Below are positions 1 to 64,000 of a stretch of 64,000 nucleotides of DNA, one piece after another; position 1 is the stretch's first letter; every line of letters begins with the position of its first letter. Position numbers and translations under genes: made by a program. Below the pieces are notes generated by a model that worked only from the letters and a program-made list of their open reading frames with translations, did no database searches and had not been told where the DNA came from. The DNA is from Planctomycetaceae bacterium (GTDB lineage: Bacteria; Planctomycetota; Planctomycetia; Planctomycetales; Planctomycetaceae). The stretch is taken from assembly GCA_019636285.1 (NCBI GenBank), contig JAHBXV010000010.1, positions 62,001 through 126,000 on the forward strand, in the 5' to 3' direction.

Positions 1-654
1 CCCGTCACGTTCATGCTGCCAATCTCGGTGGCGGTCGCCAAGGTGACGAGCGACTGCCGTCTGCTGGAGGTGGCCGTCCTGGATGCGCCGAAGTTTCGAC
101 CGCACGTCATCACGCGGCATTTCTGGCAGGGCTGGAATGCCTACAATCGCCCGACGCTGGTGACATTCAACGGCCGGGGGTACGACCTTCCCGTGCTGGA
201 ACTGGCGGCCTTTCGATATGGATATTCGGTTCCGGCCTGGTTCAACCTTGATGCCCGTTCGTTCGAGCAGTCTCGCAATCGCTACAACACGCTGGCCCAC
301 CTGGATCTGTATGACATTCTCTCGAACTTCGGCGGCACCAAACTTCCCGGCGGGTTGAATCTGCTGGCCAACTTGATCGGCAAGCCCGGCAAGACGGGTG
401 TTGATGGTTCTCAGGTGCAGGACATGTACCTGCGGGGCGAACTCGGCCCGATCAACGACTATTGCCGCTGCGATGTGCTCGACACGTATTTCGTTTTTCT
501 AAGAACACGCGTGCTTCAGGGAAAACTGACGCTCGAAGATGAACATGAGCGAGTTTCGGAAGCGAAAGTGTGGCTGGAGCGCGAATCGGCATCGATTCCC
601 GCCTACGCGGAGTATCTCTCACACTGGGGCGACTGGCAGCCCCCGGCGGATTGA
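1..654 (+). CDS. Predicted 3'-5' exonuclease, PolB exonuclease-like (5' end outside window)
   Basis: The reading frame is open from base 1, so the start lies upstream and at least 217 residues are visible. The stretch [20 protein letters not shown] followed by [13 protein letters not shown] and a late [17 protein letters not shown] matches the family of predicted exonucleases related to the proofreading domain of family B polymerases (a DnaQ-like fold with several metal-binding Asp residues). A role in trimming DNA 3' ends is inferred from the family. It ends 60 bases before the converging ruvA gene. Family call is firm; cellular role is not known. Confidence 0.8.
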
Positions 655-714
655 CAGGCTCCTTTTTCTTCTCTCTCCGCGTCTCCCCCTCGCCGATTCT
701 CCCCCTCTACGAAC

Positions 715-1341
715 CTAACCGCGTCCTTCTTCATAGATTGCGAAGATAATCTGATCGACGCTCTTGAATTTCTTTTTGCCATCCTGCGTGACGGCGTCGA
801 GCCGCGTGCGGGCGGTCGGAGCATCGTAGCCCAGCGAAATTAGGGCTTCGAAGGCATCGGAGAGGATCGAGCGATCTTCGGCCGGCTGATCCGGGAACTC
901 CTTGGCGATGAGGAGCGCGAACTTCACCATCTTGCGGCGAAGCTTCGCGACAATGCGCTCGGCCATTGCCGGACCGATGCCGGGCAGCAGACTCAGTTCC
1001 TTGACGTTCTGCTCCTCGATGGCTTCGGCGATCTCGCGGACCGGGCGGACCATGGCCCGCAGCGTCTTCTTAACGCCCATGCCGTCCACCGAGCAGACCT
1101 GATCGAAGAACTCGACTTCGACCTCGGAGAGGAAGCCGATCATTCGCGGCGTGAGGCGGCTGCCTTGGGGGTTTCCTTCCAGGTACTCGATGGTTCGCAA
1201 GGAGACGGTCTTGCCGACCTCTCCCTGAATCTGCCGACGGACGAATTCGGGGACGAAGACCTCGTACTCGAACGGTCCGGCTTCGATCCGGGCTGATTCT
1301 TCCGAGAGACGATTGAGCACGCCGTTGATGCGCGTAATCAC
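715..1341 (-). CDS. ruvA: Holliday junction branch migration protein RuvA
   Basis: RuvA binds four-way DNA junctions and loads the RuvB motor during recombinational repair. The 208-residue product begins with the typical [11 protein letters not shown] (OB-fold domain), has a helix-hairpin-helix segment around [16 protein letters not shown], and ends in the small C-terminal domain ([14 protein letters not shown]). I choose the GTG at 1341 because its GTGA overlaps the TGA stop of ruvC; a longer frame to 1398 would run deep into ruvC and lacks family similarity. It is the last gene of the minus-strand block. ruvB is not next to it. Confidence 0.93.
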
Positions 1342-1859
1342 AGTGCAGGAACTCCGTCTTTCCCCCAGGCGGCGAGCCCGGCGGTGTGGTAATGGCACAA
1401 GGCAATGGCGAAGGCGTCGGCGACGTCGTTTGGTTCCAGAATGCGGTCCAGCCGCAGTTCGCGCTGAATTGCCAATTGGACCTGTTCCTTGGTCGCCTTG
1501 CCGCTGCCTGTCAGCAATTTCTTGATTTGTCGCGGCGTGTAATGAGCAATGGCGAGACCATGCTCGATGGCCACGTGCAAGAGGGCACCGCGGGCGTGGG
1601 CCATCAGGACTGCTGTTTTGGGATAGTCGCTGGATGAAAAGACCTGCTCGATCGCCAGCACATCCGGACGATGTTCGGCGATCACCTCCGCGAGGCCGCT
1701 GGCAATCTCATGCACGCGTTCGGCGAGCGAGAGGGACGCCGTCGAACGAATGACGCCCCCTTCCCGAATGACCGGACCACCCGGTGATCGCGCGAGGAGA
1801 CCATAGCCGGTCCGATTGAGACCGGGGTCGACGCCGAGGAGCAGCGAGGCCGTGGTCAT
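1338..1859 (-). CDS. ruvC: Holliday junction resolvase RuvC
   Basis: RuvC nicks Holliday junctions symmetrically with two metal ions. The 173-residue protein shows the RNase H-like core: [15 protein letters not shown] with the first acidic ligand at Asp11, LAIEQVF with the catalytic Glu, and the C-terminal [16 protein letters not shown] with the last acidic residues. Length is normal for the family. Its ATG overlaps the DUF4058 stop (ATGA) and its TGA overlaps the ruvA GTG, so translation of the three genes is probably coupled. Confidence 0.95.
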
Positions 1860-2677
1860 GAGTCGTTAGCCGATTGCTGCGGGGTCTGAAGCTCATTCAG
1901 CAGCGACTTGATCCATTCGCGGTCCTCATCCGGAAACGGGGGGCAATCGGCCGTCTCATAAGCGAGATCGCTATAGTCGGCGTTGCTCCAAGCCTGGTCG
2001 ATCAACTGCTGCAAGTCGAGTCTTATATCCGCATCGGCGGGTCGTAGCGGCACTCGAATTGCCGGCAAGCGGCGCGCCAGAGGGATGTGGTAATACTCAA
2101 ATTCGTGGGCTGCGTCAGCGCGTGCCACCACGGCCCGATAAGGCTCGCGTTCGTCCGGCGGGACCGCCTCCTCTGGTACGGCAACGACCCAACCGCCACG
2201 GCGAATGAGATCGATCTCGACGAGATTGGCCCCCGCATCGAGCAGTTCTTGTTGACGCCGCTGGAAATCGTTTCGCTCGCTGAGAGTCAGCTTGTTCGTC
2301 GGGCTGAGGAACTCGATGACCGTTACCACGCGATCGGTTTTAACCTCGACGATTTGCACGCAACGCTGCGTCAGTGGGTCGTCCAGGCGAATGATTCTGG
2401 GCTCCGCCAGCGCCACATCGGTTGCTTGGGACTTCGTTTCGGACGAAACAAGGCCGGTTCTTGAGCGTTCGACGACTTGCACATCCGGTCGACGATGCGA
2501 TCGGCGTGTTTCATGGGGGCTTTGTATCTCAAGGATCATCCTCTCCTCGACCCGCGCGCGGAGGTCCGACGGCAGTTGTTGCTGCAACTGATCTCGCGCA
2601 TAGACGGCCAGGCTGGTATGCACGTCCCCCCACCGCAGTTCCAGAAATGGATCCATGCCGGGAAATGGACTGGGCAT
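1856..2677 (-). CDS. DUF4058 family protein
   Basis: The 273-residue product begins MPSPFPGMDPFLE and contains VIEFLSPTNK, both hallmarks of the DUF4058 family, which is common in planctomycetes and cyanobacteria. The function of the family is unknown; the E-x-L-S-P-x-N-K segment has been compared with nuclease-like motifs but I cannot show catalysis from sequence. The gene sits between cysS (31 bases upstream) and ruvC (4-base ATGA overlap), so it is transcribed with housekeeping genes, although its phylogenetic distribution suggests it is an accessory insertion into that operon. Confidence 0.85.
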   Translation of the reverse strand: MPSPFPGMDPFLELRWGDVHTSLAVYARDQLQQQLPSDLRARVEERMILEIQSPHETRRSHRRPDVQVVERSRTGLVSSETKSQATDVALAEPRIIRLDDPLTQRCVQIVEVKTDRVVTVIEFLSPTNKLTLSERNDFQRRQQELLDAGANLVEIDLIRRGGWVVAVPEEAVPPDEREPYRAVVARADAAHEFEYYHIPLARRLPAIRVPLRPADADIRLDLQQLIDQAWSNADYSDLAYETADCPPFPDEDREWIKSLLNELQTPQQSANDS

Positions 2678-2708
2678 TTTGCAGGACCTCTCTCGTTGTT
2701 CGCGACCG

Positions 2709-4277
2709 TTATCCCTTACGCCAGTACGTTTTCTCCGGCCGGTCTTCCAGGGTGATCTTCAGTTCGCCCAGGCGGTTGCGGATGAGGTCCGCGACGGAGA
2801 AGTTTTTATTCTTCCGGGCGTCGGCGCGAATCTGAATGATGAGTTGCATCAGGTCATCGACCAAGGCATCGTCCGCACCGGCGACCTTCGGCCGCGGAGC
2901 GCTGAAGACTCCCAGCAACTGGGCGAGTTCCTTCAGCACGGTCATCGCGGAAACCAGAACGGCGACGGCGGCCGGGTCTCCCTTTCCGCCATCCAGCGCG
3001 TGACCGCCGATGAAACCGTTGATTGTCTTGCGAAGATCGAAGAGAGCGCCGACAGCTCCGCCGGTGTTGAAGTCGTCGTCCATGGTATCGAGGAAGCGCT
3101 GTTTCAGCGCGGCGACTTCCGTCACGAATTCGGTGAAGGCTCCGGCGTCACTCACCGACAGTTCGCTGGCACGTTTCTTAGGGGCAGACAGGTCATAGAA
3201 CGACTTCCCGGTCACGCGTTCGTAGGTTTCGAACAGGCGATAGAACCCGTCGAGGCTCTTGCCGATCTCATCGATACGCTCGTCGCTGAAGTCGATCGGG
3301 CTGCGGTAGTGCGTCGCCAGCAGGAAGAAGCGGACGGTTTCCGGGTCGTGCCGGGCAAAGAGTTCCTTCACCGACGCGGCTCCCTTCGAGCCGGCCAGCT
3401 TGTTGGCTTCCTGATCTTCCTTGGCGGCGTTCAGGTCGGCCGCATCGCCTTGGCGGCTGTGCGCGCCTCCCACCTTCCCGGCTTGGCCGCTGGCCTGCAT
3501 CAGGCCGTTGTGCAGCCAGTACCGCGCGAAGGGCTTGCCGGTGCAGGATTCGGACTGGGCGAGCTCGTTCTCGTGATGCGGGAACATCAGGTCGAGTCCG
3601 CCGCCGTGAATGTCGATGGTGTCGCCCAGAATCTTGCGAGCCATCGCCGAGCATTCGATATGCCAGCCCGGTCGTCCCGGCCCCCAAGGGCTGTCCCAAC
3701 TCGGTTCGCCAGCCTTGGAACCCTTCCAGAGAGCGAAGTCGGCCGGGTGATGTTTGCCGTCTTTCGTCTCGGCCCGCGTGCCGGCCAGCAATTGCTCGAG
3801 GTTCCGGCCGCTCAGCTTGCCGTAGTCCGCATCCTTCGTGCATTCGAAGTAGACGTCGCCATTCAGCGGGTAGGCGTAACCCTTGTCGATCAGGGTCTGA
3901 ATGATCTCGTGCATGTCGCGAATGTGCTGCGTTGCGTACGGAAACTGATCGATCCCGTCGACGTTCATCGTCTTGAGGTTGTCGAAGTAGTCCTGCGTCA
4001 TCTCTTTCGCCAGGGCTTCGGGGGATGTCCCCTTTTCCTGGGCACGGACGATGATTTTGTCGTCGACGTCGGTGATGTTCACCACCCACGTGACGTCGTA
4101 GCCGCTGTATGCGAGATACTTCTTGATGGTGTCGAAGATGACGGGGCCGACCATGTGGCCGATGTGGGCCGGCTTATAGACGGTCGGTCCGCACAGGTAC
4201 ATCTTCACCTTGCCCGGTTCGACGGTCGTGAAGTCTTCCTTCTGGCGGGACAGGGTGTTGTAAACTCGCAGGCTCAT
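2709..4277 (-). CDS. cysS: Cysteinyl-tRNA synthetase with altered KMSKS loop
   Basis: Class I synthetase charging tRNA-Cys. From the ATG at 4277 the protein has 522 residues; a TTG at 4307 would add ten residues without family similarity. The first zinc ligand lies in MYLCGPTVY, the HIGH motif is intact at residues 38-41, and the other zinc ligands lie in WHIECSAMA and PHHENE. The second catalytic motif is unusual: after HNGLMQ comes a hydrophilic insert of about 25 residues and then KLAGSKG (from residue 293) where KMSKSLG is expected. DALR-type anticodon-binding helices follow. It lies downstream of ispF in the same direction, a common bacterial pairing, but with four accessory genes between. 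Confidence 0.95.
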   Translation of the reverse strand: MSLRVYNTLSRQKEDFTTVEPGKVKMYLCGPTVYKPAHIGHMVGPVIFDTIKKYLAYSGYDVTWVVNITDVDDKIIVRAQEKGTSPEALAKEMTQDYFDNLKTMNVDGIDQFPYATQHIRDMHEIIQTLIDKGYAYPLNGDVYFECTKDADYGKLSGRNLEQLLAGTRAETKDGKHHPADFALWKGSKAGEPSWDSPWGPGRPGWHIECSAMARKILGDTIDIHGGGLDLMFPHHENELAQSESCTGKPFARYWLHNGLMQASGQAGKVGGAHSRQGDAADLNAAKEDQEANKLAGSKGAASVKELFARHDPETVRFFLLATHYRSPIDFSDERIDEIGKSLDGFYRLFETYERVTGKSFYDLSAPKKRASELSVSDAGAFTEFVTEVAALKQRFLDTMDDDFNTGGAVGALFDLRKTINGFIGGHALDGGKGDPAAVAVLVSAMTVLKELAQLLGVFSAPRPKVAGADDALVDDLMQLIIQIRADARKNKNFSVADLIRNRLGELKITLEDRPEKTYWRKG

Positions 4278-4367
4278 ATATTCGTCCGTGAAAAGTCTTC
4301 GAAACAAAATTCTGGTTGGACCGGGGAACCCGTTCCCTCGGTCGCATCAATCAGCGGTTTTCAAAGT

Positions 4368-4949
4368 TCAGGGGCCATCGCCGTAGTTAGGGGGTTGAGC
4401 GAGTGCCTTGTCCAATCGGTCCAGCACACCCAGCCGCTCGGCCCAATGCCGCAGATAGGCATCATCCAATTGTCCTTGCATGAAAACGACATCGGCGATG
4501 TCGAGCCAATCCCGGGGACGGTTGGCACACAGCTTCAGCAGAATCAGATCTTCAGGGGTAGCAAACCAATACTGATGGTTGTTGTAGTCGCAGAGAATTC
4601 GGCGACCAAGAACCGATCGGAGGAATTCGTTGTCCGCCACGAAGAAGTCGACAACGATCGAATGCCCGTCCAGAAACGTCCTCGCCGAAAACTGGCTCCA
4701 GCGTTCCTCGCCGATCGCATCGGTCCAACCCCGCCGATACTCCTCGGGAATGTCCCACCCCTCATCTTCAATCGCGTTGAAAAGCGTCCCGGTGTCCGAT
4801 TGATCGAGATTCAGCGTAAAGTCAAGGTCGTACGTGGGGCGCGGAATGGCATGCACTCGGACCGCGAACCCGCCGATAATCACGTAGGGTAGGCCGAGCC
4901 TTTCAAACAGCTCGACAAATTCATGCAAGAACCGATTCAGCGTTTGCAT
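4368..4949 (-). CDS. Nucleotidyltransferase-like protein (cassette 1)
   Basis: The 193-residue product has the polymerase-beta-like nucleotidyltransferase signature: IIGGFAVRVHAIPRPTYDLDF gives GG followed by a D-x-D pair, and IVVDFFVADN may supply the third acidic residue. Such stand-alone enzymes occur as toxins of the AbiEii/MNT type or as orphan enzymes that transfer nucleotides to proteins or RNA; the true substrate cannot be read here. Its start overlaps the end of the 73-residue ORF upstream by 13 bases, suggesting a coupled pair. A second, related cassette lies directly upstream. Confidence 0.75.
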   Translation of the reverse strand: MQTLNRFLHEFVELFERLGLPYVIIGGFAVRVHAIPRPTYDLDFTLNLDQSDTGTLFNAIEDEGWDIPEEYRRGWTDAIGEERWSQFSARTFLDGHSIVVDFFVADNEFLRSVLGRRILCDYNNHQYWFATPEDLILLKLCANRPRDWLDIADVVFMQGQLDDAYLRHWAERLGVLDRLDKALAQPPNYGDGP

Positions 4950-5158
4950 GAAGACTCCCGCACCCGGCTGAACGCTTTCAGCATGCCCTCATTGCGCGCA
5001 TTGTTCTCACGATCGAGGAGAATGAACCGTCTGGCGACGACTTCCGGCGGCCCCGCGATCAATCCCGGCATATGAAGTTCGATGGCGTCCATGGTCAATT
5101 TCAGCCGCTCGGCCAAACTCATCCGACGATAACTTTCGAGGACTTCGCGACTGAGCAT
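4937..5158 (-). CDS. Small protein paired with nucleotidyltransferase (cassette 1)
   Basis: The 73-residue product is hydrophilic and helical in character (REVLESYRRMSLAERLKLTMDAI), with no motif I recognise. It overlaps the nucleotidyltransferase gene by 13 bases and starts 6 bases after the stop of the second nucleotidyltransferase gene. Position, size and coupling resemble an antitoxin or accessory partner, but this is inference from context only. Confidence 0.6.
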   Translation of the reverse strand: MLSREVLESYRRMSLAERLKLTMDAIELHMPGLIAGPPEVVARRFILLDRENNARNEGMLKAFSRVRESSCKR

Positions 5159-5164
5159 TTGATG

Positions 5165-5626
5165 TTACTCCCCTCGCCGTTCGCGCCGGATGACTTCTTC
5201 CAGCAATTCCACATCGCTCAGATCCTGCGAACGGGCGGCTGCCTTTTTCGCGCGGATCAGGTCACGTCGGCAGACAACCGGAATCCGGATACCGTCCAGT
5301 CGGATGAATTCCCGGTTCTTCCAGGCGGTTGCAAACGTCAGTCCTTTCGGCCGAGTGAAAACATCAAGAGCCAGCCAATCCACAAATTGCGTGATCGACG
5401 CCGTGGCAACTCGTTCCGGGGTCGTCATGTGAGCGGTTCCAAACCGATTCTCCTTCAGGCCATCAAGTAGTCTCGCCGCGTTGTCGATGTCCGGCTCGAT
5501 CAGGATATCCAGGTCAAATGTCACGCGCGGGACGCCGTGATGAATTGCGGCCGCTCCGCCGATGACGACGTACTTCACTTTCCGGGAGTTCAAGGACTTC
5601 AACACGTCCCGAAACTGGCTGAGCAT
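5165..5626 (-). CDS. Nucleotidyltransferase-like protein (cassette 2)
   Basis: The 153-residue product repeats the plan of the cassette 1 enzyme: KYVVIGGAAAIHHGVPRVTF followed by DLDILIEPD gives the GG and D-x-D features, with WLALDVFTRP as a candidate third acidic strand. The C-terminus (RRDLIRAKKAAARSQDLSDV) resembles the helical tail of minimal nucleotidyltransferases. A possible ribosome site (CCCCGGAAAT) precedes the ATG at 5626. Its 5' end overlaps the 108-residue ORF by 113 bases in another frame. Biological target unknown. Confidence 0.75.
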   Translation of the reverse strand: MLSQFRDVLKSLNSRKVKYVVIGGAAAIHHGVPRVTFDLDILIEPDIDNAARLLDGLKENRFGTAHMTTPERVATASITQFVDWLALDVFTRPKGLTFATAWKNREFIRLDGIRIPVVCRRDLIRAKKAAARSQDLSDVELLEEVIRRERRGE

Positions 5627-5840
5627 GGTATTTCCGGGGGAGTCGACCGCCGCGAGCCGCCATCGCGAATTCCTGCCATTCCCGCAGCATATCGAAGCGC
5701 TGCTGATCCGTGAGGTTCAGAAACCAGTTCAGTCGCCCCAGTGGAGTTCCATCCGCCGGGTCGTGCGAGACGAAGGGTACGAACTTCGGTTTGCGGGGTC
5801 GGCGTTTTGAAACTTGAGGGGGCTTCGTGGAACCAGCCAT
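5514..5840 (-). CDS. Small protein upstream of nucleotidyltransferase (cassette 2), long out-of-frame overlap
   Basis: The 108-residue ORF starts 6 bases after the ispF stop. Residues 1 to about 70 look like a real protein (RLNWFLNLTDQQRFDMLREW is helical and amphipathic); the last 38 residues are Arg-rich and read through the start of the next gene in a different frame, with a composition expected of non-coding frame reading. Either the genes truly overlap by 113 bases or the original stop was lost by a frameshift. Role as partner of the enzyme is inferred from position. Confidence 0.5.
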   Translation of the reverse strand: MAGSTKPPQVSKRRPRKPKFVPFVSHDPADGTPLGRLNWFLNLTDQQRFDMLREWQEFAMAARGGRLPRKYHAQPVSGRVEVLELPESEVRRHRRSGRNSSRRPARDI

Positions 5841-5846
5841 GCGAAA

Positions 5847-6335
5847 TCACCCGCGCTTTCCAAGCAACACCACCGCGTCCGCCATCATTGCTTCTCCGTT
5901 GCCGACCGGCCCCACTTTTTCGCCCGTCTTGGCCTTCACGTTCACGCGCGAGACGTCGACACCCAACAGCTTCGCGATGTTCCCGGCGAGTTCCTTTTTG
6001 TGGATCGAAAGCTTCGGCCGTTCGGCGTGGACGGTGCAATCCAGATTAACGACCTGCCATCCCCGGCGGCCAATTTCCGCAACCGCTTCCTCGACAAAGA
6101 TGTGCGACGCCGCTCCCTGCCAGCGGGGATCGGTGTTGGGAAACCATTCGCCGATGTCGCCCAGGGCCAGCGCCCCCAACAGAGCATCGGTGATGGCGTG
6201 GAGCAACACATCGGCATCGCTGTGGCCATCCAGGCCCTTATCGTGGGGAATGGTGAGGCCGCCCAGGACGAGGGGCCGTCCCGCCACCAGCCGATGCGTG
6301 TCGTGTCCGAGGCCCACCCGGTATTCGGGGCCCAT
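5847..6335 (-). CDS. ispF: 2-C-methyl-D-erythritol 2,4-cyclodiphosphate synthase IspF
   Basis: IspF makes the cyclic diphosphate intermediate of the non-mevalonate isoprenoid pathway. The 162-residue protein starts YRVGLGHDTHRL (metal ligands Asp12 and His14), continues with DGHSDADVLLHAITDALLGA and DIGEWFPNTDPRW, and ends with VNVKAKTGEKVG, all diagnostic. The ATG at 6335 follows a good GGGAGG ribosome site; an upstream extension to 6560 has no family similarity. It is the first gene of the minus-strand block that ends with ruvA and is divergent from the sulfatase. Confidence 0.96.
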   Translation of the reverse strand: MGPEYRVGLGHDTHRLVAGRPLVLGGLTIPHDKGLDGHSDADVLLHAITDALLGALALGDIGEWFPNTDPRWQGAASHIFVEEAVAEIGRRGWQVVNLDCTVHAERPKLSIHKKELAGNIAKLLGVDVSRVNVKAKTGEKVGPVGNGEAMMADAVVLLGKRG

Positions 6336-6505
6336 GTTGCGCGCCTCCCTGTCGAACGTTCGTTCGCATTCCCTTGCACATTCCGCAGTTACGCCGGAAC
6401 GGGCATGATAATCGCCAAGGGGAATCCCCACAACAGGGGGTTTTCCGGCGACGTTTCCGCTAATCTGTTGGTCCCAGTCGCCAACACATCCGTGAGTTCC
6501 AATCC

Positions 6506-7948
6506 ATGAAATCGCTCGGCTTGTTGTGTTTTGCAGTAGCGCTCTGCGGGAATGCCTCATTTTCGGTCGCCGCCGGCCCGAATGTGCTCTTTCTGATGGC
6601 GGACGACTTGCGGCCGGAAATGGCCACGTACGGATCGGCGGCGCTCACGCCCCATCTGGACGAGCTGGCCCGACGAAGCGTGCAGTTCGACCGGGCCTAC
6701 TGCCAGCAGGCCGTCTGCAATCCGTCGCGGTCCTCGATGTTGACCGGCAAGCGGCCGGATTCACTACGGTTGTGGAACAACGGCACTCACTTTCGCGAAC
6801 GCAATCCCGACGTCATGACGCTCCCGCTCTGGTTCCGGGAACACGGTTACGTCAGCCGGTGTGTCGGGAAAATCTTCCACAACTGGCATACCGAGGTCCA
6901 CGGTGATCCGCGGTCCTGGTCGGCCCCGGAGTTTCTGCACTACGCCAACCATGGCGACGACAAATCGCAAATGGACGGGCCGCTTCCGCGGGACCACGCG
7001 ACCGCCCCGCGATGCGAATGTCGCGACGTGCCGGACGACGCGTATTACGACGGCCGCGTCGCGAGTGAAGCCATCCGTGTCCTAAATGAAGTCAAGGACC
7101 GTCCGTTCTTCCTCGCGGTCGGGTTCTGGAAGCCGCACGCTCCTTTCAACGCACCGAAAAAATACTGGGACTTGTACGATCGCGATAAACTCCCTGCCTA
7201 CGACCCCCATCGCCCCGAGGGAGCCCCCGACATTGCGTTTCACGACGGTCGCGAACTGCGGGGAGCACCTCCGAACCAGATCACGTTCACGCCGGAACAG
7301 GCAGCCGAGATCCGCCACGGCTACTTCGCCAACACCACTTACATGGACGCCCAACTGGGGCGGGTGCTGGCCGCGCTCGACGAACATGGCCTGCGGGAGT
7401 CGACGATCATCGTGTTCGTCGGTGATCATGGCTATCACCTTGGCGAGCACGATCTGTGGGCGAAGACATCCAACTTTGAACTCGATGCCCGCGTCCCCTT
7501 GCTCATTGGCGGAAAAGGGGTGACAGCGGCTGGCGAACGGACGAAATCGCTGGTCGAACTTGTCGACTTGTTCCCCACGCTCGTCGATCTGTGCGGACTT
7601 CCGGTTCCCGCCCGGTTGGAAGGGACGAGTCTGCGTCCGATTCTTGAGAATGCAGCCGCCACCGTGAAATCGGCCGCGTATACCCAACACCCGCGTCCCG
7701 CCTATTTCGACCGTACTCCGTCCAAGCTGCCCGATGCGATGGGCTACAGTGTCCGGACCGACAAGGTTCGCTACACCGAATGGCGAGACTGGCAAACGGG
7801 AAATGTGATTGCCCGCGAACTGTACGACGCGACCGATGATCCTGCCGAGACGCGAAACCGCGTTGACGAGGAACCGCTGGCAACCGCGCGAGCCGAAGCT
7901 CAACGATTGCTGAAGGAACGATTCCCCGGAGTGGTCCGGTACGAATAG
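6506..7948 (+). CDS. Secreted sulfatase, iduronate-2-sulfatase type
   Basis: The 480-residue enzyme should remove sulfate esters from polysaccharides. A signal peptide ends near AVALCGNASFSVAA. The metal site begins with VLFLMADDLRPEM (Asp33, Asp34) and the active-site Cys71 lies in CNPSRSS, the C-x-P-S-R pattern that is oxidised to formylglycine. GDHGYHLGEHDLW supplies further metal and substrate ligands. The arrangement is closest to iduronate-2-sulfatase-like planctomycete enzymes; the real substrate is probably a marine or plant polysaccharide, which cannot be read here. It stands alone, divergent from ispF. Confidence 0.93.
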   Translation: MKSLGLLCFAVALCGNASFSVAAGPNVLFLMADDLRPEMATYGSAALTPHLDELARRSVQFDRAYCQQAVCNPSRSSMLTGKRPDSLRLWNNGTHFRERNPDVMTLPLWFREHGYVSRCVGKIFHNWHTEVHGDPRSWSAPEFLHYANHGDDKSQMDGPLPRDHATAPRCECRDVPDDAYYDGRVASEAIRVLNEVKDRPFFLAVGFWKPHAPFNAPKKYWDLYDRDKLPAYDPHRPEGAPDIAFHDGRELRGAPPNQITFTPEQAAEIRHGYFANTTYMDAQLGRVLAALDEHGLRESTIIVFVGDHGYHLGEHDLWAKTSNFELDARVPLLIGGKGVTAAGERTKSLVELVDLFPTLVDLCGLPVPARLEGTSLRPILENAAATVKSAAYTQHPRPAYFDRTPSKLPDAMGYSVRTDKVRYTEWRDWQTGNVIARELYDATDDPAETRNRVDEEPLATARAEAQRLLKERFPGVVRYE

Positions 7949-7993
7949 AAGGGCTCCATCGACTTCTGCTTTCGTCCCTGAAGTCCGGCCAGG

Positions 7994-8761
7994 CTATCCG
8001 TATTCGGGAGCGTTCTGCCGACGGTAGCGGCGGCGATACGCAAGCGGCGGTTCGCCATACACGCGGCGGAAGTTCCGCGTCAGGTGGCTTTGATCATAAA
8101 AGCCGCAGTCGAGGGCGATTTCTCCCACCGGCCGATCGGTCTGGCAAAGCGTGTGGGCAGCCGCGTTGAGGCGTACGCGGACGATGTACTGTTGCGGCGT
8201 CATCTGAAAGACGGCTTTGAAGCGGCGTTCGAACTGGCTGAGAGACAGGTGCACCAGCCGGGCCAGTTCCTCAACGCGGATCGGTTCGCGATAGTCGCGA
8301 ATGACGTGGGCCAGCACTTTCTTGAAACCGCCGTAAGCCTGCTGGAACGAGTCGGAATTCTCGAACGAACGCATCACGCCGGCGAGGCCGATGACCTCTC
8401 CGTCGCGGCCAAAAAGCGGGGCCTTGGTGCTGAGATACCACCGCAGTTCACCGCGATAATCCGTCACCAGCCAGACCTGGTTCGGAACCGGTTTTCCCCC
8501 AGCCATCACCCGCTGGTCCTCGGCGATGTACTGCTCCGCGAACCGCCGGGGATGAAAGTCGAGATCGGACTTGCCGATCATTGGTGCCTCGTCGCGGAGT
8601 CCGTGCAGGATCGCGATCGCTCGATTCACCGCGATGAACTGGCTGTGCGTGTTCTTCACATAGCAGTAGACATCGGGCAAATGGTCGAACAGGCGGACAA
8701 ACTGGCTCGCGGCGGCGAGGTTGTCCCAGAATTCCCGTTGCAGGGGCGTGAAAGGCTCCAT
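7994..8761 (-). CDS. PAS domain AraC-family transcriptional regulator
   Basis: The 255-residue protein has an N-terminal PAS sensor (about residues 15-135; LPDVYCYVKNTHSQFIAVNR, later GLAGVMRSFE) and a C-terminal AraC double helix-turn-helix (about 145-250; HLSLSQFERRFKAVFQMTP, then IALDCGFYDQSHLTRNFRR). The ligand is unknown. It is divergent from the DUF1501/DUF1549 genes across 199 bases, so it may regulate them or itself, which is inference. Confidence 0.9.
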   Translation of the reverse strand: MEPFTPLQREFWDNLAAASQFVRLFDHLPDVYCYVKNTHSQFIAVNRAIAILHGLRDEAPMIGKSDLDFHPRRFAEQYIAEDQRVMAGGKPVPNQVWLVTDYRGELRWYLSTKAPLFGRDGEVIGLAGVMRSFENSDSFQQAYGGFKKVLAHVIRDYREPIRVEELARLVHLSLSQFERRFKAVFQMTPQQYIVRVRLNAAAHTLCQTDRPVGEIALDCGFYDQSHLTRNFRRVYGEPPLAYRRRYRRQNAPEYG

Positions 8762-8831
8762 GCCGAATTTTTACAAATTTTTGCCGACCGGCTACAAGTG
8801 CGCGCTGGCATCAGTCGAATAGCATATGACA

Positions 8832-8860
8832 CTGACGAAAGTGCCGCGATGCGGTAGACT
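8832..8860 (+). promoter_or_regulatory. Candidate sigma-70-type promoter before the DUF1501 gene
   Basis: CTGACG at 8832-8837 and TAGACT at 8855-8860 are separated by 17 bases, about 100 bases before the DUF1501 start. Both boxes are only moderate matches, so this is a weak call. Confidence 0.3.
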
Positions 8861-8960
8861 GGAAGGGTTCGCCGTTCGCGTTTTCACGTGTTGCACTCGC
8901 GAACCTATCCCCTGCTCCACTGGATCGTCGCTTTAGAAGTCCGACTGGAAGGCAATCACG

Positions 8961-10343
8961 ATGCTCAACATCACTGGTCCCGGATCGGCTCAGACCTGCG
9001 ATGGCGTGACCCGCCGCGATTTTCTGCAAGTTGGCTCACTGGGGGCGCTCGGGCTTTCGCTCGCCGACCTGCACCGCCTGGAAGCGGCTACCACAACGAC
9101 CGGTAAAACCGGGCGGAACGAGCGCTCGGTCATCATGATCTTCAACCTCGGGGCTCCCAGCCAGCTCGACACATTCGATCCCAAGCCCGATGCTGCCGCC
9201 GAAATTCGCGGACCATTCCAGGCCATTTCGACGGCGTCGAGCGACATTCAGCTCAGCGAGATTCTGCCGAAGCACGCCGAGGTCGCGAAACACTTCTCGG
9301 TGATTCGCAGTTGTTATCACTCCGCTCCCGCCGTGCATGACGCCGGCTGGCAGTTTTCGCAAACGGGGCGATTCTTCTCCGGTGGCATCAACACGCCGCA
9401 CGCGGGAGCCGTGGCCTCGTACCTGATGGGACGTCGCACCGACCTGCCGGCGTTCGCGGTGCTGCCCGAACTGATGGGAGCCGGTGGCGGCAACCTTCCC
9501 AACGGCCAGGCGGGCGGGTTCCTCGGAAAGGCCTACGATCCGTTCGTCCTGAACGCCGATCCGTCAAAGCCCGATTTCGTGGTTCCCGACTTGCTGCCCC
9601 CAAAGAACATTGGCGAAGCCCGCATCGATCGGCGGAAGCGGCTGCGCGAGACGGTCGACCAGACGTTGTCCAGCTTTGAGCGCAGCGAGGACGCCAAGCT
9701 GCTTGACGAAGGTTTCCAATCGGCATTCCGGCTGATTACCAGCCCGCAAGCCCGCGAGGCCTTCGATCTGACGAAAGAACCGCAGGCAGTCCGCGAGCGG
9801 TACGGCATGACGCGGTTCGGCCAATGCTGCCTGCTCGCCCGGCGGCTGATCGAATCGGGCGTGCGCTTCGTCACCATCAACACGTTCCTCACGGTCTTCA
9901 ATGAAGTGACCTGGGACATCCACGGGACGCTTCCCTTCACATCGATCGAAGGGATGAAGAACATCGTCGCGCCGATGTATGACCAAGCCTACTCGGCCCT
10001 GATCGAGGACTTGGTGCAGCGGGGTCTGCTCGACGACACGCTGGTCTGTAACGTGGCCGAGTTTGGCCGCACGCCGCGCGTCAATCCGGCTGGCGGACGG
10101 GACCACTGGCCGAACTGCTGGTCGACCTATCTCGCGGGAGGCGGCGTACAGGGTGGTCGCGTGATTGGCCGTAGCGACGCCATTGGCGGTTTCCCGGCCG
10201 AACGACCAACCACGCCGAACGAAGTCATCGCGACCATCTTCCATAGCCTGGGATTGAATATTGAAGACCACCTGCCCGGCCCGGCCGGCCGCCCTTTCCC
10301 GCTGGTTGACTTCGGAACGCGACCGGTGATGGAGCTGTTTTAG
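8961..10343 (+). CDS. DUF1501 family secreted protein
   Basis: The 460-residue product carries a twin-arginine style start (TRRDFLQVGSLGALGLSLAD) and the DUF1501 core, an alkaline-phosphatase/sulfatase-like fold (SVIMIFNLGAPSQLDTFDPK; LVCNVAEFGRTPRVN; GGRDHWPN). Planctomycetes encode dozens of these next to DUF1549/DUF1553 cytochrome-like proteins; their function is not established. The start follows GGAAGG at good spacing. The usual DUF1549/1553 partner lies 179 bases downstream in the same direction, so the two probably act together at the cell envelope. Confidence 0.92.
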   Translation: MLNITGPGSAQTCDGVTRRDFLQVGSLGALGLSLADLHRLEAATTTTGKTGRNERSVIMIFNLGAPSQLDTFDPKPDAAAEIRGPFQAISTASSDIQLSEILPKHAEVAKHFSVIRSCYHSAPAVHDAGWQFSQTGRFFSGGINTPHAGAVASYLMGRRTDLPAFAVLPELMGAGGGNLPNGQAGGFLGKAYDPFVLNADPSKPDFVVPDLLPPKNIGEARIDRRKRLRETVDQTLSSFERSEDAKLLDEGFQSAFRLITSPQAREAFDLTKEPQAVRERYGMTRFGQCCLLARRLIESGVRFVTINTFLTVFNEVTWDIHGTLPFTSIEGMKNIVAPMYDQAYSALIEDLVQRGLLDDTLVCNVAEFGRTPRVNPAGGRDHWPNCWSTYLAGGGVQGGRVIGRSDAIGGFPAERPTTPNEVIATIFHSLGLNIEDHLPGPAGRPFPLVDFGTRPVMELF

Positions 10344-10522
10344 GAGCGGAAAGCGGAGAGCGGAGAGCCAGAGAAGAAACGCCGCTTCGAGACTCGGCCC
10401 TCGATATACGCTGGGTGGACGGAGTTTGGCCAGAAGCTGCCTTCGTCGCGATCGCCAGAGTTATTCCTGCGCTGCTACTCAATCACCAGATACGCACCAC
10501 TGACTCACGGATTCATACCGTC

Positions 10523-12958
10523 ATGATTTCTCGAATCCTCCCGACTCTGTTCGCGAGTTTGCTGATCGCGGGCAGCGTCTCTGCCGAGATTGCGGTTTTC
10601 CCGGATACCGTCACGTTAACCGGTCCTGAGGCGGGGCAGCGATTGCTCGTCCAGCAGGTGGCGGATGGGCGCGTTGGTCGTCAGATTCGCGAAGGGGTCA
10701 CGCTGACGTCTTCCGATCCGGCAATTGTCGCGGTCGAGGGAGATCGGCTGAAACCGGTGGCGAATGGAACGGCGAAGATCACCGTGAACGCCGTTGGAGC
10801 GACGGCTTCGGTGGATGTCACAGTGAACGCCATGGATCAGCCGCACCTGTGGAGTTTCCGCAACCAGGTGCAGTCGGTTCTGTCGAAGACGGGCTGCAAC
10901 ATGGGAGCCTGCCACGGGGCGGCAGCCGGAAAGAACGGTTTCAAGCTCTCACTGCGAGGCTACGATCCCGAAGGAGACTTCTTCTGGCTGACCCGCCAGG
11001 CGCGTGGCCGCCGCATCGTGCCCCACGATCCCGGGCGAAGTCTTGTCCTCACGAAGCCGACCGGAGCGATCCCTCACCAGGGTGGTGTCCGCTTTAGCGA
11101 AGATTCTCTCGAATACCGCGTGATCGCTGAGTGGATCGCCCAGGGACAACAGGGGCCGTCCGCCAATGATCCGCGCGTGACTCGGCTGGAGATGCTTCCG
11201 CGACAAGTTCGGCTGACGAAGGGTGATGTGCAGCAATTCGTGGTGCTCGCTCATTTCACCGATGGTCACGTCGAAGATGTAACCCGCTGGGCCAAGTACA
11301 ACTCCACCAACTTCAGCGTCTGCGAGGTGGATGACGCCGGCAAGATCACCGTCACCGGAAGCGGTGAAGGCTCGGTCTCGGCCTGGTATCTCGCCCAGAA
11401 TGTCACCTCCACGGTGTCGGTTCCCTACACGCAGGAAGTCGACCCGGCGCTCTTCGCGAACGCCCCGAAAGCGAACATCATTGACGAACTGGTTCTCGAC
11501 AAACTCGCATCACTCAATACGCCCCCTTCGCCGCGTTGCAGCGATAGCGAATTCCTAAGGCGATCAACGCTCGACACGTTGGGCCTGTTGCCCACCGTGG
11601 AGGAAACGCGTGCCTTTCTGGCCGATCCCGATCCGCAGAAACGCATGAAGTGGATCGACTCGCTCCTCACGCGGCCCGAGTTTGTCGACTACTGGGCTTA
11701 TCAATGGTCGGACCTGCTGCTCGTTTCGGGCGAACGGCTGCGCCCGCAGGCGGTGAAATCGTACTACGACTGGATTCGGCAGGAAGTCGCCGCGAATACG
11801 CCTTGGAATCAACTTGTCCGCAAAGTGGTGACTGCTTCGGGAAGCACCTTCGAGAACGGCGCGGCGAACTTCTATGCCCTGCACCAGGATCCACAGGACA
11901 TGGCCGAGACCGTCTCGATGGCGTTCCTCGGCATGTCGATCAACTGCGCCCGCTGCCACGATCATCCGCTCGAGAAATGGACCAACGACGATTACTACGG
12001 CATGGCGAGCCTCTTCGCGCGGGTCCGCGGCAAGGGATGGGGGGGCGACTTCCGCGGCGGTGACGGCAACCGCACGATCTATGTCGCCAGCAATGGCGAA
12101 CTGATTCAACCGCGAACGGGGAAGCCTCAGCCCCCCCGGCCGCTCGACGGCATCGAACTGTCATTTGATGATTCGCGCGATCGTCGTGAAGCCCTCGCCG
12201 ACTGGCTGACCGCCCCGGAAAATCCCTACTTTACGCGAGCGATCGTCAACCGTATCTGGGCGAACTTTCTCGGAGTCGGCATTGTCGAGCAGGTGGACGA
12301 CCTCCGACTGACGAATCCGCCGAGCAACCCCCAACTGATGGAGGCCCTTGCCGCCGATCTGGTGCGGAACGGTTACGACCTCAAGTCGCTGATGCGGCTG
12401 ATCCTGCAATCCGAAGCGTACCAGCGTTCGCAGGAAGTCCTCCCCACCAATTCGGCCGACGAGAGATTTTATGCACGCTACTATCCGCGCCGTCTGTCAG
12501 CCGAAGTGCTGCTCGACGCGGCGTCGCAGGTGACAGGAGTTGCGAGCGGGTTCAAGGATCAGCCGGCGGGAACACGCGCGATTCAACTGGCCGACGCGAG
12601 CATCGATTCGTATTTCCTCGACACGTTCGGCCGACCGGAACGTGTCCTCACGTGTACGTGTGAACGAGCCGACGAGCCGAGCATGACGCAGGTGCTGCAC
12701 CTGACGAACGGCAAGACGTTGCAGGAAAAGCTGGAATCAACGGATGGGGCGCTCACCAAATTGCTCGACGCGAAAACGCCCGACGCTGAGATTGTCGATC
12801 ATCTCTACCTCTCGGCACTGACTCGCTATCCCACCGACGACGAACGCCAGCGCGTCTTGCAGCTTGTCGCGGAAACGCCGGATTCCGAACGTCGTCTGGC
12901 GTGGGAAGACCTCTATTGGAGCGTGCTGACATCGCGCGAGTTTTTGTTCCAGCATTAG
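10523..12958 (+). CDS. Big2 / CxxxCH motif / DUF1549 / DUF1553 secreted protein
   Basis: From the ATG at 10523 (signal peptide ISRILPTLFASLLIAGSVSA) the protein has 811 residues. Order of parts: an immunoglobulin-like Big2 domain (about 25-105, ADGRVGRQIREGVTLTSSDP), a Cys-rich CNMGACHGAAAGKNGF segment (Cys125 and Cys130-His131, C-x4-CH, resembling the planctomycete cytochrome region), DUF1549 (with INCARCHDHPLEKW, a true C-x2-C-H motif, near residue 475) and DUF1553 to the end. These proteins partner DUF1501 proteins. Haem binding is plausible from CxxCH but not proven. Confidence 0.9.
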   Translation: MISRILPTLFASLLIAGSVSAEIAVFPDTVTLTGPEAGQRLLVQQVADGRVGRQIREGVTLTSSDPAIVAVEGDRLKPVANGTAKITVNAVGATASVDVTVNAMDQPHLWSFRNQVQSVLSKTGCNMGACHGAAAGKNGFKLSLRGYDPEGDFFWLTRQARGRRIVPHDPGRSLVLTKPTGAIPHQGGVRFSEDSLEYRVIAEWIAQGQQGPSANDPRVTRLEMLPRQVRLTKGDVQQFVVLAHFTDGHVEDVTRWAKYNSTNFSVCEVDDAGKITVTGSGEGSVSAWYLAQNVTSTVSVPYTQEVDPALFANAPKANIIDELVLDKLASLNTPPSPRCSDSEFLRRSTLDTLGLLPTVEETRAFLADPDPQKRMKWIDSLLTRPEFVDYWAYQWSDLLLVSGERLRPQAVKSYYDWIRQEVAANTPWNQLVRKVVTASGSTFENGAANFYALHQDPQDMAETVSMAFLGMSINCARCHDHPLEKWTNDDYYGMASLFARVRGKGWGGDFRGGDGNRTIYVASNGELIQPRTGKPQPPRPLDGIELSFDDSRDRREALADWLTAPENPYFTRAIVNRIWANFLGVGIVEQVDDLRLTNPPSNPQLMEALAADLVRNGYDLKSLMRLILQSEAYQRSQEVLPTNSADERFYARYYPRRLSAEVLLDAASQVTGVASGFKDQPAGTRAIQLADASIDSYFLDTFGRPERVLTCTCERADEPSMTQVLHLTNGKTLQEKLESTDGALTKLLDAKTPDAEIVDHLYLSALTRYPTDDERQRVLQLVAETPDSERRLAWEDLYWSVLTSREFLFQH

Positions 12959-12988
12959 TGCTTTATCAATGTTACAGATTCGAGTGGG

Positions 12989-13058
12989 TGCCACTGGCTC
13001 TGCCAGTGCATCTTGTTGCGGTTAATCCATTTAAGGCACACTGGCAGAGCCAGTGGCA
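12989..13058. repeat. Palindromic repeat pair, CACTGGC family (copy 1)
   Basis: Two 20-base arms (12989-13008 and 13039-13058) are perfect reverse complements around a 30-base centre. Each arm is itself a hairpin: CACTGGC-TCT-GCCAGTG at 12992-13008 and CACTGGC-AGA-GCCAGTG at 13039-13055. The same unit recurs near 43757 and 47017. It lies between a DUF1553 gene and a Uma2 gene; it could act as a terminator or be a mobile non-coding repeat. Confidence 0.9.
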
Positions 13059-13131
13059 CACGAACATCAAACCGTGACAAAGCACGAGTCGAACTGTCGG
13101 CGACCTGGGTTTTGGGAGAAGGATGACAGCC

Positions 13132-13758
13132 ATGTCGAACACGATTACCCCGGTGGCTCCCACGCTGCGCCCCCCGGCGTCGATCCCCGACTTCCCGGTC
13201 TGGCGGATGTCGGTCTACGACTATCAGCGCATGATCGAGGAAGGAATTCTGACGGACGAGGATGAGGTCGAGTTGCTCGAAGGCTGCCTGGTTGCCCAAA
13301 TGCCAAAAAATCCCGCACATCGTATTGCCCTCACCTCACTGCGCGACTTCCTGTTCAGCAAGCTGCCCAAAGGATGGCATCTGGAAGTTCAGGAAGCAAT
13401 TACCCTCGACGACAGTGAACCCGAACCCGATCTGGCGGTCATCCGAGGATCGGCCCGTGACTATCCCGACCGCCATCCCGGACCGGCGGACATCGCCCTG
13501 GTCGTGGAAGTCGCCAACACCACGCTCAAGACAGACCGCCAGCTCAAGCAGCGCGTCTATGCCCGCAATGGTCTGGCTGAGTACTGGATCGTGAATCTGG
13601 TCGATCGGCAGATTGAAGTCTATACACGGCCGACGACCGACGACACGGCCGTGGCCACTTATCAAGATCGGAAAGACTATCGGGCAACCGATGAATTGCC
13701 CCTTCGAATCGATGGCGTCGACCTGGGCTCGATTCCAGTCGCTTCGATTCTGCCCTGA
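13132..13758 (+). CDS. Uma2 family protein (putative restriction endonuclease-like fold)
   Basis: The 208-residue product has the Uma2 (DUF820) pattern: MSVYDYQRMIEEGILTDEDE, VELLEGCLV, EPEPDLAVIRG, IALVVEVANTTLKTDR and LAEYWIVNL. The Asp and Glu-x-x-x in PDLAVI and VVEVA match the PD-(D/E)XK-like site of this family. Uma2 genes are strongly expanded in planctomycetes and cyanobacteria; function is unknown. The ATG at 13132 has AGAAGG nine bases before it, better than the ATG at 13123. It follows the CACTGGC palindrome closely. Confidence 0.88.
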   Translation: MSNTITPVAPTLRPPASIPDFPVWRMSVYDYQRMIEEGILTDEDEVELLEGCLVAQMPKNPAHRIALTSLRDFLFSKLPKGWHLEVQEAITLDDSEPEPDLAVIRGSARDYPDRHPGPADIALVVEVANTTLKTDRQLKQRVYARNGLAEYWIVNLVDRQIEVYTRPTTDDTAVATYQDRKDYRATDELPLRIDGVDLGSIPVASILP

Positions 13759-13779
13759 TTGTCCGAATCTGCGTGTCGT

Positions 13780-13857
13780 ACCGTCAAAACCCTCTGGACG
13801 TCCAAAATGTTCCTGAATTTTTGGAGGTTTCCGAGCCGCCAACCGGGTTTTGACGGT
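13780..13857. repeat. Nested inverted repeat before the cytochrome/WD40 gene
   Basis: ACCGTCAAAACCC at 13780-13792 is the perfect complement of GGGTTTTGACGGT at 13845-13857, and between them TCCAAAA (13801-13807) pairs with TTTTGGA (13819-13825). The structure lies between the Uma2 stop and the ATG at 13888, so it would form in the leader of the next gene or act as a terminator of Uma2. Confidence 0.75.
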
Positions 13858-13887
13858 GTCTCTTCTCCTTCCGCTGAGTTGCCTGCT

Positions 13888-16662
13888 ATGAAATTGCTCT
13901 CCAGTCTCTGCTGCTCGCTGGTCGTGTTGGCCGGTTCGAGCCTGTTCGCGGAAGAGGCTCCCGACTTCGGTCGCGATGTGATGCCCCTGTTGCGGAAGTA
14001 CTGCAACGGCTGCCACAACGCGATGGAAGCCGAGAGCGAATTGATTCTGGAAGACTTCGCAGGGGTCATGAAAGGGGGCACCAATGGGGCCACGCTGGTC
14101 TCCGGCAAGGCCGACAGCAGCCTCTTGTGGAAAGTGGTCAGCGGGCAAGCCGAGCCGAAGATGCCCCCCGACACGCATGCTCAGCCAACGGCCGAAGAAC
14201 TCGCGATTCTCAAGCGGTGGATCGACGGCGGCGCGAAGCCCCCAAAAGATGGGCCGCTGGTGATGTCGCTGGTGACACCCAAGATCGAACTGACGGCTCC
14301 CGTCCGGCAACCGATCACGTCGATCGCGGCTTCTCCCGATGGCAAGTGGCTCGCTGTCGCTCGGCCTCAGCAGGTCGAGATTCGCTCTCCCGATGGGACT
14401 CGCATCGTCCAGACGCTCGACGGCCATACCGGGGCCATCAGCGATCTGTCGTTCTCCGCCGATGGCAACACGCTCGTAGTCGCGGCTGGCGAAACAGGCC
14501 TGTTCGGCGAGGCCACGTTGTGGAAGACCGAAGACTGGTCGCGGCGGACTGTTATCAAGGGGCACAGAGACACTCTCTATTCCGCGCGTTTGAATCCCGC
14601 TGGGGATCTGCTGGCGACTGCCAGCTACGATCGCACGGTCCGGCTGTGGGACGTTGCGACGGGCACCGAACAGCGGTTGCTCGCCGGTCACAACGACGCC
14701 GTTTATGGGCTCGCCTTCGATCCTGCTGGTCGCATCCTGGCGTCTGCTTCGGGAGATCGGACCGTTAAGCTGTGGGACGTGACCACCGGCGAACGCTTGG
14801 AAACCTTCTCGCAGCCGTCTAAAGAGCAGTACACGGTCGTGGCCAGTCCCGATGGTCGGCTGTTCGCCGGCGGCGGAGCCGACAATCGCATTCGGGTTTG
14901 GGAAGTGAGCCCGACCGCGAAAGAAGGGACGAACCCCATTCACTATGCGCGATTCGCGCACGAGGGTCCGATCCTGAAGCTGGCCTTTTCACCCGATGGC
15001 CGTCTGCTGGCATCTTCTTCCGAAGATCGCCTGATCAAGATCTGGGAGACCCAGTCTTACACGCAGGTCGCGGTTCTTCCTCGGCTGGACGACTGGGCAC
15101 CGGCGCTCGCCTTCTCGGCTGACAATCGCGCGCTCTGGTATGGCCGGATGAACGGCGAACTGGCTCAACAGGCGGTCGATCCCGCGTGGGCCGAGCGTCC
15201 CGCAGAGCTGGTGAAACTGTCGACGGTTCCCCCGTCGTTCAACTCGCAAACTGAGGCCCCAATCGAGCCGGAAGTCGTCGAGGCCGAACCGAATGACACC
15301 GTCAATCAGCCGCAGCCGTTGTCGCTGCCAGGCAGTGTGAGAGGCGCGTTCCAGAAAGCGGGCGACGCGGATCTTTATCGCATCATCGCGAAGAAGGGCG
15401 ATACCTGGATTCTGGAGACCGATGCGGCCCGGTCGAAGTCGAAAGCCGACACGCGGATTGATGTCCTTTGGTCGAATGGCGAGCCGGTGCAGCGGGCGAT
15501 TTTGCAGGCGGTTCGCGATTCGTGGATCAATTTCCGGCCGATCGATTCTTCGCAGCTCCAGGTCCGAGTCGAGTTCTGGGAAGAAATGGACCTTAACCAG
15601 TTCCTGTATATGAATGGCGAAATCGGCAAGTTCTTCCAGGCGCCGCGGGGCCCTGACTCGGGCTACGACTTTTACCAGAACGACGGCAAGCGACGGACCT
15701 ATTTCGACACGACGGCCGCCGCCCAGGCCCGCGATCAGCCGATCTATATCGTCGAGGCCTATCCGCCTGGTTCGCCGATCGTCGAGAACGGCCTGCCGGT
15801 GTTCCCGCTGTACTTCCAGAACGATGACGACGGCGAACGCGAACTTGGTTCCGACTCGCGGCTGACGTTTACCGCGCCGGAAGATGGCGAGTACCTGGTG
15901 CGCGTGGTCGACAGCCGTGGTTTTGGCGGTGAAGACTTCGGCTATCTCCTGACTGTCCGCCCGCCGAAGCCCGATTTCTCGGTCGCCATCCGCACGATGA
16001 ACCCCAAGGTTCCGGCCGGCAGCGGACAGCGTCTGAAGTTCAAGGTCGACCGCATCGACAACTTCGATGATGCGATCACGTTATCGATCGACAACCTGCC
16101 CCCCGGCTTTCACACCGCCAATCCGGTGGTTGTCGAGGCGGGACATCTCGAAGCGACCAGCCTGCTCCTCGCCGATGCCGACGCCCCGGCTCCGACCAAG
16201 GAACAGTGGGAGGCAGTCCGCGTGACGGCAACCGCGGCCGTGAATGGTCAACCCGTTGAAAAGTCCGTCGGCAACCTCGGTGAGATCCAACGGATCGACG
16301 CCCCCAAGATCCGCGTCTTTCTGGAACCCGACTCCGGAACGCCGCTGGCCGATGATGGCAGCTTTGTCATCACGCCGGGTACAACGATCACCGCCAACAT
16401 CCGCGTCGAGCGCAACGGCTACGACGGCGACATTCGCTTCGACGTCGATGGCCTGCCACACGGAGTCATCGTCGATAACATCGGTCTGTCGGGCGTGTTG
16501 GTGCGGAAGGACGAGAACGAACGCCAGGTCTTCCTGACCGCCCGCCCCTGGGTGCCGGAAACCAGCGTCTGGATTGACGCCGTCTCGGCACAGGAAGGAG
16601 CACAGACCACCCCGCCCGTGCGCCTCACCGTCCGCCGTCCGACATCCGTCGCGAAAAATTGA
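13888..16662 (+). CDS. Secreted cytochrome-like / WD40 / PPC-domain protein
   Basis: From the ATG at 13888 the protein has 924 residues and a signal peptide (LLSSLCCSLVVLAGSSLFA). Next comes a planctomycete cytochrome c-like domain with CNGCHN (Cys39, Cys42, His43), then WD40 repeats over roughly residues 105-445 (for example RTVRLWDVATG, RTVKLWDVTTG, RLIKIWETQS), then a pre-peptidase C-like beta domain (EPNDTVNQPQPLSLPGSVRG) and a final Ig-like region. It is probably an envelope protein with one haem; partner and substrate unknown. A clear terminator follows. An in-frame extension to 13759 covers only the inverted repeat. Confidence 0.88.
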   Translation: MKLLSSLCCSLVVLAGSSLFAEEAPDFGRDVMPLLRKYCNGCHNAMEAESELILEDFAGVMKGGTNGATLVSGKADSSLLWKVVSGQAEPKMPPDTHAQPTAEELAILKRWIDGGAKPPKDGPLVMSLVTPKIELTAPVRQPITSIAASPDGKWLAVARPQQVEIRSPDGTRIVQTLDGHTGAISDLSFSADGNTLVVAAGETGLFGEATLWKTEDWSRRTVIKGHRDTLYSARLNPAGDLLATASYDRTVRLWDVATGTEQRLLAGHNDAVYGLAFDPAGRILASASGDRTVKLWDVTTGERLETFSQPSKEQYTVVASPDGRLFAGGGADNRIRVWEVSPTAKEGTNPIHYARFAHEGPILKLAFSPDGRLLASSSEDRLIKIWETQSYTQVAVLPRLDDWAPALAFSADNRALWYGRMNGELAQQAVDPAWAERPAELVKLSTVPPSFNSQTEAPIEPEVVEAEPNDTVNQPQPLSLPGSVRGAFQKAGDADLYRIIAKKGDTWILETDAARSKSKADTRIDVLWSNGEPVQRAILQAVRDSWINFRPIDSSQLQVRVEFWEEMDLNQFLYMNGEIGKFFQAPRGPDSGYDFYQNDGKRRTYFDTTAAAQARDQPIYIVEAYPPGSPIVENGLPVFPLYFQNDDDGERELGSDSRLTFTAPEDGEYLVRVVDSRGFGGEDFGYLLTVRPPKPDFSVAIRTMNPKVPAGSGQRLKFKVDRIDNFDDAITLSIDNLPPGFHTANPVVVEAGHLEATSLLLADADAPAPTKEQWEAVRVTATAAVNGQPVEKSVGNLGEIQRIDAPKIRVFLEPDSGTPLADDGSFVITPGTTITANIRVERNGYDGDIRFDVDGLPHGVIVDNIGLSGVLVRKDENERQVFLTARPWVPETSVWIDAVSAQEGAQTTPPVRLTVRRPTSVAKN

Positions 16663-16674
16663 CATCGCCCCCAT

Positions 16675-16709
16675 AGCCCCCCACGAGCCGTAGGGGGCTC
16701 TTTTCTTTC
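16675..16709 (+). terminator. Rho-independent terminator after the cytochrome/WD40 gene
   Basis: AGCCCCC (16675-16681) pairs with GGGGGCT (16693-16699), followed by CTTTTCTTTC. Confidence 0.8.
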
Positions 16710-16734
16710 ATGGTCCCCATCACGGAGAACGGCG

Positions 16735-17184
16735 ATGCCCCTCGACATCCAAGAGTCGCCGATCCGATTCCGCCTTCACGGCCGTTCGGGCATCGTCACC
16801 GATCAGCGTTACGCCGAGGTCGGCATGCGCCTCATGAACGAGATGTGGCAGATCGTCAAAACCGCGAACATTTCCAACCAAGGAATCAACCACTGGGTCT
16901 ATCTGCCGCAGGGCCGAATGTTCACCGGCGTTGAACTCGCCCCCGGCGCAACGGCTCCCGACGGTCTTGAATCGCTGGAGTTCCAACTCGATCGCTACGT
17001 GAAGCACCTCCACATCGGCCCATACCACGCCCTGCCCCAAGTCTGGGAGCGTCTGACCGCCGAACTGGCGGCCAGCAGCGAAACCATGACGCTGCCTTCG
17101 CTGGAGGTGTATGGACACCACTGCGAAGAAGAGGCGAAGCAGGAGACGACGGTGTTGATTGGGTTGGGGGCGCGGCATGCCTAG
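16735..17184 (+). CDS. GyrI-like / effector-binding domain protein
   Basis: The 149-residue protein consists of a single small-molecule binding domain of the GyrI/AraC effector-binding type (QGINHWVYLPQGRMFTGVEL, then HIGPYHALPQVWERL and LEVYGHHCE, the usual near-C-terminal Glu/His region). There is no DNA-binding part, so it is a stand-alone ligand-binding or hydrolase-like member. Its 3' end overlaps the start of the next gene by 8 bases. Confidence 0.72.
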   Translation: MPLDIQESPIRFRLHGRSGIVTDQRYAEVGMRLMNEMWQIVKTANISNQGINHWVYLPQGRMFTGVELAPGATAPDGLESLEFQLDRYVKHLHIGPYHALPQVWERLTAELAASSETMTLPSLEVYGHHCEEEAKQETTVLIGLGARHA

Positions 17185-18406
17185 GAAAAAGAGCACAAGC
17201 CCACTGCCAAAACATGCCGCCGAGACGAGTCTCATTGAGGAACTCAAGGATCTATTCGGCCAGAGAGGAGGAGATAAACTCCCAGGAAATGTCGGCAAGT
17301 CGCGGAGTGTTGTTCAAGTTTGCCGCGAACTAATGCACAACATTTCGCCCGACCTTGTCGAGTATTTTTTGGAGTGGGACAGTCGGCAAGACGGACCAGA
17401 GCCTCTGAAATTCGACAACAGGCCGCTTGAAACTGAAATCAGATTGGTACGTATCGGTCAATGGGAAGGCGCTTGGGCGTTGGCTCGCCTGCATCATCAA
17501 GTACTGCTGCAACGAGAAGTTGAAATAAAAGATCGCCAGCACAAAGGCCACCCGCTGTGTAGCTTGGCGCTCGTCGCACGTGAGATTGGCTCCCCTTCAC
17601 TCACGAGGACATTTGCCACTCTCTCCAGTGCCGGCGACCTTTACTGGTGTCACAAAGACGGCATGCAATGGCTAATAGATGGCGGATACGGGCCAACCAT
17701 GCTGGAACAGTTCGAGTCACGGGGCGATCACGACGCATGGCGGAAATTGGTTCACGATCGTCTTAAATCTGGAAAGAATTCGAACACTGCTTATTACCTC
17801 GAAGCCACGCTGGCTCTTCGCTGGTTTGGAGGCACGCTCTTTCAACATGTCTGGAATTGCGCGAAAATTAAAGACGCGGGAAAGACTTTTGTAGACGTTC
17901 TCTTGGAGGGTGGTGCCACCCGTAAAAAATCGACCGTGAAAGGAACCCGCTTTGAAGCTGCGGCGGGGATTGCCCTTTCAATGACTCCCGGCTTTGGAGT
18001 TGACTCGGCCCGCAAAACGTCTGATGAGCAAGTCGACTTAGTCGTGCGTTACCAGCCCGATCAACTCTGCCGACTTCGCCTCGACGGTTCGACTGGACTG
18101 GTGGAGTGTAAGTCTTCGGTAGGCAAGGTCTCTGGGGCCGAACTGCGAGACTTCGGCGCGAAGTGCCTGTTTCATCGTGTCAAGTTTGGGATTCTTGTGA
18201 CCCGCACCGGCGTGACTGGGAAGGGTTCATTGTTCGATGATCCCCACCATGCGGAACTCGTTCGTCGACGATTTTTCGTCGATGGACTTACGCTGCTTGT
18301 CGTGTCCGCTGACGATTTGAAGAGCACGTTTGGCGAATTACGAGGATTGCAGTCTGTCCTGGCGGAAGATCATGACTTGCTGGTATTTGGCGATCGAGCT
18401 AAATGA
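17177..18406 (+). CDS. Protein with C-terminal PD-(D/E)XK nuclease-like domain
   Basis: The 409-residue product (ATG at 17177, overlapping the previous stop) has an N-terminal two-thirds I do not recognise and a C-terminal restriction-endonuclease-like core: GTRFEAAAGIAL with Glu260, then DEQVDLVVRYQP with Asp287, then GLVECKSSVGKVSG with Glu310 and Lys312, and FGILVTRTG as the following strand. This is the Mrr-like E...D...ExK pattern. The gene is visibly more AT-rich than its neighbours and has no methylase partner, consistent with transfer and with a defence or repair role. Nuclease activity and target are inferred. Confidence 0.72.
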   Translation: MPRKKSTSPLPKHAAETSLIEELKDLFGQRGGDKLPGNVGKSRSVVQVCRELMHNISPDLVEYFLEWDSRQDGPEPLKFDNRPLETEIRLVRIGQWEGAWALARLHHQVLLQREVEIKDRQHKGHPLCSLALVAREIGSPSLTRTFATLSSAGDLYWCHKDGMQWLIDGGYGPTMLEQFESRGDHDAWRKLVHDRLKSGKNSNTAYYLEATLALRWFGGTLFQHVWNCAKIKDAGKTFVDVLLEGGATRKKSTVKGTRFEAAAGIALSMTPGFGVDSARKTSDEQVDLVVRYQPDQLCRLRLDGSTGLVECKSSVGKVSGAELRDFGAKCLFHRVKFGILVTRTGVTGKGSLFDDPHHAELVRRRFFVDGLTLLVVSADDLKSTFGELRGLQSVLAEDHDLLVFGDRAK

Positions 18407-18449
18407 GCCACGGCTTGCCTCTTTGTTGAACTCGGAATGAATCAAATCC

Positions 18450-18474
18450 CCGTCGACGGCGTCGACGGCTTTTC
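18450..18474 (+). terminator. Rho-independent terminator after the nuclease-like gene
   Basis: CCGTCGAC (18450-18457), loop GGC, GTCGACGG (18461-18468), then CTTTTC. It is 44 bases after the stop. Confidence 0.7.
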
Positions 18475-18569
18475 ATGAAGAAGGCGTTTCCGAACCTTCT
18501 GCGGCTGTCCTCCCTCTGCCAACTGTGGTCCAATGCGGGCGATCGAGTTGCTCTTGAGGGAATTGAATC

Positions 18570-21500
18570 ATGCTCGTTCGACAAGTCTCGCCGCGGCTGG
18601 CGTGTGCGCTGCTGATTTTCTCGATCGGAGTTCTCGCGTCATCGAACGGCCGCGCTGCTGAAGCGGTTGTTGTGAAGCCCGGGGAGAATCTGCAGCAGGC
18701 GATTGTCAAACTTCGCGGCGCGCCGCGGCCTGCTGTGGTCGAACTGGCGGCGGGGCGGCATGAGTTGTCGCAGCCGCTCGTTTTGACCGAGGCTGATTCC
18801 GGGCTGACGCTGCGGGGGCCGGCTGAGGGGTTCGCGATTCTTTGTGGTTCGGTGACCCTCAATGAGTGGACTGCCGTCGCGGGGAAAGCGGGGTTGTTTG
18901 AAGCAGTCCTTCCAGAAGCGCTTCGCGGGTCGCCGCCGCGGCATTTGTTTCGTCATAGGCGAATGGCGACGCGGGCACGCACGCCGAATGAGGGGTGGCT
19001 GGAGTCGCCGGGTAAGCTGGCGATCGAGCCGCCGTTCACTTTGGCGATTCCCCGCGAGCATTCGGTGGCCGGTTGGTCTCCTGCTGACAACATCTGGATT
19101 GTTGGCTTACAGAAATGGGCGGGGTTCAAGTTTCCCGTGCATACGGTTGACGCCGCCGCGAATGCGGTGCAGCTCAATGGGAAGCTGCACGCCCATCGCC
19201 AGGAGAAGGTCAATCGCTTCTGGATCGAGAATGATGCTGCCTCGCTCGATCAGCCGGGTGAATGGCGGATCGATCCGCAGCGCGGCGTCGTGCAGCTTCT
19301 CTCCATCACCGGTCAGGCCCCTGCGCCGGCTGTCGTTACCCTACCGGTGTTATCGGAACTGGTCCGGCTGGAAAACTGCCGCGATGTCACGCTTCAAAAA
19401 CTATTCATAGGCGAAGTCGATGACGATCTGCCGCCAGTCGGTGAGGTCGATTCGCAGGCGGCTGCTGTTCGCCGTGGGGCTGTCCGTCTGGTTGGTGCCC
19501 AAAATGTGGCCATCACCGACTGCGAATTCAGCGGGCTGGGCGGATATGCGGTCGACATCGGCCGCGGTTCGCGCGATTGCCGGGTGACGGAGTGCGACAT
19601 CCATCATCTGGGAGCGGGTGGCGTGCGCATCGGCGAGACGCAGGCGGAGACGGAAGCCGATGCGCTTGTGACCGGCCATACAGTCGAAGAATGTAACGTG
19701 CATGACTATGGCCGAACGTATCTCGGCGCGTGCGGGCTGATTGTCTTTCACGCCTCCGGCAATCGCCTCGCGCGGAACGAAGTACATCACGGCAACTACA
19801 CGGCTGTCTCGGTCGGGTGGACTTGGGGCTATCGCGAGTCTCCCTGTCATCACAACACCGTCGAAGAGAACTACCTGCACCACATCGGCAACGACCTGCT
19901 CAGCGATATGGGGGGCGTTTATCTCCTGGGACCGCAACCGGGAACTGTTGTTCGTCGCAACCGCATTCACGACATCTTCTGCAACGAGTATGGTGGATGG
20001 GGGCTGTATACCGACGAAGGTTCGTCGGAGATGCTGCTCGAAGAAAACATCGTCTGGAACTGCCAGTCGGCTGGTTTCCACCAGCACTACGGCCGCGACA
20101 ACACCGTGCGGAATAATCTGATCGTTAACTGTGGCGAAGGGGGCCTCCGGCGGTCCCGCGATGAGGACCATAAGTCATTTACGTTCGAGCACAACGTCAT
20201 CGTCTGTCAGCAGCCGCAATTCCTGAGCGGCAATTGGAAGAATGGCAACACCGTTCTGCGGAATAATCTCTACTACTCACCAGGCGAAGGAACGCCGACC
20301 TGGAATGGCCGCAGCCTTGCCGACTGGCAGGCCGCCGGGCATGACGCTGGTTCGCGCGTCGCCGATCCGAAGCTTGTCGACCCATTGCGTCCCGACTTTG
20401 GGTTACAGGCGGATTCACCCGCAGCCGACATGGGAATTCACATCCCGGCGCTCGCGACGCCGAAGCACGAGAAGCCGCTGGCGCGCCGGTTTGAAGGTCT
20501 GGGCGATCATCAATTCCCGATCACCACGACGTCTCCCGAAGCACAGACGTTCTTCAACCAGGGGATCGCCTATCTGTATGGCTTTAACCATGCCGAGGCA
20601 ATTCGTGCGTTCGAGGAAGCGGCGCGACTCGATCCCGAGGCCCCGCTGCCACATTGGGGAGTGGCAATTGCACTGGGCCCCAACATCAACTTCCCGCTCG
20701 TCCCCGAGCCGGCTGCCGCACAGGCCTGGCAGGCACTCACGCGAGCGCGGGAACTGGCCGACAACGGCAATGAGCTGGAGCAGGCTTTGATCGCCGCTGC
20801 CAGCGAGCGTTACGCCTGGCCGCAACCGGCCGATCGTCGTTCGCTTGATGAAGCCTATGCCGCCGCGATGGGTCGTGTGTGGAAGCAGTTTCCCGAAAAC
20901 GCCGACGTTGGCAGCCTGTATGCCGAGGCGCTGATGGACTTGCAGCCGTGGGATTACTGGAAGTCGGGGGGTGAAGAACTGCCCGGGACGGCTGCCATTC
21001 TCGGCACGCTGGAAACGGTGCTCAAGCACTCGCCCGAGCATCCGCTCGCGCTGCACCTGTATATCCATGCTGTCGAGGCATCGGAGAACCCCAATCGAGC
21101 CGAAGACGCTGCCGATCGCCTGCGTGGCTTGCAGCCGGGGCTGGGGCATATGGTTCACATGCCCAGCCACATCGACGTGCGGCTGGGACACTGGGACAAG
21201 GCCATCGCCGCCAACGAAAGAGCGGTCGTCGCTGATAGTGCCTATCGACAGGCGATGCCCGACCAAGGCTTTTATCGCACCTACATGGCTCACAATCATC
21301 ACATGCTGGGGTTCGCGGCAATGATGACCGGGCGTCGCGAACGGGCCCTGCTCGCGTTTCGTGAGATGCTCGATGAGATTCCTGTCGAATGGCGGGAAGC
21401 AAACGCTCCGTTCGTCGACGCCTTCTTTGCCATGCCCTACAAGGCCCGTTTGCGGTTCGGTCAGTGGGACGAGTTGCTCGCCGATCCGGAGCCGCCCGCT

Positions 21501-22052
21501 TACTTTCCCATCGCACGGGCCATTCGACTGTACGCCCGCGGCGTAGCGTTTGCGGGGAAGGGGAACCTGGATGCGGCCCGCGAGATGCAGCAGCAGTTTC
21601 TCGCCGCCAAAGCCGCCATTCCGGAAGAGACCTTCTTCAGCCTGAACACCGCAAACGATGTGCTCGGCATCGCCGAGCAAATGCTCGCCGGGGAGATCCT
21701 GTACCGCGCGGGACAAGTCGACGCAGGGCTGGCCGCTCTGCGAGAAGCAGTGAACCGTGAAGAGAAGCTCCGCTACATTGAACCGCCGGACTGGATCCAG
21801 CCGTCGCGGCACGCGCTGGGGGCTGCTCTCATGAACGAACGGCGGTTTGCCGAAGCGGAAGCCGTCTACCGCGCCGATCTGGCCGTCTATCCTGATAACG
21901 GCTGGTCGCTGTTCGGACTGTCGGAAGCGCTCCGCGCCCAGGGTCAGACTGACGCCGCCGATGAAGTCGACGTCAAATTCCGCGCGATCTGGAAAGAAGC
22001 CGACATCAAGCTAACGTCGTCATGCTTCTGCCTGCCGGGAGTGGATCGCTGA
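18570..22052 (+). CDS. Secreted parallel beta-helix / TPR fusion protein
   Basis: The 1160-residue protein has a signal peptide (ACALLIFSIGVLASSNGRAA), a right-handed parallel beta-helix region to about residue 640 (repeats such as NVAITDCEFSGLGGYAVDIG, HNTVEENYLHHIGNDL, NTVRNNLIVNCGEGG), and a tetratricopeptide half from about 650 (AIRAFEEAARLDPEAPLPHW; MPSHIDVRLGHWDKAIAANE) that ends in SSCFCLPGV, a tail typical of separate bacterial TPR proteins. The helix part resembles polysaccharide lyases or surface carbohydrate-binding proteins. The junction near ALATPKHEKPLARRF is in frame with no gap, so either a true fusion or an old deletion joined two genes. Confidence 0.85.
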   Translation: MLVRQVSPRLACALLIFSIGVLASSNGRAAEAVVVKPGENLQQAIVKLRGAPRPAVVELAAGRHELSQPLVLTEADSGLTLRGPAEGFAILCGSVTLNEWTAVAGKAGLFEAVLPEALRGSPPRHLFRHRRMATRARTPNEGWLESPGKLAIEPPFTLAIPREHSVAGWSPADNIWIVGLQKWAGFKFPVHTVDAAANAVQLNGKLHAHRQEKVNRFWIENDAASLDQPGEWRIDPQRGVVQLLSITGQAPAPAVVTLPVLSELVRLENCRDVTLQKLFIGEVDDDLPPVGEVDSQAAAVRRGAVRLVGAQNVAITDCEFSGLGGYAVDIGRGSRDCRVTECDIHHLGAGGVRIGETQAETEADALVTGHTVEECNVHDYGRTYLGACGLIVFHASGNRLARNEVHHGNYTAVSVGWTWGYRESPCHHNTVEENYLHHIGNDLLSDMGGVYLLGPQPGTVVRRNRIHDIFCNEYGGWGLYTDEGSSEMLLEENIVWNCQSAGFHQHYGRDNTVRNNLIVNCGEGGLRRSRDEDHKSFTFEHNVIVCQQPQFLSGNWKNGNTVLRNNLYYSPGEGTPTWNGRSLADWQAAGHDAGSRVADPKLVDPLRPDFGLQADSPAADMGIHIPALATPKHEKPLARRFEGLGDHQFPITTTSPEAQTFFNQGIAYLYGFNHAEAIRAFEEAARLDPEAPLPHWGVAIALGPNINFPLVPEPAAAQAWQALTRARELADNGNELEQALIAAASERYAWPQPADRRSLDEAYAAAMGRVWKQFPENADVGSLYAEALMDLQPWDYWKSGGEELPGTAAILGTLETVLKHSPEHPLALHLYIHAVEASENPNRAEDAADRLRGLQPGLGHMVHMPSHIDVRLGHWDKAIAANERAVVADSAYRQAMPDQGFYRTYMAHNHHMLGFAAMMTGRRERALLAFREMLDEIPVEWREANAPFVDAFFAMPYKARLRFGQWDELLADPEPPAYFPIARAIRLYARGVAFAGKGNLDAAREMQQQFLAAKAAIPEETFFSLNTANDVLGIAEQMLAGEILYRAGQVDAGLAALREAVNREEKLRYIEPPDWIQPSRHALGAALMNERRFAEAEAVYRADLAVYPDNGWSLFGLSEALRAQGQTDAADEVDVKFRAIWKEADIKLTSSCFCLPGVDR

Positions 22053-22070
22053 ACGGACCTGCACGGCAAG

Positions 22071-22571
22071 TCAGTTGGTGAGAACGTTCACATCGCAGAA
22101 CAGGCAGCGGGGCGGATTGCCCTCCTGGAGCGCATCACCGCAGACCGGGCAGACATCGCCTATAAGCGGTTCAACCCGGCGTACGTTTTCCCGATATTCC
22201 GCGTATCGGTTGATGCGCATGAAGTAGACCAGAACTGCCGACATGACGGCGGACACCAGCACGAGGATGCTGCCTGCCTCTCGATTGCCCGTCACGACCG
22301 CGATGGCTACGCCAATCGCCGCCATGATGGCCGCACACGCCAATCCGACGTAGAAAGTCCCGGGATGCGTTGGACGGCGGGAGTTGATGTCGCACGCGCA
22401 GTGAGGACACATCCAGGCGGTGTGCAGGCCAACCGGAAAGAGCGGCACGAAATAGACGTGCATCACAACAATCGACCGCCGCCCCTCGGCTACCGTCTCC
22501 GTTTCGCACACGGTGCAGTACCCGGCCCGGTAAGCGAACTTCCAGTTTCCGACGCGGTAAGTACCGAGCAT
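22071..22571 (-). CDS. Zinc-ribbon membrane protein of unknown function
   Basis: The 166-residue product has Cys pairs at the start (YCTVCETET, residues 19-22), middle (CPHCACD) and end (CPVCGDAL then CLFCDV), which together could form two zinc ribbons facing the cytoplasm, and two membrane segments (YVGLACAAIMAAIGVAIAVV and SILVLVSAVMSAVLVYFM). Its stop faces the beta-helix/TPR gene 18 bases away. No specific function can be assigned. Confidence 0.75.
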   Translation of the reverse strand: MLGTYRVGNWKFAYRAGYCTVCETETVAEGRRSIVVMHVYFVPLFPVGLHTAWMCPHCACDINSRRPTHPGTFYVGLACAAIMAAIGVAIAVVTGNREAGSILVLVSAVMSAVLVYFMRINRYAEYRENVRRVEPLIGDVCPVCGDALQEGNPPRCLFCDVNVLTN

Positions 22572-22599
22572 CGCGAATGCCTCCGGAAACCTATCGTCG

Positions 22600-24336
22600 T
22601 CATGCTTTCCGCCGTCTCAACCAAAGCGAAATCGCCCCGAAACTCAGGCTGGCGAGGATGATTCCGACGCCTTTCCACTGGCGTGGGATTTCGGCCTCCC
22701 AGACGGATTTGGGGGCATCTGTGACTTCGCGCTTGAACACCTTCTGTGGCGTATTCGCGTACTGAAACCGGAGATAGACGTCGTCGGCCACCGTCCCATC
22801 ATAAAGCTCGCCGGATTGACCACCTTGATCTTCGCCATCAGGACCGAGGCTGTAGATCGTGATTTTGTCCCAGTCATAGCTGATGCGATATGGTTCGCGA
22901 TTGAACGGGTCCGTCTCAAGCGCGCGCCCATCTGGCAACCGCAGACCGATCGTATCCAATCGCGGATGGCCAGTGCGATCAATGTCCGACAAGACCGCGA
23001 TTAACGCAGAAAGCATTGCCTCACGGCATTGATGCATTCTTTCCGTCAATTCTGCCGACTGGAAATTTGGCACAATTCGCGCAGCAAGGATATTCCCCAG
23101 TAGTTGACCTCGTTGATCACGATCCAAATGAAGAAGATCCTTCGCGGTGTTCCGCAGCTTTTCGAAACCGTTGTCCTCCGCGCTAACTCCGGGGAGCATT
23201 GAGCTATATTGACGGATGTCATATAGCATTGATTCCACGACGCTTTCACGTTCGGTCCCGGTTGAGAGCGAAAGTGCGTTATCTACCAAATCGTAGATCG
23301 CATTGGCACCATCGTTGACGTTGGACCAGTTCACGATGGCCGCGAACGCTAGCCAATAGCAAAATTGTTGCCTCCGTGCTATTCGATCCGTGGTGAACTC
23401 ATCCGCAATGGCGGGATCGAGAATCCCGCGACGATAGAAATCCAATCCGTCGATCGTCGACCATCGCTCGGCGGAATCAAAGACTTCTCTCATGCTGCGA
23501 CTGGGAGGCAGACGTTCAATCTCAGCAAGGTACGCCATCCGCTCCTTCGACGTCATTTCGGAGTGAGACAGATAATGCGCTTCGGCCACTCGGAAGCTAA
23601 CCTGGAGCGAGTAAGCCACCACGAGTTGCATGGCACTGCTCGCCTGACCGACATGACGCGCCATTCGATGGATCGCAAGAAGGTCCGCGCGGGCCGTCTT
23701 AAGGTCTTTACGCGCAATCGATCGATTGACACGAACCGCGCCTAACTCGGCAACCGCTCGCAGCATTTGCAGATCCGGAAGCGATGAGAACAGAAGCGGC
23801 TTACCGTTGGGGGGAATCAGCGGTCGATAAGCGTGAGGTCGTTTAGCTGCTTCGACGGCCCGTTTCCAGGACGCCTCGTTCGCCAAGACCCAAGCTTGAG
23901 CGACGGGGTTCTCCTCTGGTTTCCAGAGGCTGGTCTTCGCAGAAAAGATTTCGCCTCTCACCTTGCTATCCGTTGGTTCGTCCGAGTACTCGACGTCCAT
24001 CGGAAACACAAATTTCACTGGCTCCTCCGCCGGATGAACACAGCCGATCTCATCACACAGCGCCCGCACCCATTCCCCATCGCTTTCATCGAGCGCATCC
24101 AGCGGCGTCAGCGGGAAGATCGCGGCGAAGAAGTTGTTTTCCGGGGTGACTCCTTCCCGCAGCGGCGCGTTAATGCGCTCGGCGTAGTCGATGCGGCCGG
24201 GGGACTGAATCGCCTTGATGAGGGAGGCGATGATCTCGAGGCCTTCGCCGGCGTGTGCGGGGCCGGGCGGCGGAATCAGCAGTGCCGCGAGGATCATCGC
24301 GGTCCAGCCGGCCGCGCGGGCGTTCGATGATCGCAT
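22600..24336 (-). CDS. Secreted/membrane protein with pseudopilin-like C-terminal region
   Basis: The 578-residue product has a signal peptide (GWTAMILAALLIPPPGPAHA), a long helical middle region without motifs I know, a region resembling the end of type II pseudopilins (LDTIGLRLPDGRALETDPFN, then YSLGPDGEDQGG), and a C-terminal membrane helix (VGIILASLSFGAISLWLRRR). A second protein with a similar tail is encoded at 50215-51816. Function unknown; the pilin-like tail suggests evolutionary exchange with secretion proteins rather than a pilin, because no prepilin cleavage site is present. Confidence 0.75.
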   Translation of the reverse strand: MRSSNARAAGWTAMILAALLIPPPGPAHAGEGLEIIASLIKAIQSPGRIDYAERINAPLREGVTPENNFFAAIFPLTPLDALDESDGEWVRALCDEIGCVHPAEEPVKFVFPMDVEYSDEPTDSKVRGEIFSAKTSLWKPEENPVAQAWVLANEASWKRAVEAAKRPHAYRPLIPPNGKPLLFSSLPDLQMLRAVAELGAVRVNRSIARKDLKTARADLLAIHRMARHVGQASSAMQLVVAYSLQVSFRVAEAHYLSHSEMTSKERMAYLAEIERLPPSRSMREVFDSAERWSTIDGLDFYRRGILDPAIADEFTTDRIARRQQFCYWLAFAAIVNWSNVNDGANAIYDLVDNALSLSTGTERESVVESMLYDIRQYSSMLPGVSAEDNGFEKLRNTAKDLLHLDRDQRGQLLGNILAARIVPNFQSAELTERMHQCREAMLSALIAVLSDIDRTGHPRLDTIGLRLPDGRALETDPFNREPYRISYDWDKITIYSLGPDGEDQGGQSGELYDGTVADDVYLRFQYANTPQKVFKREVTDAPKSVWEAEIPRQWKGVGIILASLSFGAISLWLRRRKA

Positions 24337-24381
24337 CTTGCGGAACTCCCTCTAAGGAGCCACGAGAACCGGGATTGAGCT

Positions 24382-24409
24382 GTTCGATGCAAGAAGGCTT
24401 GCATTGAAC
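24382..24409. promoter_or_regulatory. Hairpin in the leader of the pseudopilin-tail gene
   Basis: GTTCGATGCAAG (24382-24393) and CTTGCATTGAAC (24398-24409) pair around AAGG, with one mismatch. It lies 46 bases upstream of the start at 24336 on the minus strand, so it could be an operator or an RNA leader structure. Confidence 0.45.
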
Positions 24410-24537
24410 GGACAATCGCAATGAACGAATGTTCCGGATCGTCACAGGGTATGCGACGCGCCGACGCAGCGACAAGTGGGCCGCCAGAGAATTAGCCGCT
24501 GGCCAATGGCTGGCGGGAATCGTATCGGCGTGACGGG

Positions 24538-24563
24538 AAACCCCCGGCCGTGGGCCGGGGGCT
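24538..24563 (-). terminator. Terminator after the small membrane protein gene
   Basis: On the minus strand a CCCCCGGCC / GGCCGGGGG stem (24541-24549 with 24553-24561, 3-base loop) is followed by TTT. It is 19 bases beyond the stop at 24582. Confidence 0.6.
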
Positions 24564-24581
24564 AAATGATCGATTCGCGGA

Positions 24582-24773
24582 TTACGCCAGGTCGCGGTAG
24601 GCGTCCCAGGCGAGGTAGCCGACGAGGGCGGCGCCGATCAGGAAGAAGATGTCGAGCGTCATCTGGCCGGCGAAGGGGATGCCCAGCACCAGATCGAGGA
24701 GGGCCGCCAATGCCACCAGCCCTGCCGCTCCAAAGCCCGTCAGAACCAGGTTTTTCGAGACAGGAGACGCCAT
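24582..24773 (-). CDS. Small membrane protein, 63 residues
   Basis: From the ATG at 24773 (MASPVSKNLV) the product has two membrane segments (VLTGFGAAGLVALAALLDLV and IFFLIGAALVGYLAWDA). I do not recognise the family; the annotated longer frame to 24845 adds residues with no features. Nothing in the neighbourhood suggests a function. Confidence 0.6.
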   Translation of the reverse strand: MASPVSKNLVLTGFGAAGLVALAALLDLVLGIPFAGQMTLDIFFLIGAALVGYLAWDAYRDLA

Positions 24774-25070
24774 AGCCGCTTCATTCCGGTGATACGGGAA
24801 CCACATCATCCAGATCGGCAAGCCGCCCACGGACGCGCGACCCACGGCAAGTGCTTGCCCAACCGCTCTTTCGGAAGAGAACTATACGACACGGCGCGGG
24901 GCGAATGCCAGTGCCAACCCGGCGAACGCGTGGCCCTGGGGGAGTTTGGTGCCGGATGTGACGCGTTGAAGGCTGGGAGGGGGAGACACGGGGACGCGGA
25001 GATGGGGCGAAAATTCGGACGAGGCCGGGAAGGGAGCGCTCCCCGTTGGGTCGCGGATAAAGGGACGCCG

Positions 25071-25532
25071 TTATGGTTCCAACGGCCGGACGTCGCTCGC
25101 GCTTTCGGCTTCGAGGGGGTCGCGGGCCATCGTCGACAGTTCCTCTTCCTGCTCGGGAGGGGCGAACAGATCTTCTGGCTCACCCGAGACGGCGATTTCC
25201 TCGGTCACTGCCGCATTTTCTTCTTCCGCTTCGTCGCCCGGCTGATCGGGGCCCATTTCGACGCGGTATTTCTCGCTGGCAAACGACAATTCGTCACCCG
25301 GCAACAGCGCTCCGCGAATCACTCGCTGGCCGTTGACCTTCGTGCCGTTCGTGCTCCCCAGATCGCGCAGAAACAACAGGCCATCGGTCCGGACGAGGAC
25401 GCAATGCAGCTTGGAAACACTGGTTTTTTCAAGGATGATGTCGCACAGGTCTGTTTGCCGCCCGACCAGCGTGATGTCCCGCCGAATCAGGATCGGGTTC
25501 CCCCCTTTCAGAGGGACCAGTTGTGCCCGCAT
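25071..25532 (-). CDS. FHA domain protein
   Basis: The 153-residue cytoplasmic protein is a single forkhead-associated domain (residues 5-95) that binds phosphothreonine peptides: GRQTDLCDIIL, SVSKLHCVLVRTDG and LRDLGSTNGTKVNG show the conserved Gly-Arg, Ser-x-x-His and Ser-Thr-Asn-Gly contacts. The remainder is an acidic tail (GDEAEEENAAV). No kinase lies near it, so the phosphorylated partner is unknown. Confidence 0.9.
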   Translation of the reverse strand: MRAQLVPLKGGNPILIRRDITLVGRQTDLCDIILEKTSVSKLHCVLVRTDGLLFLRDLGSTNGTKVNGQRVIRGALLPGDELSFASEKYRVEMGPDQPGDEAEEENAAVTEEIAVSGEPEDLFAPPEQEEELSTMARDPLEAESASDVRPLEP

Positions 25533-25883
25533 CGTGTTGACGTTCCGGAGGAAAGGAAAGGGGCAGCGACCGGCAGAGCGACCCTCGCCGCCCGCTCAAG
25601 AACCCGAATGATTCCGGCGAGTAATGTCCGGAATCGCCTCGAATTTCAACTGTTGTGCAGAATGATTCGTCGATCATACGTCGTCCCCGCCCCGGCCTGT
25701 CAACCCGTCCCCTGGTGAAAATGATGCCCAGGAAGTGTCAGAAGTCCGGAAATTCCGGGCCTAATCGTCGGACAGCGGGAGTCGCCCGCCCTCAACCACC
25801 ACGACCGAGCCGGTCCACCATGACAATTCCGGGTTTGCCTGTCGGATACCCCAGGCAGCGAAAAAGAGAGCCGTTGTCCGAGT
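25533..25883. other. Gene-free stretch between FHA and esterase genes
   Basis: I see no supported ORF. A short palindrome CCGGAA-A-TTCCGG lies at 25746-25758. The stretch should hold the FHA promoter and the end of the esterase operon, but no clear terminator is visible. Confidence 0.5.
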
Positions 25884-26837
25884 TCAGGTTCCCAGCGCCT
25901 TACGCAAGACGGTGATCGCCTGCTCGATCGCGGCCGACGCCGCCAGCGTGTCGCGGACCGGGTTGAGCATCATGAAGTCGTGAATGATGGCGTTGTAACG
26001 CACGCTCAGCGTCTGCACTCCCGACTCGACGAGTCGCCGTGCGTAGGCTTCGCCTTCATCACGCAGGACGTCATTCTCGTCGACAATCACCAGGGCCGGC
26101 GGCAGCCCGGCGAGTTCCTCGAGCGAGGCGCGGAGCGGCGAGACGGTAATGTCGTTCCGCTTGTCCTTGTCGGGCAGATAGGCATCCCAGAACCACGCCA
26201 TGGCCTTCTCCGACAGAAACGGTCCGTCGGCGAACTCGCGATAGCTGGCCGTGTTCTGACGGGCGTCCGTCACCGGGTAGTACAGCGATTGTTGCACGAA
26301 CGTCACATCGCCCCGCTGTTTCGCCAGAATGGTGAGTACGGTCGCCATGTTCCCGCCGACGGAATCACCCGCGACGGCCAGGCGTTTGGCATCGAGCCCC
26401 TTGGCGGCTCCATCCGTCACGATCCATCGGGCCGTCGCGTAGGCCTGTTCGATCGCCACCGGGTAACGGGCTTCGGGAGAACGATCGTATTCCACGAAGA
26501 CGACCGCCGCGTTCACCCCGACGGCGAGCTCGCGAACGAGCCGGTCATGCGTTCCCGCATTGCCCAGGATCCAGCCGCCGCCGTGGACATACAGGATGAC
26601 CGGCAACATTTCGGGCGGATTGACGGGTTTGACGATCCTCACCCGGACATCGCCCACTTCGGCCGCGACGGTGATCCATTCCTCGGCGACTTCGGGTTTC
26701 TCGATCGGTGCGGCCTGGATGTCGTCCAGCACCTTTCTCGCCCCCTCGGGACCGAGCTGATAGAGAAAGGGGGGCTTTGAGGTCTGGTCCGCAACCTTCT
26801 GGGCGGCTGGTTCCAGCACGATCGATTCCGTCGTCAT
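25884..26837 (-). CDS. Alpha/beta hydrolase (hormone-sensitive lipase-type esterase)
   Basis: From the ATG at 26837, which follows GGAAGGGA, the protein has 317 residues. ILYVHGGGWILGN gives the oxyanion HGGGW, VAGDSVGGNMA the nucleophile Ser, VDENDVLRDEGEAYA the Asp, and NAIIHDFMML the His. It likely hydrolyses small esters or lactones. It is the last gene (26 bases after the NmrA gene) of the operon led by the decarboxylase gene and probably read by the ECF41 promoter at 28251-28277. Confidence 0.9.
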   Translation of the reverse strand: MTTESIVLEPAAQKVADQTSKPPFLYQLGPEGARKVLDDIQAAPIEKPEVAEEWITVAAEVGDVRVRIVKPVNPPEMLPVILYVHGGGWILGNAGTHDRLVRELAVGVNAAVVFVEYDRSPEARYPVAIEQAYATARWIVTDGAAKGLDAKRLAVAGDSVGGNMATVLTILAKQRGDVTFVQQSLYYPVTDARQNTASYREFADGPFLSEKAMAWFWDAYLPDKDKRNDITVSPLRASLEELAGLPPALVIVDENDVLRDEGEAYARRLVESGVQTLSVRYNAIIHDFMMLNPVRDTLAASAAIEQAITVLRKALGT

Positions 26838-26863
26838 CTTGCATCCCTTCCCGGATCGGGCAA

Positions 26864-27610
26864 CTACGTGTGTTGCAACTGCCATTCAGACAGCGTGGTG
26901 CGTGCCAACTTCGGGTTGGCACCCGGATTCAATCCGCGTTCGTCGAGCGCCGTTCCAAAGTATAGCGCGGCGGGGTCGGCAGTCACCTGCCGCGAATCGC
27001 CACGGCTCTCAAGCGTCATCTGGATAAATTCCGCCATCGAACGGGATTCCGGACCGGCCACTTCCAGGATTCCGTTCACAGGAGCCCCCACGGCGACTTC
27101 TGCCAGGTTCGCGGCGACGTCGTCTGCGGCCAGCGGCTGCATGGGGGCGGTCGGCAAGCGGATCGAACCGTCGACCGCGCTCCCGTCGGCGATGGCGCTT
27201 AAGAATTCGAAGAATTGCGTCGCACGCAAGATGGTGTATGGGACAGGGCCGTTTTCGAGCAGGTTTTCCTGCGCGACTTTGGCCCGCATGTAACCGCTGT
27301 CCGGAAAGCGATCGGCACCGACCACACTGAGTGCCACATGATGCCGCACCCCGGCCTCGGCTTCCGCCGCCAGTAGATGACGAGTCGACGCCGTGAAGAA
27401 TTTCATCACCGCTTCATCCGCGAACGAGGGCGAGTTCGAGACATCGACGACAACATCCGCCCCCTCTAAAGCAGCGGCCAGCCCTTCCCCAGTGACGGCG
27501 TTTACTCCTGTCGAGGGTGAAGCAGACAGCGCATCATGCCCTTTACGGTGCAGGAGCGGTATCAGTTTTTTCCCGATAAGGCCGCTGCCGCCAATAACGA
27601 CGATTTTCAT
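26864..27610 (-). CDS. NmrA-like NAD(P)-binding oxidoreductase/epimerase
   Basis: The 248-residue protein starts with a Rossmann nucleotide-binding motif (KIVVIGGSGLIGKKLI) and has the SDR/NmrA plan (VVDVSNSPSFADEA, LSVVGADRFPDSGYMRAK with Tyr and Lys, ILRATQFFEF, PLAADDVAANLAEVA). Enzymes of this group are the oxidoreductase/epimerase partner of ECF41 sigma factors, together with carboxymuconolactone decarboxylases. The substrate is unknown. It lies 54 bases after the decarboxylase gene and 26 bases before the esterase gene. Confidence 0.9.
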   Translation of the reverse strand: MKIVVIGGSGLIGKKLIPLLHRKGHDALSASPSTGVNAVTGEGLAAALEGADVVVDVSNSPSFADEAVMKFFTASTRHLLAAEAEAGVRHHVALSVVGADRFPDSGYMRAKVAQENLLENGPVPYTILRATQFFEFLSAIADGSAVDGSIRLPTAPMQPLAADDVAANLAEVAVGAPVNGILEVAGPESRSMAEFIQMTLESRGDSRQVTADPAALYFGTALDERGLNPGANPKLARTTLSEWQLQHT

Positions 27611-27664
27611 GGTGGTCTCCGTTTGTCAGTATGTTTGAAGATACGGAAAGAATCGGATTTCCAG

Positions 27665-28141
27665 TCACGCCTGAGCGGCCGCGACGGATGTTGTCGCTGG
27701 ATCAACTTCCGGCACGGTTCTCGTACCGATGCTGACGCGGTTCCAGGCATTGATGGCCGCGATCGCCCAGATGAGATCGACCAGTTCCAGGTCGCCGAAG
27801 ACGAGACCCACGCGCTCGTGGATTTCTTCCGGAATCGGACGATCCGCAACGCGGGTCAGGGCCTCCGCCAGCAGCAGCGCCGCGCGTTCCCGTTCGGTGT
27901 ACCACGGGGCTTCGCGCCAGGCGGCGACGCCGTTGAGCCGCTGTTCACTCTCGCCACCCCGCCGGGCATCCTTCCAATGCAGGTCAAGACAGAACGCGCA
28001 GCCGTTGATTTGCGAAACGCGCAGTTTGACCAGTTCCAGCAACGGTTTTTCGAGGCCGCCTTGGGAGAGAGCTTTCTCCACGCCGAGCATGGCCCGGTAG
28101 GCGTCGGACGAGGTTTTGTCGAGCATGGTCTGCGGTTCCAT
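27665..28141 (-). CDS. Carboxymuconolactone decarboxylase family (AhpD-like) protein
   Basis: The 158-residue protein has the AhpD/CMD core with a redox CxxC followed by His (INGCAFCLDLHWKDAR) and the later LVDLIWAIAAINAWNRVSI segment. Such proteins act as thiol peroxidase partners or decarboxylases. AAGGAG precedes the ATG. It is the first gene of the three-gene operon, and the ECF41-type promoter lies about 110 bases upstream, as is usual for the COE genes controlled by ECF41 sigma factors. Confidence 0.92.
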   Translation of the reverse strand: MEPQTMLDKTSSDAYRAMLGVEKALSQGGLEKPLLELVKLRVSQINGCAFCLDLHWKDARRGGESEQRLNGVAAWREAPWYTERERAALLLAEALTRVADRPIPEEIHERVGLVFGDLELVDLIWAIAAINAWNRVSIGTRTVPEVDPATTSVAAAQA

Positions 28142-28250
28142 GGTCAGGCTCCTTGGGTTTCAGGTTTCCGGGCAAAGACACGCATCGCATCCACTCGACA
28201 CTTCGGCTGTCGAGCGGCAAAGACGTTGATGCGGACGACTCATCATCAAG

Positions 28251-28277
28251 GACGAGCAAGACCGCGCGTTTGTGACA
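28251..28277 (-). promoter_or_regulatory. ECF41-type promoter of the decarboxylase operon
   Basis: On the minus strand, TGTCACA (28277-28271) is followed after exactly 16 bases by CGTC (28254-28251), which is the published ECF41 consensus. It points at the decarboxylase gene, which starts at 28141. Confidence 0.85.
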
Positions 28278-28406
28278 GTCGCGATCCAAGAAATCGTGCC
28301 CACGCACTTGTGAGCGCGGCTCCAGTTCCGGGCAGCATCTCTGACAATCGCAACACGAAGCGAACGGCGACGCTCTTATCAGCCGGTTCGCGGCATCTCT
28401 ATGACC

Positions 28407-29255
28407 TCAGTCGATCCTGGCTGAGGACCAGCGTGTGAGTTTGTCGGGATTCGCGGTGATGTAGACGGCGCGGATCCCCTCTTCGATACGAAACGACACG
28501 ACATAGCGAACGGCACCGTCGCAGGCGACGACTACCCCTGGTTCGCCATTCACCGTTGCTTTTTGAAACTCGTAGCCCCGCAATTTCTTGGCGAAGACGC
28601 CCGCGAGGAATCGAGCCGCGCGACTGCGACCGTCGACAATGACACGGGCCGCTGTCGCCTTTCCACCGCCATCGGAGTGTACTTCCACGTCCTCGGTAAC
28701 GAGTTGCTCGACGAGCGTCACATCGCCGGCCCGGCACGCGGCCATGAATCGCTCGGCGAAGGCTTCCGCCACGAGGCGCTCGGGATGAAATCGCTTGTGA
28801 TCCTGCTCCAACCGGGTGCGCGCACGGCTGACAAGCTGTCGAATGTAGACTTCCGACTTTCCCAGAATCTCGGCAATCGTCGCATACTCGTAGTCAAACA
28901 CCGTTCGCAGCAGAAAGGCCGCCCGCTCTGAGGGAGACAGGCGTTCCAGCATGAGCAGAAAGGCCTGAGTGAGCGACTCGGAGAGCACGGTGTTGGCTGC
29001 CTGGGCTGGGGTATCGACGGGTTCGGGAACCCACGGACCGATGTAGTTCCGGCGACGTCGATCCGCCCGCAGCAGGTCGATGCACCGCCGGGTGGTCGTC
29101 GTCACTAGAAAGCCTTCGGGCGAAGTCACCTCGGACGCGGTTTGCAGCCGCAGAAATGCGTCCTGCACTGCATCCTCGGCATCAGCCACGCTCCCCAGCA
29201 TGCGATAAGCGACCGACATCAGCCTGGGACGCATTTCCGTCACGTCGGCATTCAT
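28407..29255 (-). CDS. ECF41-family RNA polymerase sigma factor with fused SnoaL-like domain
   Basis: The 282-residue protein has sigma2 (MSVAYRMLGSVADAEDAVQD) and sigma4 (LSPSERAAFLLRTVF, SEVYIRQLVSRARTR) regions and a C-terminal SnoaL-like domain with DGGGKATAA and the ending TANPDKLTRW. The DGGG and NPDKL motifs define group ECF41, in which the fused domain, not an anti-sigma factor, controls activity. No anti-sigma gene is nearby, as expected. It follows the cupin gene by 52 bases and is probably transcribed with it from the promoter at 29804-29830, giving autoregulation. Confidence 0.95.
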   Translation of the reverse strand: MNADVTEMRPRLMSVAYRMLGSVADAEDAVQDAFLRLQTASEVTSPEGFLVTTTTRRCIDLLRADRRRRNYIGPWVPEPVDTPAQAANTVLSESLTQAFLLMLERLSPSERAAFLLRTVFDYEYATIAEILGKSEVYIRQLVSRARTRLEQDHKRFHPERLVAEAFAERFMAACRAGDVTLVEQLVTEDVEVHSDGGGKATAARVIVDGRSRAARFLAGVFAKKLRGYEFQKATVNGEPGVVVACDGAVRYVVSFRIEEGIRAVYITANPDKLTRWSSARID

Positions 29256-29307
29256 GACTCTTCCCCTGTGGCGCTGTCAGCGCCGGGAGTCGACGGCCTC
29301 GCCTCCA

Positions 29308-29733
29308 TCAGTCCTTGGCCGGCTCCGGGACAGCGATCTCTTTGACATCTCGAGGATGCAGGACAAACGCAATCAGCCGTGTCTGGCCCTCTTTCGAAGG
29401 ATTCTTTGACACCCGATGCAGACAGCCCGTGGGCTCGTAGAAAACCTCGCCTGCCTTCAAGACCTTCGAGGGCTGATCGTCAATTCCCAGTTCGTATTCT
29501 CCTTCGGCCACATACACCAGCCCTGGTCCGGGATGGCGGTGGGATAACCCGGCTTCGCCCGGAGCGATGGTTACCTCGACGGCCGTCATCATCGCTTCTT
29601 TGCCGTCCAATGTCTCGCGCATTTCGCGAGTTGCCAGCACTCGCACGCGTTCCCCATCGTCGTGGTTGTTCGCGGCCATTCCCACGGCTCCCAGCGCGAC
29701 CCCTGTGGTCAGAACAAGCAGACTTCGAATCAT
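29308..29733 (-). CDS. Secreted cupin domain protein
   Basis: From the ATG at 29733 (GGGGAG seven bases before) the protein has 141 residues with an export signal (IRSLLVLTTGVALGAVGMAA) and one cupin domain: SHRHPGPGLVYVAEGEYELG (two His metal ligands) and EPTGCLHRVS (third His). Metal-dependent dioxygenase or binding activity is possible but unproved. It precedes the ECF41 sigma gene and has its own ECF41-type promoter, so it joins the regulon as a periplasmic member. Confidence 0.88.
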   Translation of the reverse strand: MIRSLLVLTTGVALGAVGMAANNHDDGERVRVLATREMRETLDGKEAMMTAVEVTIAPGEAGLSHRHPGPGLVYVAEGEYELGIDDQPSKVLKAGEVFYEPTGCLHRVSKNPSKEGQTRLIAFVLHPRDVKEIAVPEPAKD

Positions 29734-29803
29734 GATGGTCTCCCCCTGCATCGCTTTCGAGAGGCTTCCCTGACACCAATTTCAGAGTTCTCTCACCAGT
29801 AAG

Positions 29804-29830
29804 GACGCTCGGAGCCAGGGATTTGTGACG
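29804..29830 (-). promoter_or_regulatory. ECF41-type promoter of the cupin-sigma transcript
   Basis: On the minus strand, CGTCACA (29830-29824; one mismatch to TGTCACA) is followed after exactly 16 bases by CGTC (29807-29804), 70 bases before the cupin start. Confidence 0.75.
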
Positions 29831-29968
29831 GAGGGCCGATATTTTTTTCGCGGCCGGCCGAGCAATTCGGCCTGTCGTTTCCGATGTCCTTCGATCAAAC
29901 TGGTTTCCGGTCAGTCGACCGTTCATCTGTCGACCCGTGCTGATGGTCTTTCGGGGGGGGGCACCCAC

Positions 29969-30649
29969 ATGAAAGCAGCGTCTCTATCGCTCGTGATCCT
30001 GGGGATGTGGACCGCCGTCTCCTCTGCGGAGGAAAAGGTTCTCTTTTCAGACGACTTTGCGGGCGAACTTTCGCCGAAGTGGCAGCGAGTCGGGCTGACG
30101 GACGAAGACGTGCGCCTTCGCGACGGGGCGTTGGAGATCAGGCTGCGGCCCGTCCAAAAGGGACAGGCTCGGCCGATGCTGCGGGTTGACCTGCCGTTTT
30201 CGTCAGCAGGGACGGTGATCGCCTCCGTAGAAGTGACTGCGTCTCCCGACAAGGGGCTGTTGCGCGGTGCCGAAGCGGGTCTCAGTCTGACTTCCGCGGG
30301 ACGACCGGAGTTCACCGTTCGTAAGACAAACATCGATGGCTTCCAGGTGTTCGCCCCCGGCGAGGTTCGATTTCTGGGACAGCCAGGTCAGGAGGGGGAT
30401 CCCGGCCAGTACAGCGTGACCTACTGGCCGGCGCGCGCCACGGATGGCCCGCTGCGCATCATTGTCCGGGGTCACTACGCTTATTTTCAGACGGGCCCGA
30501 CGCAGAGCGGTGAATACCGCACGCTGTTCCACTCTGCGATTCAAGAGGGAAACGAAGGACTCGGATTCTGTCTGTTCGCGACGGGTGGCGATTCCGAGGA
30601 GGAGCGTTGGGTTCGTTTCGATAACTTTCGCGTGACCGGTCCCACCTGA
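29969..30649 (+). CDS. Secreted protein of unknown function (LamG/DUF1349-like)
   Basis: From the ATG at 29969 the 226-residue product has a signal peptide (ASLSLVILGMWTAVSSA) and a beta-rich body typical of concanavalin-like or DUF1349 domains in planctomycetes (KVLFSDDFAGELSPKWQRVG, LGFCLFATGG, RWVRFDNFRV). These domains usually bind or shape carbohydrate but no catalytic residues can be named. It is divergent from the cupin gene. A long in-frame 5' extension to 29825 is not supported. Confidence 0.75.
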   Translation: MKAASLSLVILGMWTAVSSAEEKVLFSDDFAGELSPKWQRVGLTDEDVRLRDGALEIRLRPVQKGQARPMLRVDLPFSSAGTVIASVEVTASPDKGLLRGAEAGLSLTSAGRPEFTVRKTNIDGFQVFAPGEVRFLGQPGQEGDPGQYSVTYWPARATDGPLRIIVRGHYAYFQTGPTQSGEYRTLFHSAIQEGNEGLGFCLFATGGDSEEERWVRFDNFRVTGPT

Positions 30650-30831
30650 ACATAAACTGACGGCTCACACTTTTTCGTAGCACCTTCACAACGAATTCAT
30701 CATTTGCCGGTTTGATCGTTCCCCAAACGCAGGGTTCCGAGGCTGGACCCGACCTTGAAGACTCGCTCGCACTCTCGAAGACGGTCGTATGGTCTTCGAT
30801 CCCGCCGTGATCCAAGTTCCGCAGGTTCTTC

Positions 30832-32157
30832 GTGACCCTCTCCCCGACTTTACCCCGTGAACAACGATCCGGCGGACTGGTGCTGGCCGCGGTGGCCGCG
30901 TTCTGCACCTATTTCTGCATGTACGCCTTCCGCAAGCCGTTCAGCGCGGGGACGTTCGATGGACTGGAGTTGTATGGCCTGGGGTTGAAGTCGGTACTGG
31001 TGATCGCGCAGGGCGGCGGCTACATGGTGTCGAAGTTCATCGGCATCAAGGTCATCTCCGAAATGCGCCCCGAGCGGCGGGCGATCTGGCTGGTCGGCAT
31101 GATTGTGTTCGCGGAACTGGCGCTCGTCGGATTCGCGGTGGCTCCCTTGTGGGCCAAGCCCCTTCTGCTGTTCCTCAACGGGCTGCCATTGGGGATGGTC
31201 TTCGGCCTGGTGCTCGGCTATCTCGAAGGGCGTCGCCAGACCGAAGCATTGTCGGCCGTGCTGTGTTCGAGCTTTATCATCTCATCGGGGGTCGTGAAAT
31301 CGGCCGGGCAATGGACGATCCAGTCGCTGGGCTTCAGCGAATACCAGATGCCAATGATCGTGGGGCTGATGTTCCTGCCGCCGTTTCTGGTTTCGGTCTG
31401 GTTGCTGCAGCACACCCCTCCCCCGACGGAAGACGACATTGCCGTTCGCCAGGAGCGGAAGGCGATGAACGGCAACGAGCGTCGCGATTTTTTGGCCGCT
31501 TACTGGCCAGGCCTGTCGCTGCTGGTGCTCGTCTATGTGCTGCTCACGGTCATCCGCACGATCCGCGATGACTTCGGCGTCGAAATCTGGCGGGATCTGG
31601 GAATCAGCAAACCGGCGATCTTCGCGCAATCGGAAACGACGGTCGCCCTCTTCGTAGCCGTTCTGAACGGGCTGGTGATCTGGATTCATCGCCACGTTAC
31701 GGCGCTGCGTGTCACGATCGGGTTGATGGGGATTTCGTTCGCGTTGGTGGCCATCGTGGGCCTCGTGCAGCCTTTGGGAACCTTGTCGCCGTTCGCGTTC
31801 ATGATCGCCTGCGGCGTGGGGCTGTACATTCCCTATGTCGCCTTTCACACGACGGTCTTCGAACGCCTGATCGCCGCATCCGGGCGACCGTGCAACCTGG
31901 GATTTCTGATGTATCTGGCCGATGCGATTGGCTATCTGGGATATAGCCTGGTCCTCGTCTTTCGCGAATCGAACCGGACGGTCGTGGAAGTGCTCCCCTT
32001 CTTCCGCGTGCTGCTCGTTGTCCTCGCGGGGCTTTCGTTCGTGGCAATGCTGCTCGCTTTGGCCTACTTTCAACGCGTGCTGAAACCGGCCGATGTTCCA
32101 GCGACCGACGAACCGGTCGGCGAAGGGACGCCCGCCGCGATGCCGGTCGCCAATTGA
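30832..32157 (+). CDS. DUF5690 / MFS-like membrane transporter, phosphonate cluster
   Basis: The 441-residue protein has about twelve membrane segments (for example GLVLAAVAAFCTYFCMYAF; LLLFLNGLPLGMVFGLVLGY; LSFVAMLLALAYF) and belongs to the DUF5690 family of major-facilitator-type proteins. The start is a GTG. It is the first gene of a five-gene plus-strand series (47 bases before the alcohol dehydrogenase gene) that degrades phosphonates, so import of the organophosphonate is a reasonable inference, not a demonstrated function. Confidence 0.85.
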   Translation: MTLSPTLPREQRSGGLVLAAVAAFCTYFCMYAFRKPFSAGTFDGLELYGLGLKSVLVIAQGGGYMVSKFIGIKVISEMRPERRAIWLVGMIVFAELALVGFAVAPLWAKPLLLFLNGLPLGMVFGLVLGYLEGRRQTEALSAVLCSSFIISSGVVKSAGQWTIQSLGFSEYQMPMIVGLMFLPPFLVSVWLLQHTPPPTEDDIAVRQERKAMNGNERRDFLAAYWPGLSLLVLVYVLLTVIRTIRDDFGVEIWRDLGISKPAIFAQSETTVALFVAVLNGLVIWIHRHVTALRVTIGLMGISFALVAIVGLVQPLGTLSPFAFMIACGVGLYIPYVAFHTTVFERLIAASGRPCNLGFLMYLADAIGYLGYSLVLVFRESNRTVVEVLPFFRVLLVVLAGLSFVAMLLALAYFQRVLKPADVPATDEPVGEGTPAAMPVAN

Positions 32158-32203
32158 GCGGACCGCATTTGACACGAAACAAGTTTGAAGACCCCGCGCG
32201 AGC

Positions 32204-33322
32204 ATGACCGAATTGCACACGCCCTCTGAGACACTTCCTGACCACTCGCTGGCCGCGGTTTTCTCACGCACTGGCGAACCCCTCGCGCTCCAGTCGTTCC
32301 CCCTGCCGGAACTTGGTCCGGGCGAGGCGTTGGTTCGCGTGGAGCTTTGCACCGTCTGCGGCAGCGACCTGCACACCGTCACCGGCAAACGGCAGGAGAA
32401 AGTCCCCACGATTCTGGGACACGAAATCTGTGGCTGGGTCGTCGCCAATGCCGCGATCCCACTGACCGATCTTGATGGCGTCGCGCTGCGTGAGGGTGAC
32501 CGGGTCACGTGGTCGACCTCGGTCTCCTGCGGCACCTGCGATCGCTGCCAGTCGGGCCTACCGCAAAAGTGCCGCACGCTCGCCAAGTTTGGCCATGAAG
32601 CGACGACGGGCGGCTGGCCCCTCAGTGGCGGACTGACCCAGTACGTTCATCTCAAAGCGGGGTCACGCGTCGCCCGCCTGCCGGAAGGGCTTCCCGCGGA
32701 AGTGGCCTGTCCAGCCAATTGTGCGACAGCCACCGTCGCCGCGGCCTTTCGCGTTGCCGGTTCGCTCAGTGACAAGCGCGTGCTGATCTTCGGGGCGGGA
32801 ATGCTGGGCCTGACCGCGGCAGCCATGGCGAAGTCGCTGGGAGCACGGACAGTCGTCGTCTGCGATCGCGATGCACGACGGCTGTCACTCGCCAGCCAGT
32901 TTGGAGCGGATGCCGTTGTCACCTGGACCGACAATGAAGCGGCCACGCTCGATGAACTGGGATCCAGATCGGGCGGAACGGGCTATGACGTGCTCGTGGA
33001 ACTGTCCGGATCGCCGTCCGCCGTCGAAGCCGCCTGTGCCTTGACCGAAATCGGCGCGAAGGTCGTCCTGGTTGGCACGGTGATGAAGTCGCGGCCCATT
33101 CAGATCGACCCGGAAGCCCTCGTCCGACGCTGGACCTCGATTCACGGCGTCCATAACTATACGCCGGAGGATCTGCGGACGGCTGTCGCCTTTCTGGCCG
33201 AACAGCACACGAAGTTTCCCTTCGCCGAACTGGTCGCAAAACGCTTCCCGCTCGACGAGATCAACGCAGCTATCGACTTCGCGGTGACGCACGGCCCGGT
33301 TCGCATCGCGATTGCTCCCTGA
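32204..33322 (+). CDS. Phosphonate-associated zinc alcohol dehydrogenase
   Basis: The 372-residue medium-chain dehydrogenase has catalytic zinc ligands in TVCGSDLH and ILGHEICG, the structural zinc motif CGTCDRCQSGLPQKC, and a Rossmann fold (VLIFGAGMLGLTAAAMAKSL). It matches the subgroup known from phosphonate catabolism operons (TIGR03366 in my memory of the family). Likely substrate is an alcohol or aldehyde formed during C-P compound breakdown; the exact one is unknown. It lies 22 bases before the HD oxygenase gene. Confidence 0.9.
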   Translation: MTELHTPSETLPDHSLAAVFSRTGEPLALQSFPLPELGPGEALVRVELCTVCGSDLHTVTGKRQEKVPTILGHEICGWVVANAAIPLTDLDGVALREGDRVTWSTSVSCGTCDRCQSGLPQKCRTLAKFGHEATTGGWPLSGGLTQYVHLKAGSRVARLPEGLPAEVACPANCATATVAAAFRVAGSLSDKRVLIFGAGMLGLTAAAMAKSLGARTVVVCDRDARRLSLASQFGADAVVTWTDNEAATLDELGSRSGGTGYDVLVELSGSPSAVEAACALTEIGAKVVLVGTVMKSRPIQIDPEALVRRWTSIHGVHNYTPEDLRTAVAFLAEQHTKFPFAELVAKRFPLDEINAAIDFAVTHGPVRIAIAP

Positions 33323-33344
33323 TCGTGCTCGATAAGGTTTCCAG

Positions 33345-33902
33345 ATGACCACTGTCGACGACATTCTCAACCTGCTGGCTCGCGGCGGCGATTCGCAATA
33401 TGGCGGCGAAGCGGTGACTCAACGAGAGCACGCGCTGCAAGCGGCCTGCCTCGCCGAGCGGGAAGGCGCGCCGGCGACGCTCATCACGGCCGCGCTCCTG
33501 CACGACGTGGGCCATCTGCTGCACGACCTGCCCGACGATGCCCCCGAGCGTGGGATCGACGATCATCACGAGAACTCGGCCTATCATCTCCTGCGACGAT
33601 TGTTTCCCGACGAGGTCACCGAGCCAATCCGCCTGCATGTGGCGGCCAAGCGCTATCTGTGTGCGGCGAACCCGGGCTATCGAGATCTTCTCAGCGAGCC
33701 GTCGATCGTCAGCCTGAACCTGCAAGGTGGGCCGATGTCGTCCGCAGAGGTCGAGTCGTTCCGATTGAATCCTCATTTCGAAGCAGCGGTGCGCGTGCGC
33801 GGGTGGGACGATACCGCGAAAGATCCGGAGATGGCGACTCCGACCCTGGAACACTTCGCTGCCTATGTTCGCCAGGCGGCTCTTGCGGAGTGTCGCGAAT
33901 GA
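33345..33902 (+). CDS. PhnZ-like HD-domain mixed-valent diiron oxygenase
   Basis: The 185-residue protein matches the HD proteins of phosphonate operons (TIGR03276 group, including PhnZ and TmpB). Residues align with the PhnZ site at a near constant offset: Tyr19 and Glu22 (the mobile Tyr and its Glu), His29, His53-Asp54, His75 and His98, with Lys102 possibly contacting phosphonate. PhnZ cleaves 1-hydroxy-2-aminoethylphosphonate to glycine and phosphate; substrate here may differ. Its stop overlaps the FAD gene start (ATGA). The C-terminal RGWDDTAKDP contains a candidate final Asp ligand. Confidence 0.9.
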   Translation: MTTVDDILNLLARGGDSQYGGEAVTQREHALQAACLAEREGAPATLITAALLHDVGHLLHDLPDDAPERGIDDHHENSAYHLLRRLFPDEVTEPIRLHVAAKRYLCAANPGYRDLLSEPSIVSLNLQGGPMSSAEVESFRLNPHFEAAVRVRGWDDTAKDPEMATPTLEHFAAYVRQAALAECRE

Positions 33903-35035
33903 CGCACGCGTTCAACGTCGCCGTGATTGGAGGAGGAATTGTCGGGCTGGCCCATGCGTGGCAGGCGGCTCGCCGCGGCCTGCGCGTGGCCCTCTTTGAG
34001 AGAACTGCGAAGGCCGAAGGGGCCTCGGTGCGCAACTTCGGCATGGTCTGGCCGGTTGGGCAACCGGCCGGTGAACTGCATGACATCGCCCTGCGGTCGC
34101 GCGAACTCTGGCTGGAACTGGGGCGCGCCGGCGTGCTGACCGTGCAGGAATGCGGTTCCATTCACCTCGCGCACCATGCGGATGAGTTGGCCGTCCTCGA
34201 AGAATTCCGCGACCGACGCCCCCACGACGTTCGGTTGATGACGCCGACCGAAGTCGCGGCAGCCGCTCCACTCGCCAATCCACACGGTCTGCTTGGCGGG
34301 CTGTGGAGTTCGTCCGAGTTGCGAGTTGATCCGCGCGTCGCCAGTGCCCGCATTGCCGGTTGGCTGGGTGAACAGCATCGCGTCGCCTGTCACTTCACCA
34401 CGACAATCATCGCCGTTGACGACAACCGCGTTATCGCCACCGATGGCCGCACCTGGCAGGCCGAGCAGATCATCATTTGCGGCGGCAGCGATTTTCAGAC
34501 GCTCTTTCCAAGTGTCTTTACGGATTCCGGGCTGGTTCCCTGCAAACTGCAGATGTTGAAGTCGGTGGCTCAGCCAGAGTCGTTTCGGCAGCAGCCGCAC
34601 CTGGCCAGCGGACTTACATTGCGACATTACGCGTCGTTCCGGGAGTGTCCATTGCTTGAACGCGTCCAAGCGCGGATCGCCAATCAGAGCCCCGAACTTG
34701 ATCGCTACGGAATTCACGTGATGGCGTCGCCCTTCCCCAATGGGGAAGTCATCCTGGGGGACTCGCACGAGTATGGGGATGACATCACTCCGTTCGACAA
34801 GCCGGAAATCGATGACCTGATGCTGCGCGAACTGCGAAAGGTCTTTCGGCTGGCTGACTGGACCTGCCGCGAGCGCTGGCACGGGATCTATGCGAAACAC
34901 CCTACGTTAGCCGTGTTTGAGGCCGAGTGTCGGCCGGGGGTGCGGGTCTTCACCGGGACCGGTGGAGCGGGAATGACGATGTCGTTCGGATTGGCGGAAC
35001 AGGCCTGGAATCGATGGTTGGGAGTGACAGCGTGA
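33899..35035 (+). CDS. FAD-dependent oxidoreductase, phosphonate catabolism type
   Basis: From the ATG at 33899 the protein has 378 residues. A dinucleotide-binding motif (VAVIGGGIVGLAHAWQAAR) begins near residue 8 and the DAO-family end motif GTGGAGMTMSFGLAEQ closes it. It matches the phosphonate-linked DAO subgroup (TIGR03364). Related enzymes oxidise aminoethylphosphonate or its N-methyl form to phosphonoacetaldehyde, which would feed PhnX encoded next; this link is inferred. The gene overlaps both neighbours (ATGA upstream, GTGA downstream). Confidence 0.9.
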   Translation: MTHAFNVAVIGGGIVGLAHAWQAARRGLRVALFERTAKAEGASVRNFGMVWPVGQPAGELHDIALRSRELWLELGRAGVLTVQECGSIHLAHHADELAVLEEFRDRRPHDVRLMTPTEVAAAAPLANPHGLLGGLWSSSELRVDPRVASARIAGWLGEQHRVACHFTTTIIAVDDNRVIATDGRTWQAEQIIICGGSDFQTLFPSVFTDSGLVPCKLQMLKSVAQPESFRQQPHLASGLTLRHYASFRECPLLERVQARIANQSPELDRYGIHVMASPFPNGEVILGDSHEYGDDITPFDKPEIDDLMLRELRKVFRLADWTCRERWHGIYAKHPTLAVFEAECRPGVRVFTGTGGAGMTMSFGLAEQAWNRWLGVTA

Positions 35036-35850
35036 CGAATGCGATGCAGTTTCTGAAAGCGGTGGTGTTTGACTGGGCGGGAACGACCGTGGACCACGGC
35101 AGCCGAGCCCCGGCGATCGTCTTTCAGGAAATCTTCCGCCGACGCGGCATCGAGATCACGGTCGCGCAGGCGCGCGGCCCCATGGGGATGGCAAAACGCG
35201 AACACATCGCCGCCGTCGCGGCAGTACCGGAAATTGCCGCCGCCTGGAAAGCCAAGTATGGCAGCGCCTGCGGCGACACGGACATCGACCGGATGTATGC
35301 CGACTTCCTGCCGCTGCAGAAGGCGACGCTCAGCGACCATTGCGACCTGATTCCCGGAGTCGCCGCTGCCGTGAACGAGTTGCGGGCGATGGGTCTGAAA
35401 ATCGGTTCTTCGACTGGATACACCCGCGAACTGATGGAAGTCGTCACGGCAGCCGCTCGCGAACAAGGCTATGACCCCGAATGCGTCCTCTGCGCGGAAG
35501 ACGCGGTGCGCGGTCGCCCGGCTCCGTACCTGTTGTATGAAGCGGCCCGACGGCTCGATGTCTATCCGCTCTGGGCGGTTGCGATTGTCGACGATACGCC
35601 CGTGGGGATCGAAGCGGGCCGCAACGCGGGCTGCTGGACGATTGGCGTCACGCGGACCGGAAACTGCCTGGGACTCTCGCTCGACGAAGCCAGCGTTCTC
35701 GACGTGGATGAGAAGAATCATCTATGTGCCGTTGCGGGCGAGCAGTTGAAGAAAGCCGGGGCCCACGTCCTGGTGGAATCGGTGGCGGAAATTGTCCCCG
35801 TCATTCGCGACCTCGATGCGCGAGCCGCACGCGGGGAACGACCGTTTTAA
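35032..35850 (+). CDS. phnX: Phosphonoacetaldehyde hydrolase PhnX
   Basis: PhnX splits phosphonoacetaldehyde into acetaldehyde and phosphate. The protein from the GTG at 35032 has 272 residues; the GTGA overlaps the FAD gene stop and GGGAG lies seven bases upstream. FDWAGTTVDHG carries the nucleophile Asp14 and PMGMAKREHI carries Lys55, the Schiff-base lysine; both are offset by two from the Bacillus cereus enzyme. VDDTPVGIEAG holds the acidic metal ligands of the HAD fold. It converges with the next gene, their stops sharing TTAA at 35847-35850. Confidence 0.94.
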   Translation: MTNAMQFLKAVVFDWAGTTVDHGSRAPAIVFQEIFRRRGIEITVAQARGPMGMAKREHIAAVAAVPEIAAAWKAKYGSACGDTDIDRMYADFLPLQKATLSDHCDLIPGVAAAVNELRAMGLKIGSSTGYTRELMEVVTAAAREQGYDPECVLCAEDAVRGRPAPYLLYEAARRLDVYPLWAVAIVDDTPVGIEAGRNAGCWTIGVTRTGNCLGLSLDEASVLDVDEKNHLCAVAGEQLKKAGAHVLVESVAEIVPVIRDLDARAARGERPF

Positions 35851-38117
35851 CGCTCGAGTTCCACAACCACCATCGCGTGGATATCGAGACGCGGCACGAT
35901 GACGGTGGTCGTCGTGCCGTCGCTGGAATGCGCCAGCTCGATGCCGTCCGGTTCCAGGTGGACCCGACGAATTTCGTACCCGCGGAGTTCCACGCGAACG
36001 TCGTGAATGGGAATCGCTTCCTCGCGCAGGGGAACGTCATTAGCGGGACTGGCGTGGAAAGCCGTTGTGTTGACGTCGTTATAGAGATGAATCACCAGGC
36101 GGGAACCGTCACGATCCTGCCGAGTCACGGTCATTTGGACGCACATGGGAGCCTGGACGCGGACTGGCGGCGGAGCGACCGCAACATGCTCGATGGCAGC
36201 GGCCAGCGCCACGCGATAATAGGGATATGGCGTCAGGTAGTAAGCCGCATCGATGCCCGCCGCGAACGTGACCACGCGGCCCTTTCCCCAGGTGTGCGTC
36301 AGGATCGCCGGAGTAGCGGCCCCCTGACTGCCGGGTTTCGGATGCAGCGTCGCAATGACATTTGCTCCCTCGGGCTGAACGCGCGCGGCTGGTCCTTTGA
36401 AGGTCACGCGGCCAGTTCCGATGAGCGGTTGCAAAGCGTCCAGAAACGTCCCCGCGACCGCTTCAAAATCCCAGGCGCCGCCGCGATTCGCCCAATATTC
36501 CGGCGTCAGTGTGCGAGCAAAGTTCACATCGAGATCGGCGGGTGGCGCGTCCGCGACGGCGGACCCCAAACGCGTAAGACCGCAGATTTCTGCGAGAGCG
36601 GGCTTCGCATGCGGGTCGCCGAATTCGTCGCAGAGGCCCGTGTCCAGCGTCACGATCAGACCACCGCCAGCTTCCACATACTGGCGAATCGCAGCCGTTT
36701 GGCGATCGTCCAGAGATGCGGTATTCGCGAGAATCAGCACGCGATACTTTTTGAGATCGTCGAACGCGAGGTTCCAGTCGGCGATGATCGTGACCGGTAG
36801 ATGAGCTTCGAGGCCGGCGCGGAAGACGCCGAGCACATTCGCCAGGTAACGCTGTTCCACATCGCCCCGCGCGTAGAAGCAGCGGGTATTGTCACTCATG
36901 ACAATCGCCGCCCATGGTTCGGGCCGGGTATGAACTATCCAGGAGCCGCGTTTTTTGACTTCGCCCAGACAGTGGTAAGCGGCTGCCTGCAAGTGGGGCG
37001 GCTGTGCGACGGCGAGACTGGGACGGCAGCCCTGCGCAACGGCAAGCAGCATTCGTCGTTCGATTTCGTGAGCGGGAAAGCTGTCCTTGCCGTACGGGTT
37101 GCCACGCGACATCAGGTAAGGTTCTGCGAAGGCCACGCGATGATTCGTGTAAGCCCACATCGTCGCCAGTCCAAAAGCGGGAACAATGCTCGCGCCACGA
37201 TTGGTTTCATCGAGCCAGAACTCCATATCCGGCGCATCGAGCAGCAGGTTCATGCGGGCCGGCATGTTGCGCGGGACATCGAGAAAATGGCCGAACCGGC
37301 CGCCGTTTGTCGTCCACGTAACCAGGGCCACGTCAGGCTTGATGGCCTTCAGCCGGGTCTGCATGCGGACGATCAACCCTTCCAGGCGACGGTCGGCCCA
37401 ATGCTGGTAGCGGCGAAAGGCCGACTGGTTGATGTCGAACGGCGGAAGGTTCTCTCCCGTGTCGGCCCGAAAGTTCGCGCGACAGTGCTGGCAGTAGCAG
37501 GCCCCCGCGTAGTGCAGACCATCGAAGCTAAAGGCATCGACGGCGGGAAACTTTGTCAGAATTTCCGCGAGCACTTCGATGAAGAAGTCGCCGTACGGAC
37601 CTAACAGACACAGCATTCCGCCATACGGATGCTGCGCGAGATCGACACTGGGAATCTCCTGCGTATCGGTCGCAATGCGTCGCCAGTCGGGGTGCAGTTC
37701 GTAGACTTCAGCTTGCAAGGTCGGGGGATAGACGCCGAGAATCCGCACGCCCAGCCGCTGGTACTCGGCCACATCGCGATCCGTCATTTCCAGAGACCGG
37801 TGCGGGCTGCGGCGGGTGAGCAGCGCTGAGTCGTAATAGGCGTAAAACGGGTCGACGAACCCCAATTCGCTAATCGTCACGCCAGCCTTGGCAGCCGCTT
37901 CCCGATCTTTCGATCCCATCGCACTCAGCGTGTAGCCCGCGCCGAGCGACTCTTCCAGCCAGGCCGGGATGCGGATCTCGCGGAACGGGCCGCGGTCGAA
38001 GGGCTGCGGCGCGACCGTTGGTCCCCAAATCTCCGGGAGAGCGGCCTCCTGGGCACGGCCAATGCCCCGAGCCGACAGCATGCCCGCACTGATCGCGAGA
38101 AACGTCCGGCGATCCAT
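35847..38117 (-). CDS. Tat-exported glycoside hydrolase-like protein with GATase-like domain
   Basis: The 756-residue protein starts MDRRTFLAISAGMLSA (twin-arginine type signal). An N-terminal TIM-barrel-like region (VDAFSFDGLHYAGACYCQHC) resembles family 42 or fucosidase-type enzymes, and a middle domain (RVLILANTASLDDRQTAAI, YVEAGGGLIVTLDTG) is the beta-galactosidase trimerisation/GATase-like domain. The C-terminal beta region ends LDIHAMVVVELER. Catalytic acids are not certain, so substrate cannot be given. It stands alone between phnX and the YkgJ-type gene. Confidence 0.75.
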   Translation of the reverse strand: MDRRTFLAISAGMLSARGIGRAQEAALPEIWGPTVAPQPFDRGPFREIRIPAWLEESLGAGYTLSAMGSKDREAAAKAGVTISELGFVDPFYAYYDSALLTRRSPHRSLEMTDRDVAEYQRLGVRILGVYPPTLQAEVYELHPDWRRIATDTQEIPSVDLAQHPYGGMLCLLGPYGDFFIEVLAEILTKFPAVDAFSFDGLHYAGACYCQHCRANFRADTGENLPPFDINQSAFRRYQHWADRRLEGLIVRMQTRLKAIKPDVALVTWTTNGGRFGHFLDVPRNMPARMNLLLDAPDMEFWLDETNRGASIVPAFGLATMWAYTNHRVAFAEPYLMSRGNPYGKDSFPAHEIERRMLLAVAQGCRPSLAVAQPPHLQAAAYHCLGEVKKRGSWIVHTRPEPWAAIVMSDNTRCFYARGDVEQRYLANVLGVFRAGLEAHLPVTIIADWNLAFDDLKKYRVLILANTASLDDRQTAAIRQYVEAGGGLIVTLDTGLCDEFGDPHAKPALAEICGLTRLGSAVADAPPADLDVNFARTLTPEYWANRGGAWDFEAVAGTFLDALQPLIGTGRVTFKGPAARVQPEGANVIATLHPKPGSQGAATPAILTHTWGKGRVVTFAAGIDAAYYLTPYPYYRVALAAAIEHVAVAPPPVRVQAPMCVQMTVTRQDRDGSRLVIHLYNDVNTTAFHASPANDVPLREEAIPIHDVRVELRGYEIRRVHLEPDGIELAHSSDGTTTTVIVPRLDIHAMVVVELER

Positions 38118-38180
38118 GATCGCATGACTCCCCGAGAGAACTGCCGGTAAGAATCGATTCGCGGTAACGATGAATCGCGC

Positions 38181-39443
38181 TTAGCGCACATAATAGAAGA
38201 GCAGACGCTGCAGATCACCCGTCTGGACAAAGTGGCGAATCCGCCGCCGAGCTGAGGCTGTCCCCAGGGCGGCGGAGTAGCCGTGGTGGTGGTCCGCAAT
38301 GGCCATTGCCCGTTCCAGGTCACTGCTGGTCACGGTGTCGCGGTCCTCGCTGACGGCCAACCAGCGGGCCAGCCAGCAGACGACCGGAAAAATCAGCACC
38401 AGGCTCTGCCAGCCTTCCGTGAAGGCCCACCCCTGGTAGGCAGGCCCGAAGAAGTGCAGCCCCCTCAATTTGACGCGGAAGTATCGCGTGAAGAGTTCTT
38501 CCAGAAACAACCCCGGAGGACGAAACGGGGGCTCAAGACATTCGAACGGCACCTCGCGAAACCCCGGCTGCAACACGGGGGTCATCCCCTGCCCTTTGGT
38601 AAATGCCCAGATCGCCTTGAACAACCGATAGCGGTTCCGCCAGCCACCCGACAGGTCGGCGACGGTATCTTTCCGGGCGTACTGGGCGATGGCCGTGCGA
38701 AAATACAGCCGGCTGACGGACGAGATGGGTTCCAGATCGCGCGGAAACGTGGGAACCTCAGCGTGTGTGGTCTCGCGAAGGAGCGCCAGGAACTGTCGCA
38801 CCTCGCCAGGTTTGGCGGAGGAGAAGTCGCTGCCACGAATCAGGGACGACCAGACGACCGTCCGTGCGAGCCGCACGGGGAACGGACTCGTCTCATCCGT
38901 CAGTTCCTGGTCGAGACTATCGACGAGATGGTCGAGCGTATTCCAGGAGGTCCGCGAGCCGGGGGAAATCAGCGGGTCGGGCCACGCCCCGGTTCGCTCG
39001 GGGACCGTCTGTCGGCGAATCGACTCCAGTGCCGATCGTTGCCGAACGACAGCCCGCCCGGCATTCGCGATCACCGAGGGACAACTGAACCGCAGGCTGA
39101 CCGTCACGCCACTATGGGCCGGATGGAGGGCATAGGGGTAGACGCGGCATGCCAGAGGCTTGCCCCCTTCGCCAAACTTGGCATGAATGCGGCACAGGCC
39201 TTTTTCGTTCAGAAAAATACATGCCCCGTCCGGCTGGTGGGCGAGCCGATAACGCTTCTTCCAGACCGGCCCCGAATGCCACACATAAACCGGCTTTCCG
39301 CCGGGGATCTCGCCGCTCTCGCCCCACTTCTGGCGATCGAGTTCCTTGCGCTCCTGCTCGGAAATCTCGATCAGATGCTGTCGACAGCAGCCGGCGCAAT
39401 TGTGGCACGACCAGTTTTGAATTGTCGGCAGTTCCATCCGCAT
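38181..39443 (-). CDS. YkgJ-family Cys-cluster protein
   Basis: From the ATG at 39443 the protein has 420 residues. The N-terminal 120 residues carry the Cys pattern of the YkgJ (zinc- or iron-binding CxxCxxCC) family: NWSCHNCAGCCRQHLIEI, then GACIFLNEKGLCRIHAKF and PLACRVYPYAL. The long helical C-terminal part (FPVVCWLARWLAVSEDRD) has no known domain. A metal cluster role is likely, function unknown. A longer frame upstream to 39704 lacks similarity and the ATG has GGGGAA before it. Confidence 0.82.
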   Translation of the reverse strand: MRMELPTIQNWSCHNCAGCCRQHLIEISEQERKELDRQKWGESGEIPGGKPVYVWHSGPVWKKRYRLAHQPDGACIFLNEKGLCRIHAKFGEGGKPLACRVYPYALHPAHSGVTVSLRFSCPSVIANAGRAVVRQRSALESIRRQTVPERTGAWPDPLISPGSRTSWNTLDHLVDSLDQELTDETSPFPVRLARTVVWSSLIRGSDFSSAKPGEVRQFLALLRETTHAEVPTFPRDLEPISSVSRLYFRTAIAQYARKDTVADLSGGWRNRYRLFKAIWAFTKGQGMTPVLQPGFREVPFECLEPPFRPPGLFLEELFTRYFRVKLRGLHFFGPAYQGWAFTEGWQSLVLIFPVVCWLARWLAVSEDRDTVTSSDLERAMAIADHHHGYSAALGTASARRRIRHFVQTGDLQRLLFYYVR

Positions 39444-39718
39444 CGAACGACATTCCCCGAGAGCGCTGCGAGGCCATCTAGTCTGACAGCTTGTACGCCC
39501 TCGGTAAATGGGACTGCGCGGAAGTTCTGGGTCGTCGAGAGTCTCGTGTCGAGGGTCGAGAGAGAAGACCGACGGAAATCCACGCTTTTCTGCGACTCTG
39601 CTCGCCAGAGCCGACTTCCCGCTTGTTCGCGATCGTGCGTCCCTTGGGAAGCGCGGATACAATTCTTTGTGTGGCGTTTTCAAGGCGTTGACTGCTGTCG
39701 ACAAGGGAAAGAGCGAGC

Positions 39719-41290
39719 TTGTCCATTCGTGACTGGGAGAATCTGACCGAGGCTTCGCGGCGGCTGATCGTGCTTGCCAATGCGATTGCCACCGACGTGG
39801 GAGCCGAAGTCACGCAGCCGGAACACCTGCTCGAAGCTATGACGCGGGAAGAGTCGCTCGCCGGAAGCTGGCTGGGCGAGTTCGGCTATCCCACCGCCTT
39901 TGATGATGAGATCACGATCGGGGAGGGTCCGCTGGCCGAGCCGAACGCGGCGCTGCAGACCGTGCTCATGGAGGCGCAGATCGAAGCGTTTCGACTGGGG
40001 CCGGGGGCAGCGGTTGGTTCGGAGCACCTGTTGTGGGGACTTGCTGTCGTTCCATCCGCGGCAGCCGAGCGGTTAGCGGGTCATGGCATTACCACTGAAC
40101 AACTCGTGGGTCGTCTGCGGGAGCCTGGCGCCCCGGAAGATCCGCACAAGCAGATCACCATCGACTGGAGCCTTCCGGCCGATGGCCCGACGTCGGACGA
40201 GCTGGCGGGGGCGTACCGGATTCTGGACGCGGCGGCGAACCGGGCGCGCGAAGGGCTGCGGACCTTCGAGGACTTCGCGCGGTTCGTTGGGGAAGACCGG
40301 CAACTGACGGCGGGCCTCAAGAGCCTGCGGCATGAGTTACGGCAGGCACTGGATCGTCTCGATGATGTCGCGCTGGCCGCTCATCGCGATACGGCGGGCG
40401 ATTTGGGAACCAGCCTCGTGACGGAAGCCGAGTATCGACGTCGCTCGCCGCTCGATGCCGCGCTGGCGAGTTGCAAGCGCGTTCAGGAATCGCTGCGGAC
40501 GCTGGAAGAGTACGGCAAGATTGTCGACGTGGAGTTTGCCCGGCGGATCGAGCAGTTGCGTTACCAGAGCTATACGCTCGAAAAAATGCTGCGGACGGGA
40601 GCGCGGGCACGCGGCCGGCTTGCCGATCAGCGGTTGTACCTCTTGCTGTCGACCGATTTGTGTCCGCTTGGTACCATTCCCCTCCTCAAGGCGGCCTTAC
40701 GGAGCGGGGTTCGGCTGGTGCAGTTGCGGGAGAAGTCTCTTTCCGATCGACAGTTGCTGGAATTGGCTCGCGAGGTCCGCCACTGGACGAGTGAGGCGAG
40801 CGCGCTCTTTATCATGAACGATCGCCCGGACATCGCCGCGATGGCGCGAGCCGACGGCGTTCACCTTGGGCAGGATGATTGTCCGGTTGCCGAAGCCAAG
40901 CGAATTCTGGGAGCGGATTCCCTGATTGGCGTCTCGACGCATACGATCGAGCAGGCCCGGCAGGCCGTTCGCGACGGTGCCGACTACCTGGGTGTGGGAC
41001 CGACGTTTGTCTCCTCGACCAAATCGTTCGAGCAATACGCGGGTCTCGAGTTTGTCGGTCAGGTCGCTGGCGAGATTGATCTTCCCTGGTTCGCGATCGG
41101 CGGCATCGATCCCTTGACGGTTTATGATGCAATCGCGGCCGGGGCGCGGCGGGTGGCGGTGAGTGGAGCCATCTGTGGATCGCTCGAACCGGGCGATGTC
41201 ATTCACGGATTGCGGCTGGCTCTCGAACAGTCGCCCGCAGCCGACGGTCCCCCCGAGCCTGCGGAGGACGCACCGTCATGTGCGGATTGA
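39719..41290 (+). CDS. thiE: Clp-N-like / ThiD2 / ThiE fusion: thiamine phosphate synthase
   Basis: The 523-residue protein uses a TTG start (39719). Residues 5-145 resemble a Clp protease N-domain (LTEASRRLIVLANAIATDVG, VTQPEHLLEAM, VGSEHLLWGL). About 160-300 is a ThiD2-type domain (YRILDAAANRAREGLRTFED, DLGTSLVTEAEYRRRSPLDA, RVQESLRTLEEYGKI) that phosphorylates HMP-P. From about 305 comes ThiE: LVQLREKSLSDRQL, FIMNDRPDIAAMA, DGVHLGQDDCP, GVSTHTIEQA, YLGVGPTFVSSTK and AIGGI. The protein thus couples two thiamine steps. ThiD2-ThiE fusions are known in planctomycetes; the Clp-N part is odd. It overlaps asnB by 13 bases. Confidence 0.9.
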   Translation: MSIRDWENLTEASRRLIVLANAIATDVGAEVTQPEHLLEAMTREESLAGSWLGEFGYPTAFDDEITIGEGPLAEPNAALQTVLMEAQIEAFRLGPGAAVGSEHLLWGLAVVPSAAAERLAGHGITTEQLVGRLREPGAPEDPHKQITIDWSLPADGPTSDELAGAYRILDAAANRAREGLRTFEDFARFVGEDRQLTAGLKSLRHELRQALDRLDDVALAAHRDTAGDLGTSLVTEAEYRRRSPLDAALASCKRVQESLRTLEEYGKIVDVEFARRIEQLRYQSYTLEKMLRTGARARGRLADQRLYLLLSTDLCPLGTIPLLKAALRSGVRLVQLREKSLSDRQLLELAREVRHWTSEASALFIMNDRPDIAAMARADGVHLGQDDCPVAEAKRILGADSLIGVSTHTIEQARQAVRDGADYLGVGPTFVSSTKSFEQYAGLEFVGQVAGEIDLPWFAIGGIDPLTVYDAIAAGARRVAVSGAICGSLEPGDVIHGLRLALEQSPAADGPPEPAEDAPSCAD

Positions 41291-43194
41291 CGGGCCTTGT
41301 CGACTGGTCGGGAGCGACGTCCGCCGATCGCCTGCACGAACGGGCGGCCCGCATGGCGGCCACGCTGTCGCATCGCGGTCCCGATGCCAGTGGAGTCTGG
41401 GCCGATGCCGCGCACGGTGTCGCGCTCGGGCACGCGCGGTTGTCGATTCTCGATCTCTCGCCGGCCGGCGCGCAGCCGATGGCTTCGCCGAGCGGCCGCT
41501 ATCACCTGGTTTACAACGGCGAAGTCTACAACCACCAGGAGCTGCGCGAGCAACTCCCGGCGACTATTGCCTATCGCGGTCATTCCGACACGGAAACGCT
41601 GCTGGCCGGTTTCGAGACGTGGGGCATTGTCGAGACGATGCGGCGGTCGATCGGCATGTTCGCGATCGCCGTCTGGGATGCGCAGAGGCGTGAACTCACG
41701 CTGCTGCGCGATCGGTTGGGAATTAAGCCGCTGTACTATGCCTTGATGGGCGATGTGCTGCTGTTCGGGTCGGAGCTGAAGGCGCTGCGAGCGGATGAAG
41801 CCTTCACGGGGACGATCGACCGGGGGTCGCTGGGGCTGTTGCTGCGTTTCAACTACATCCCGACGCCGGCGACGATCTACGAACAGGTTTGCAAACTTCC
41901 AGCCGGTTGTTCGATCACGTTCTCGGCAGAGACTCGGAAGTCGGCCGAACCGATCGCGTACTGGTCGCTGCGGGACGTGGCCGATCGCGGGTTGGCTTCC
42001 CCGTTTCGTGGCTCCTACGAAGAAGCCGTGGATGCTCTGGAAAGCCTGTTAGGGGACGCTGTGCGGCGGCGCCTGTTGTCGGATGTTCCGCTGGGAGCGT
42101 TTCTCTCGGGAGGGATCGATTCGTCGCTGGTGACGGCCCTGATGCGGCGTGCCTCGGCTGGACCGGTAAAGACGTTCTGCATTGGCTTCGAGGAAGCCGC
42201 TTATGATGAAGCCCCATTTGCCCGCGAAGTGGCCCGTCATCTGGAGACTGACCACACCGAGCACTATGCGACCGCGAGTGAAGCCTGGAGCGTGATTCCC
42301 AAGCTGCCGACACTGTTCGATGAGCCGTTCGCGGATTCGTCGCAGATTCCGACGTACCTGGTTTGCGAATTGGCCCGCCGCCATGTGACGGTGAGCTTGT
42401 CGGGGGATGGGGGCGACGAGCTGTTTTGCGGCTATCGCCGATACTTCGACGCCTTTCGGATTGGTCGGGCCACCCGTTTTCTGCCCCGTCCGATGCGCCC
42501 GCTGGCCGCCGCCGGCGCGCGGTTTGCCGGGTCATTGATGCCCCGTAGCCGATTCGGCGAGAAGCTGCGCCGCGGTGCTCATCTGCTGCTGGAATCGTCT
42601 CCCGAAGAGGTCTATCGCCGGCACATGCAGCACTGGCGACCTCCACTACCGCTGGTGGGTAGGGCTCCGCTGGCGAGTTGCGAATTCCTGGACGGCAGCA
42701 CCTGGCCAGCGGGCACGCCCGACCAGCTTCGCTGGATGTTTCTCGACACCCGGACGTACTTGCCGGACGACATTCTGGTCAAAGTCGACCGGACCAGCAT
42801 GGGGGTCGGGCTGGAGGCCCGGGTGCCGCTGATCGACCACCGGGTCGTCGAATTCGCCTGGTCGTTGCCGCTGGCGTACAAGACGGATGGCCACACGGGA
42901 AAGCGGATTCTGCGGTCGGTTCTTGAGAGGCACGTCCCGCGAAACCTATTCGAGCGTCCCAAGACCGGATTTGGCATTCCTTTGCACGAGTGGCTGCGGG
43001 GACCGCTACGCGACTGGGGTGAAAGCCTGCTTGCCCCCGATCGCTTGCAGCGGGAGGGCTTCTTCGACACCGCGATGGTTCGCCGTTGCTGGGACGACCA
43101 CCAGAGCGGTCGGCGGGATGGTCATTACCTGCTCTGGGACGTGCTGATGTTTCAGGCCTGGCTGGACGCGCAGGCCGGGACAACCCGCTCATAA
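41278..43194 (+). CDS. asnB: Glutamine-hydrolysing asparagine synthase
   Basis: The 638-residue protein starts MCGLTG, giving the Cys2 nucleophile of the Ntn glutaminase, with HARLSILDLSPAGAQPM, LVYNGEVYNHQELRE and GHSDTETLLAG as further glutaminase signatures. The synthetase domain has the PPi loop SGGIDSSLVTAL and VSLSGDGGDELFCGYRRY. It forms asparagine from aspartate and glutamine; homologues in some operons modify peptides or surface sugars, so asparagine itself is likely but not certain. It overlaps the thiE-fusion gene by 13 bases. Confidence 0.92.
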   Translation: MCGLTGLVDWSGATSADRLHERAARMAATLSHRGPDASGVWADAAHGVALGHARLSILDLSPAGAQPMASPSGRYHLVYNGEVYNHQELREQLPATIAYRGHSDTETLLAGFETWGIVETMRRSIGMFAIAVWDAQRRELTLLRDRLGIKPLYYALMGDVLLFGSELKALRADEAFTGTIDRGSLGLLLRFNYIPTPATIYEQVCKLPAGCSITFSAETRKSAEPIAYWSLRDVADRGLASPFRGSYEEAVDALESLLGDAVRRRLLSDVPLGAFLSGGIDSSLVTALMRRASAGPVKTFCIGFEEAAYDEAPFAREVARHLETDHTEHYATASEAWSVIPKLPTLFDEPFADSSQIPTYLVCELARRHVTVSLSGDGGDELFCGYRRYFDAFRIGRATRFLPRPMRPLAAAGARFAGSLMPRSRFGEKLRRGAHLLLESSPEEVYRRHMQHWRPPLPLVGRAPLASCEFLDGSTWPAGTPDQLRWMFLDTRTYLPDDILVKVDRTSMGVGLEARVPLIDHRVVEFAWSLPLAYKTDGHTGKRILRSVLERHVPRNLFERPKTGFGIPLHEWLRGPLRDWGESLLAPDRLQREGFFDTAMVRRCWDDHQSGRRDGHYLLWDVLMFQAWLDAQAGTTRS

Positions 43195-43363
43195 ACAGGG
43201 GTTTCGCCGAATCGGGAGACGGGATTTTCCCCTCGGGCTTCCGTGTAGCCGGTGTTTGCGGTAAACGTGTCCCAGATTTGGCGACTGCAATCGATTTTCC
43301 GCGGCTCATTCCGGGGGCGGGCGGACGGTCACCCTTGGACTTTCAGCAAGAACGAGTTCTGTC

Positions 43364-43735
43364 ATGCCCGTACGCGGCATTCGTGGCGCGACCAGCGTTG
43401 AAAAGGACCAGCCCGAGGAAATTCTCGCGGCGACGCGAGAGTTGCTGGAACAGATTCTGAAACTGAACGGCATCGAGCAGTTCGACGACATCGGCTCGGC
43501 CGTCTTCACCACGACACCCGACCTGACTTCGACCTTCCCAGCCGAAGCCGCGCGAGCCTTGGGAATGCGCCAGGTTCCGCTGCTATGCGCGTCTGAAATT
43601 GCCGTGCCGGGCAGCCTGCCCCGGTGTATCCGCATCCTGCTGCATTGGAACACTGATCGGCGGCAGTGCGAAATTCAGCACGTCTACCTGCGCGAAGCGA
43701 AGCGGCTGCGGCCGGATGTTTCGAGCGCGCAGTGA
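43364..43735 (+). CDS. aroH: Chorismate mutase, AroH class
   Basis: Converts chorismate to prephenate for Phe and Tyr synthesis. The 123-residue trimeric-type enzyme keeps the Bacillus subtilis AroH active-site residues at the same numbers: Arg7 (RGIRGAT), Cys75 and Glu78 (LLCASEIAV), Arg90 (CIRILLHW) and Tyr108 (HVYLREA). It lies 169 bases after asnB, followed by a CACTGGC palindrome. It is probably the working chorismate mutase of this region, since the PheA N-domain appears degenerate. Confidence 0.93.
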
Positions 43736-43756
43736 GGTGGGCTCTTGGTTAGGTGG

Positions 43757-43820
43757 CACTGGCTCTGCCAGTGTGCCTTCGGTGGATCGTCAAGAACAAG
43801 ACGCACTGGCAGAGCCAGTG
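43757..43820. repeat. Palindromic repeat pair, CACTGGC family (copy 2)
   Basis: CACTGGC-TCT-GCCAGTG at 43757-43773 and the complementary CACTGGC-AGA-GCCAGTG at 43804-43820 flank a 30-base centre, as in copy 1. It lies between aroH and the converging lipoprotein gene, so it could terminate both. Confidence 0.88.
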
Positions 43821-43870
43821 GCACACATGCAAGAGGCTGCTTGTTCGCAGGCTCCGCCCGGAAACGAGAA

Positions 43871-44737
43871 TCACGGCTGGGGTGTCGCGGATGTGCCGGT
43901 ACCGTCCGACGACTCGGCAGAGGTGGTCGTTCCGGTGACGCGCACGGCGGTGGCCGGATCCCAGACGATGTTCCAGTCTTCTCCCACTTCTGGAGACTCG
44001 AAGAACGGCACTCCCTCGGCGGACATGCGGTCGATCAGCATGTTTTTGCGATCGACAAAGAACTCGGCGGGCAGCAGCTTCATCAGCCATTCGTCGTGCT
44101 GCCGCACCAGTCGCAGGTTTTCTTCGGGTGGCAAAAGCAGCCGCTCCATGAGATTGGCCCGCGTGACCCAGGCTGCGTCCCGAAGGACGTCGAACTGCTG
44201 CTCGGAGGAAAGCGACGAGAAGACGCGATTGTCTTTACGGAGTGCCGCGCGAATCGCTTCGGCTTTGGCCAGTTGCTGAGTCAGCGGAAAGTCGTCTGAC
44301 AATTGCGCCCGCGCGACGGCCGTTCCGAGCGTGACGAGCATGCCGCAGAATTGATTCAGGGTCATCTGCTCGCGGCGGAGATGGCGTTCGAGGCGGTGGT
44401 CACCCTTCAACAGTCTTGCCCAGCGGGTGACCGACCAGTGCAATTCCAGATCGCGCTGCTCTTCGCCAACCAGGTCGCTGATGGGAAGCGTTCGTGATCC
44501 CGGCCAGTCGGGAGTTTCGGGAAAAACCGGCTCGGGACAGGAGACCGGCAAGTGGGGCAACGCGTTGCAGACGCGGCGAAAGGCGACCCACTCGACCTGC
44601 GTGATCCGCTCATCGGGCCGCTTGACCTCTGTGAACGGCGGCGTCTCGTCGACACAACCCGTCGTCGCGATGAGCAGCAACAGCCACGGCCATCCACGAC
44701 CGGGCCGCTTGCTACGGTTCACCGGCTCGGCGGTCAT
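43871..44737 (-). CDS. Lipoprotein of unknown function
   Basis: The 288-residue product begins with a basic segment, a membrane stretch and a lipobox ending at Cys28 (LLLLIATTGC). The body is helical and charged (LRREQMTLNQFCGMLVTLG; LSSEQQFDVLRDAAWVTRA) and ends in a Thr/Ser-rich tail (GTTTSAESSDGTGTSA). I do not recognise a family. It is alone between aroH and a membrane protein gene. Confidence 0.7.
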   Translation of the reverse strand: MTAEPVNRSKRPGRGWPWLLLLIATTGCVDETPPFTEVKRPDERITQVEWVAFRRVCNALPHLPVSCPEPVFPETPDWPGSRTLPISDLVGEEQRDLELHWSVTRWARLLKGDHRLERHLRREQMTLNQFCGMLVTLGTAVARAQLSDDFPLTQQLAKAEAIRAALRKDNRVFSSLSSEQQFDVLRDAAWVTRANLMERLLLPPEENLRLVRQHDEWLMKLLPAEFFVDRKNMLIDRMSAEGVPFFESPEVGEDWNIVWDPATAVRVTGTTTSAESSDGTGTSATPQP

Positions 44738-44895
44738 GGCAATCCTCGACGGGGGGGAGACTCTTCGATCGGTATCGACGATCCCCCCCGCTCATGGGGA
44801 ATTGAACTCCTTCAGTTGGCAGGCATTACCCAGTCGGTACAACTGGCGGAGTCAGCCGATTCCGCACGATCTCGGAGATCTTCGCGAAACAACGA

Positions 44896-46431
44896 CTACG
44901 GCTTGAGGTGGAATCCGCTGATGCCCCAGATCGTGACAGCCGAGCCAGCCGTCTGCACGACGGTCAACGCGAGGAGCACACCGCGCGAGCCTGACACGCC
45001 CAATCCACGTCCGATAGCGATACCAACCAGGTAGCCGCACCAGGGAGTCAGAAGCAGCCATAACCGGGCCGCTTCGCCCGAGTTTTTACCAGACAGCCAC
45101 AAGAGGACCATCGTCGTCGCCAGCGCGGCCGCGACCAGCGTCGACCAATCTCGCGCCGTGGGAAGTCCGCGGAAAGCCGTCGCCGCTCCGGACACCGCGA
45201 GGACCGCGCAGGGCAGCCCCAGCGAGATCGCGAACTCGATCGGGTTGACGACCCGCCACAGCCACCCGGTGCGGGGGTATTCGCCGTAGAAGCCGGCGTG
45301 ATTGCGGTAATTGAGCCACCAGACTTCGGCCAGATTGAGGCCGGTCGCCGCCCAGAGCCCGACCGAGAGGAGCACAAATGCGGCTGCCCCGGTCCCGACC
45401 ATGACCAGCAATTCGCGAAGCGTCGGGCCATCGTCGGGGCGTTTCCAGGCAACCAGCCCAACTAGGAGGAAGAGCGCCGCCGCGACCGGCAGGAAGGCGA
45501 GGCTGAACTGCATGGCCAGCCATAAGACAACCGCGCCGGCGACGCTCCAGGCAATCGAGCGACGGCGCAGTGCCGAAACCCCGCAGTAGACAAGCAGCAT
45601 CGACGGCAGCGTGAAGGCGGCATCCGACTTCGGGAGGAAAATCGCGAGCGACGGGACCGTGATCCAGAGTCCGCAGGCCCACCACGCGGCCATCGGATTC
45701 AGTTCGACACGTCGCAGGGTCAGGTACAACGGAATGATGGTCAGAACGACGCAGCCAACGGCCACCAGATAGGCCAGCCACAGGACCGCGCGCTGCCGGG
45801 GGTCGAACGATGGCATGCCCGAGGAGAGGGAGTTGCCAGCGACGACGTCCGAGGCTTCATGGAACGACTCCGGGGCCAGTTCCAGCACCGCACCGGCCGC
45901 GCCGGGAAATGTTTCGCACGCGGCCATGATTCCGCGAAACAGGAGAAACAGGCCAGGAGGATGCGTGCCGACGTGCAGGACATCGCCCTCGCGCATCCAG
46001 TCGGCGTACCCTCGAAAGAATGCGTCGAGCGACTCATCGCGGCGCCGCATCTCGAAGTAATAGCCCGACGAGTTCGGGTAGTAGAGGACAAAGGGGACTT
46101 TGTCGTGCCGCTGCCCGACGGGCGCGGATTCCTGCACCGCGAAGAACCAGACGCCACCCGCGAGGATCAGGCCAGTCAGCGCCAATGCCTCGCGGCCCGC
46201 CGACGGCGATCCTGCAAGAAGCCGATCGCCTCCCGCCAGCGTCCCAACCAGGAACGCGGCCGGCAGAACCAGGAGGATGGCGTTCCAAGGGGCATCCGGT
46301 CCCGGGAAACCGCGCTCCCAGGTCCATTCGCCGGGAATCCCGAGCGGGAGACTCGTTCCCCAGATGATCCCCAGCGCGACGAGCGACAGCAGCCCGCCGC
46401 CCCACAAGCATCGCGCGAGGTGTCCGCTCAT
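44896..46431 (-). CDS. Polytopic membrane protein, possible glycosyltransferase-like
   Basis: The 511-residue protein has about eleven membrane segments (VLWLAYLVAVGCVVLTIIPL; LLVMVGTGAAAFVLLSVGLW; GYLVGIAIGRGL). A large periplasmic loop (FVLYYPNSSGYYFEMRRRDE; HVGTHPPGLFLLFRGI) follows the first segments, a layout seen in lipid-linked sugar transferases of the PMT/ArnT kind, but I see no secure catalytic motif. Function unknown. The palindrome island lies immediately upstream. Confidence 0.65.
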   Translation of the reverse strand: MSGHLARCLWGGGLLSLVALGIIWGTSLPLGIPGEWTWERGFPGPDAPWNAILLVLPAAFLVGTLAGGDRLLAGSPSAGREALALTGLILAGGVWFFAVQESAPVGQRHDKVPFVLYYPNSSGYYFEMRRRDESLDAFFRGYADWMREGDVLHVGTHPPGLFLLFRGIMAACETFPGAAGAVLELAPESFHEASDVVAGNSLSSGMPSFDPRQRAVLWLAYLVAVGCVVLTIIPLYLTLRRVELNPMAAWWACGLWITVPSLAIFLPKSDAAFTLPSMLLVYCGVSALRRRSIAWSVAGAVVLWLAMQFSLAFLPVAAALFLLVGLVAWKRPDDGPTLRELLVMVGTGAAAFVLLSVGLWAATGLNLAEVWWLNYRNHAGFYGEYPRTGWLWRVVNPIEFAISLGLPCAVLAVSGAATAFRGLPTARDWSTLVAAALATTMVLLWLSGKNSGEAARLWLLLTPWCGYLVGIAIGRGLGVSGSRGVLLALTVVQTAGSAVTIWGISGFHLKP

Positions 46432-46471
46432 GAGTGCATCAACAACGCGTTTCCAGTCTCTCGTTCCCGGA

Positions 46472-46542
46472 GCCCCACGAAAATCAGGCTACTCGGGCGG
46501 GGTGTTTCTGGGCTTTTGTCCAAAAAATGGAGACAAACTGTC
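46472..46542. repeat. Diverged direct repeat, copy A (71 bp)
   Basis: This stretch and 46800-46870 align without gaps, roughly 70 percent identical by eye, sharing CACGAAAATCAGG / CATGAAAATAAGG starts and ACAAAC/ACAAAT ends. The two copies flank the large palindromes. Confidence 0.6.
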
Positions 46543-46565
46543 AAACGAGAACTTTCAATTCCTCC

Positions 46566-46580
46566 GATGCCGTAGGCATC
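46566..46580. repeat. Short hairpin GATGCC-GTA-GGCATC
   Basis: Perfect 6-bp stem with a 3-base loop, directly before the outer arm of the island. Confidence 0.6.
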
Positions 46581-46581
46581 G

Positions 46582-46760
46582 AAGAGGGTAGCCGTGGGTC
46601 GCGCAGCGCACCCACGGTAAACTGGACGTTTTCGAGAGATCTCGACCCCCAGCGGGGGTCGCAGACATGCGTTTCTGCGACCCCCGCTGGGGGTCGGAAG
46701 AAAGTTTTTAAGGGCGATTCCGGACCGTGGGTGCGCTACGCGACCCACGGCTACCCTCTT
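46582..46760. repeat. Large inverted repeat, 36-bp arms, enclosing a second one
   Basis: Arms 46582-46617 and 46725-46760 match as reverse complements with one mismatch. Each arm folds by itself: CCGTGGGT (46592-46599) pairs with ACCCACGG (46610-46617). Inside lies the inverted repeat at 46643-46696. No ORF with a known protein is present. Confidence 0.9.
46643..46696. repeat. Inner inverted repeat, 23-bp perfect arms
   Basis: Arms 46643-46665 and 46674-46696 are perfect complements with an 8-base centre. Each arm is also a hairpin: CGACCCCC-AGC-GGGGGTCG. Confidence 0.9.
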
Positions 46761-46777
46761 TGACCGCTTCGCGGTCA
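46761..46777. repeat. Short hairpin TGACCGC-TTC-GCGGTCA
   Basis: Perfect 7-bp stem with a 3-base loop next to the right outer arm. Confidence 0.7.
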
Positions 46778-46799
46778 GAAAATTGCAATTGTTCCAAAA

Positions 46800-46870
46800 C
46801 TCCCATGAAAATAAGGCGACAGGGGGCGTGATATGTCGGGTCTTCCGTTCAAAAGCTGGTGACAAATTTT
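46800..46870. repeat. Diverged direct repeat, copy B (71 bp)
   Basis: Partner of copy A at 46472-46542, in the same orientation on the other side of the palindromes. Confidence 0.6.
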
Positions 46871-46951
46871 CATTCGCAGCGCCGACAGCCGGTCATGATG
46901 CCTCCGCCTGGGAACGCCGCTTCCAGAGGTTCTGCTTCGACTGTCGCAGAC

Positions 46952-47000
46952 GAGGCGGAGCCTCCGTAGAGAATGTTCCCAGGCCGAGGAGCCTGGGAAC
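46952..47000. repeat. Two further hairpins (GAGGC-GGA-GCCTC; GTTCCCAGGC pair)
   Basis: GAGGC (46952-46956) pairs with GCCTC (46960-46964) around GGA. GTTCCCAGGC (46975-46984) is the perfect complement of GCCTGGGAAC (46991-47000) around a 6-base centre; a partial third copy, CGCCTGGGAACG, lies near 46905-46920. Confidence 0.7.
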
Positions 47001-47016
47001 GAGAAGATGAAAGGCA

Positions 47017-47049
47017 CACTGGCGGAGCCAGTGGCACCCGAAAGGGTGC
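47017..47049. repeat. CACTGGC hairpin (copy 3, single arm) and a GAAA-loop hairpin
   Basis: CACTGGC-GGA-GCCAGTG at 47017-47033 is a single-arm variant of the CACTGGC family. Directly after it GCACCC-GAAA-GGGTGC (47034-47049) forms a second stem just beyond the metalloprotease gene stop at 47064; on that strand it could serve as a terminator. Confidence 0.75.
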
Positions 47050-47063
47050 GCCATGACGGAGCA

Positions 47064-49682
47064 TTAGAACCCGAGCAGCAGGAGGCCGCCAGCCGCCGCG
47101 GGCTTCGCGTATGGCGCCGTCAGGTAACGGTTGATCTGTTCCTTGAGATCGGTCAGGTGGGCTCGCGAGTAATCATCGAGTTTCAGGTCTTCCTTCGCGA
47201 GCGCGGCAGCGATCTTGTCGGAAATCCCCTGAAGGTGCATGCGAGCCAGTGACTGCGCGTCCTTCGGACCGACTTTCCCATCGACGGCCATCGGTCCCAG
47301 CCGATCCACCAGATTCCGCTGCAAATTGCGGCGGTAGCTGGCCACGAAGGGCTTGCGATCGGTGTACTCGCCGGCGGCCGGTTCCTTCACTTCCGAGAAA
47401 ACCGCGTCGACAATCAGCCGGAAGTGCTCGGCGAGCGTGTAGGCGTCGGCATCGGCCTTCACCTTCATTTCGTTATCGAGCAAACGCTCCAGGGTCACGC
47501 CGCCCATCAATTGCGACAGGATGCGGTCCTGCCACATTCCCACCTGGCCATGAACGGGGTAGTCGACGCGCGACGGAGAACTGATCCCCCAGTGCGACCA
47601 CCGCGTGGCCATCAGCGAGTTGAGCACGTCCGGCGCGTAATCGGGAGCCGCCAACGCCGTGCTCGCCAGAATCTTCATGGCTGCCCGCTGCTGTTCGGCG
47701 GAGATCGGCTCGAAGGGCGTCCGGTTCTCGGCGTCTCCCTTGTGGTCGCGACGAACGCTGATCCCGCCGGGAATCTTGGCGGCAAACAAGGCGGTCCGCC
47801 AGAATTCCGATTGCAGGATTCCAAACGCCTGGCGGGCGCGCTGATAGCCGTCTCCATCCTTAACCGTCTTCTCGACGACCTTCGGCATCAGTTCATTCAC
47901 GATTTTGGACTGCCGCTCGGCGTAGGCGATCGGATCCTTCCCCAGATCGAACAGCGTCGCCAGCGGATCGGGGTGGCTGCTGCCGCGAGCATCTTCATCG
48001 GTGGCATAGTCGTGACCCGGTTCGCCACTGCGGGCGGCGATCTTGGCCAGCTCGGCTTTTTCGTCGCCCGAAATGACCTTGTAACCGTATTCGATGGCCC
48101 AGTAGTCGTACGGGCCGATGGTCTTCGTGAAGAACGCACCCTGTTTGCCACCCGGCGCGCAGATGTTGGACGGTGCATAGTCCATCACGCTGGCGACCGT
48201 CGCGTCGCCATGCTTATCCGGATCCGAAAGTTCATCCAGCGTCTTCCAGGTACTGGCCTTGAAGTTGTGCCGCAACCCCAGCGTATGGCCGACTTCGTGC
48301 ATGACGACTTCTTTCAACGCCTGATGCACGAACTCCTCGGGGACTTCTCCCTTCTCGCTGAGCAGATCCTGGGCCGCGAAGGCGGCGGCGGCGAAGCCCA
48401 TCTGCTGCTGCATTCCCACGCTCAGGCTGCACGCGGCGCGATGGCTGTCGCGGACGAGGAACGGCAGAGATTCCGCGGGGGACTCTTCACCCAGCAGACG
48501 CGAAATCGCCTGGGGCGTGAACGTCTCGTAGTCGTGCTTCCACGAGCGAAGGAAGCTGGCATCGAAGATGATGTCCGCGTCGAGGATCTGCCCCGTCAGT
48601 GGATTCACTCGCGACGGCCCCATCGCGAAGCCGGCTTCGGCCGTGATCCAGCGGAAAAAGTTGTAGTTCACATCTTCCGGGTCCTTCGTGTCTTCGTCCG
48701 ACTGGTATTCGACCTGAATCGCGTTGGCGAAACCAAGCTTCTCGAAGGCCTTGTTCCACTCGGAAATGCCTTCCCAGACCGTGGCCCGCAACCGCACGGG
48801 CACCGTCTTTTCGATGTAGAACTTGATCGGCTTGACCGGAGGAGACACCTTCAGCGACGGGTCTTTTTTCTGCAGATCCCACCGCGTGACGTACCGCACG
48901 AAGTTCTCATCGTCCGTCAAGTCGGTGAAGTCTTTCGTCACGACGAGGAAGTAGCCAATCCGGTCGTCCGCGATGCGAGGCTTGTATCCCGAGGACGGCA
49001 ACTTGCTGATGCTGTAGTGGACCGTCACCTGCATGCCGCGCCCGTCGGCGACGGTGTCGGGGGCTCCGCGATTGGGGGGCGTCGAATAGACCGCATTGAT
49101 CTGCAATTCGACGTTGTCGGTGAACGACTTGACGCTGGCGACCGTCGAACGATCCATGGCGAAACTGGCACCCAGGTATTGGCCAATCTGCTCGTCGTCG
49201 CTCAGAAACACGCGCGTCATGTCGACCAGTTGGCCGCCGGGCGTTTCGGTGACGATCGGGAGGGCGTAGAGCACGCTGTCGGTGTAAGCCAGCTTGACCG
49301 CATTGGCTTCCGGCGAGCCCGCCTTGGCCTTGAAACGCACGTTCTTCCGCAGGACGTGCATCTTGTCGCCCACCTTGCGGAACGACCACAGCACGTCGTC
49401 GCCCCAGGTCATTCCGCCGATCACCATCCCCTGGCTGACCCCGCGGGCAATCGAGCTGAGCATCAGGAAGTCGGTGTTCTGCTGGCTGTTCTTCAGGTCG
49501 ACCAGGATCTGCTGGTCCTTGAAGTAGACCGTCCATAACCCGTCCGCCTTCTTGGCGTCCTTGATCGCCAGTTCGAACTTCGAGGGTGTTTTGGCGGCTT
49601 CCTGAGCGGAGGCCGGACTGGTTCCCAAAAGACCCCAACCAGCCGACAAGCAAACGGCAAGCAGCGTGACGACTCGTGACAT
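47064..49682 (-). CDS. Secreted zinc metalloprotease, metzincin-like
   Basis: The 872-residue protein has a signal peptide (VTLLAVCLSAGWGLLGTSPA). The zinc site HEVGHTLGLRH spans residues 462-472 (H-E-x-x-H-x-x-G-x-x-H) and VMDYAP gives a Met-turn. A preceding beta-rich region (KKADGLWTVYFKDQQILVDL) and WKHDYETFTP match the large zinc-dependent metalloproteases with DUF5117/DUF5118 domains. It likely degrades external protein. Its start follows GAGGAG. It faces away from the next gene and ends at the palindrome island. Confidence 0.9.
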   Translation of the reverse strand: MSRVVTLLAVCLSAGWGLLGTSPASAQEAAKTPSKFELAIKDAKKADGLWTVYFKDQQILVDLKNSQQNTDFLMLSSIARGVSQGMVIGGMTWGDDVLWSFRKVGDKMHVLRKNVRFKAKAGSPEANAVKLAYTDSVLYALPIVTETPGGQLVDMTRVFLSDDEQIGQYLGASFAMDRSTVASVKSFTDNVELQINAVYSTPPNRGAPDTVADGRGMQVTVHYSISKLPSSGYKPRIADDRIGYFLVVTKDFTDLTDDENFVRYVTRWDLQKKDPSLKVSPPVKPIKFYIEKTVPVRLRATVWEGISEWNKAFEKLGFANAIQVEYQSDEDTKDPEDVNYNFFRWITAEAGFAMGPSRVNPLTGQILDADIIFDASFLRSWKHDYETFTPQAISRLLGEESPAESLPFLVRDSHRAACSLSVGMQQQMGFAAAAFAAQDLLSEKGEVPEEFVHQALKEVVMHEVGHTLGLRHNFKASTWKTLDELSDPDKHGDATVASVMDYAPSNICAPGGKQGAFFTKTIGPYDYWAIEYGYKVISGDEKAELAKIAARSGEPGHDYATDEDARGSSHPDPLATLFDLGKDPIAYAERQSKIVNELMPKVVEKTVKDGDGYQRARQAFGILQSEFWRTALFAAKIPGGISVRRDHKGDAENRTPFEPISAEQQRAAMKILASTALAAPDYAPDVLNSLMATRWSHWGISSPSRVDYPVHGQVGMWQDRILSQLMGGVTLERLLDNEMKVKADADAYTLAEHFRLIVDAVFSEVKEPAAGEYTDRKPFVASYRRNLQRNLVDRLGPMAVDGKVGPKDAQSLARMHLQGISDKIAAALAKEDLKLDDYSRAHLTDLKEQINRYLTAPYAKPAAAGGLLLLGF

Positions 49683-50214
49683 GGACTTAACACTCCTCTT
49701 GGCACCAGCGATGCGGTCACGCAGTCTCTGGACGGCCCCAATGACTCATTTCCAAACGATCGCGGCGATGACAACCCGTTCCCCGGGGCTCGTTCGCGAC
49801 GACAGGTTCCGACGATCGATGAATCCAGTTCTCCGAATTTCAGGGGTTAGAGCCATGGCAACACTTCTTCCGCCCGTACCGGCGGCGAACTTCGCCAAGC
49901 CTTCCCATTATGGCGCGCAAACTTGAAGGAATACACGGTCACCTTCACAAAATCCGTGAGTTCCCAGCCAGTCGCGCGGGGCGTAACGCCCGTTCCCCCG
50001 TACTTCCACTACGCACGGGGGTTTCCCCCCGCTGAACAATTCGAGGGAATTTGTGAAGACCCGGAACCGCCAGCCCCAATCGGTTTCCAAAAAAAGGCCC
50101 CCGGAGGCCGCGTCTGATCGGTAACAGTTGGCGGCTGGCGATGCCTAGAATGGCAAGTGCCGGCGGGATGCCCGCGCTCGAACTCGTCCCGCTGGGCCCC
50201 CTCTTTTTCCGGAA
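49683..50214. other. Gene-free stretch between metalloprotease and pseudopilin-tail genes
   Basis: Divergent promoter region with no supported ORF. On the minus strand a CATAAT box lies near 49905 and could serve the metalloprotease gene. CCCCCGT and ACGGGGG near 49996-50021 can pair. A short ORF at 49666-49926 has no recognisable features. Confidence 0.4.
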
Positions 50215-51816
50215 ATGCAGGTTCCCATGCTCCTTCTCGCCGTCCGCAAATCGGTTGAATTCGCACGGTTTCGTTGCTCGGCCCGGCTTAGGTTCGCGTG
50301 GTGCCCCCTGGTGGTGCTGATTGCTGGTAGCAGTCTGATACGACCGGCAACGAGCCAGGACGCCGCCCCCCCTAAGCCGGTGCTTGTCGAACCCAGGATT
50401 CCGGATTACCTGACTGGCGAATTCCGCGCGCTGAACGAACGGCTGTCGAAGGATATTAACCCCTCCGAAAACATGGCGGTCGATCTCGTGCAACTGTTTG
50501 GCCCCGACGTGTTCGAGTTTGTCCTGCGCCGCGATTCGCTGGCGATGCTGGGAATTGAATCGCTGCCCGACAGTCCGCGATTTCAATACCCCCGGGATTT
50601 CGTCGCGGCGAAATATCCCGACCTCGAACCGATCGAAAAGGAAATTCGCGCGATCGAACTGGACGAATTGCTCGTTCAATCGGGCGAACAGCTCTGGACC
50701 GCCGAGACCTTTCCCGAGTTGTTCGAACTGCACCAGGCCAACGCAGCCGCGCTCGATTTTCTGGTCGCGGCCTCCCGAAAGCCCCATTACTATGCTCCTC
50801 TGCTGTCGGAGGAAGCTCCCGCGCGCATTCTTTCCGCTTCGGTCACCATCGAGCGGCGGCTGCCTTACCTGGCCCGGCACCTTGCCTCGCGAGCTCTCTT
50901 GAGATTCGCCGCCGGCCAGACTGGCCCGGCACTGGATGACATTTTCGCCGGTCGCCGAATTGCCCTGGCCCTCGCGAACGGTTCCCCGCTCGATATTTCG
51001 ATCGTCAAGGCGCAGTCGATCGATGCGTTCCTGCATCGGGCGGTCTCGGTGATGGCTCAGTCGGATGCGATGACGGCTGAGTTCGCTCGCGAGTACCTGA
51101 AGCGCGATGCCGAGTTGTCTTCGCTGCCCATCGCGAGCACGTCCGCGGATATCGGCGAACGGGCGATTCTCCGGTGGGAGCTATCACTCCTGCAAAGCGA
51201 CACGGGATCGCTCCACGAGTTCTTCGAGCTCCCCGACGACAAGGAGTTCGAGGCACTGAAAAAGGCCCCACTTTCGGACATTCGGTGGGACGAAGCCTTG
51301 AAAGAAGCTGATGCCCAGCAGGATCGTTTTGTCGCGGCGCTGGCGGAGCGCGATCGCGAGAAGCAGGCCAAACTTTTTGACGAACTCGATCGTGACCACG
51401 TCGCCTGGAATGAATCGGTCGACAAGCGAACGCAGGAAATTGCGGAATCGCTGAAGAAAGACACGCTCGCGGCCAGCCGCTGGATTGGCGAAACGCTGGC
51501 CCAGTCGTTGCGTCCGTGGTATCGGCAGCGGCGCGATTCCGACGACCGCGCGCAGGCCCGGCGCGACATGGCCGGCCTGGCCATCGCACTCGCGGCATAC
51601 CGCCTGGAGAAGGGGGCCTATCCGGAAAGTTTGGCTGGACTGTCGCCCGACTACCTTGAGAAGGTTCCCGTCGATCCGCATACCGGAAAACCGCTGGGTT
51701 ACCGTGTTGACGCCGACGGCACCGCAGTCCTGGTTTGCCTGGGAGCCAACCGCCAGGACGATGCGGGGCTGCCGTTCAATGACGACACCATTATCGTCCT
51801 GCCGGCCCGCAAGTAG
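50215..51816 (+). CDS. Secreted protein with pseudopilin-like C-terminal region
   Basis: The 533-residue protein has an N-terminal export signal (AWCPLVVLIAGSSLI), a long helical middle, and a tail close to the GspG pseudopilin consensus: GLAIALAAYRLEKGAYPESL, GLSPDYLEKVPVDPHTGKPL and YRVDADGTAVLVCLGAN. There is no prepilin cleavage site, so it is not itself a pilin. It shares the tail with the 22600-24336 product. A prepilin peptidase gene converges with it 24 bases away. Function unknown. Confidence 0.75.
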   Translation: MQVPMLLLAVRKSVEFARFRCSARLRFAWCPLVVLIAGSSLIRPATSQDAAPPKPVLVEPRIPDYLTGEFRALNERLSKDINPSENMAVDLVQLFGPDVFEFVLRRDSLAMLGIESLPDSPRFQYPRDFVAAKYPDLEPIEKEIRAIELDELLVQSGEQLWTAETFPELFELHQANAAALDFLVAASRKPHYYAPLLSEEAPARILSASVTIERRLPYLARHLASRALLRFAAGQTGPALDDIFAGRRIALALANGSPLDISIVKAQSIDAFLHRAVSVMAQSDAMTAEFAREYLKRDAELSSLPIASTSADIGERAILRWELSLLQSDTGSLHEFFELPDDKEFEALKKAPLSDIRWDEALKEADAQQDRFVAALAERDREKQAKLFDELDRDHVAWNESVDKRTQEIAESLKKDTLAASRWIGETLAQSLRPWYRQRRDSDDRAQARRDMAGLAIALAAYRLEKGAYPESLAGLSPDYLEKVPVDPHTGKPLGYRVDADGTAVLVCLGANRQDDAGLPFNDDTIIVLPARK

Positions 51817-51840
51817 CGGCTGGCGGCAGAGAGACCTGTT

Positions 51841-52800
51841 TCAGGACTGGCTCGCGGGTTCCGAGTTTCCGGGGTGACTCGCGCGACGCGTGGGAATGCG
51901 CCGATAGAGGACGATTCCGCCCGTCAGCACGATAAAGGCGATCGCGGCGATTCCCCCGAGAATCACGAGCGCGACGGGGTCGCTGAACAACTCCCGCGTG
52001 AGCTGCCACAGCCGCGACCAGTTAAACAGGACGACGATGGCCCCGGTTCCCAGAAATGGGCCATAGGGAACATAGGGGACATTCAACAGCCAGCGCAGCG
52101 GCAGGACAAAGACCAGACCGACGACCGGCGCGACAAGAAACGAAAGTACGATGGCCTGCCAGCCCAAAAAGGCGCCAATCATGGCCATGAAGGTGACATC
52201 GCCAAAGCCCATGGCCTGCTGACCAAAAACGCGACCGGCCCCCCAGCGGACGATCGCCGTCAATCCCCCACCGGCCAACAGTCCCGCCAGGCTGCATGAA
52301 AGCCCGTGCAGACGCGGCCAGGTGGAATACCATTCGGGGATGGTCGGCCCGCGCAGACCGGGAATCGCCACGGTCCAGTCGACCCAGAGATGCACGAGCT
52401 GAACATCGCCGATCGCGACCGCGAACCCCAGGGCGATCAGCGAACCCGTCACCGTGATGGCGTCCGGGATGACGAGGCAGTCGAAGTCGATGATGGTGGC
52501 CAGCGCGATGAGCGTGAGCAGGCAGCAGTGATAGTAGAAGCGGGCTTGCAGGCCGAACTCGCCCGGTTGGACTTCGGGGGTTTCCAGGCCGCGGTACTGA
52601 AACGTCAGCACTTGCAGCCCCAAGGCGAGTAGCCACAAGACCGGAGCCGCCAGGACGAGACGCAGCCACTTCCCGGACCGGGGCGTCGCCGGTTTCCCGA
52701 TGAGTCGTCGTTCCGAGTCGATCAAACGACTTAATGCCAACAGCAGCACGACCTGAATGGCGGCAACCGGCAACAAGCCCCAAATCGAAGCCGCGAACAC
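51841..52800 (-). CDS. Prepilin peptidase (A24 family)
   Basis: The 319-residue membrane aspartic protease cleaves and may methylate prepilin-like signal peptides. The two catalytic aspartates lie in IIDFDCLVIPDAIT (residues 103-116) and GFGDVTFMAMIG (around residue 200, the G-x-G-D motif). Eight or so membrane segments (LTLIALATIIDF; VALVILGGIAAIAFIVL) surround them. It has no N-terminal Cys-rich zinc domain, so it is a short-type enzyme. It may process the many DUF1559-type or pseudopilin proteins of planctomycetes. Confidence 0.9.
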   Translation of the reverse strand: MFAASIWGLLPVAAIQVVLLLALSRLIDSERRLIGKPATPRSGKWLRLVLAAPVLWLLALGLQVLTFQYRGLETPEVQPGEFGLQARFYYHCCLLTLIALATIIDFDCLVIPDAITVTGSLIALGFAVAIGDVQLVHLWVDWTVAIPGLRGPTIPEWYSTWPRLHGLSCSLAGLLAGGGLTAIVRWGAGRVFGQQAMGFGDVTFMAMIGAFLGWQAIVLSFLVAPVVGLVFVLPLRWLLNVPYVPYGPFLGTGAIVVLFNWSRLWQLTRELFSDPVALVILGGIAAIAFIVLTGGIVLYRRIPTRRASHPGNSEPASQS

Positions 52801-52879
52801 AGTAACCGCCCCGAGTGCCTACGTTGAAATTCCCGGAGAACGCCCCGACGACCGCGGGGCCTCGCAAAAGCGGGTCCAG

Positions 52880-52918
52880 TGAAAACGAAACGACCCACGG
52901 AAACCAGTCCGTGGGTCG
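52880..52918 (-). terminator. Terminator after the coiled-coil protein gene
   Basis: On the minus strand CGACCCACGG pairs with CCGTGGGTCG (52891-52900 with 52909-52918, 8-base loop) and is followed by TTTCGTTTTC. Confidence 0.75.
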
Positions 52919-52984
52919 CTCGCATTCGGTCGATTTTCGGTCAGGCGGCCGGAACTCCTGAACCGGCTGACAGCGTTCGCCGTC

Positions 52985-54652
52985 TTAGAACTGGCTCGAA
53001 ACCATAGTTCGCAGTTCGACCATCGCGGGAGTGATCTGCGACGAGAGCTGTCCCAGCGAACGGCGTTCCTCGGTCTGGCAGTTCACGATGTGGTTGTAGA
53101 CACGCCGCCAGTTTTCGTACAGGTTCGTCACTTCCTGCTGCATCTGGCTGGAGGTCGCGCCGCGGGCCAGCAGTTGCTGCAACCGCACGGAGCCATCGGC
53201 GAAGGCCGCGGTTTCCCGCAGGGCCGCGTTGCCGAACGGCGGTCGTTCGCGGCTGATCCAGCGCTGCGTCGTGTAGTCGAGCTGGTCGGCGAGGTTCGCG
53301 ACGTTGGCCGCCAGCGTCATCGCCTTGGTACGGTCGAAGTCCGAGCGGGAGACCTGCATCGAGGTCGCCAGCGTGTTCAGCGTCTGCTCGATCTGCCGCA
53401 AGGCGGCCTGTGCCTGAGGGCTGGAGCTCGAACGGAACACCGTAACGAAGTCCCGCCGCCCGTCTTCGATGTACCGGAAGGCTTCGACCAGGACTTCGTG
53501 GCGCTCGTTACGCTGGACGTTGTCGATAAAGTTGTCGCAGACGCCGTAAAACTGGTCGACGGACGACAGGGCCAGTCGCGGATTCGGCAGTCGAGTCACT
53601 TCCCGCAGGGAAACGCTCTTGTCGAAGCTGTCGATCGCGTTGCGGAGTTGCGAGGTCAGGTAGACAAGCTGGTCCTTGTTCACGTCCTGCTGCAACAGCA
53701 GCAACTGGGCGATCTTCCCGTCGGACTGCGTGACGCGGCGAAGCGAGCGTTCCAGAACCGGGTTGTTCATGGCCTGCAGCTTGGCCGCCTGGGGATACCA
53801 CAGGGTCTGGAATCGCTTGTAGGCATCGACCACGGCCGGGCGATCGGCGTTGTCTTGCAGCAGGCGGGTCAGCATGTAAGCCTGTTGCTGCACTCGGCTG
53901 GTGGCCAGCAGAATCTGCTGCGCCTCGGGCGAGTTGTAGACTTCGTACTGGATGTCGTCGTTGAGGTGCTCGATGTCGGCCGACAGTTGGGCGACCTGGC
54001 TCAACAGACCCCAGCGATCGAACTGCGGTTCGAGCTTGAGAATCTGCTGCATCAGGCGGGCCAGCTCATTGATCGAACGGGCACTTTCCTGCGTCCGGGT
54101 GCTGATCTCGCGCGAACGCGACAACTGGTAGGCTAGCGACATCCAGCCGGTTTCCAGTTCCTGGAGCTGGTCGGTCAACAGGCGATGATCGTTCACGGTC
54201 AGCGAGTCGTCGGCCAGAATCTTGGCCTGGGCCTTCAGCCGCATGGCATCGGTCAGCAGCGGACGGACGGACGGATAACGCCGCATGTCGTCATTCAGGC
54301 TGACGACCAGGGTGGTGGCTTCGTTGAGCGCGTCCGACAATAGGGGCCGCACTTTTTCGAGTTCCGGCGTCGGGGCTCGCAGATTGGGCGAAGTCGGATA
54401 CGCCCGCAGCGAATTTTCCCGCAGGCTGTCAAAGCGCTGCCGCTCGGAATTGAAGATCTGATTTCCCAGATCATCGAGGGTGTCTCGCTCGAACGACACG
54501 GGAGTCGCGCGGAACGTGCGCGGCTGCTGGGCGTTGGCGAAATCCAGGTTGACCGTCAGTCCGCCGGTCACTGTTGAGGCGAACATCAGGACCGACGTCC
54601 AAATCCGCCGGACCGGGCGGGAAAGCGGGAATCCAACAAAACGACCACGCAT
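52985..54652 (-). CDS. Secreted helical (coiled-coil) protein of unknown function
   Basis: From the ATG at 54652, which follows AAAGGA, the 555-residue product has an export signal (RIWTSVLMFASTVTGGLTVN) and a mostly alpha-helical, Gln/Arg/Leu-rich body (LAYQLSRSREISTRTQESA; LLLLQQDVNKDQLVYLTSQL) with many heptad-like stretches. I recognise no enzyme motif. Planctomycetes encode such exported helical proteins; an envelope structural role is a guess. It is divergent from pheA. Confidence 0.7.
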   Translation of the reverse strand: MRGRFVGFPLSRPVRRIWTSVLMFASTVTGGLTVNLDFANAQQPRTFRATPVSFERDTLDDLGNQIFNSERQRFDSLRENSLRAYPTSPNLRAPTPELEKVRPLLSDALNEATTLVVSLNDDMRRYPSVRPLLTDAMRLKAQAKILADDSLTVNDHRLLTDQLQELETGWMSLAYQLSRSREISTRTQESARSINELARLMQQILKLEPQFDRWGLLSQVAQLSADIEHLNDDIQYEVYNSPEAQQILLATSRVQQQAYMLTRLLQDNADRPAVVDAYKRFQTLWYPQAAKLQAMNNPVLERSLRRVTQSDGKIAQLLLLQQDVNKDQLVYLTSQLRNAIDSFDKSVSLREVTRLPNPRLALSSVDQFYGVCDNFIDNVQRNERHEVLVEAFRYIEDGRRDFVTVFRSSSSPQAQAALRQIEQTLNTLATSMQVSRSDFDRTKAMTLAANVANLADQLDYTTQRWISRERPPFGNAALRETAAFADGSVRLQQLLARGATSSQMQQEVTNLYENWRRVYNHIVNCQTEERRSLGQLSSQITPAMVELRTMVSSQF

Positions 54653-55022
54653 CTGGCATCCTTTCACAGCAACGTCTCGAGTTCTTTGCTGGGTCATCCC
54701 GTCAGCCGTGACAGGGATCGCGGGCCGAAACTAGCAAAAATTGCCGCAGGCTGCCTAGACCGGTTTTCCCAGTAAGCCGCCCCAATCCCCCGGTCACGGC
54801 TTGTCTGACGGACGATTGACAACGCAAGGTTTGACCGTATAGAACCTTCAGTCAATCGAAATCTGCCGTTTTGACGGAAGGACTCAACCGACACCCGCGG
54901 AATTCCCACGAAGCGCGCGGGGAGCGAGAAAGGGAGTTCGCGGCGGCGAACGGCTGGACAGAACCTGTTTCCCAACAACAGCTTATCGTCATTTAAACTG
55001 CGACCTACCAGGACTCTCCCGC
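54653..55022. other. Divergent promoter region between coiled-coil protein gene and pheA
   Basis: Contains the pheA promoter (54816-54843) and a leader of about 170 bases with the palindrome CCGTTTTGACGG near 54868. No supported ORF. Nothing like a leader peptide rich in Phe or Trp is obvious, so attenuation is not supported. Confidence 0.5.
54816..54843 (+). promoter_or_regulatory. Sigma-70-type promoter of pheA
   Basis: TTGACA at 54816-54821 and TATAGA at 54838-54843 with a 16-base spacer, near-consensus in both boxes, about 180 bases before pheA. Confidence 0.65.
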
Positions 55023-56180
55023 ATGGCATCTCCTTCGGAGTCGCGAAACCGTTCGAAGACCGCCAAAGCGGCTCCCGCAGCCAAGCCCAAGGCGGCCAGT
55101 TCCCAAAACGCTGCCGCCCAGGGTTCCGCCGAGCTGCGCAAGCTCGATCAGGAAATTCTGAAGCTCATCAACAAACGCGCTTCACTCACCATCAAGCTCC
55201 TTGAACGCGTGACCGATCGCCGCGTGGCGATTTACGACCCTCACGATGAAGACGCTCTCTTCAAGCTCGTCGAGGGAGACAATCCCGGTCCGCTGCCAGG
55301 TGTCGCGGTTCGCGGCGTCTTTCGGCAGATCGTCTCGGCGGTTCGCAACGCAACCCGCCCGCAGCGCGTCTGCTATCTTGGGCCCTCGTTCAGCTTCACG
55401 CACATGGCGGCGATGGAGCGATTCGGCGAATCAGCCGACCTGATCCCGGTCAACACGATCGCGGCCGTCTTTGAAGAAGTGAACCGCGGACATGCCGACT
55501 TCGGCCTGGTTCCCATTGAAAACAGCACGGACGGCCGGATTATCGACACCCTGGACATGTTCACGCGGCTGCCGCTGCGGATCTGCGGTGAAATTCAGCT
55601 CTCAATTCACCATTACCTCTTGAGCCGATCACCGCGCGGCCAGGTCACGGAAATCTACAGTAAGCCGCAGGCCCTTTCGCAGTGCCGCGACTGGCTCAGT
55701 CGAAACATGCCGCAGGCACGGCTGATCGAGGTGACGAGCACCTCGACGGCGGCCCAGATCGCCCGCGACAAGCCGGGTGCGGCGGCCGTGGCCAGCCAGC
55801 AGGCGGCCGTGGAATACGGCCTGGAAGTCCTGGCATCCTCGATTGAGGACAACAAGGAAAACGTCACGCGGTTCGCGGTGATTGGCGACCGGCTGATGGC
55901 CCCCACGGGGAATGACCGGACGTCGCTGCTGCTGCAAACTTCGGACAAACCGGGAGCCCTGGTGGGGGCGCTCGAGTCGTTCCGCCAGCAGAAGCTGAAT
56001 CTGACCTGGATCGAATCGTTCCCGCTGCGGGGTGCCGAACGGGGCTATATCTTCTTCATCGATCTCGAAGGGCACCAGAAAGACGCCAAGGTCAAGCGGG
56101 CTCTCGATGAGGTGGAGAAACACGCCGTTCGCCTGGAAATTCTAGGTTCCTACCCCCGTAGCGAACCCCGCGACGAATAA
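55023..56180 (+). CDS. pheA: Prephenate dehydratase with N-terminal (degenerate) chorismate mutase domain
   Basis: The 385-residue protein makes phenylpyruvate for Phe synthesis. A basic Ala/Lys tail (1-40) precedes an AroQ-like helix domain (about 40-125, [19 protein letters not shown]) and then the dehydratase (about 130-300; [47 protein letters not shown]) and an ACT domain ([20 protein letters not shown], the Phe feedback site). In the mutase part the expected Lys after the first helix and the Arg of the P-x-R-E segment are replaced (YDPHDEDAL), so mutase activity is doubtful. Promoter at 54816-54843. Confidence 0.93.
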
Positions 56181-56360
56181 TCGGGGAAGACGCATCTCGC
56201 CGGTTGCTCGCAATTCGGTCGCGGTCGACGCTGTTGACGGTCTACTGGCGATTCGTCACGGTGGAACGAAGAATGGCGAGTTTGTCGTGCGTCCCCAGAG
56301 ACTCGCGATGTCTATGAGCGACTCTCAGCGAAGCGCCTGGCTGCAGTAAGCAGCAATAAA

Positions 56361-56375
56361 CCGGCAAATTGCCGG
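56361..56375. repeat. Short palindrome before tpiA
   Basis: CCGGCAA-A-TTGCCGG, perfect 7-bp arms around one base, 46 bases before the tpiA start. It may be an operator or a leader hairpin. Confidence 0.5.
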
Positions 56376-56421
56376 CTGATAACAACGGTTCGTGCCAAGA
56401 ACATCCCAAAGGATCGGACTC

Positions 56422-57195
56422 ATGAGGCGCTACTTCGTCGCCGGCAACTGGAAGATGAACACCACGCTGGAGTCGGCCAAGGGGCTGGCCAACGCGATCG
56501 CCGCCGATGTGACCCAAAAGAGTCCGATGGTGGATGTCGCGGTTTGCCCGCCGGCCCCGTATTTGGTTCCGGTGCGGGAGGCTCTTGGCTCCAGCAAGGT
56601 TTCGCTGGGGGCGCAGAACGCCTACTTCGCCTCACCCGGCGCCTATACGGGCGAAGTCGCTGTCGAAATGCTGCAAGACGTCGGCTGCAAATGGGTGATT
56701 CTCGGGCATAGTGAACGTCGGCAATTGTTCAGCGAAACGGACGATCTCATCAACAAGAAGATCGTAGCCGCGACCGCGAAGGAACTCGGGGTCATCTTCT
56801 GCATCGGCGAAGTCCTCGCGGACCGGCAGGCCGGTCGGATGGAAGCTGTTTTGCAGACACAACTTGAAGGCGGGATGAAGGACTTGGACGCGGGTCTGTT
56901 GGGCCAGTTCGTGATCGCCTATGAGCCAGTCTGGGCGATCGGGACCGGCGTGACCGCAACGCCCGAACAGGCGGAAGAGGCGCATCTTTTTATTCGCAGT
57001 TGGCTGGCAAAACGCTATAGTGCCGCGACCGCCGAAGGAATCCGCATTCTGTACGGGGGGAGCGTGAAGGCGGACAACGCCGCCGAACTGCTGTCCCAGA
57101 AGAATGTGGACGGCGCGCTGGTCGGTGGAGCGAGCCTGAAGCCGGATCAGTTCTTGCCAATTATCGCGGCTGCCGCGAAACTGGCCGAAGCCTGA
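56422..57195 (+). CDS. tpiA: Triose-phosphate isomerase
   Basis: Interconverts dihydroxyacetone phosphate and glyceraldehyde 3-phosphate. The 257-residue barrel begins RRYFVAGNWKMN (Lys11), with the electrophile His96 in VILGHSERR and catalytic Glu168 in AYEPVWAIGTG; ILYGGSVKADNA and ALVGGASLKPDQF bind phosphate. The ATG at 56422 has AAAGGAT before it; the frame from 56392 is an unsupported extension. It starts the group tpiA-secG-yicC-gmk-rpoZ, all in one direction, a synteny common in planctomycetes. Confidence 0.96.
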   Translation: MRRYFVAGNWKMNTTLESAKGLANAIAADVTQKSPMVDVAVCPPAPYLVPVREALGSSKVSLGAQNAYFASPGAYTGEVAVEMLQDVGCKWVILGHSERRQLFSETDDLINKKIVAATAKELGVIFCIGEVLADRQAGRMEAVLQTQLEGGMKDLDAGLLGQFVIAYEPVWAIGTGVTATPEQAEEAHLFIRSWLAKRYSAATAEGIRILYGGSVKADNAAELLSQKNVDGALVGGASLKPDQFLPIIAAAAKLAEA

Positions 57196-57406
57196 TCGAA
57201 GGCGACGGTCTCGTGCCCGAAAGTTCGAAAGGATGGCCGAACTAACGCCGCGGGCCGGATGATCTTGACCAGTTCCCATCCCTGGACGATTCTTCAGGGC
57301 GAGAACAATTGGTCGAAAGAGGGAGTTTATCCGCCAGACCCGGCGATTTCGCGGGCCTGTCGGTCGATGGAAAAAACGATCCTCCAGGGGTCGTGTTCGG
57401 AAGAAA

Positions 57407-57910
57407 GTGTCGCTGACCATGATGACTCTGGCCTATCTGACGATGACCCTGCTGACACTGGTCGGCCTGTTCATGATCTTCATCATTCTGCTGCAACGCG
57501 GCCGTGGCGGCGGAATCGCCGGGGCTTTCGGCGGCATGGGGGGCCAAAGCGCGTTCGGAACCAAGGCGGGCGACGTCTTCACGAAGATCACCACCATCCT
57601 CGCGATCTCGTGGGTCGTGCTCGCGGCCGGAAACGTCTACATCCTGCGGGCCGCTCTTCCCGACCGCTTCAAGGAAGGGGCCAATGCCGCTCCCACGATT
57701 CCCGAGATCACGTCGGGCAATAAAGAGGAACCGGAGGTCGATCCGCCGACCCCGCCCGCGACCACTCCGCCGGCCAGCAGCCAGCCCGCGACGACGGACG
57801 AACCGGCGACCGGTGACGCTACCCCTGCCGCGACTCCGGCCAAGCCCGAGAAGCCCGCGACCGAACCTGCGACTCCGGAATCCGCTCCGGCGGAATCGAA
57901 GCCAGAGTAG
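57407..57910 (+). CDS. secG: Preprotein translocase subunit SecG
   Basis: SecG assists SecYE. Two membrane segments (LTLVGLFMIFIILLQRG and ILAISWVVLAAGNVYIL) flank the cytoplasmic Gly-rich loop GGGIAGAFGGMGGQSAFG, which is diagnostic. The 167-residue form from GTG 57407 has GGAAG close upstream; ATG 57419 is an alternative. The C-terminal 75 residues are a Pro/Thr/Glu-rich extension (TPPATTPPASSQPATTDE), longer than in most bacteria and probably periplasmic. Confidence 0.9.
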   Translation: MSLTMMTLAYLTMTLLTLVGLFMIFIILLQRGRGGGIAGAFGGMGGQSAFGTKAGDVFTKITTILAISWVVLAAGNVYILRAALPDRFKEGANAAPTIPEITSGNKEEPEVDPPTPPATTPPASSQPATTDEPATGDATPAATPAKPEKPATEPATPESAPAESKPE

Positions 57911-58055
57911 CGGGGTCACTTGCCGAGGACATCGACGAGTCCCCGGATGAGTGCCGCCTTTTCGGGCCATTCCGGTTCGTTCTCTCTCACTTTAGACGGA
58001 TTGTCTTGCCGGGCCGCGGGCAAATCCGTTTGGTTGAATTCATGGAGAATTGTCT

Positions 58056-58940
58056 TTGCCGCTCAGCATGACGGGCTTTGGTGACGCCCAGACGACCGGT
58101 GGTCCGGCCTGCTACCGAGTCGAGGTTCGCAGCGTCAATAACCGGCATTTCAAACTCCATTACCGCGGACCGGAAGAGCTCAGCGGCTACGAAGCCGACG
58201 TCGAGCGCCTGGTTCGCCAGAAAGTCAGCCGCGGGACGGTTTCCGTTTCGATTCGCCCGGACACGGCGACCAGTACCGACGCGGCGCGAATCAACGAACC
58301 TGTCCTGCTGGCCTACTGGCAGCAGTTGCAGCAGTTGTCGGAAAAGGTGAGCGGCATGGCCCAGCCCTCGTTGGCCGACCTGCTGCCCCTCCCGGGAGTG
58401 ATTTCCGACCGCTCGGCTTCCGTCGGCGATGTGGATGCCACCTGGGAAGCGGTCTCGCAGGCCTTGGAAAAAGCGATCGCCCAGCATCATGACTTTCGGG
58501 TTCGTGAAGGCCACGCAATGGCCGTGGAGATTGAATCGTCCTGCAACCAGATTCGGGCGATCCTCGATAAAATCGTGCAATGGTCGAGCGACGTCGTCGC
58601 CGAGTATCGCGACAAGCTGTTGCAACGAATTCAGACTCTGCTCGCGAATACGGACGTGACCGTCGATCCCCGTGACTTGCTGCGGGAAGTGTCGCTATTC
58701 GCGGACCGCTGCGACATCAACGAAGAAATCACGCGATTGCGGGCGCACCTGGACCAGTTCAAGCAACTCCTTGCGGGTTCAAACTCGCAGGGCCGCAAGC
58801 TCGACTTCCTGTGCCAGGAGCTGTTTCGCGAATCGAACACGATCGGATCGAAGTCGAATCACCTGGGCATTTCGCACGCGGCCGTCGACATGAAGACCGA
58901 GGTCGAGCGGATCCGCGAAATCGTGCAGAACCTGGAGTGA
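58056..58940 (+). CDS. YicC/YloC family endoribonuclease-like protein
   Basis: The 294-residue protein begins PLSMTGFGDAQTTGGPACYR and ends NTIGSKSNHLGISHAAVDMK, both strongly typical of YicC/YloC. E. coli YicC takes part in RNA cleavage; the planctomycete enzyme is inferred to be similar. I choose the TTG at 58056, which has GGAG seven bases before it; TTG 58050 and ATG 58068 are alternatives. It is 4 bases from gmk, a pairing found in many bacteria. Confidence 0.92.
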   Translation: MPLSMTGFGDAQTTGGPACYRVEVRSVNNRHFKLHYRGPEELSGYEADVERLVRQKVSRGTVSVSIRPDTATSTDAARINEPVLLAYWQQLQQLSEKVSGMAQPSLADLLPLPGVISDRSASVGDVDATWEAVSQALEKAIAQHHDFRVREGHAMAVEIESSCNQIRAILDKIVQWSSDVVAEYRDKLLQRIQTLLANTDVTVDPRDLLREVSLFADRCDINEEITRLRAHLDQFKQLLAGSNSQGRKLDFLCQELFRESNTIGSKSNHLGISHAAVDMKTEVERIREIVQNLE

Positions 58941-58944
58941 CGCC

Positions 58945-59544
58945 ATGAGTTCCGCCCAGGTGCTGCCCAATCGATTTCGAGTGGTGGTTCTGTCCGGCCC
59001 CAGCGGCAGCGGCAAGACCACGGTCGTGGAGCGACTTCTGGAAGCAGCTCCGTTGCGGCTCGTGAAGTCGATCTCGGCGACCACCCGTGCTCCCCGGAAC
59101 GGCGAAGTCGACGGCGAATCGTACTATTTCCTCTCGCCGCAAGAGTTTGCGGAGCGCAAGGCCCGAGAGGAATTCCTCGAAACGGCCGAGGTTTTCGGGG
59201 CCGGATACTGGTACGGAACGCTGAAAACCGAGGTCGACCGAGCCCAGCGGATGGGAGGTTGGTCCTTCCTGGAGATCGACGTTCAGGGGGCGCTGCGGGT
59301 GATGGAGTTGTACCCCGATGCCGTCACGATTTTTCTGCACCCCCCCTCCATGGAAGAGTGCGAGCGCAGGCTGCGATCGCGGGCTTCCGAGTCGGAAGAG
59401 GCCGTTCAGAAACGGCTGCGGCAGGTTCAGGAGGAAATCGGTCAGTCGGGACGATATCGTTATCAGGTGATTAACGACCGGCTGGATGATACTATTGCCG
59501 AGATTTCGCGAATTCTGCGCCGGGAGGCCGGGACGGCCGATTGA
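58945..59544 (+). CDS. gmk: Guanylate kinase
   Basis: Phosphorylates GMP to GDP. The 199-residue protein has the P-loop GPSGSGKTT at 18-26, the GMP-binding RAPRNGEVDGESYYF, and the lid/central GWSFLEIDVQGALRVM. Length and start are normal. It is 4 bases after yicC and 141 bases before rpoZ. Confidence 0.96.
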   Translation: MSSAQVLPNRFRVVVLSGPSGSGKTTVVERLLEAAPLRLVKSISATTRAPRNGEVDGESYYFLSPQEFAERKAREEFLETAEVFGAGYWYGTLKTEVDRAQRMGGWSFLEIDVQGALRVMELYPDAVTIFLHPPSMEECERRLRSRASESEEAVQKRLRQVQEEIGQSGRYRYQVINDRLDDTIAEISRILRREAGTAD

Positions 59545-59566
59545 GCGCGGCACGATCCCGCAAGTC

Positions 59567-59590
59567 CGGTCGGCTTCGCGGAGCCGACCG
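59567..59590. promoter_or_regulatory. Hairpin between gmk and rpoZ
   Basis: CGGTCGGCT (59567-59575) pairs with AGCCGACCG (59582-59590) around 6 bases. No T tract follows, so a plain terminator is unlikely; it could be a processing or attenuation site. A poor TCGACA / TACAAA promoter pair follows, before rpoZ. Confidence 0.45.
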
Positions 59591-59685
59591 AGGAATGACG
59601 TTCACACCGGTTTCGACAGACGTTTGCCAGGGTTTACAAAGCTCGCGGCGCGTCGAGACCCACCGACCTACAGGAACGATTAGAC

Positions 59686-59949
59686 ATGCTCGAAGCCCTG
59701 AAAGAAGAAGCCATCGTCAACAAGGTGGGAGGCCGGTTCAAGCTCTCGACGCTGATCCAGAAGCGAATGGTTCAATTGAACCGGGGCTCGCGGGCGCTCG
59801 TGGAAATGCAGACCAAGAACCTGATGGAAGTCGTCGTCCAGGAAATTCTCCAGGACAAGATTTATCTCGACACATCGGGCGAAGCACGCGTTCGACCAGC
59901 GGCCGAAGTGCCGACCGACGCCGGTCCCACTCTGGCCGACCTGGAGTAA
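59686..59949 (+). CDS. rpoZ: RNA polymerase omega subunit
   Basis: The 87-residue protein stabilises the beta-prime subunit. [20 protein letters not shown] and [20 protein letters not shown] match the omega family, including the helix that wraps the beta-prime tail. It follows gmk, as in many bacteria, and ends before a strong terminator. The usual coaBC neighbour is absent here. Confidence 0.9.
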
Positions 59950-60071
59950 TTCGAGCGAGTCACCGGCAGCCGGGCCGGGAATTTTTTTGCGTCTGGATTG
60001 CTCGTTCGGATGAACTGGACACTTGGGGAATGAAGCCGACTTGTCGTCGGACGTTTCGACACATCCATAAA

Positions 60072-60110
60072 AAAGCCCCCCGCGATTCCTGAGAAACGCG
60101 GGGGGCTTTC
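60072..60110. terminator. Strong bidirectional terminator after rpoZ
   Basis: AAAGCCCCCCGCG (60072-60084) pairs perfectly with CGCGGGGGGCTTT (60097-60109), 13 bp, with A and T tracts on both sides. It separates rpoZ from the converging gene at 60136. Confidence 0.92.
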
Positions 60111-60135
60111 GTTTCGCGAGCGGGGCGAGGCAGGG

Positions 60136-62307
60136 TTACCGGACGGTGACCACGGCCCAGCCTTCGAGAATCTGAATCCGCGTGATGTACGCGGGAACTT
60201 CCTTCTGCTCGCCCTTAATCATGATCTTCCGTGTCACGGTTCGATCGGGAAGCGAGGACTGGATTTTCTTGCGGATGACGCCTCGCGTCGCGATCGACGC
60301 GCTGCCCGCCACCTGCGGCTGATCGGCCCGGATCACAATGTCGCTTTCGCCGATCTCGAACGTCAGCGGGACCGTGATTTCGGTTTCCGGGATCGGATCC
60401 CGACCTTCCCGCTGGAATCCGGTGCGGAAGACCAGTTGCAGGCCCGATGGGGTCATGTTGACGCGAATCGGATCCTTTTCCGCGAAGACGAACGAGGTGC
60501 TCGCGGCTTCTTCGTCGACATTCTCACGCTTCGGGAACTTCACCTCGCGGCCGAAGGCCTTGGTGAAGAAGTCCTCGAGCTTGGCGGCAAGCTGCTCGTC
60601 GCTGAGCGTCTGTCCGGCCAAGCCGATGCGATCCACAGAGTTGTTGATCAGCGACTCGTGAATCAGCCCGGTCGCCCCCCCGGCAGGGACCATTCCGAGG
60701 TTCGGCGAATTGCCGCCGAGCTCGCCGTCCGCCATCAGCCGGGTGCTGATGATCCCTTCGGTTTCGGTCGACTGAAACTGCTTGGCATCGGGTTCCAGAC
60801 CCACGCCCCGCAGCCGAACCCAGAGCTCGTTTTCCAGTTTGGTGGCAGCGTTCGCGAACGAGGAATCGACCTCGGAATTGAAACGCGGGAGGACGCGATC
60901 GCTGACGCGTTGTCGGGCGATCGCTTCGGACTGCGGCCGCCGAGCGGCCGCTTCCCGCATGGCGATTCGCTCGGCCATGCCGCCAAACAGGCCGCCGCTG
61001 TACGACGTCGTCGCGCCGGTCGTGGTGTTGCTGGCAGCCACGGAGATGGTCGCCGGGAACGTCTCGAACGTTTCGCCGTTAAACCGAATTCCCTTCACCG
61101 AATTGAAGGTGTGGTAGCCGGAGGTGTAGATCGTGGCCTGCGACGTCGCTCCGGCGGTGTTCGACCGCACAACGCCGTTGAGCACCAGATTGAACCGCAG
61201 AGCGGAATTGTCCGGCTTGACGTCGACTCCGAGAGTCGTGGTTGTCGTCTGATTTCCGCCAACGGATGCTCCGAGGACGTAATCGCGAACCTGAGACGAC
61301 TCGGTCCGGGCCTCGGACAGCAGGCGGCTGAGGAATTCCTCGCTGGCGACAATCCGCAGGTTGAAATTGAAGACATGCTTCTGCAGGGCGGCTGCCAGGA
61401 GATCGCCACCGTCGGGCGACAGAGCGCGAATCTGCCGAAAGACGTCGCGAACCTTGGCGGCCGCGGCCGATTCACCCGTGGCCTGCCACTGCGTCGCGGC
61501 GGACAGGAGTTCGCCGAACAAGGGGCGAAGCTGAGCCCCCGCGTTTTCGGGAGCCGGTGCCGCCACCGCGGTCGCGTAGGCTTCAGCAGCCTTGGCGAGA
61601 GCCGTGAAGGCATCGCGATTGAGGAATGCCTTCTGGGATTCGTCCGTCAGTTTGTCGCGCGAAGCAATCTTGTCGTGGGTCGCCTTCGCGGCGGCTACGA
61701 GACTTTCGCTGTTTCCCGAGGCCAAAGCAGCCTTGAGTTCAGGAAGTTTCGCGAACGGTGCCCAGGCCGAACCACCCGAAACGGTCGCCAGATCGCCTTC
61801 AAGACGATTGGCGGCCGCCGACAAAGACGCTTTCAACTGATCGAGGTGCTTGTTACGGGCGGCCTGCGGATCGAGTGCCAGCGTCGCGAGCATGGCTTCG
61901 CCCAGATCGGCGTACATCCCCAGCCGGGCGGACAGGTTTGCCAGCGGCGCGTGCAGCGACCGGTAGCGAGCATCGCCCAGCGCCTTTTCCATGGTCGCGA
62001 CGCGAGCCTGGATGGCATCGAGCGCGGCCTGCTGTTCCGCGGCCGAACCGGTCCATTTGAACAGTCCGGTCACGGCTTCGGATGTTTTGCCGGACCAATC
62101 GGCCCAGTTGCCATCCAAGGCGGCGAATTCTTCGGGCTGCAGTCCGGCGGGGACTTCGGCGGGCATGATGCCCTGCAGGCCAACCGGATTCTCCGGCGTG
62201 TCCGCAGCCCAGACTCCGGCGGCAAAGCCGGAAAACAGCCCCAGTACAGTGAGGCGACGGTGCAGCCGCCCCCAGGAAGCCGACGGCTTCGACTGATTCA
62301 TACCCAT
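60136..62307 (-). CDS. Large secreted protein of unknown function
   Basis: The 723-residue product has a signal peptide (LTVLGLFSGFAAGVWA), an Ala-rich helical first third (LANLSARLGMYADLGEAMLA; LAAALQKHVFNFNLRIVASE), and a beta-rich second part (GVRSNTAG-type strands, VPLTFEIGESDIVIRA, ITRIQILEGWAVVTVR). I recognise no domain. It probably resides in the cell envelope. It converges with rpoZ at the terminator. Confidence 0.7.
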   Translation of the reverse strand: MGMNQSKPSASWGRLHRRLTVLGLFSGFAAGVWAADTPENPVGLQGIMPAEVPAGLQPEEFAALDGNWADWSGKTSEAVTGLFKWTGSAAEQQAALDAIQARVATMEKALGDARYRSLHAPLANLSARLGMYADLGEAMLATLALDPQAARNKHLDQLKASLSAAANRLEGDLATVSGGSAWAPFAKLPELKAALASGNSESLVAAAKATHDKIASRDKLTDESQKAFLNRDAFTALAKAAEAYATAVAAPAPENAGAQLRPLFGELLSAATQWQATGESAAAAKVRDVFRQIRALSPDGGDLLAAALQKHVFNFNLRIVASEEFLSRLLSEARTESSQVRDYVLGASVGGNQTTTTTLGVDVKPDNSALRFNLVLNGVVRSNTAGATSQATIYTSGYHTFNSVKGIRFNGETFETFPATISVAASNTTTGATTSYSGGLFGGMAERIAMREAAARRPQSEAIARQRVSDRVLPRFNSEVDSSFANAATKLENELWVRLRGVGLEPDAKQFQSTETEGIISTRLMADGELGGNSPNLGMVPAGGATGLIHESLINNSVDRIGLAGQTLSDEQLAAKLEDFFTKAFGREVKFPKRENVDEEAASTSFVFAEKDPIRVNMTPSGLQLVFRTGFQREGRDPIPETEITVPLTFEIGESDIVIRADQPQVAGSASIATRGVIRKKIQSSLPDRTVTRKIMIKGEQKEVPAYITRIQILEGWAVVTVR

Positions 62308-62734
62308 TGTGTCCGTCTCTCCGTGAGGTTGCTCCAGTCGCGGCGGACCAGTGGTGGATATGGACCGCCGAAGAATCTATCGACGCGACGTGGAATCGAG
62401 TCCGTTCCGACCGGGGTCGTAACGATCCGGGCCGACAATGCGAGTCGCCGAAACTGCCAAAATCGGCATTCCCTAGAGAGTTTCACTAACCCGCAACATT
62501 GATGCAGTCTATCGCCGCCAATTCAGGAATCCAATATGCGGAGACGTCGCCAGCCCCGTTGAGACCGACGAGAGTTCCGCATCGGCGACAAATAATAGTG
62601 ATTTTTTGAACACAATGCAAAAACTTCCCTCTTGTCGTCGACTTCACCAATCTGCGAAACTCCGCGCGAGAACAGGGAAGTTCGCGGCTCCTGCTGACGT
62701 CGGGCCGTCGGGTTGGCAAAAGGACTTGCTGCTC
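62308..62734. other. Gene-free stretch before the small membrane protein gene
   Basis: Divergent promoter region; an A/T-rich stretch (AATAGTGATTTTTTGAAC) lies near 62595. No supported ORF, terminator or RNA structure is visible to me. Confidence 0.4.
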
Positions 62735-63055
62735 ATGCGTCGCTTGCTCGCATTTGCCATGGGTGTCGTCTGGGGAGGCGGCACGATGTGGTTCGCCTAC
62801 AACTACCACGTCGTGCGTACCGAGTCGGAATGGCTGCTGGTTTCGCGGCGCGGAAACTCCATTGCCGATACCTACGCCGACGCGCGGACCTGGACGACCG
62901 AGGACTGGCGCGAACGCCCCCGGTTGACGTACGCGATGATCCAGGCCGGTCATCAAAAGGTTCTGGAGTCGGCCGCCGCCGACCAGCTCATGGATGAGAT
63001 CGAGCAACGACTCAAGCGGACTTCGGAGCTGTTGCCTCCTACCACACGGCAATAG
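62735..63055 (+). CDS. Small membrane-anchored protein of unknown function
   Basis: From the ATG at 62735 (AAAGGA before it) the 106-residue product has one N-terminal membrane segment (LLAFAMGVVWGGGTMWFAYN) and a charged helical remainder (MIQAGHQKVLESAAADQLMD). No family is recognised. It is 65 bases before the lipoprotein gene and may be cotranscribed with it. Confidence 0.7.
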   Translation: MRRLLAFAMGVVWGGGTMWFAYNYHVVRTESEWLLVSRRGNSIADTYADARTWTTEDWRERPRLTYAMIQAGHQKVLESAAADQLMDEIEQRLKRTSELLPPTTRQ

Positions 63056-63120
63056 CCGCCTCGCGATTAACGCCCCCCTGCTCGGTCCCCAGATTCGACA
63101 ACCACGCCCTGCTGCCGACC

Positions 63121-64000
63121 ATGTCACTCATCCAGCTCTCCGAGCGAGACCATTCGCCCGCGTCGATGACATCGACGCGGGCGGGACGGTCGACGCTTCT
63201 CGCGGTGGTGCTGACGTGCCTGGTTCCCTACTGCCTGCTGACAGCCACAGGATGTCGAGGCACGCAATCGACGGCGACGGGACTCCCCAAACGGCATACC
63301 GCGCGGGCAGAAGAGTTTGTCGTCCACAGCGACGTGAAGTTACCGCGGAAACATCCGCTACTGCTCGACCTCGTGCGCTTGCAGGAAGAAGTGGCCTCCC
63401 AGTTGCAGCTTCCAGTCGCGCGGCGCGAAGTGGCGCTGTATGTCTTCGCGGACGAACTGCGTTACGCCCAGTTCCTGAACCAGGCCTATCCCGATCTGCC
63501 GCCCCGGCGGGCGTATTTCATTGGGACGTCGGACGAACTGGCGGTTTACACCTTCTGGGGAGACCGAATCCAGGAAGATCTGCGACACGAGGCGACGCAC
63601 GGTGTTCTGCATGCCAGCCTGAAGACGGTTCCGCTATGGCTGGACGAAGGGCTCGCAGAGTATTTCGAGACGCCGGACAAGCATCGCGGGTTTCAGCCCG
63701 AGTACGCGGCGCGACTGGCTGAACAACTGCGCTCGGGCTGGCAGCCTCGCATGGAGCGTCTGGAACAACTCGATGAAGTCGGCCAGATGCAGCGCGACGA
63801 TTACCAGGAAGCCTGGGCGTGGGTCCACTTCCTGCTCCATCACAGTGCCGACACGCGCGGCGTGTTGATCGACTATCTGAAGGAACTACGGACCAATGCC
63901 GAGCCGGGCCTGTTGAGCGAGCAGTTGGCGGCCGTCCTGCCGACGATGAATGACCGATTCGTCGCACATGCCACGACCATGGCACTCGCTGTTGAACCCG
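63121..64000 (+). CDS. Lipoprotein with HExxH metallopeptidase motif (DUF1570-like), runs off the window
   Basis: The frame is open from the ATG at 63121 to the last base, 293 complete codons, so the 3' end is outside. A signal segment with a lipobox-like site ends at Cys45 (CLLTATGC). RHEATHGVLH gives His156-Glu157-x-x-His160, and LDEGLAEYFE supplies the third Glu ligand, the gluzincin arrangement of planctomycete DUF1570-type peptidases. Substrate unknown. The overlapping frame at 62994-63722 is a shadow. Confidence 0.85.
   Translation, partial: MSLIQLSERDHSPASMTSTRAGRSTLLAVVLTCLVPYCLLTATGCRGTQSTATGLPKRHTARAEEFVVHSDVKLPRKHPLLLDLVRLQEEVASQLQLPVARREVALYVFADELRYAQFLNQAYPDLPPRRAYFIGTSDELAVYTFWGDRIQEDLRHEATHGVLHASLKTVPLWLDEGLAEYFETPDKHRGFQPEYAARLAEQLRSGWQPRMERLEQLDEVGQMQRDDYQEAWAWVHFLLHHSADTRGVLIDYLKELRTNAEPGLLSEQLAAVLPTMNDRFVAHATTMALAVEP

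Follow-up and report, generated by a model that had tools for sequence, protein, structure and literature searches.

A planctomycete ECF41 sigma factor locus with two predicted promoters and an extended −10 element

Organization of the Locus

The locus under study lies on the minus strand of a 64 kb stretch of planctomycete DNA (hereafter, the window), in which the genes follow one another in the order cupin, sigma factor, carboxymuconolactone decarboxylase (CMD), oxidoreductase, and hydrolase. The cupin protein is encoded at positions 29308..29751 (Pfam Cupin_2, 55.7 bits), with an alternative ATG at 29733. The next gene, 28407..29255, encodes a sigma factor assigned by profile matches to the ECF41/SigJ type, with a fused SnoaL-like C-terminal domain. 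The CMD protein, which is AhpD-like and contains the CxxC motif GCAFC, is encoded at 27665..28141 (Pfam CMD, 71.5 bits; ahpD_dom, 64.5 bits), and is followed by an NAD(P)-binding oxidoreductase/epimerase (26864..27610; Pfam NAD_binding_10, 40.3 bits) and an alpha/beta hydrolase similar to hormone-sensitive lipases (25884..26885; Pfam Abhydrolase_3, 238 bits; second possible start at 26837). According to the Pfam matches, COE genes adjoin the sigma gene, the CMD and the NAD(P)-binding oxidoreductase being located directly downstream of it. The hydrolase is probably the last gene of the CMD operon; it has no match in the sequence retrieved for the 31 related loci described below and is therefore probably a local addition. 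A scan of positions 25000–30000, which covers the gap between the sigma and CMD genes, gave six terminator-like hits versus 4.3 expected.

A cluster likely responsible for phosphonate (2-aminoethylphosphonate-type) degradation adjoins the sigma locus on the plus strand (window positions 30832–35850). It encodes an alcohol dehydrogenase (TIGR03366), an HD-domain oxygenase (TIGR03276), an FAD oxidoreductase (TIGR03364), and a phosphonoacetaldehyde hydrolase (TIGR01422), all scoring above the model cut-offs. The first ORF of this cluster resembles a transporter by eye and has no model match at 1e-10.

The Sigma Factor

Regions 2 and 4 of the sigma factor match the PF04542 (55.6 bits) and PF08281 (49.7 bits) profiles, and its C-terminal extension matches SnoaL_2 with 27.6 bits, just above the cut-off of 27. 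The protein passes the cut-off of the NCBIfam SigJ/PRK09636 model (289.5 bits, cut-off 271), while the score against the SigX4 model, 301 bits, is below the cut-off of 323.25. It is the sole full-length match among the 14 SigX4-type matches in the 6.37 Mb genome; the runner-up, with 48 bits, is restricted to profile positions 5–157. SigJ of Mycobacterium tuberculosis (5xe7) can be aligned with the window sigma factor over residues 7–274 of 282 (E = 1.6e-40), which is a nearly full-length similarity including the SnoaL_2 domain.

The preliminary description of this DNA attributed the DGGG and NPDKL motifs of ECF41 to the sigma factor. Both SDGGGK and NPDKL are indeed there, and they are largely conserved among 11 planctomycete sequences; the searched part of the text of Wecke 2012 (PMC3426412) does not print these motif names. 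The further traits ascribed to ECF41 factors, namely, COE target genes, a promoter of this type, and the lack of an anti-sigma factor, all agree with the description in Wecke 2012, and there is no obvious anti-sigma gene at this locus: Pfam revealed no anti-sigma domain in the neighbours tested (the cupin, CMD, NAD(P)-binding protein, hydrolase, an FHA protein, and one ORF without a match).

Two Predicted Promoters in the Window

The promoter core TGTCACA-N16-CGTC occurs in exact form before the CMD operon (28251..28277, minus strand), and its variant CGTCACA-N16-CGTC, found by a scan with one mismatch, precedes the cupin–sigma pair (29804..29830, minus strand), so that both sites, as well as their common 16-base spacing, are as originally reported. 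Both are in sense orientation: the CMD site falls within the 265 bases that separate the sigma and CMD genes, and the cupin site precedes the two possible cupin start codons by 53 or 71 bases. Comparison with related loci indicated that the −10 element continues directly into CTTG at the CMD promoter (28247..28250, minus strand) and into CTTA at the cupin promoter (29800..29803, minus strand), where the clade consensus is CTTG. The cupin promoter is therefore off the consensus at two places, the first base of the −35 element and the fourth base of the extension. Downstream of the −10 element, both sites also share a T at position 6 and a G at positions 7 and 10; the G located 7 bases after CGTC is at 28244 and 29797, respectively. 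According to the available parts of the published reports, mapped ECF41 transcripts start with G in two species, and the start mapped for the S. meliloti ECF41 factor RpoE9 is 9 nt after the motif (PMC3616915, PMC6180224).

The exact core is found once in the window; when the whole window was dinucleotide-shuffled 100 times, five of the shuffled versions contained at least one copy. When one mismatch is allowed, the window contains two sites; the shuffled windows average 1.23, and 39 of the 100 have two or more. The number of sites alone thus does not make the pair significant, as would be expected if the two matches had arisen by chance; the case for the pair is made by position and conservation, not by count. 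A motif model built from 34 sites, with the window left out, gave the CMD site a score of 33.0 (rank 1 of the 255,820 windows scored) and the cupin site 22.9 (rank 2), the third score being 9.8. The CTT extension can be considered an independent test, since both window sites were found without it and yet carry it. Given also the placement of the sites and their conservation in relatives (see below), as well as the genome scan with the extended motif, chance matches were rejected as an explanation with near certainty.

The preliminary description proposed a search of the genome for TGTCACA-N16-CGTC. The CMD site of the window was recovered as an exact match, but the core alone turned out to be unspecific, with three exact sites in the genome and 94 sites with at most one mismatch versus 50 in the backwards control; because of this ratio, it is a poor genome-wide predictor and was rejected as such. 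The other two exact core sites are inside long ORFs of 791 codons (L003) and 546 codons (L002). By contrast, the longer motif GTCACA-N16/17-CGTCCT occurs only twice in the 6.37 Mb genome, both times at the window sites (backwards control, 1). With one mismatch, TGTCACA-N16-CGTCCTT has a third site in this genome, located inside an ORF (L109). The 791-codon ORF around the L003 match (G000:C85) contains a CxxCH-type motif and is cytochrome-like by eye; heme-motif coding sequences may explain part of the genome-wide excess of TGTCAC.

Related Planctomycete Loci

Similarity searches with the sigma factor revealed a match in 24 of 392 genomes of the phylum (at 1e-40), in 10 of 101 genomes of the family, and in 27 of 397 genomes of the class (at 1e-75, 30 places). 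The 29 places of the class search outside the window's own genome, together with L079 from the family search, make up the 30 related loci. A 31st locus, L173, was found by its motif; it was counted separately for the motif and together with the others for gene content. The loci share ancestry, and their sites are not independent. Over the 31 loci, a cupin gene is present in 24, an oxidoreductase gene in 20, and a CMD gene in 13. The commonest layout is cupin–sigma–oxidoreductase, and sigma–CMD occurs in several loci. L154 has the gene order of the window and both promoters, and in L077 and L163 the CMD gene is divergent from the sigma gene, with a site facing each way. For comparison with named genomes, 80 loci were collected and 79 used, as L174 and L161 (G510, Planctomycetales bacterium 71-10) represent one and the same stretch of a contig.

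Sites at the related loci were selected by the core only (at most one mismatch, spacer of 16 or 17, from −1800 to +1300 relative to the sigma gene). The core was found near the sigma gene in 29 of the 30 loci; the sole miss is L167, where the contig end cuts the upstream DNA and leaves about 174 bases before the gene. CTT follows the −10 CGTC at 31 of the 35 sites, and CTTG at 29 (34 and 31 of 38, respectively, with the window and L173 added). Of the four sites without CTT, those of L076 and L160 are minus-strand matches directed against the operon, and those of L152 and L161 read CTC. Outside the related loci, CTT is present at one of 14 sites at 14 other Planctomycetota ECF41 loci and at one of 68 sites at the loci from named genomes (79 loci, 54 with a site). 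Seven of eight further Planctomycetota loci, which belong to the tree set only, have a site, and one of these (L066) has CTT; it is also present at L294, whose genome was identified through the extended motif.

The three columns C, T, and T after the −10 element contain 1.5–2.2 bits of information versus 0.2–0.6 bits in spacer columns 5 to 8, which makes shared ancestry alone a poor explanation of the extension. Conservation also extends to the first two bases of the spacer (A and A, 1.4–1.5 bits), and an A-rich stretch can be noted 12–15 bases before the −35 element in the related sites. On a quick tree, the CTT label requires at least nine changes versus a shuffled mean of 29.8 (L160 was scored by its antisense match despite its CTTG site); the label is clustered, and it is not a single clean gain. 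A CTTG extension of an ECF41 promoter was not found in the literature searched, and a subgroup logo in the 2021 ECF re-classification may contain it. No such extension is described in the available text of Wecke 2012 (PMC3426412), the logo figure apart. In the part of PMC6180224 available, the single CGTCCTTG is in the promoter of RpoE10, an ECF42 factor of S. meliloti; judging by this promoter ending, such a downstream extension may not be confined to ECF41.

The conservation data also bear on the question of whether both window sites depend on the sigma factor. It might be supposed that only the exact CMD promoter does, and that the cupin–sigma pair is transcribed by another holoenzyme, the near-match before it being weak or a relic without a role in autoregulation. 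This agrees with the mismatch in the first −35 base of the cupin site and with its CTTA instead of CTTG. However, CGTCACA is found at six of the 35 related sites (L078, L156, L159, L160, L161, and L164), five of which keep CTT (L161 reads CTCG) and five of which have a spacer of 17. In addition, the cupin site is second in the window scores, far above the third, and a simple scan showed no sigma-70-type site near it, although this is weak evidence in planctomycetes. Dependence of the CMD promoter only seems unlikely, and control of both promoters by the sigma factor is preferred.

The Cupin

Of the 31 related loci, 22 have a cupin homolog upstream of the sigma gene in the same orientation; the distance is at most 140 bases in 16 of these and 448–961 bases in the remaining six. 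This proximity could mean that the cupin protein regulates the sigma factor, as a ChrR-like anti-sigma factor or a sensor, instead of being a regulated product, and a weak match to Pfam Cupin_7 (ChrR cupin-like; 24.5 bits, below the cut-off of 27) points in the same direction. In ChrR-type anti-sigma factors, the defining domain is a zinc-binding anti-sigma domain located before the cupin domain. In the protein of the window, the cupin domain alone scores above the Pfam cut-off, and there is no second domain. Hydropathy analysis indicated a hydrophobic N-terminus in all eight cupin sequences tested; for this reason, the cupin is probably exported and acts, if so, outside the cytoplasm. Moreover, seven of the 31 loci have the sigma gene without a cupin gene in the stretch examined (L167 is cut short upstream), and there are promoter-bearing cupin units for which the retrieved sequence shows no sigma match (L279, L280, L281, and L287). 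An anti-sigma role was weighed and not favoured, and a regulatory role in general appears improbable. The cupin adds a recurrent, probably exported partner to the picture of ECF41 systems.

Proposed Regulation and Comparison with Known ECF41 Systems

We propose, with a probability of roughly 85%, that a single ECF41 sigma factor with a SnoaL-like regulatory domain drives both promoters, (T/C)GTCACA-N16-CGTC-CTT(G/A), and so would control its own cupin–sigma transcript and the CMD–oxidoreductase–hydrolase operon. The sigma factor would recognise both promoter copies; transcription from the cupin promoter would yield the cupin–sigma transcript and result in positive autoregulation, while the second copy would serve the operon. 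When there is no signal, the C-terminal domain would hold the activity of the sigma factor at a low level. The signal, which is probably a small molecule or a redox-related compound bound by the SnoaL-like domain, would increase the activity, and both transcripts would rise together. That one sigma factor serves a redox operon and its own transcript was already suggested in the preliminary description; the comparison strongly supports this suggestion by the conservation in relatives, the extension at both sites, and the occurrence of the extended motif nowhere else in the genome.

The assumed role of the C-terminal domain follows from published ECF41 work. In the available text of Wecke 2012 (PMC3426412), partial truncation of the C-terminus raised the activity approximately 20-fold and 120-fold, whereas full removal abolished it, and a review, also available in part, states that the extension inhibits by contact with the linker and that a conformational change activates the factor. 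The window locus is probably a positively autoregulated ECF41 system of the published kind. Like Ecf41Bli of Bacillus licheniformis and Ecf41Rsp of Rhodobacter sphaeroides (PMC3426412), it combines sigma regions 2 and 4 with a large C-terminal extension, a CMD target, and the TGTCACA-N16-CGTC promoter, and has no obvious anti-sigma gene. Unlike in these systems, a cupin gene precedes the sigma gene, two promoters are present in one locus, CTT(G) prolongs the −10 element, and WVPEP replaces WLPEP in the linker. RpoE9 of Sinorhizobium meliloti, in the parts of PMC3616915 and PMC6180224 available, also acts on a CMD gene from the same motif; however, there the CMD gene precedes the sigma gene, a single operon is all that the factor targets, and ATG comes directly after CGTC (PMC6180224), in place of the CTT of the window.

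Some of these differences have precedents. The available text of Wecke 2012 (PMC3426412) reports motifs before both the ECF and COE genes in approximately 20% of the ECF–COE loci with genes in the same direction and records four cupin–ECF41 pairs; its table lists ten phyla, and Planctomycetes are absent from it. ECF41 factors are widespread, yet, according to the same text, ECF41 mutants had no phenotype that could be reproduced, and only one target operon was found per species tested. Wider roles have already been claimed for one ECF41 factor, which a reference title ties to motility and lateral flagella in Azospirillum.

Predicted Targets Outside the Locus

The exact sequence TGTCACA-N16-CGTCCTTG has eight sites in the 101 genomes of the family (control, 1), six of them at loci of the system and two (L118 and L120) elsewhere. 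In the 397 genomes of the class, the exact extended motif with a spacer of 16 or 17 was found at 38 sites in 29 genomes, versus 11 in the backwards control. Thirty-one of the 38 are at or before homologs of the cupin, sigma, CMD, or oxidoreductase genes, including 22 at the loci described above. Nine of the other 16 sites precede homologs of the system: cupin and oxidoreductase genes in L279, L280, and L287; a cupin gene in L281; a second sigma gene with CMD in L282; a sigma tail with an oxidoreductase gene in L283; an oxidoreductase gene alone in L284 and L285; and, in L286, a 452-codon ORF, oxidoreductase-like by eye, followed by a sigma gene. The remaining seven (L288–L293 and L120) have no genes of the system, which is about the number expected by chance. 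Five genomes with the clade sigma factor (G505, G619, G601, G560, and G490) have a predicted target away from it, whereas Wecke 2012 (PMC3426412), in the text available, found a single target operon per species. The initial characterization of the regulon as self-contained holds for the window's own genome, but does not extend to these five relatives, in which targets are predicted elsewhere in the genome.

Three features seem to be new: the promoter extension specific to the clade, a probably exported cupin that is usually encoded by the first gene, and the detached targets predicted in five relatives. The sigma factors of the clade also differ from others. The linker of the window sigma factor, WVPEP, is one conservative change from WLPEP; the variable position of WxPEP is Val in 72% of 32 clade sequences and Leu in all 104 others. 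Other residues that distinguish the clade, as correlates only, include W276, C174, and E47-G48. Positions 47–48, which we take to lie in the loop reading the −10 element, are E-G in the clade and mostly R/K-A in other ECF41 factors. Tentatively, and with less than even odds, this could be a planctomycete ECF41 branch with its own promoter code, CGTC-CTTG, read by the changed sigma-2 loop and insulated from other ECF41 factors, which runs a small, partly dispersed regulon around an exported cupin. If so, the cupin would be the most constant effector of the unit. The promoter signature of the clade is longer and far more specific than the core, which would make the regulon readable directly from the genome sequence.

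Three genomes weaken a strict one-to-one link between the sigma factor and the promoter. The G373 genome (L173) has kept the promoter, cupin, CMD, and oxidoreductase, while the sigma gene downstream of the cupin is a remnant matching residues 1–58 only; the other ECF41 factor of this genome is 46% identical. G605 contains a cupin unit with the promoter, and its only ECF41 relative is 43% identical. In G478 (L285), an oxidoreductase gene has the full extended promoter, and there is no ECF41 match at 1e-20. Either another factor reads the extended promoter in these genomes, or the sites are relics. Together with the divergent loci and the detached targets, the sigma remnant with its promoter and targets kept offers natural experiments on this system.

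Additional small differences can be noted in the cupin units. A small ORF located between the cupin and oxidoreductase genes in L279 and L280 resembles GNAT acetyltransferases by eye, and in L281 and L287 the cupin gene is followed by an ORF that is DoxX-like by eye.
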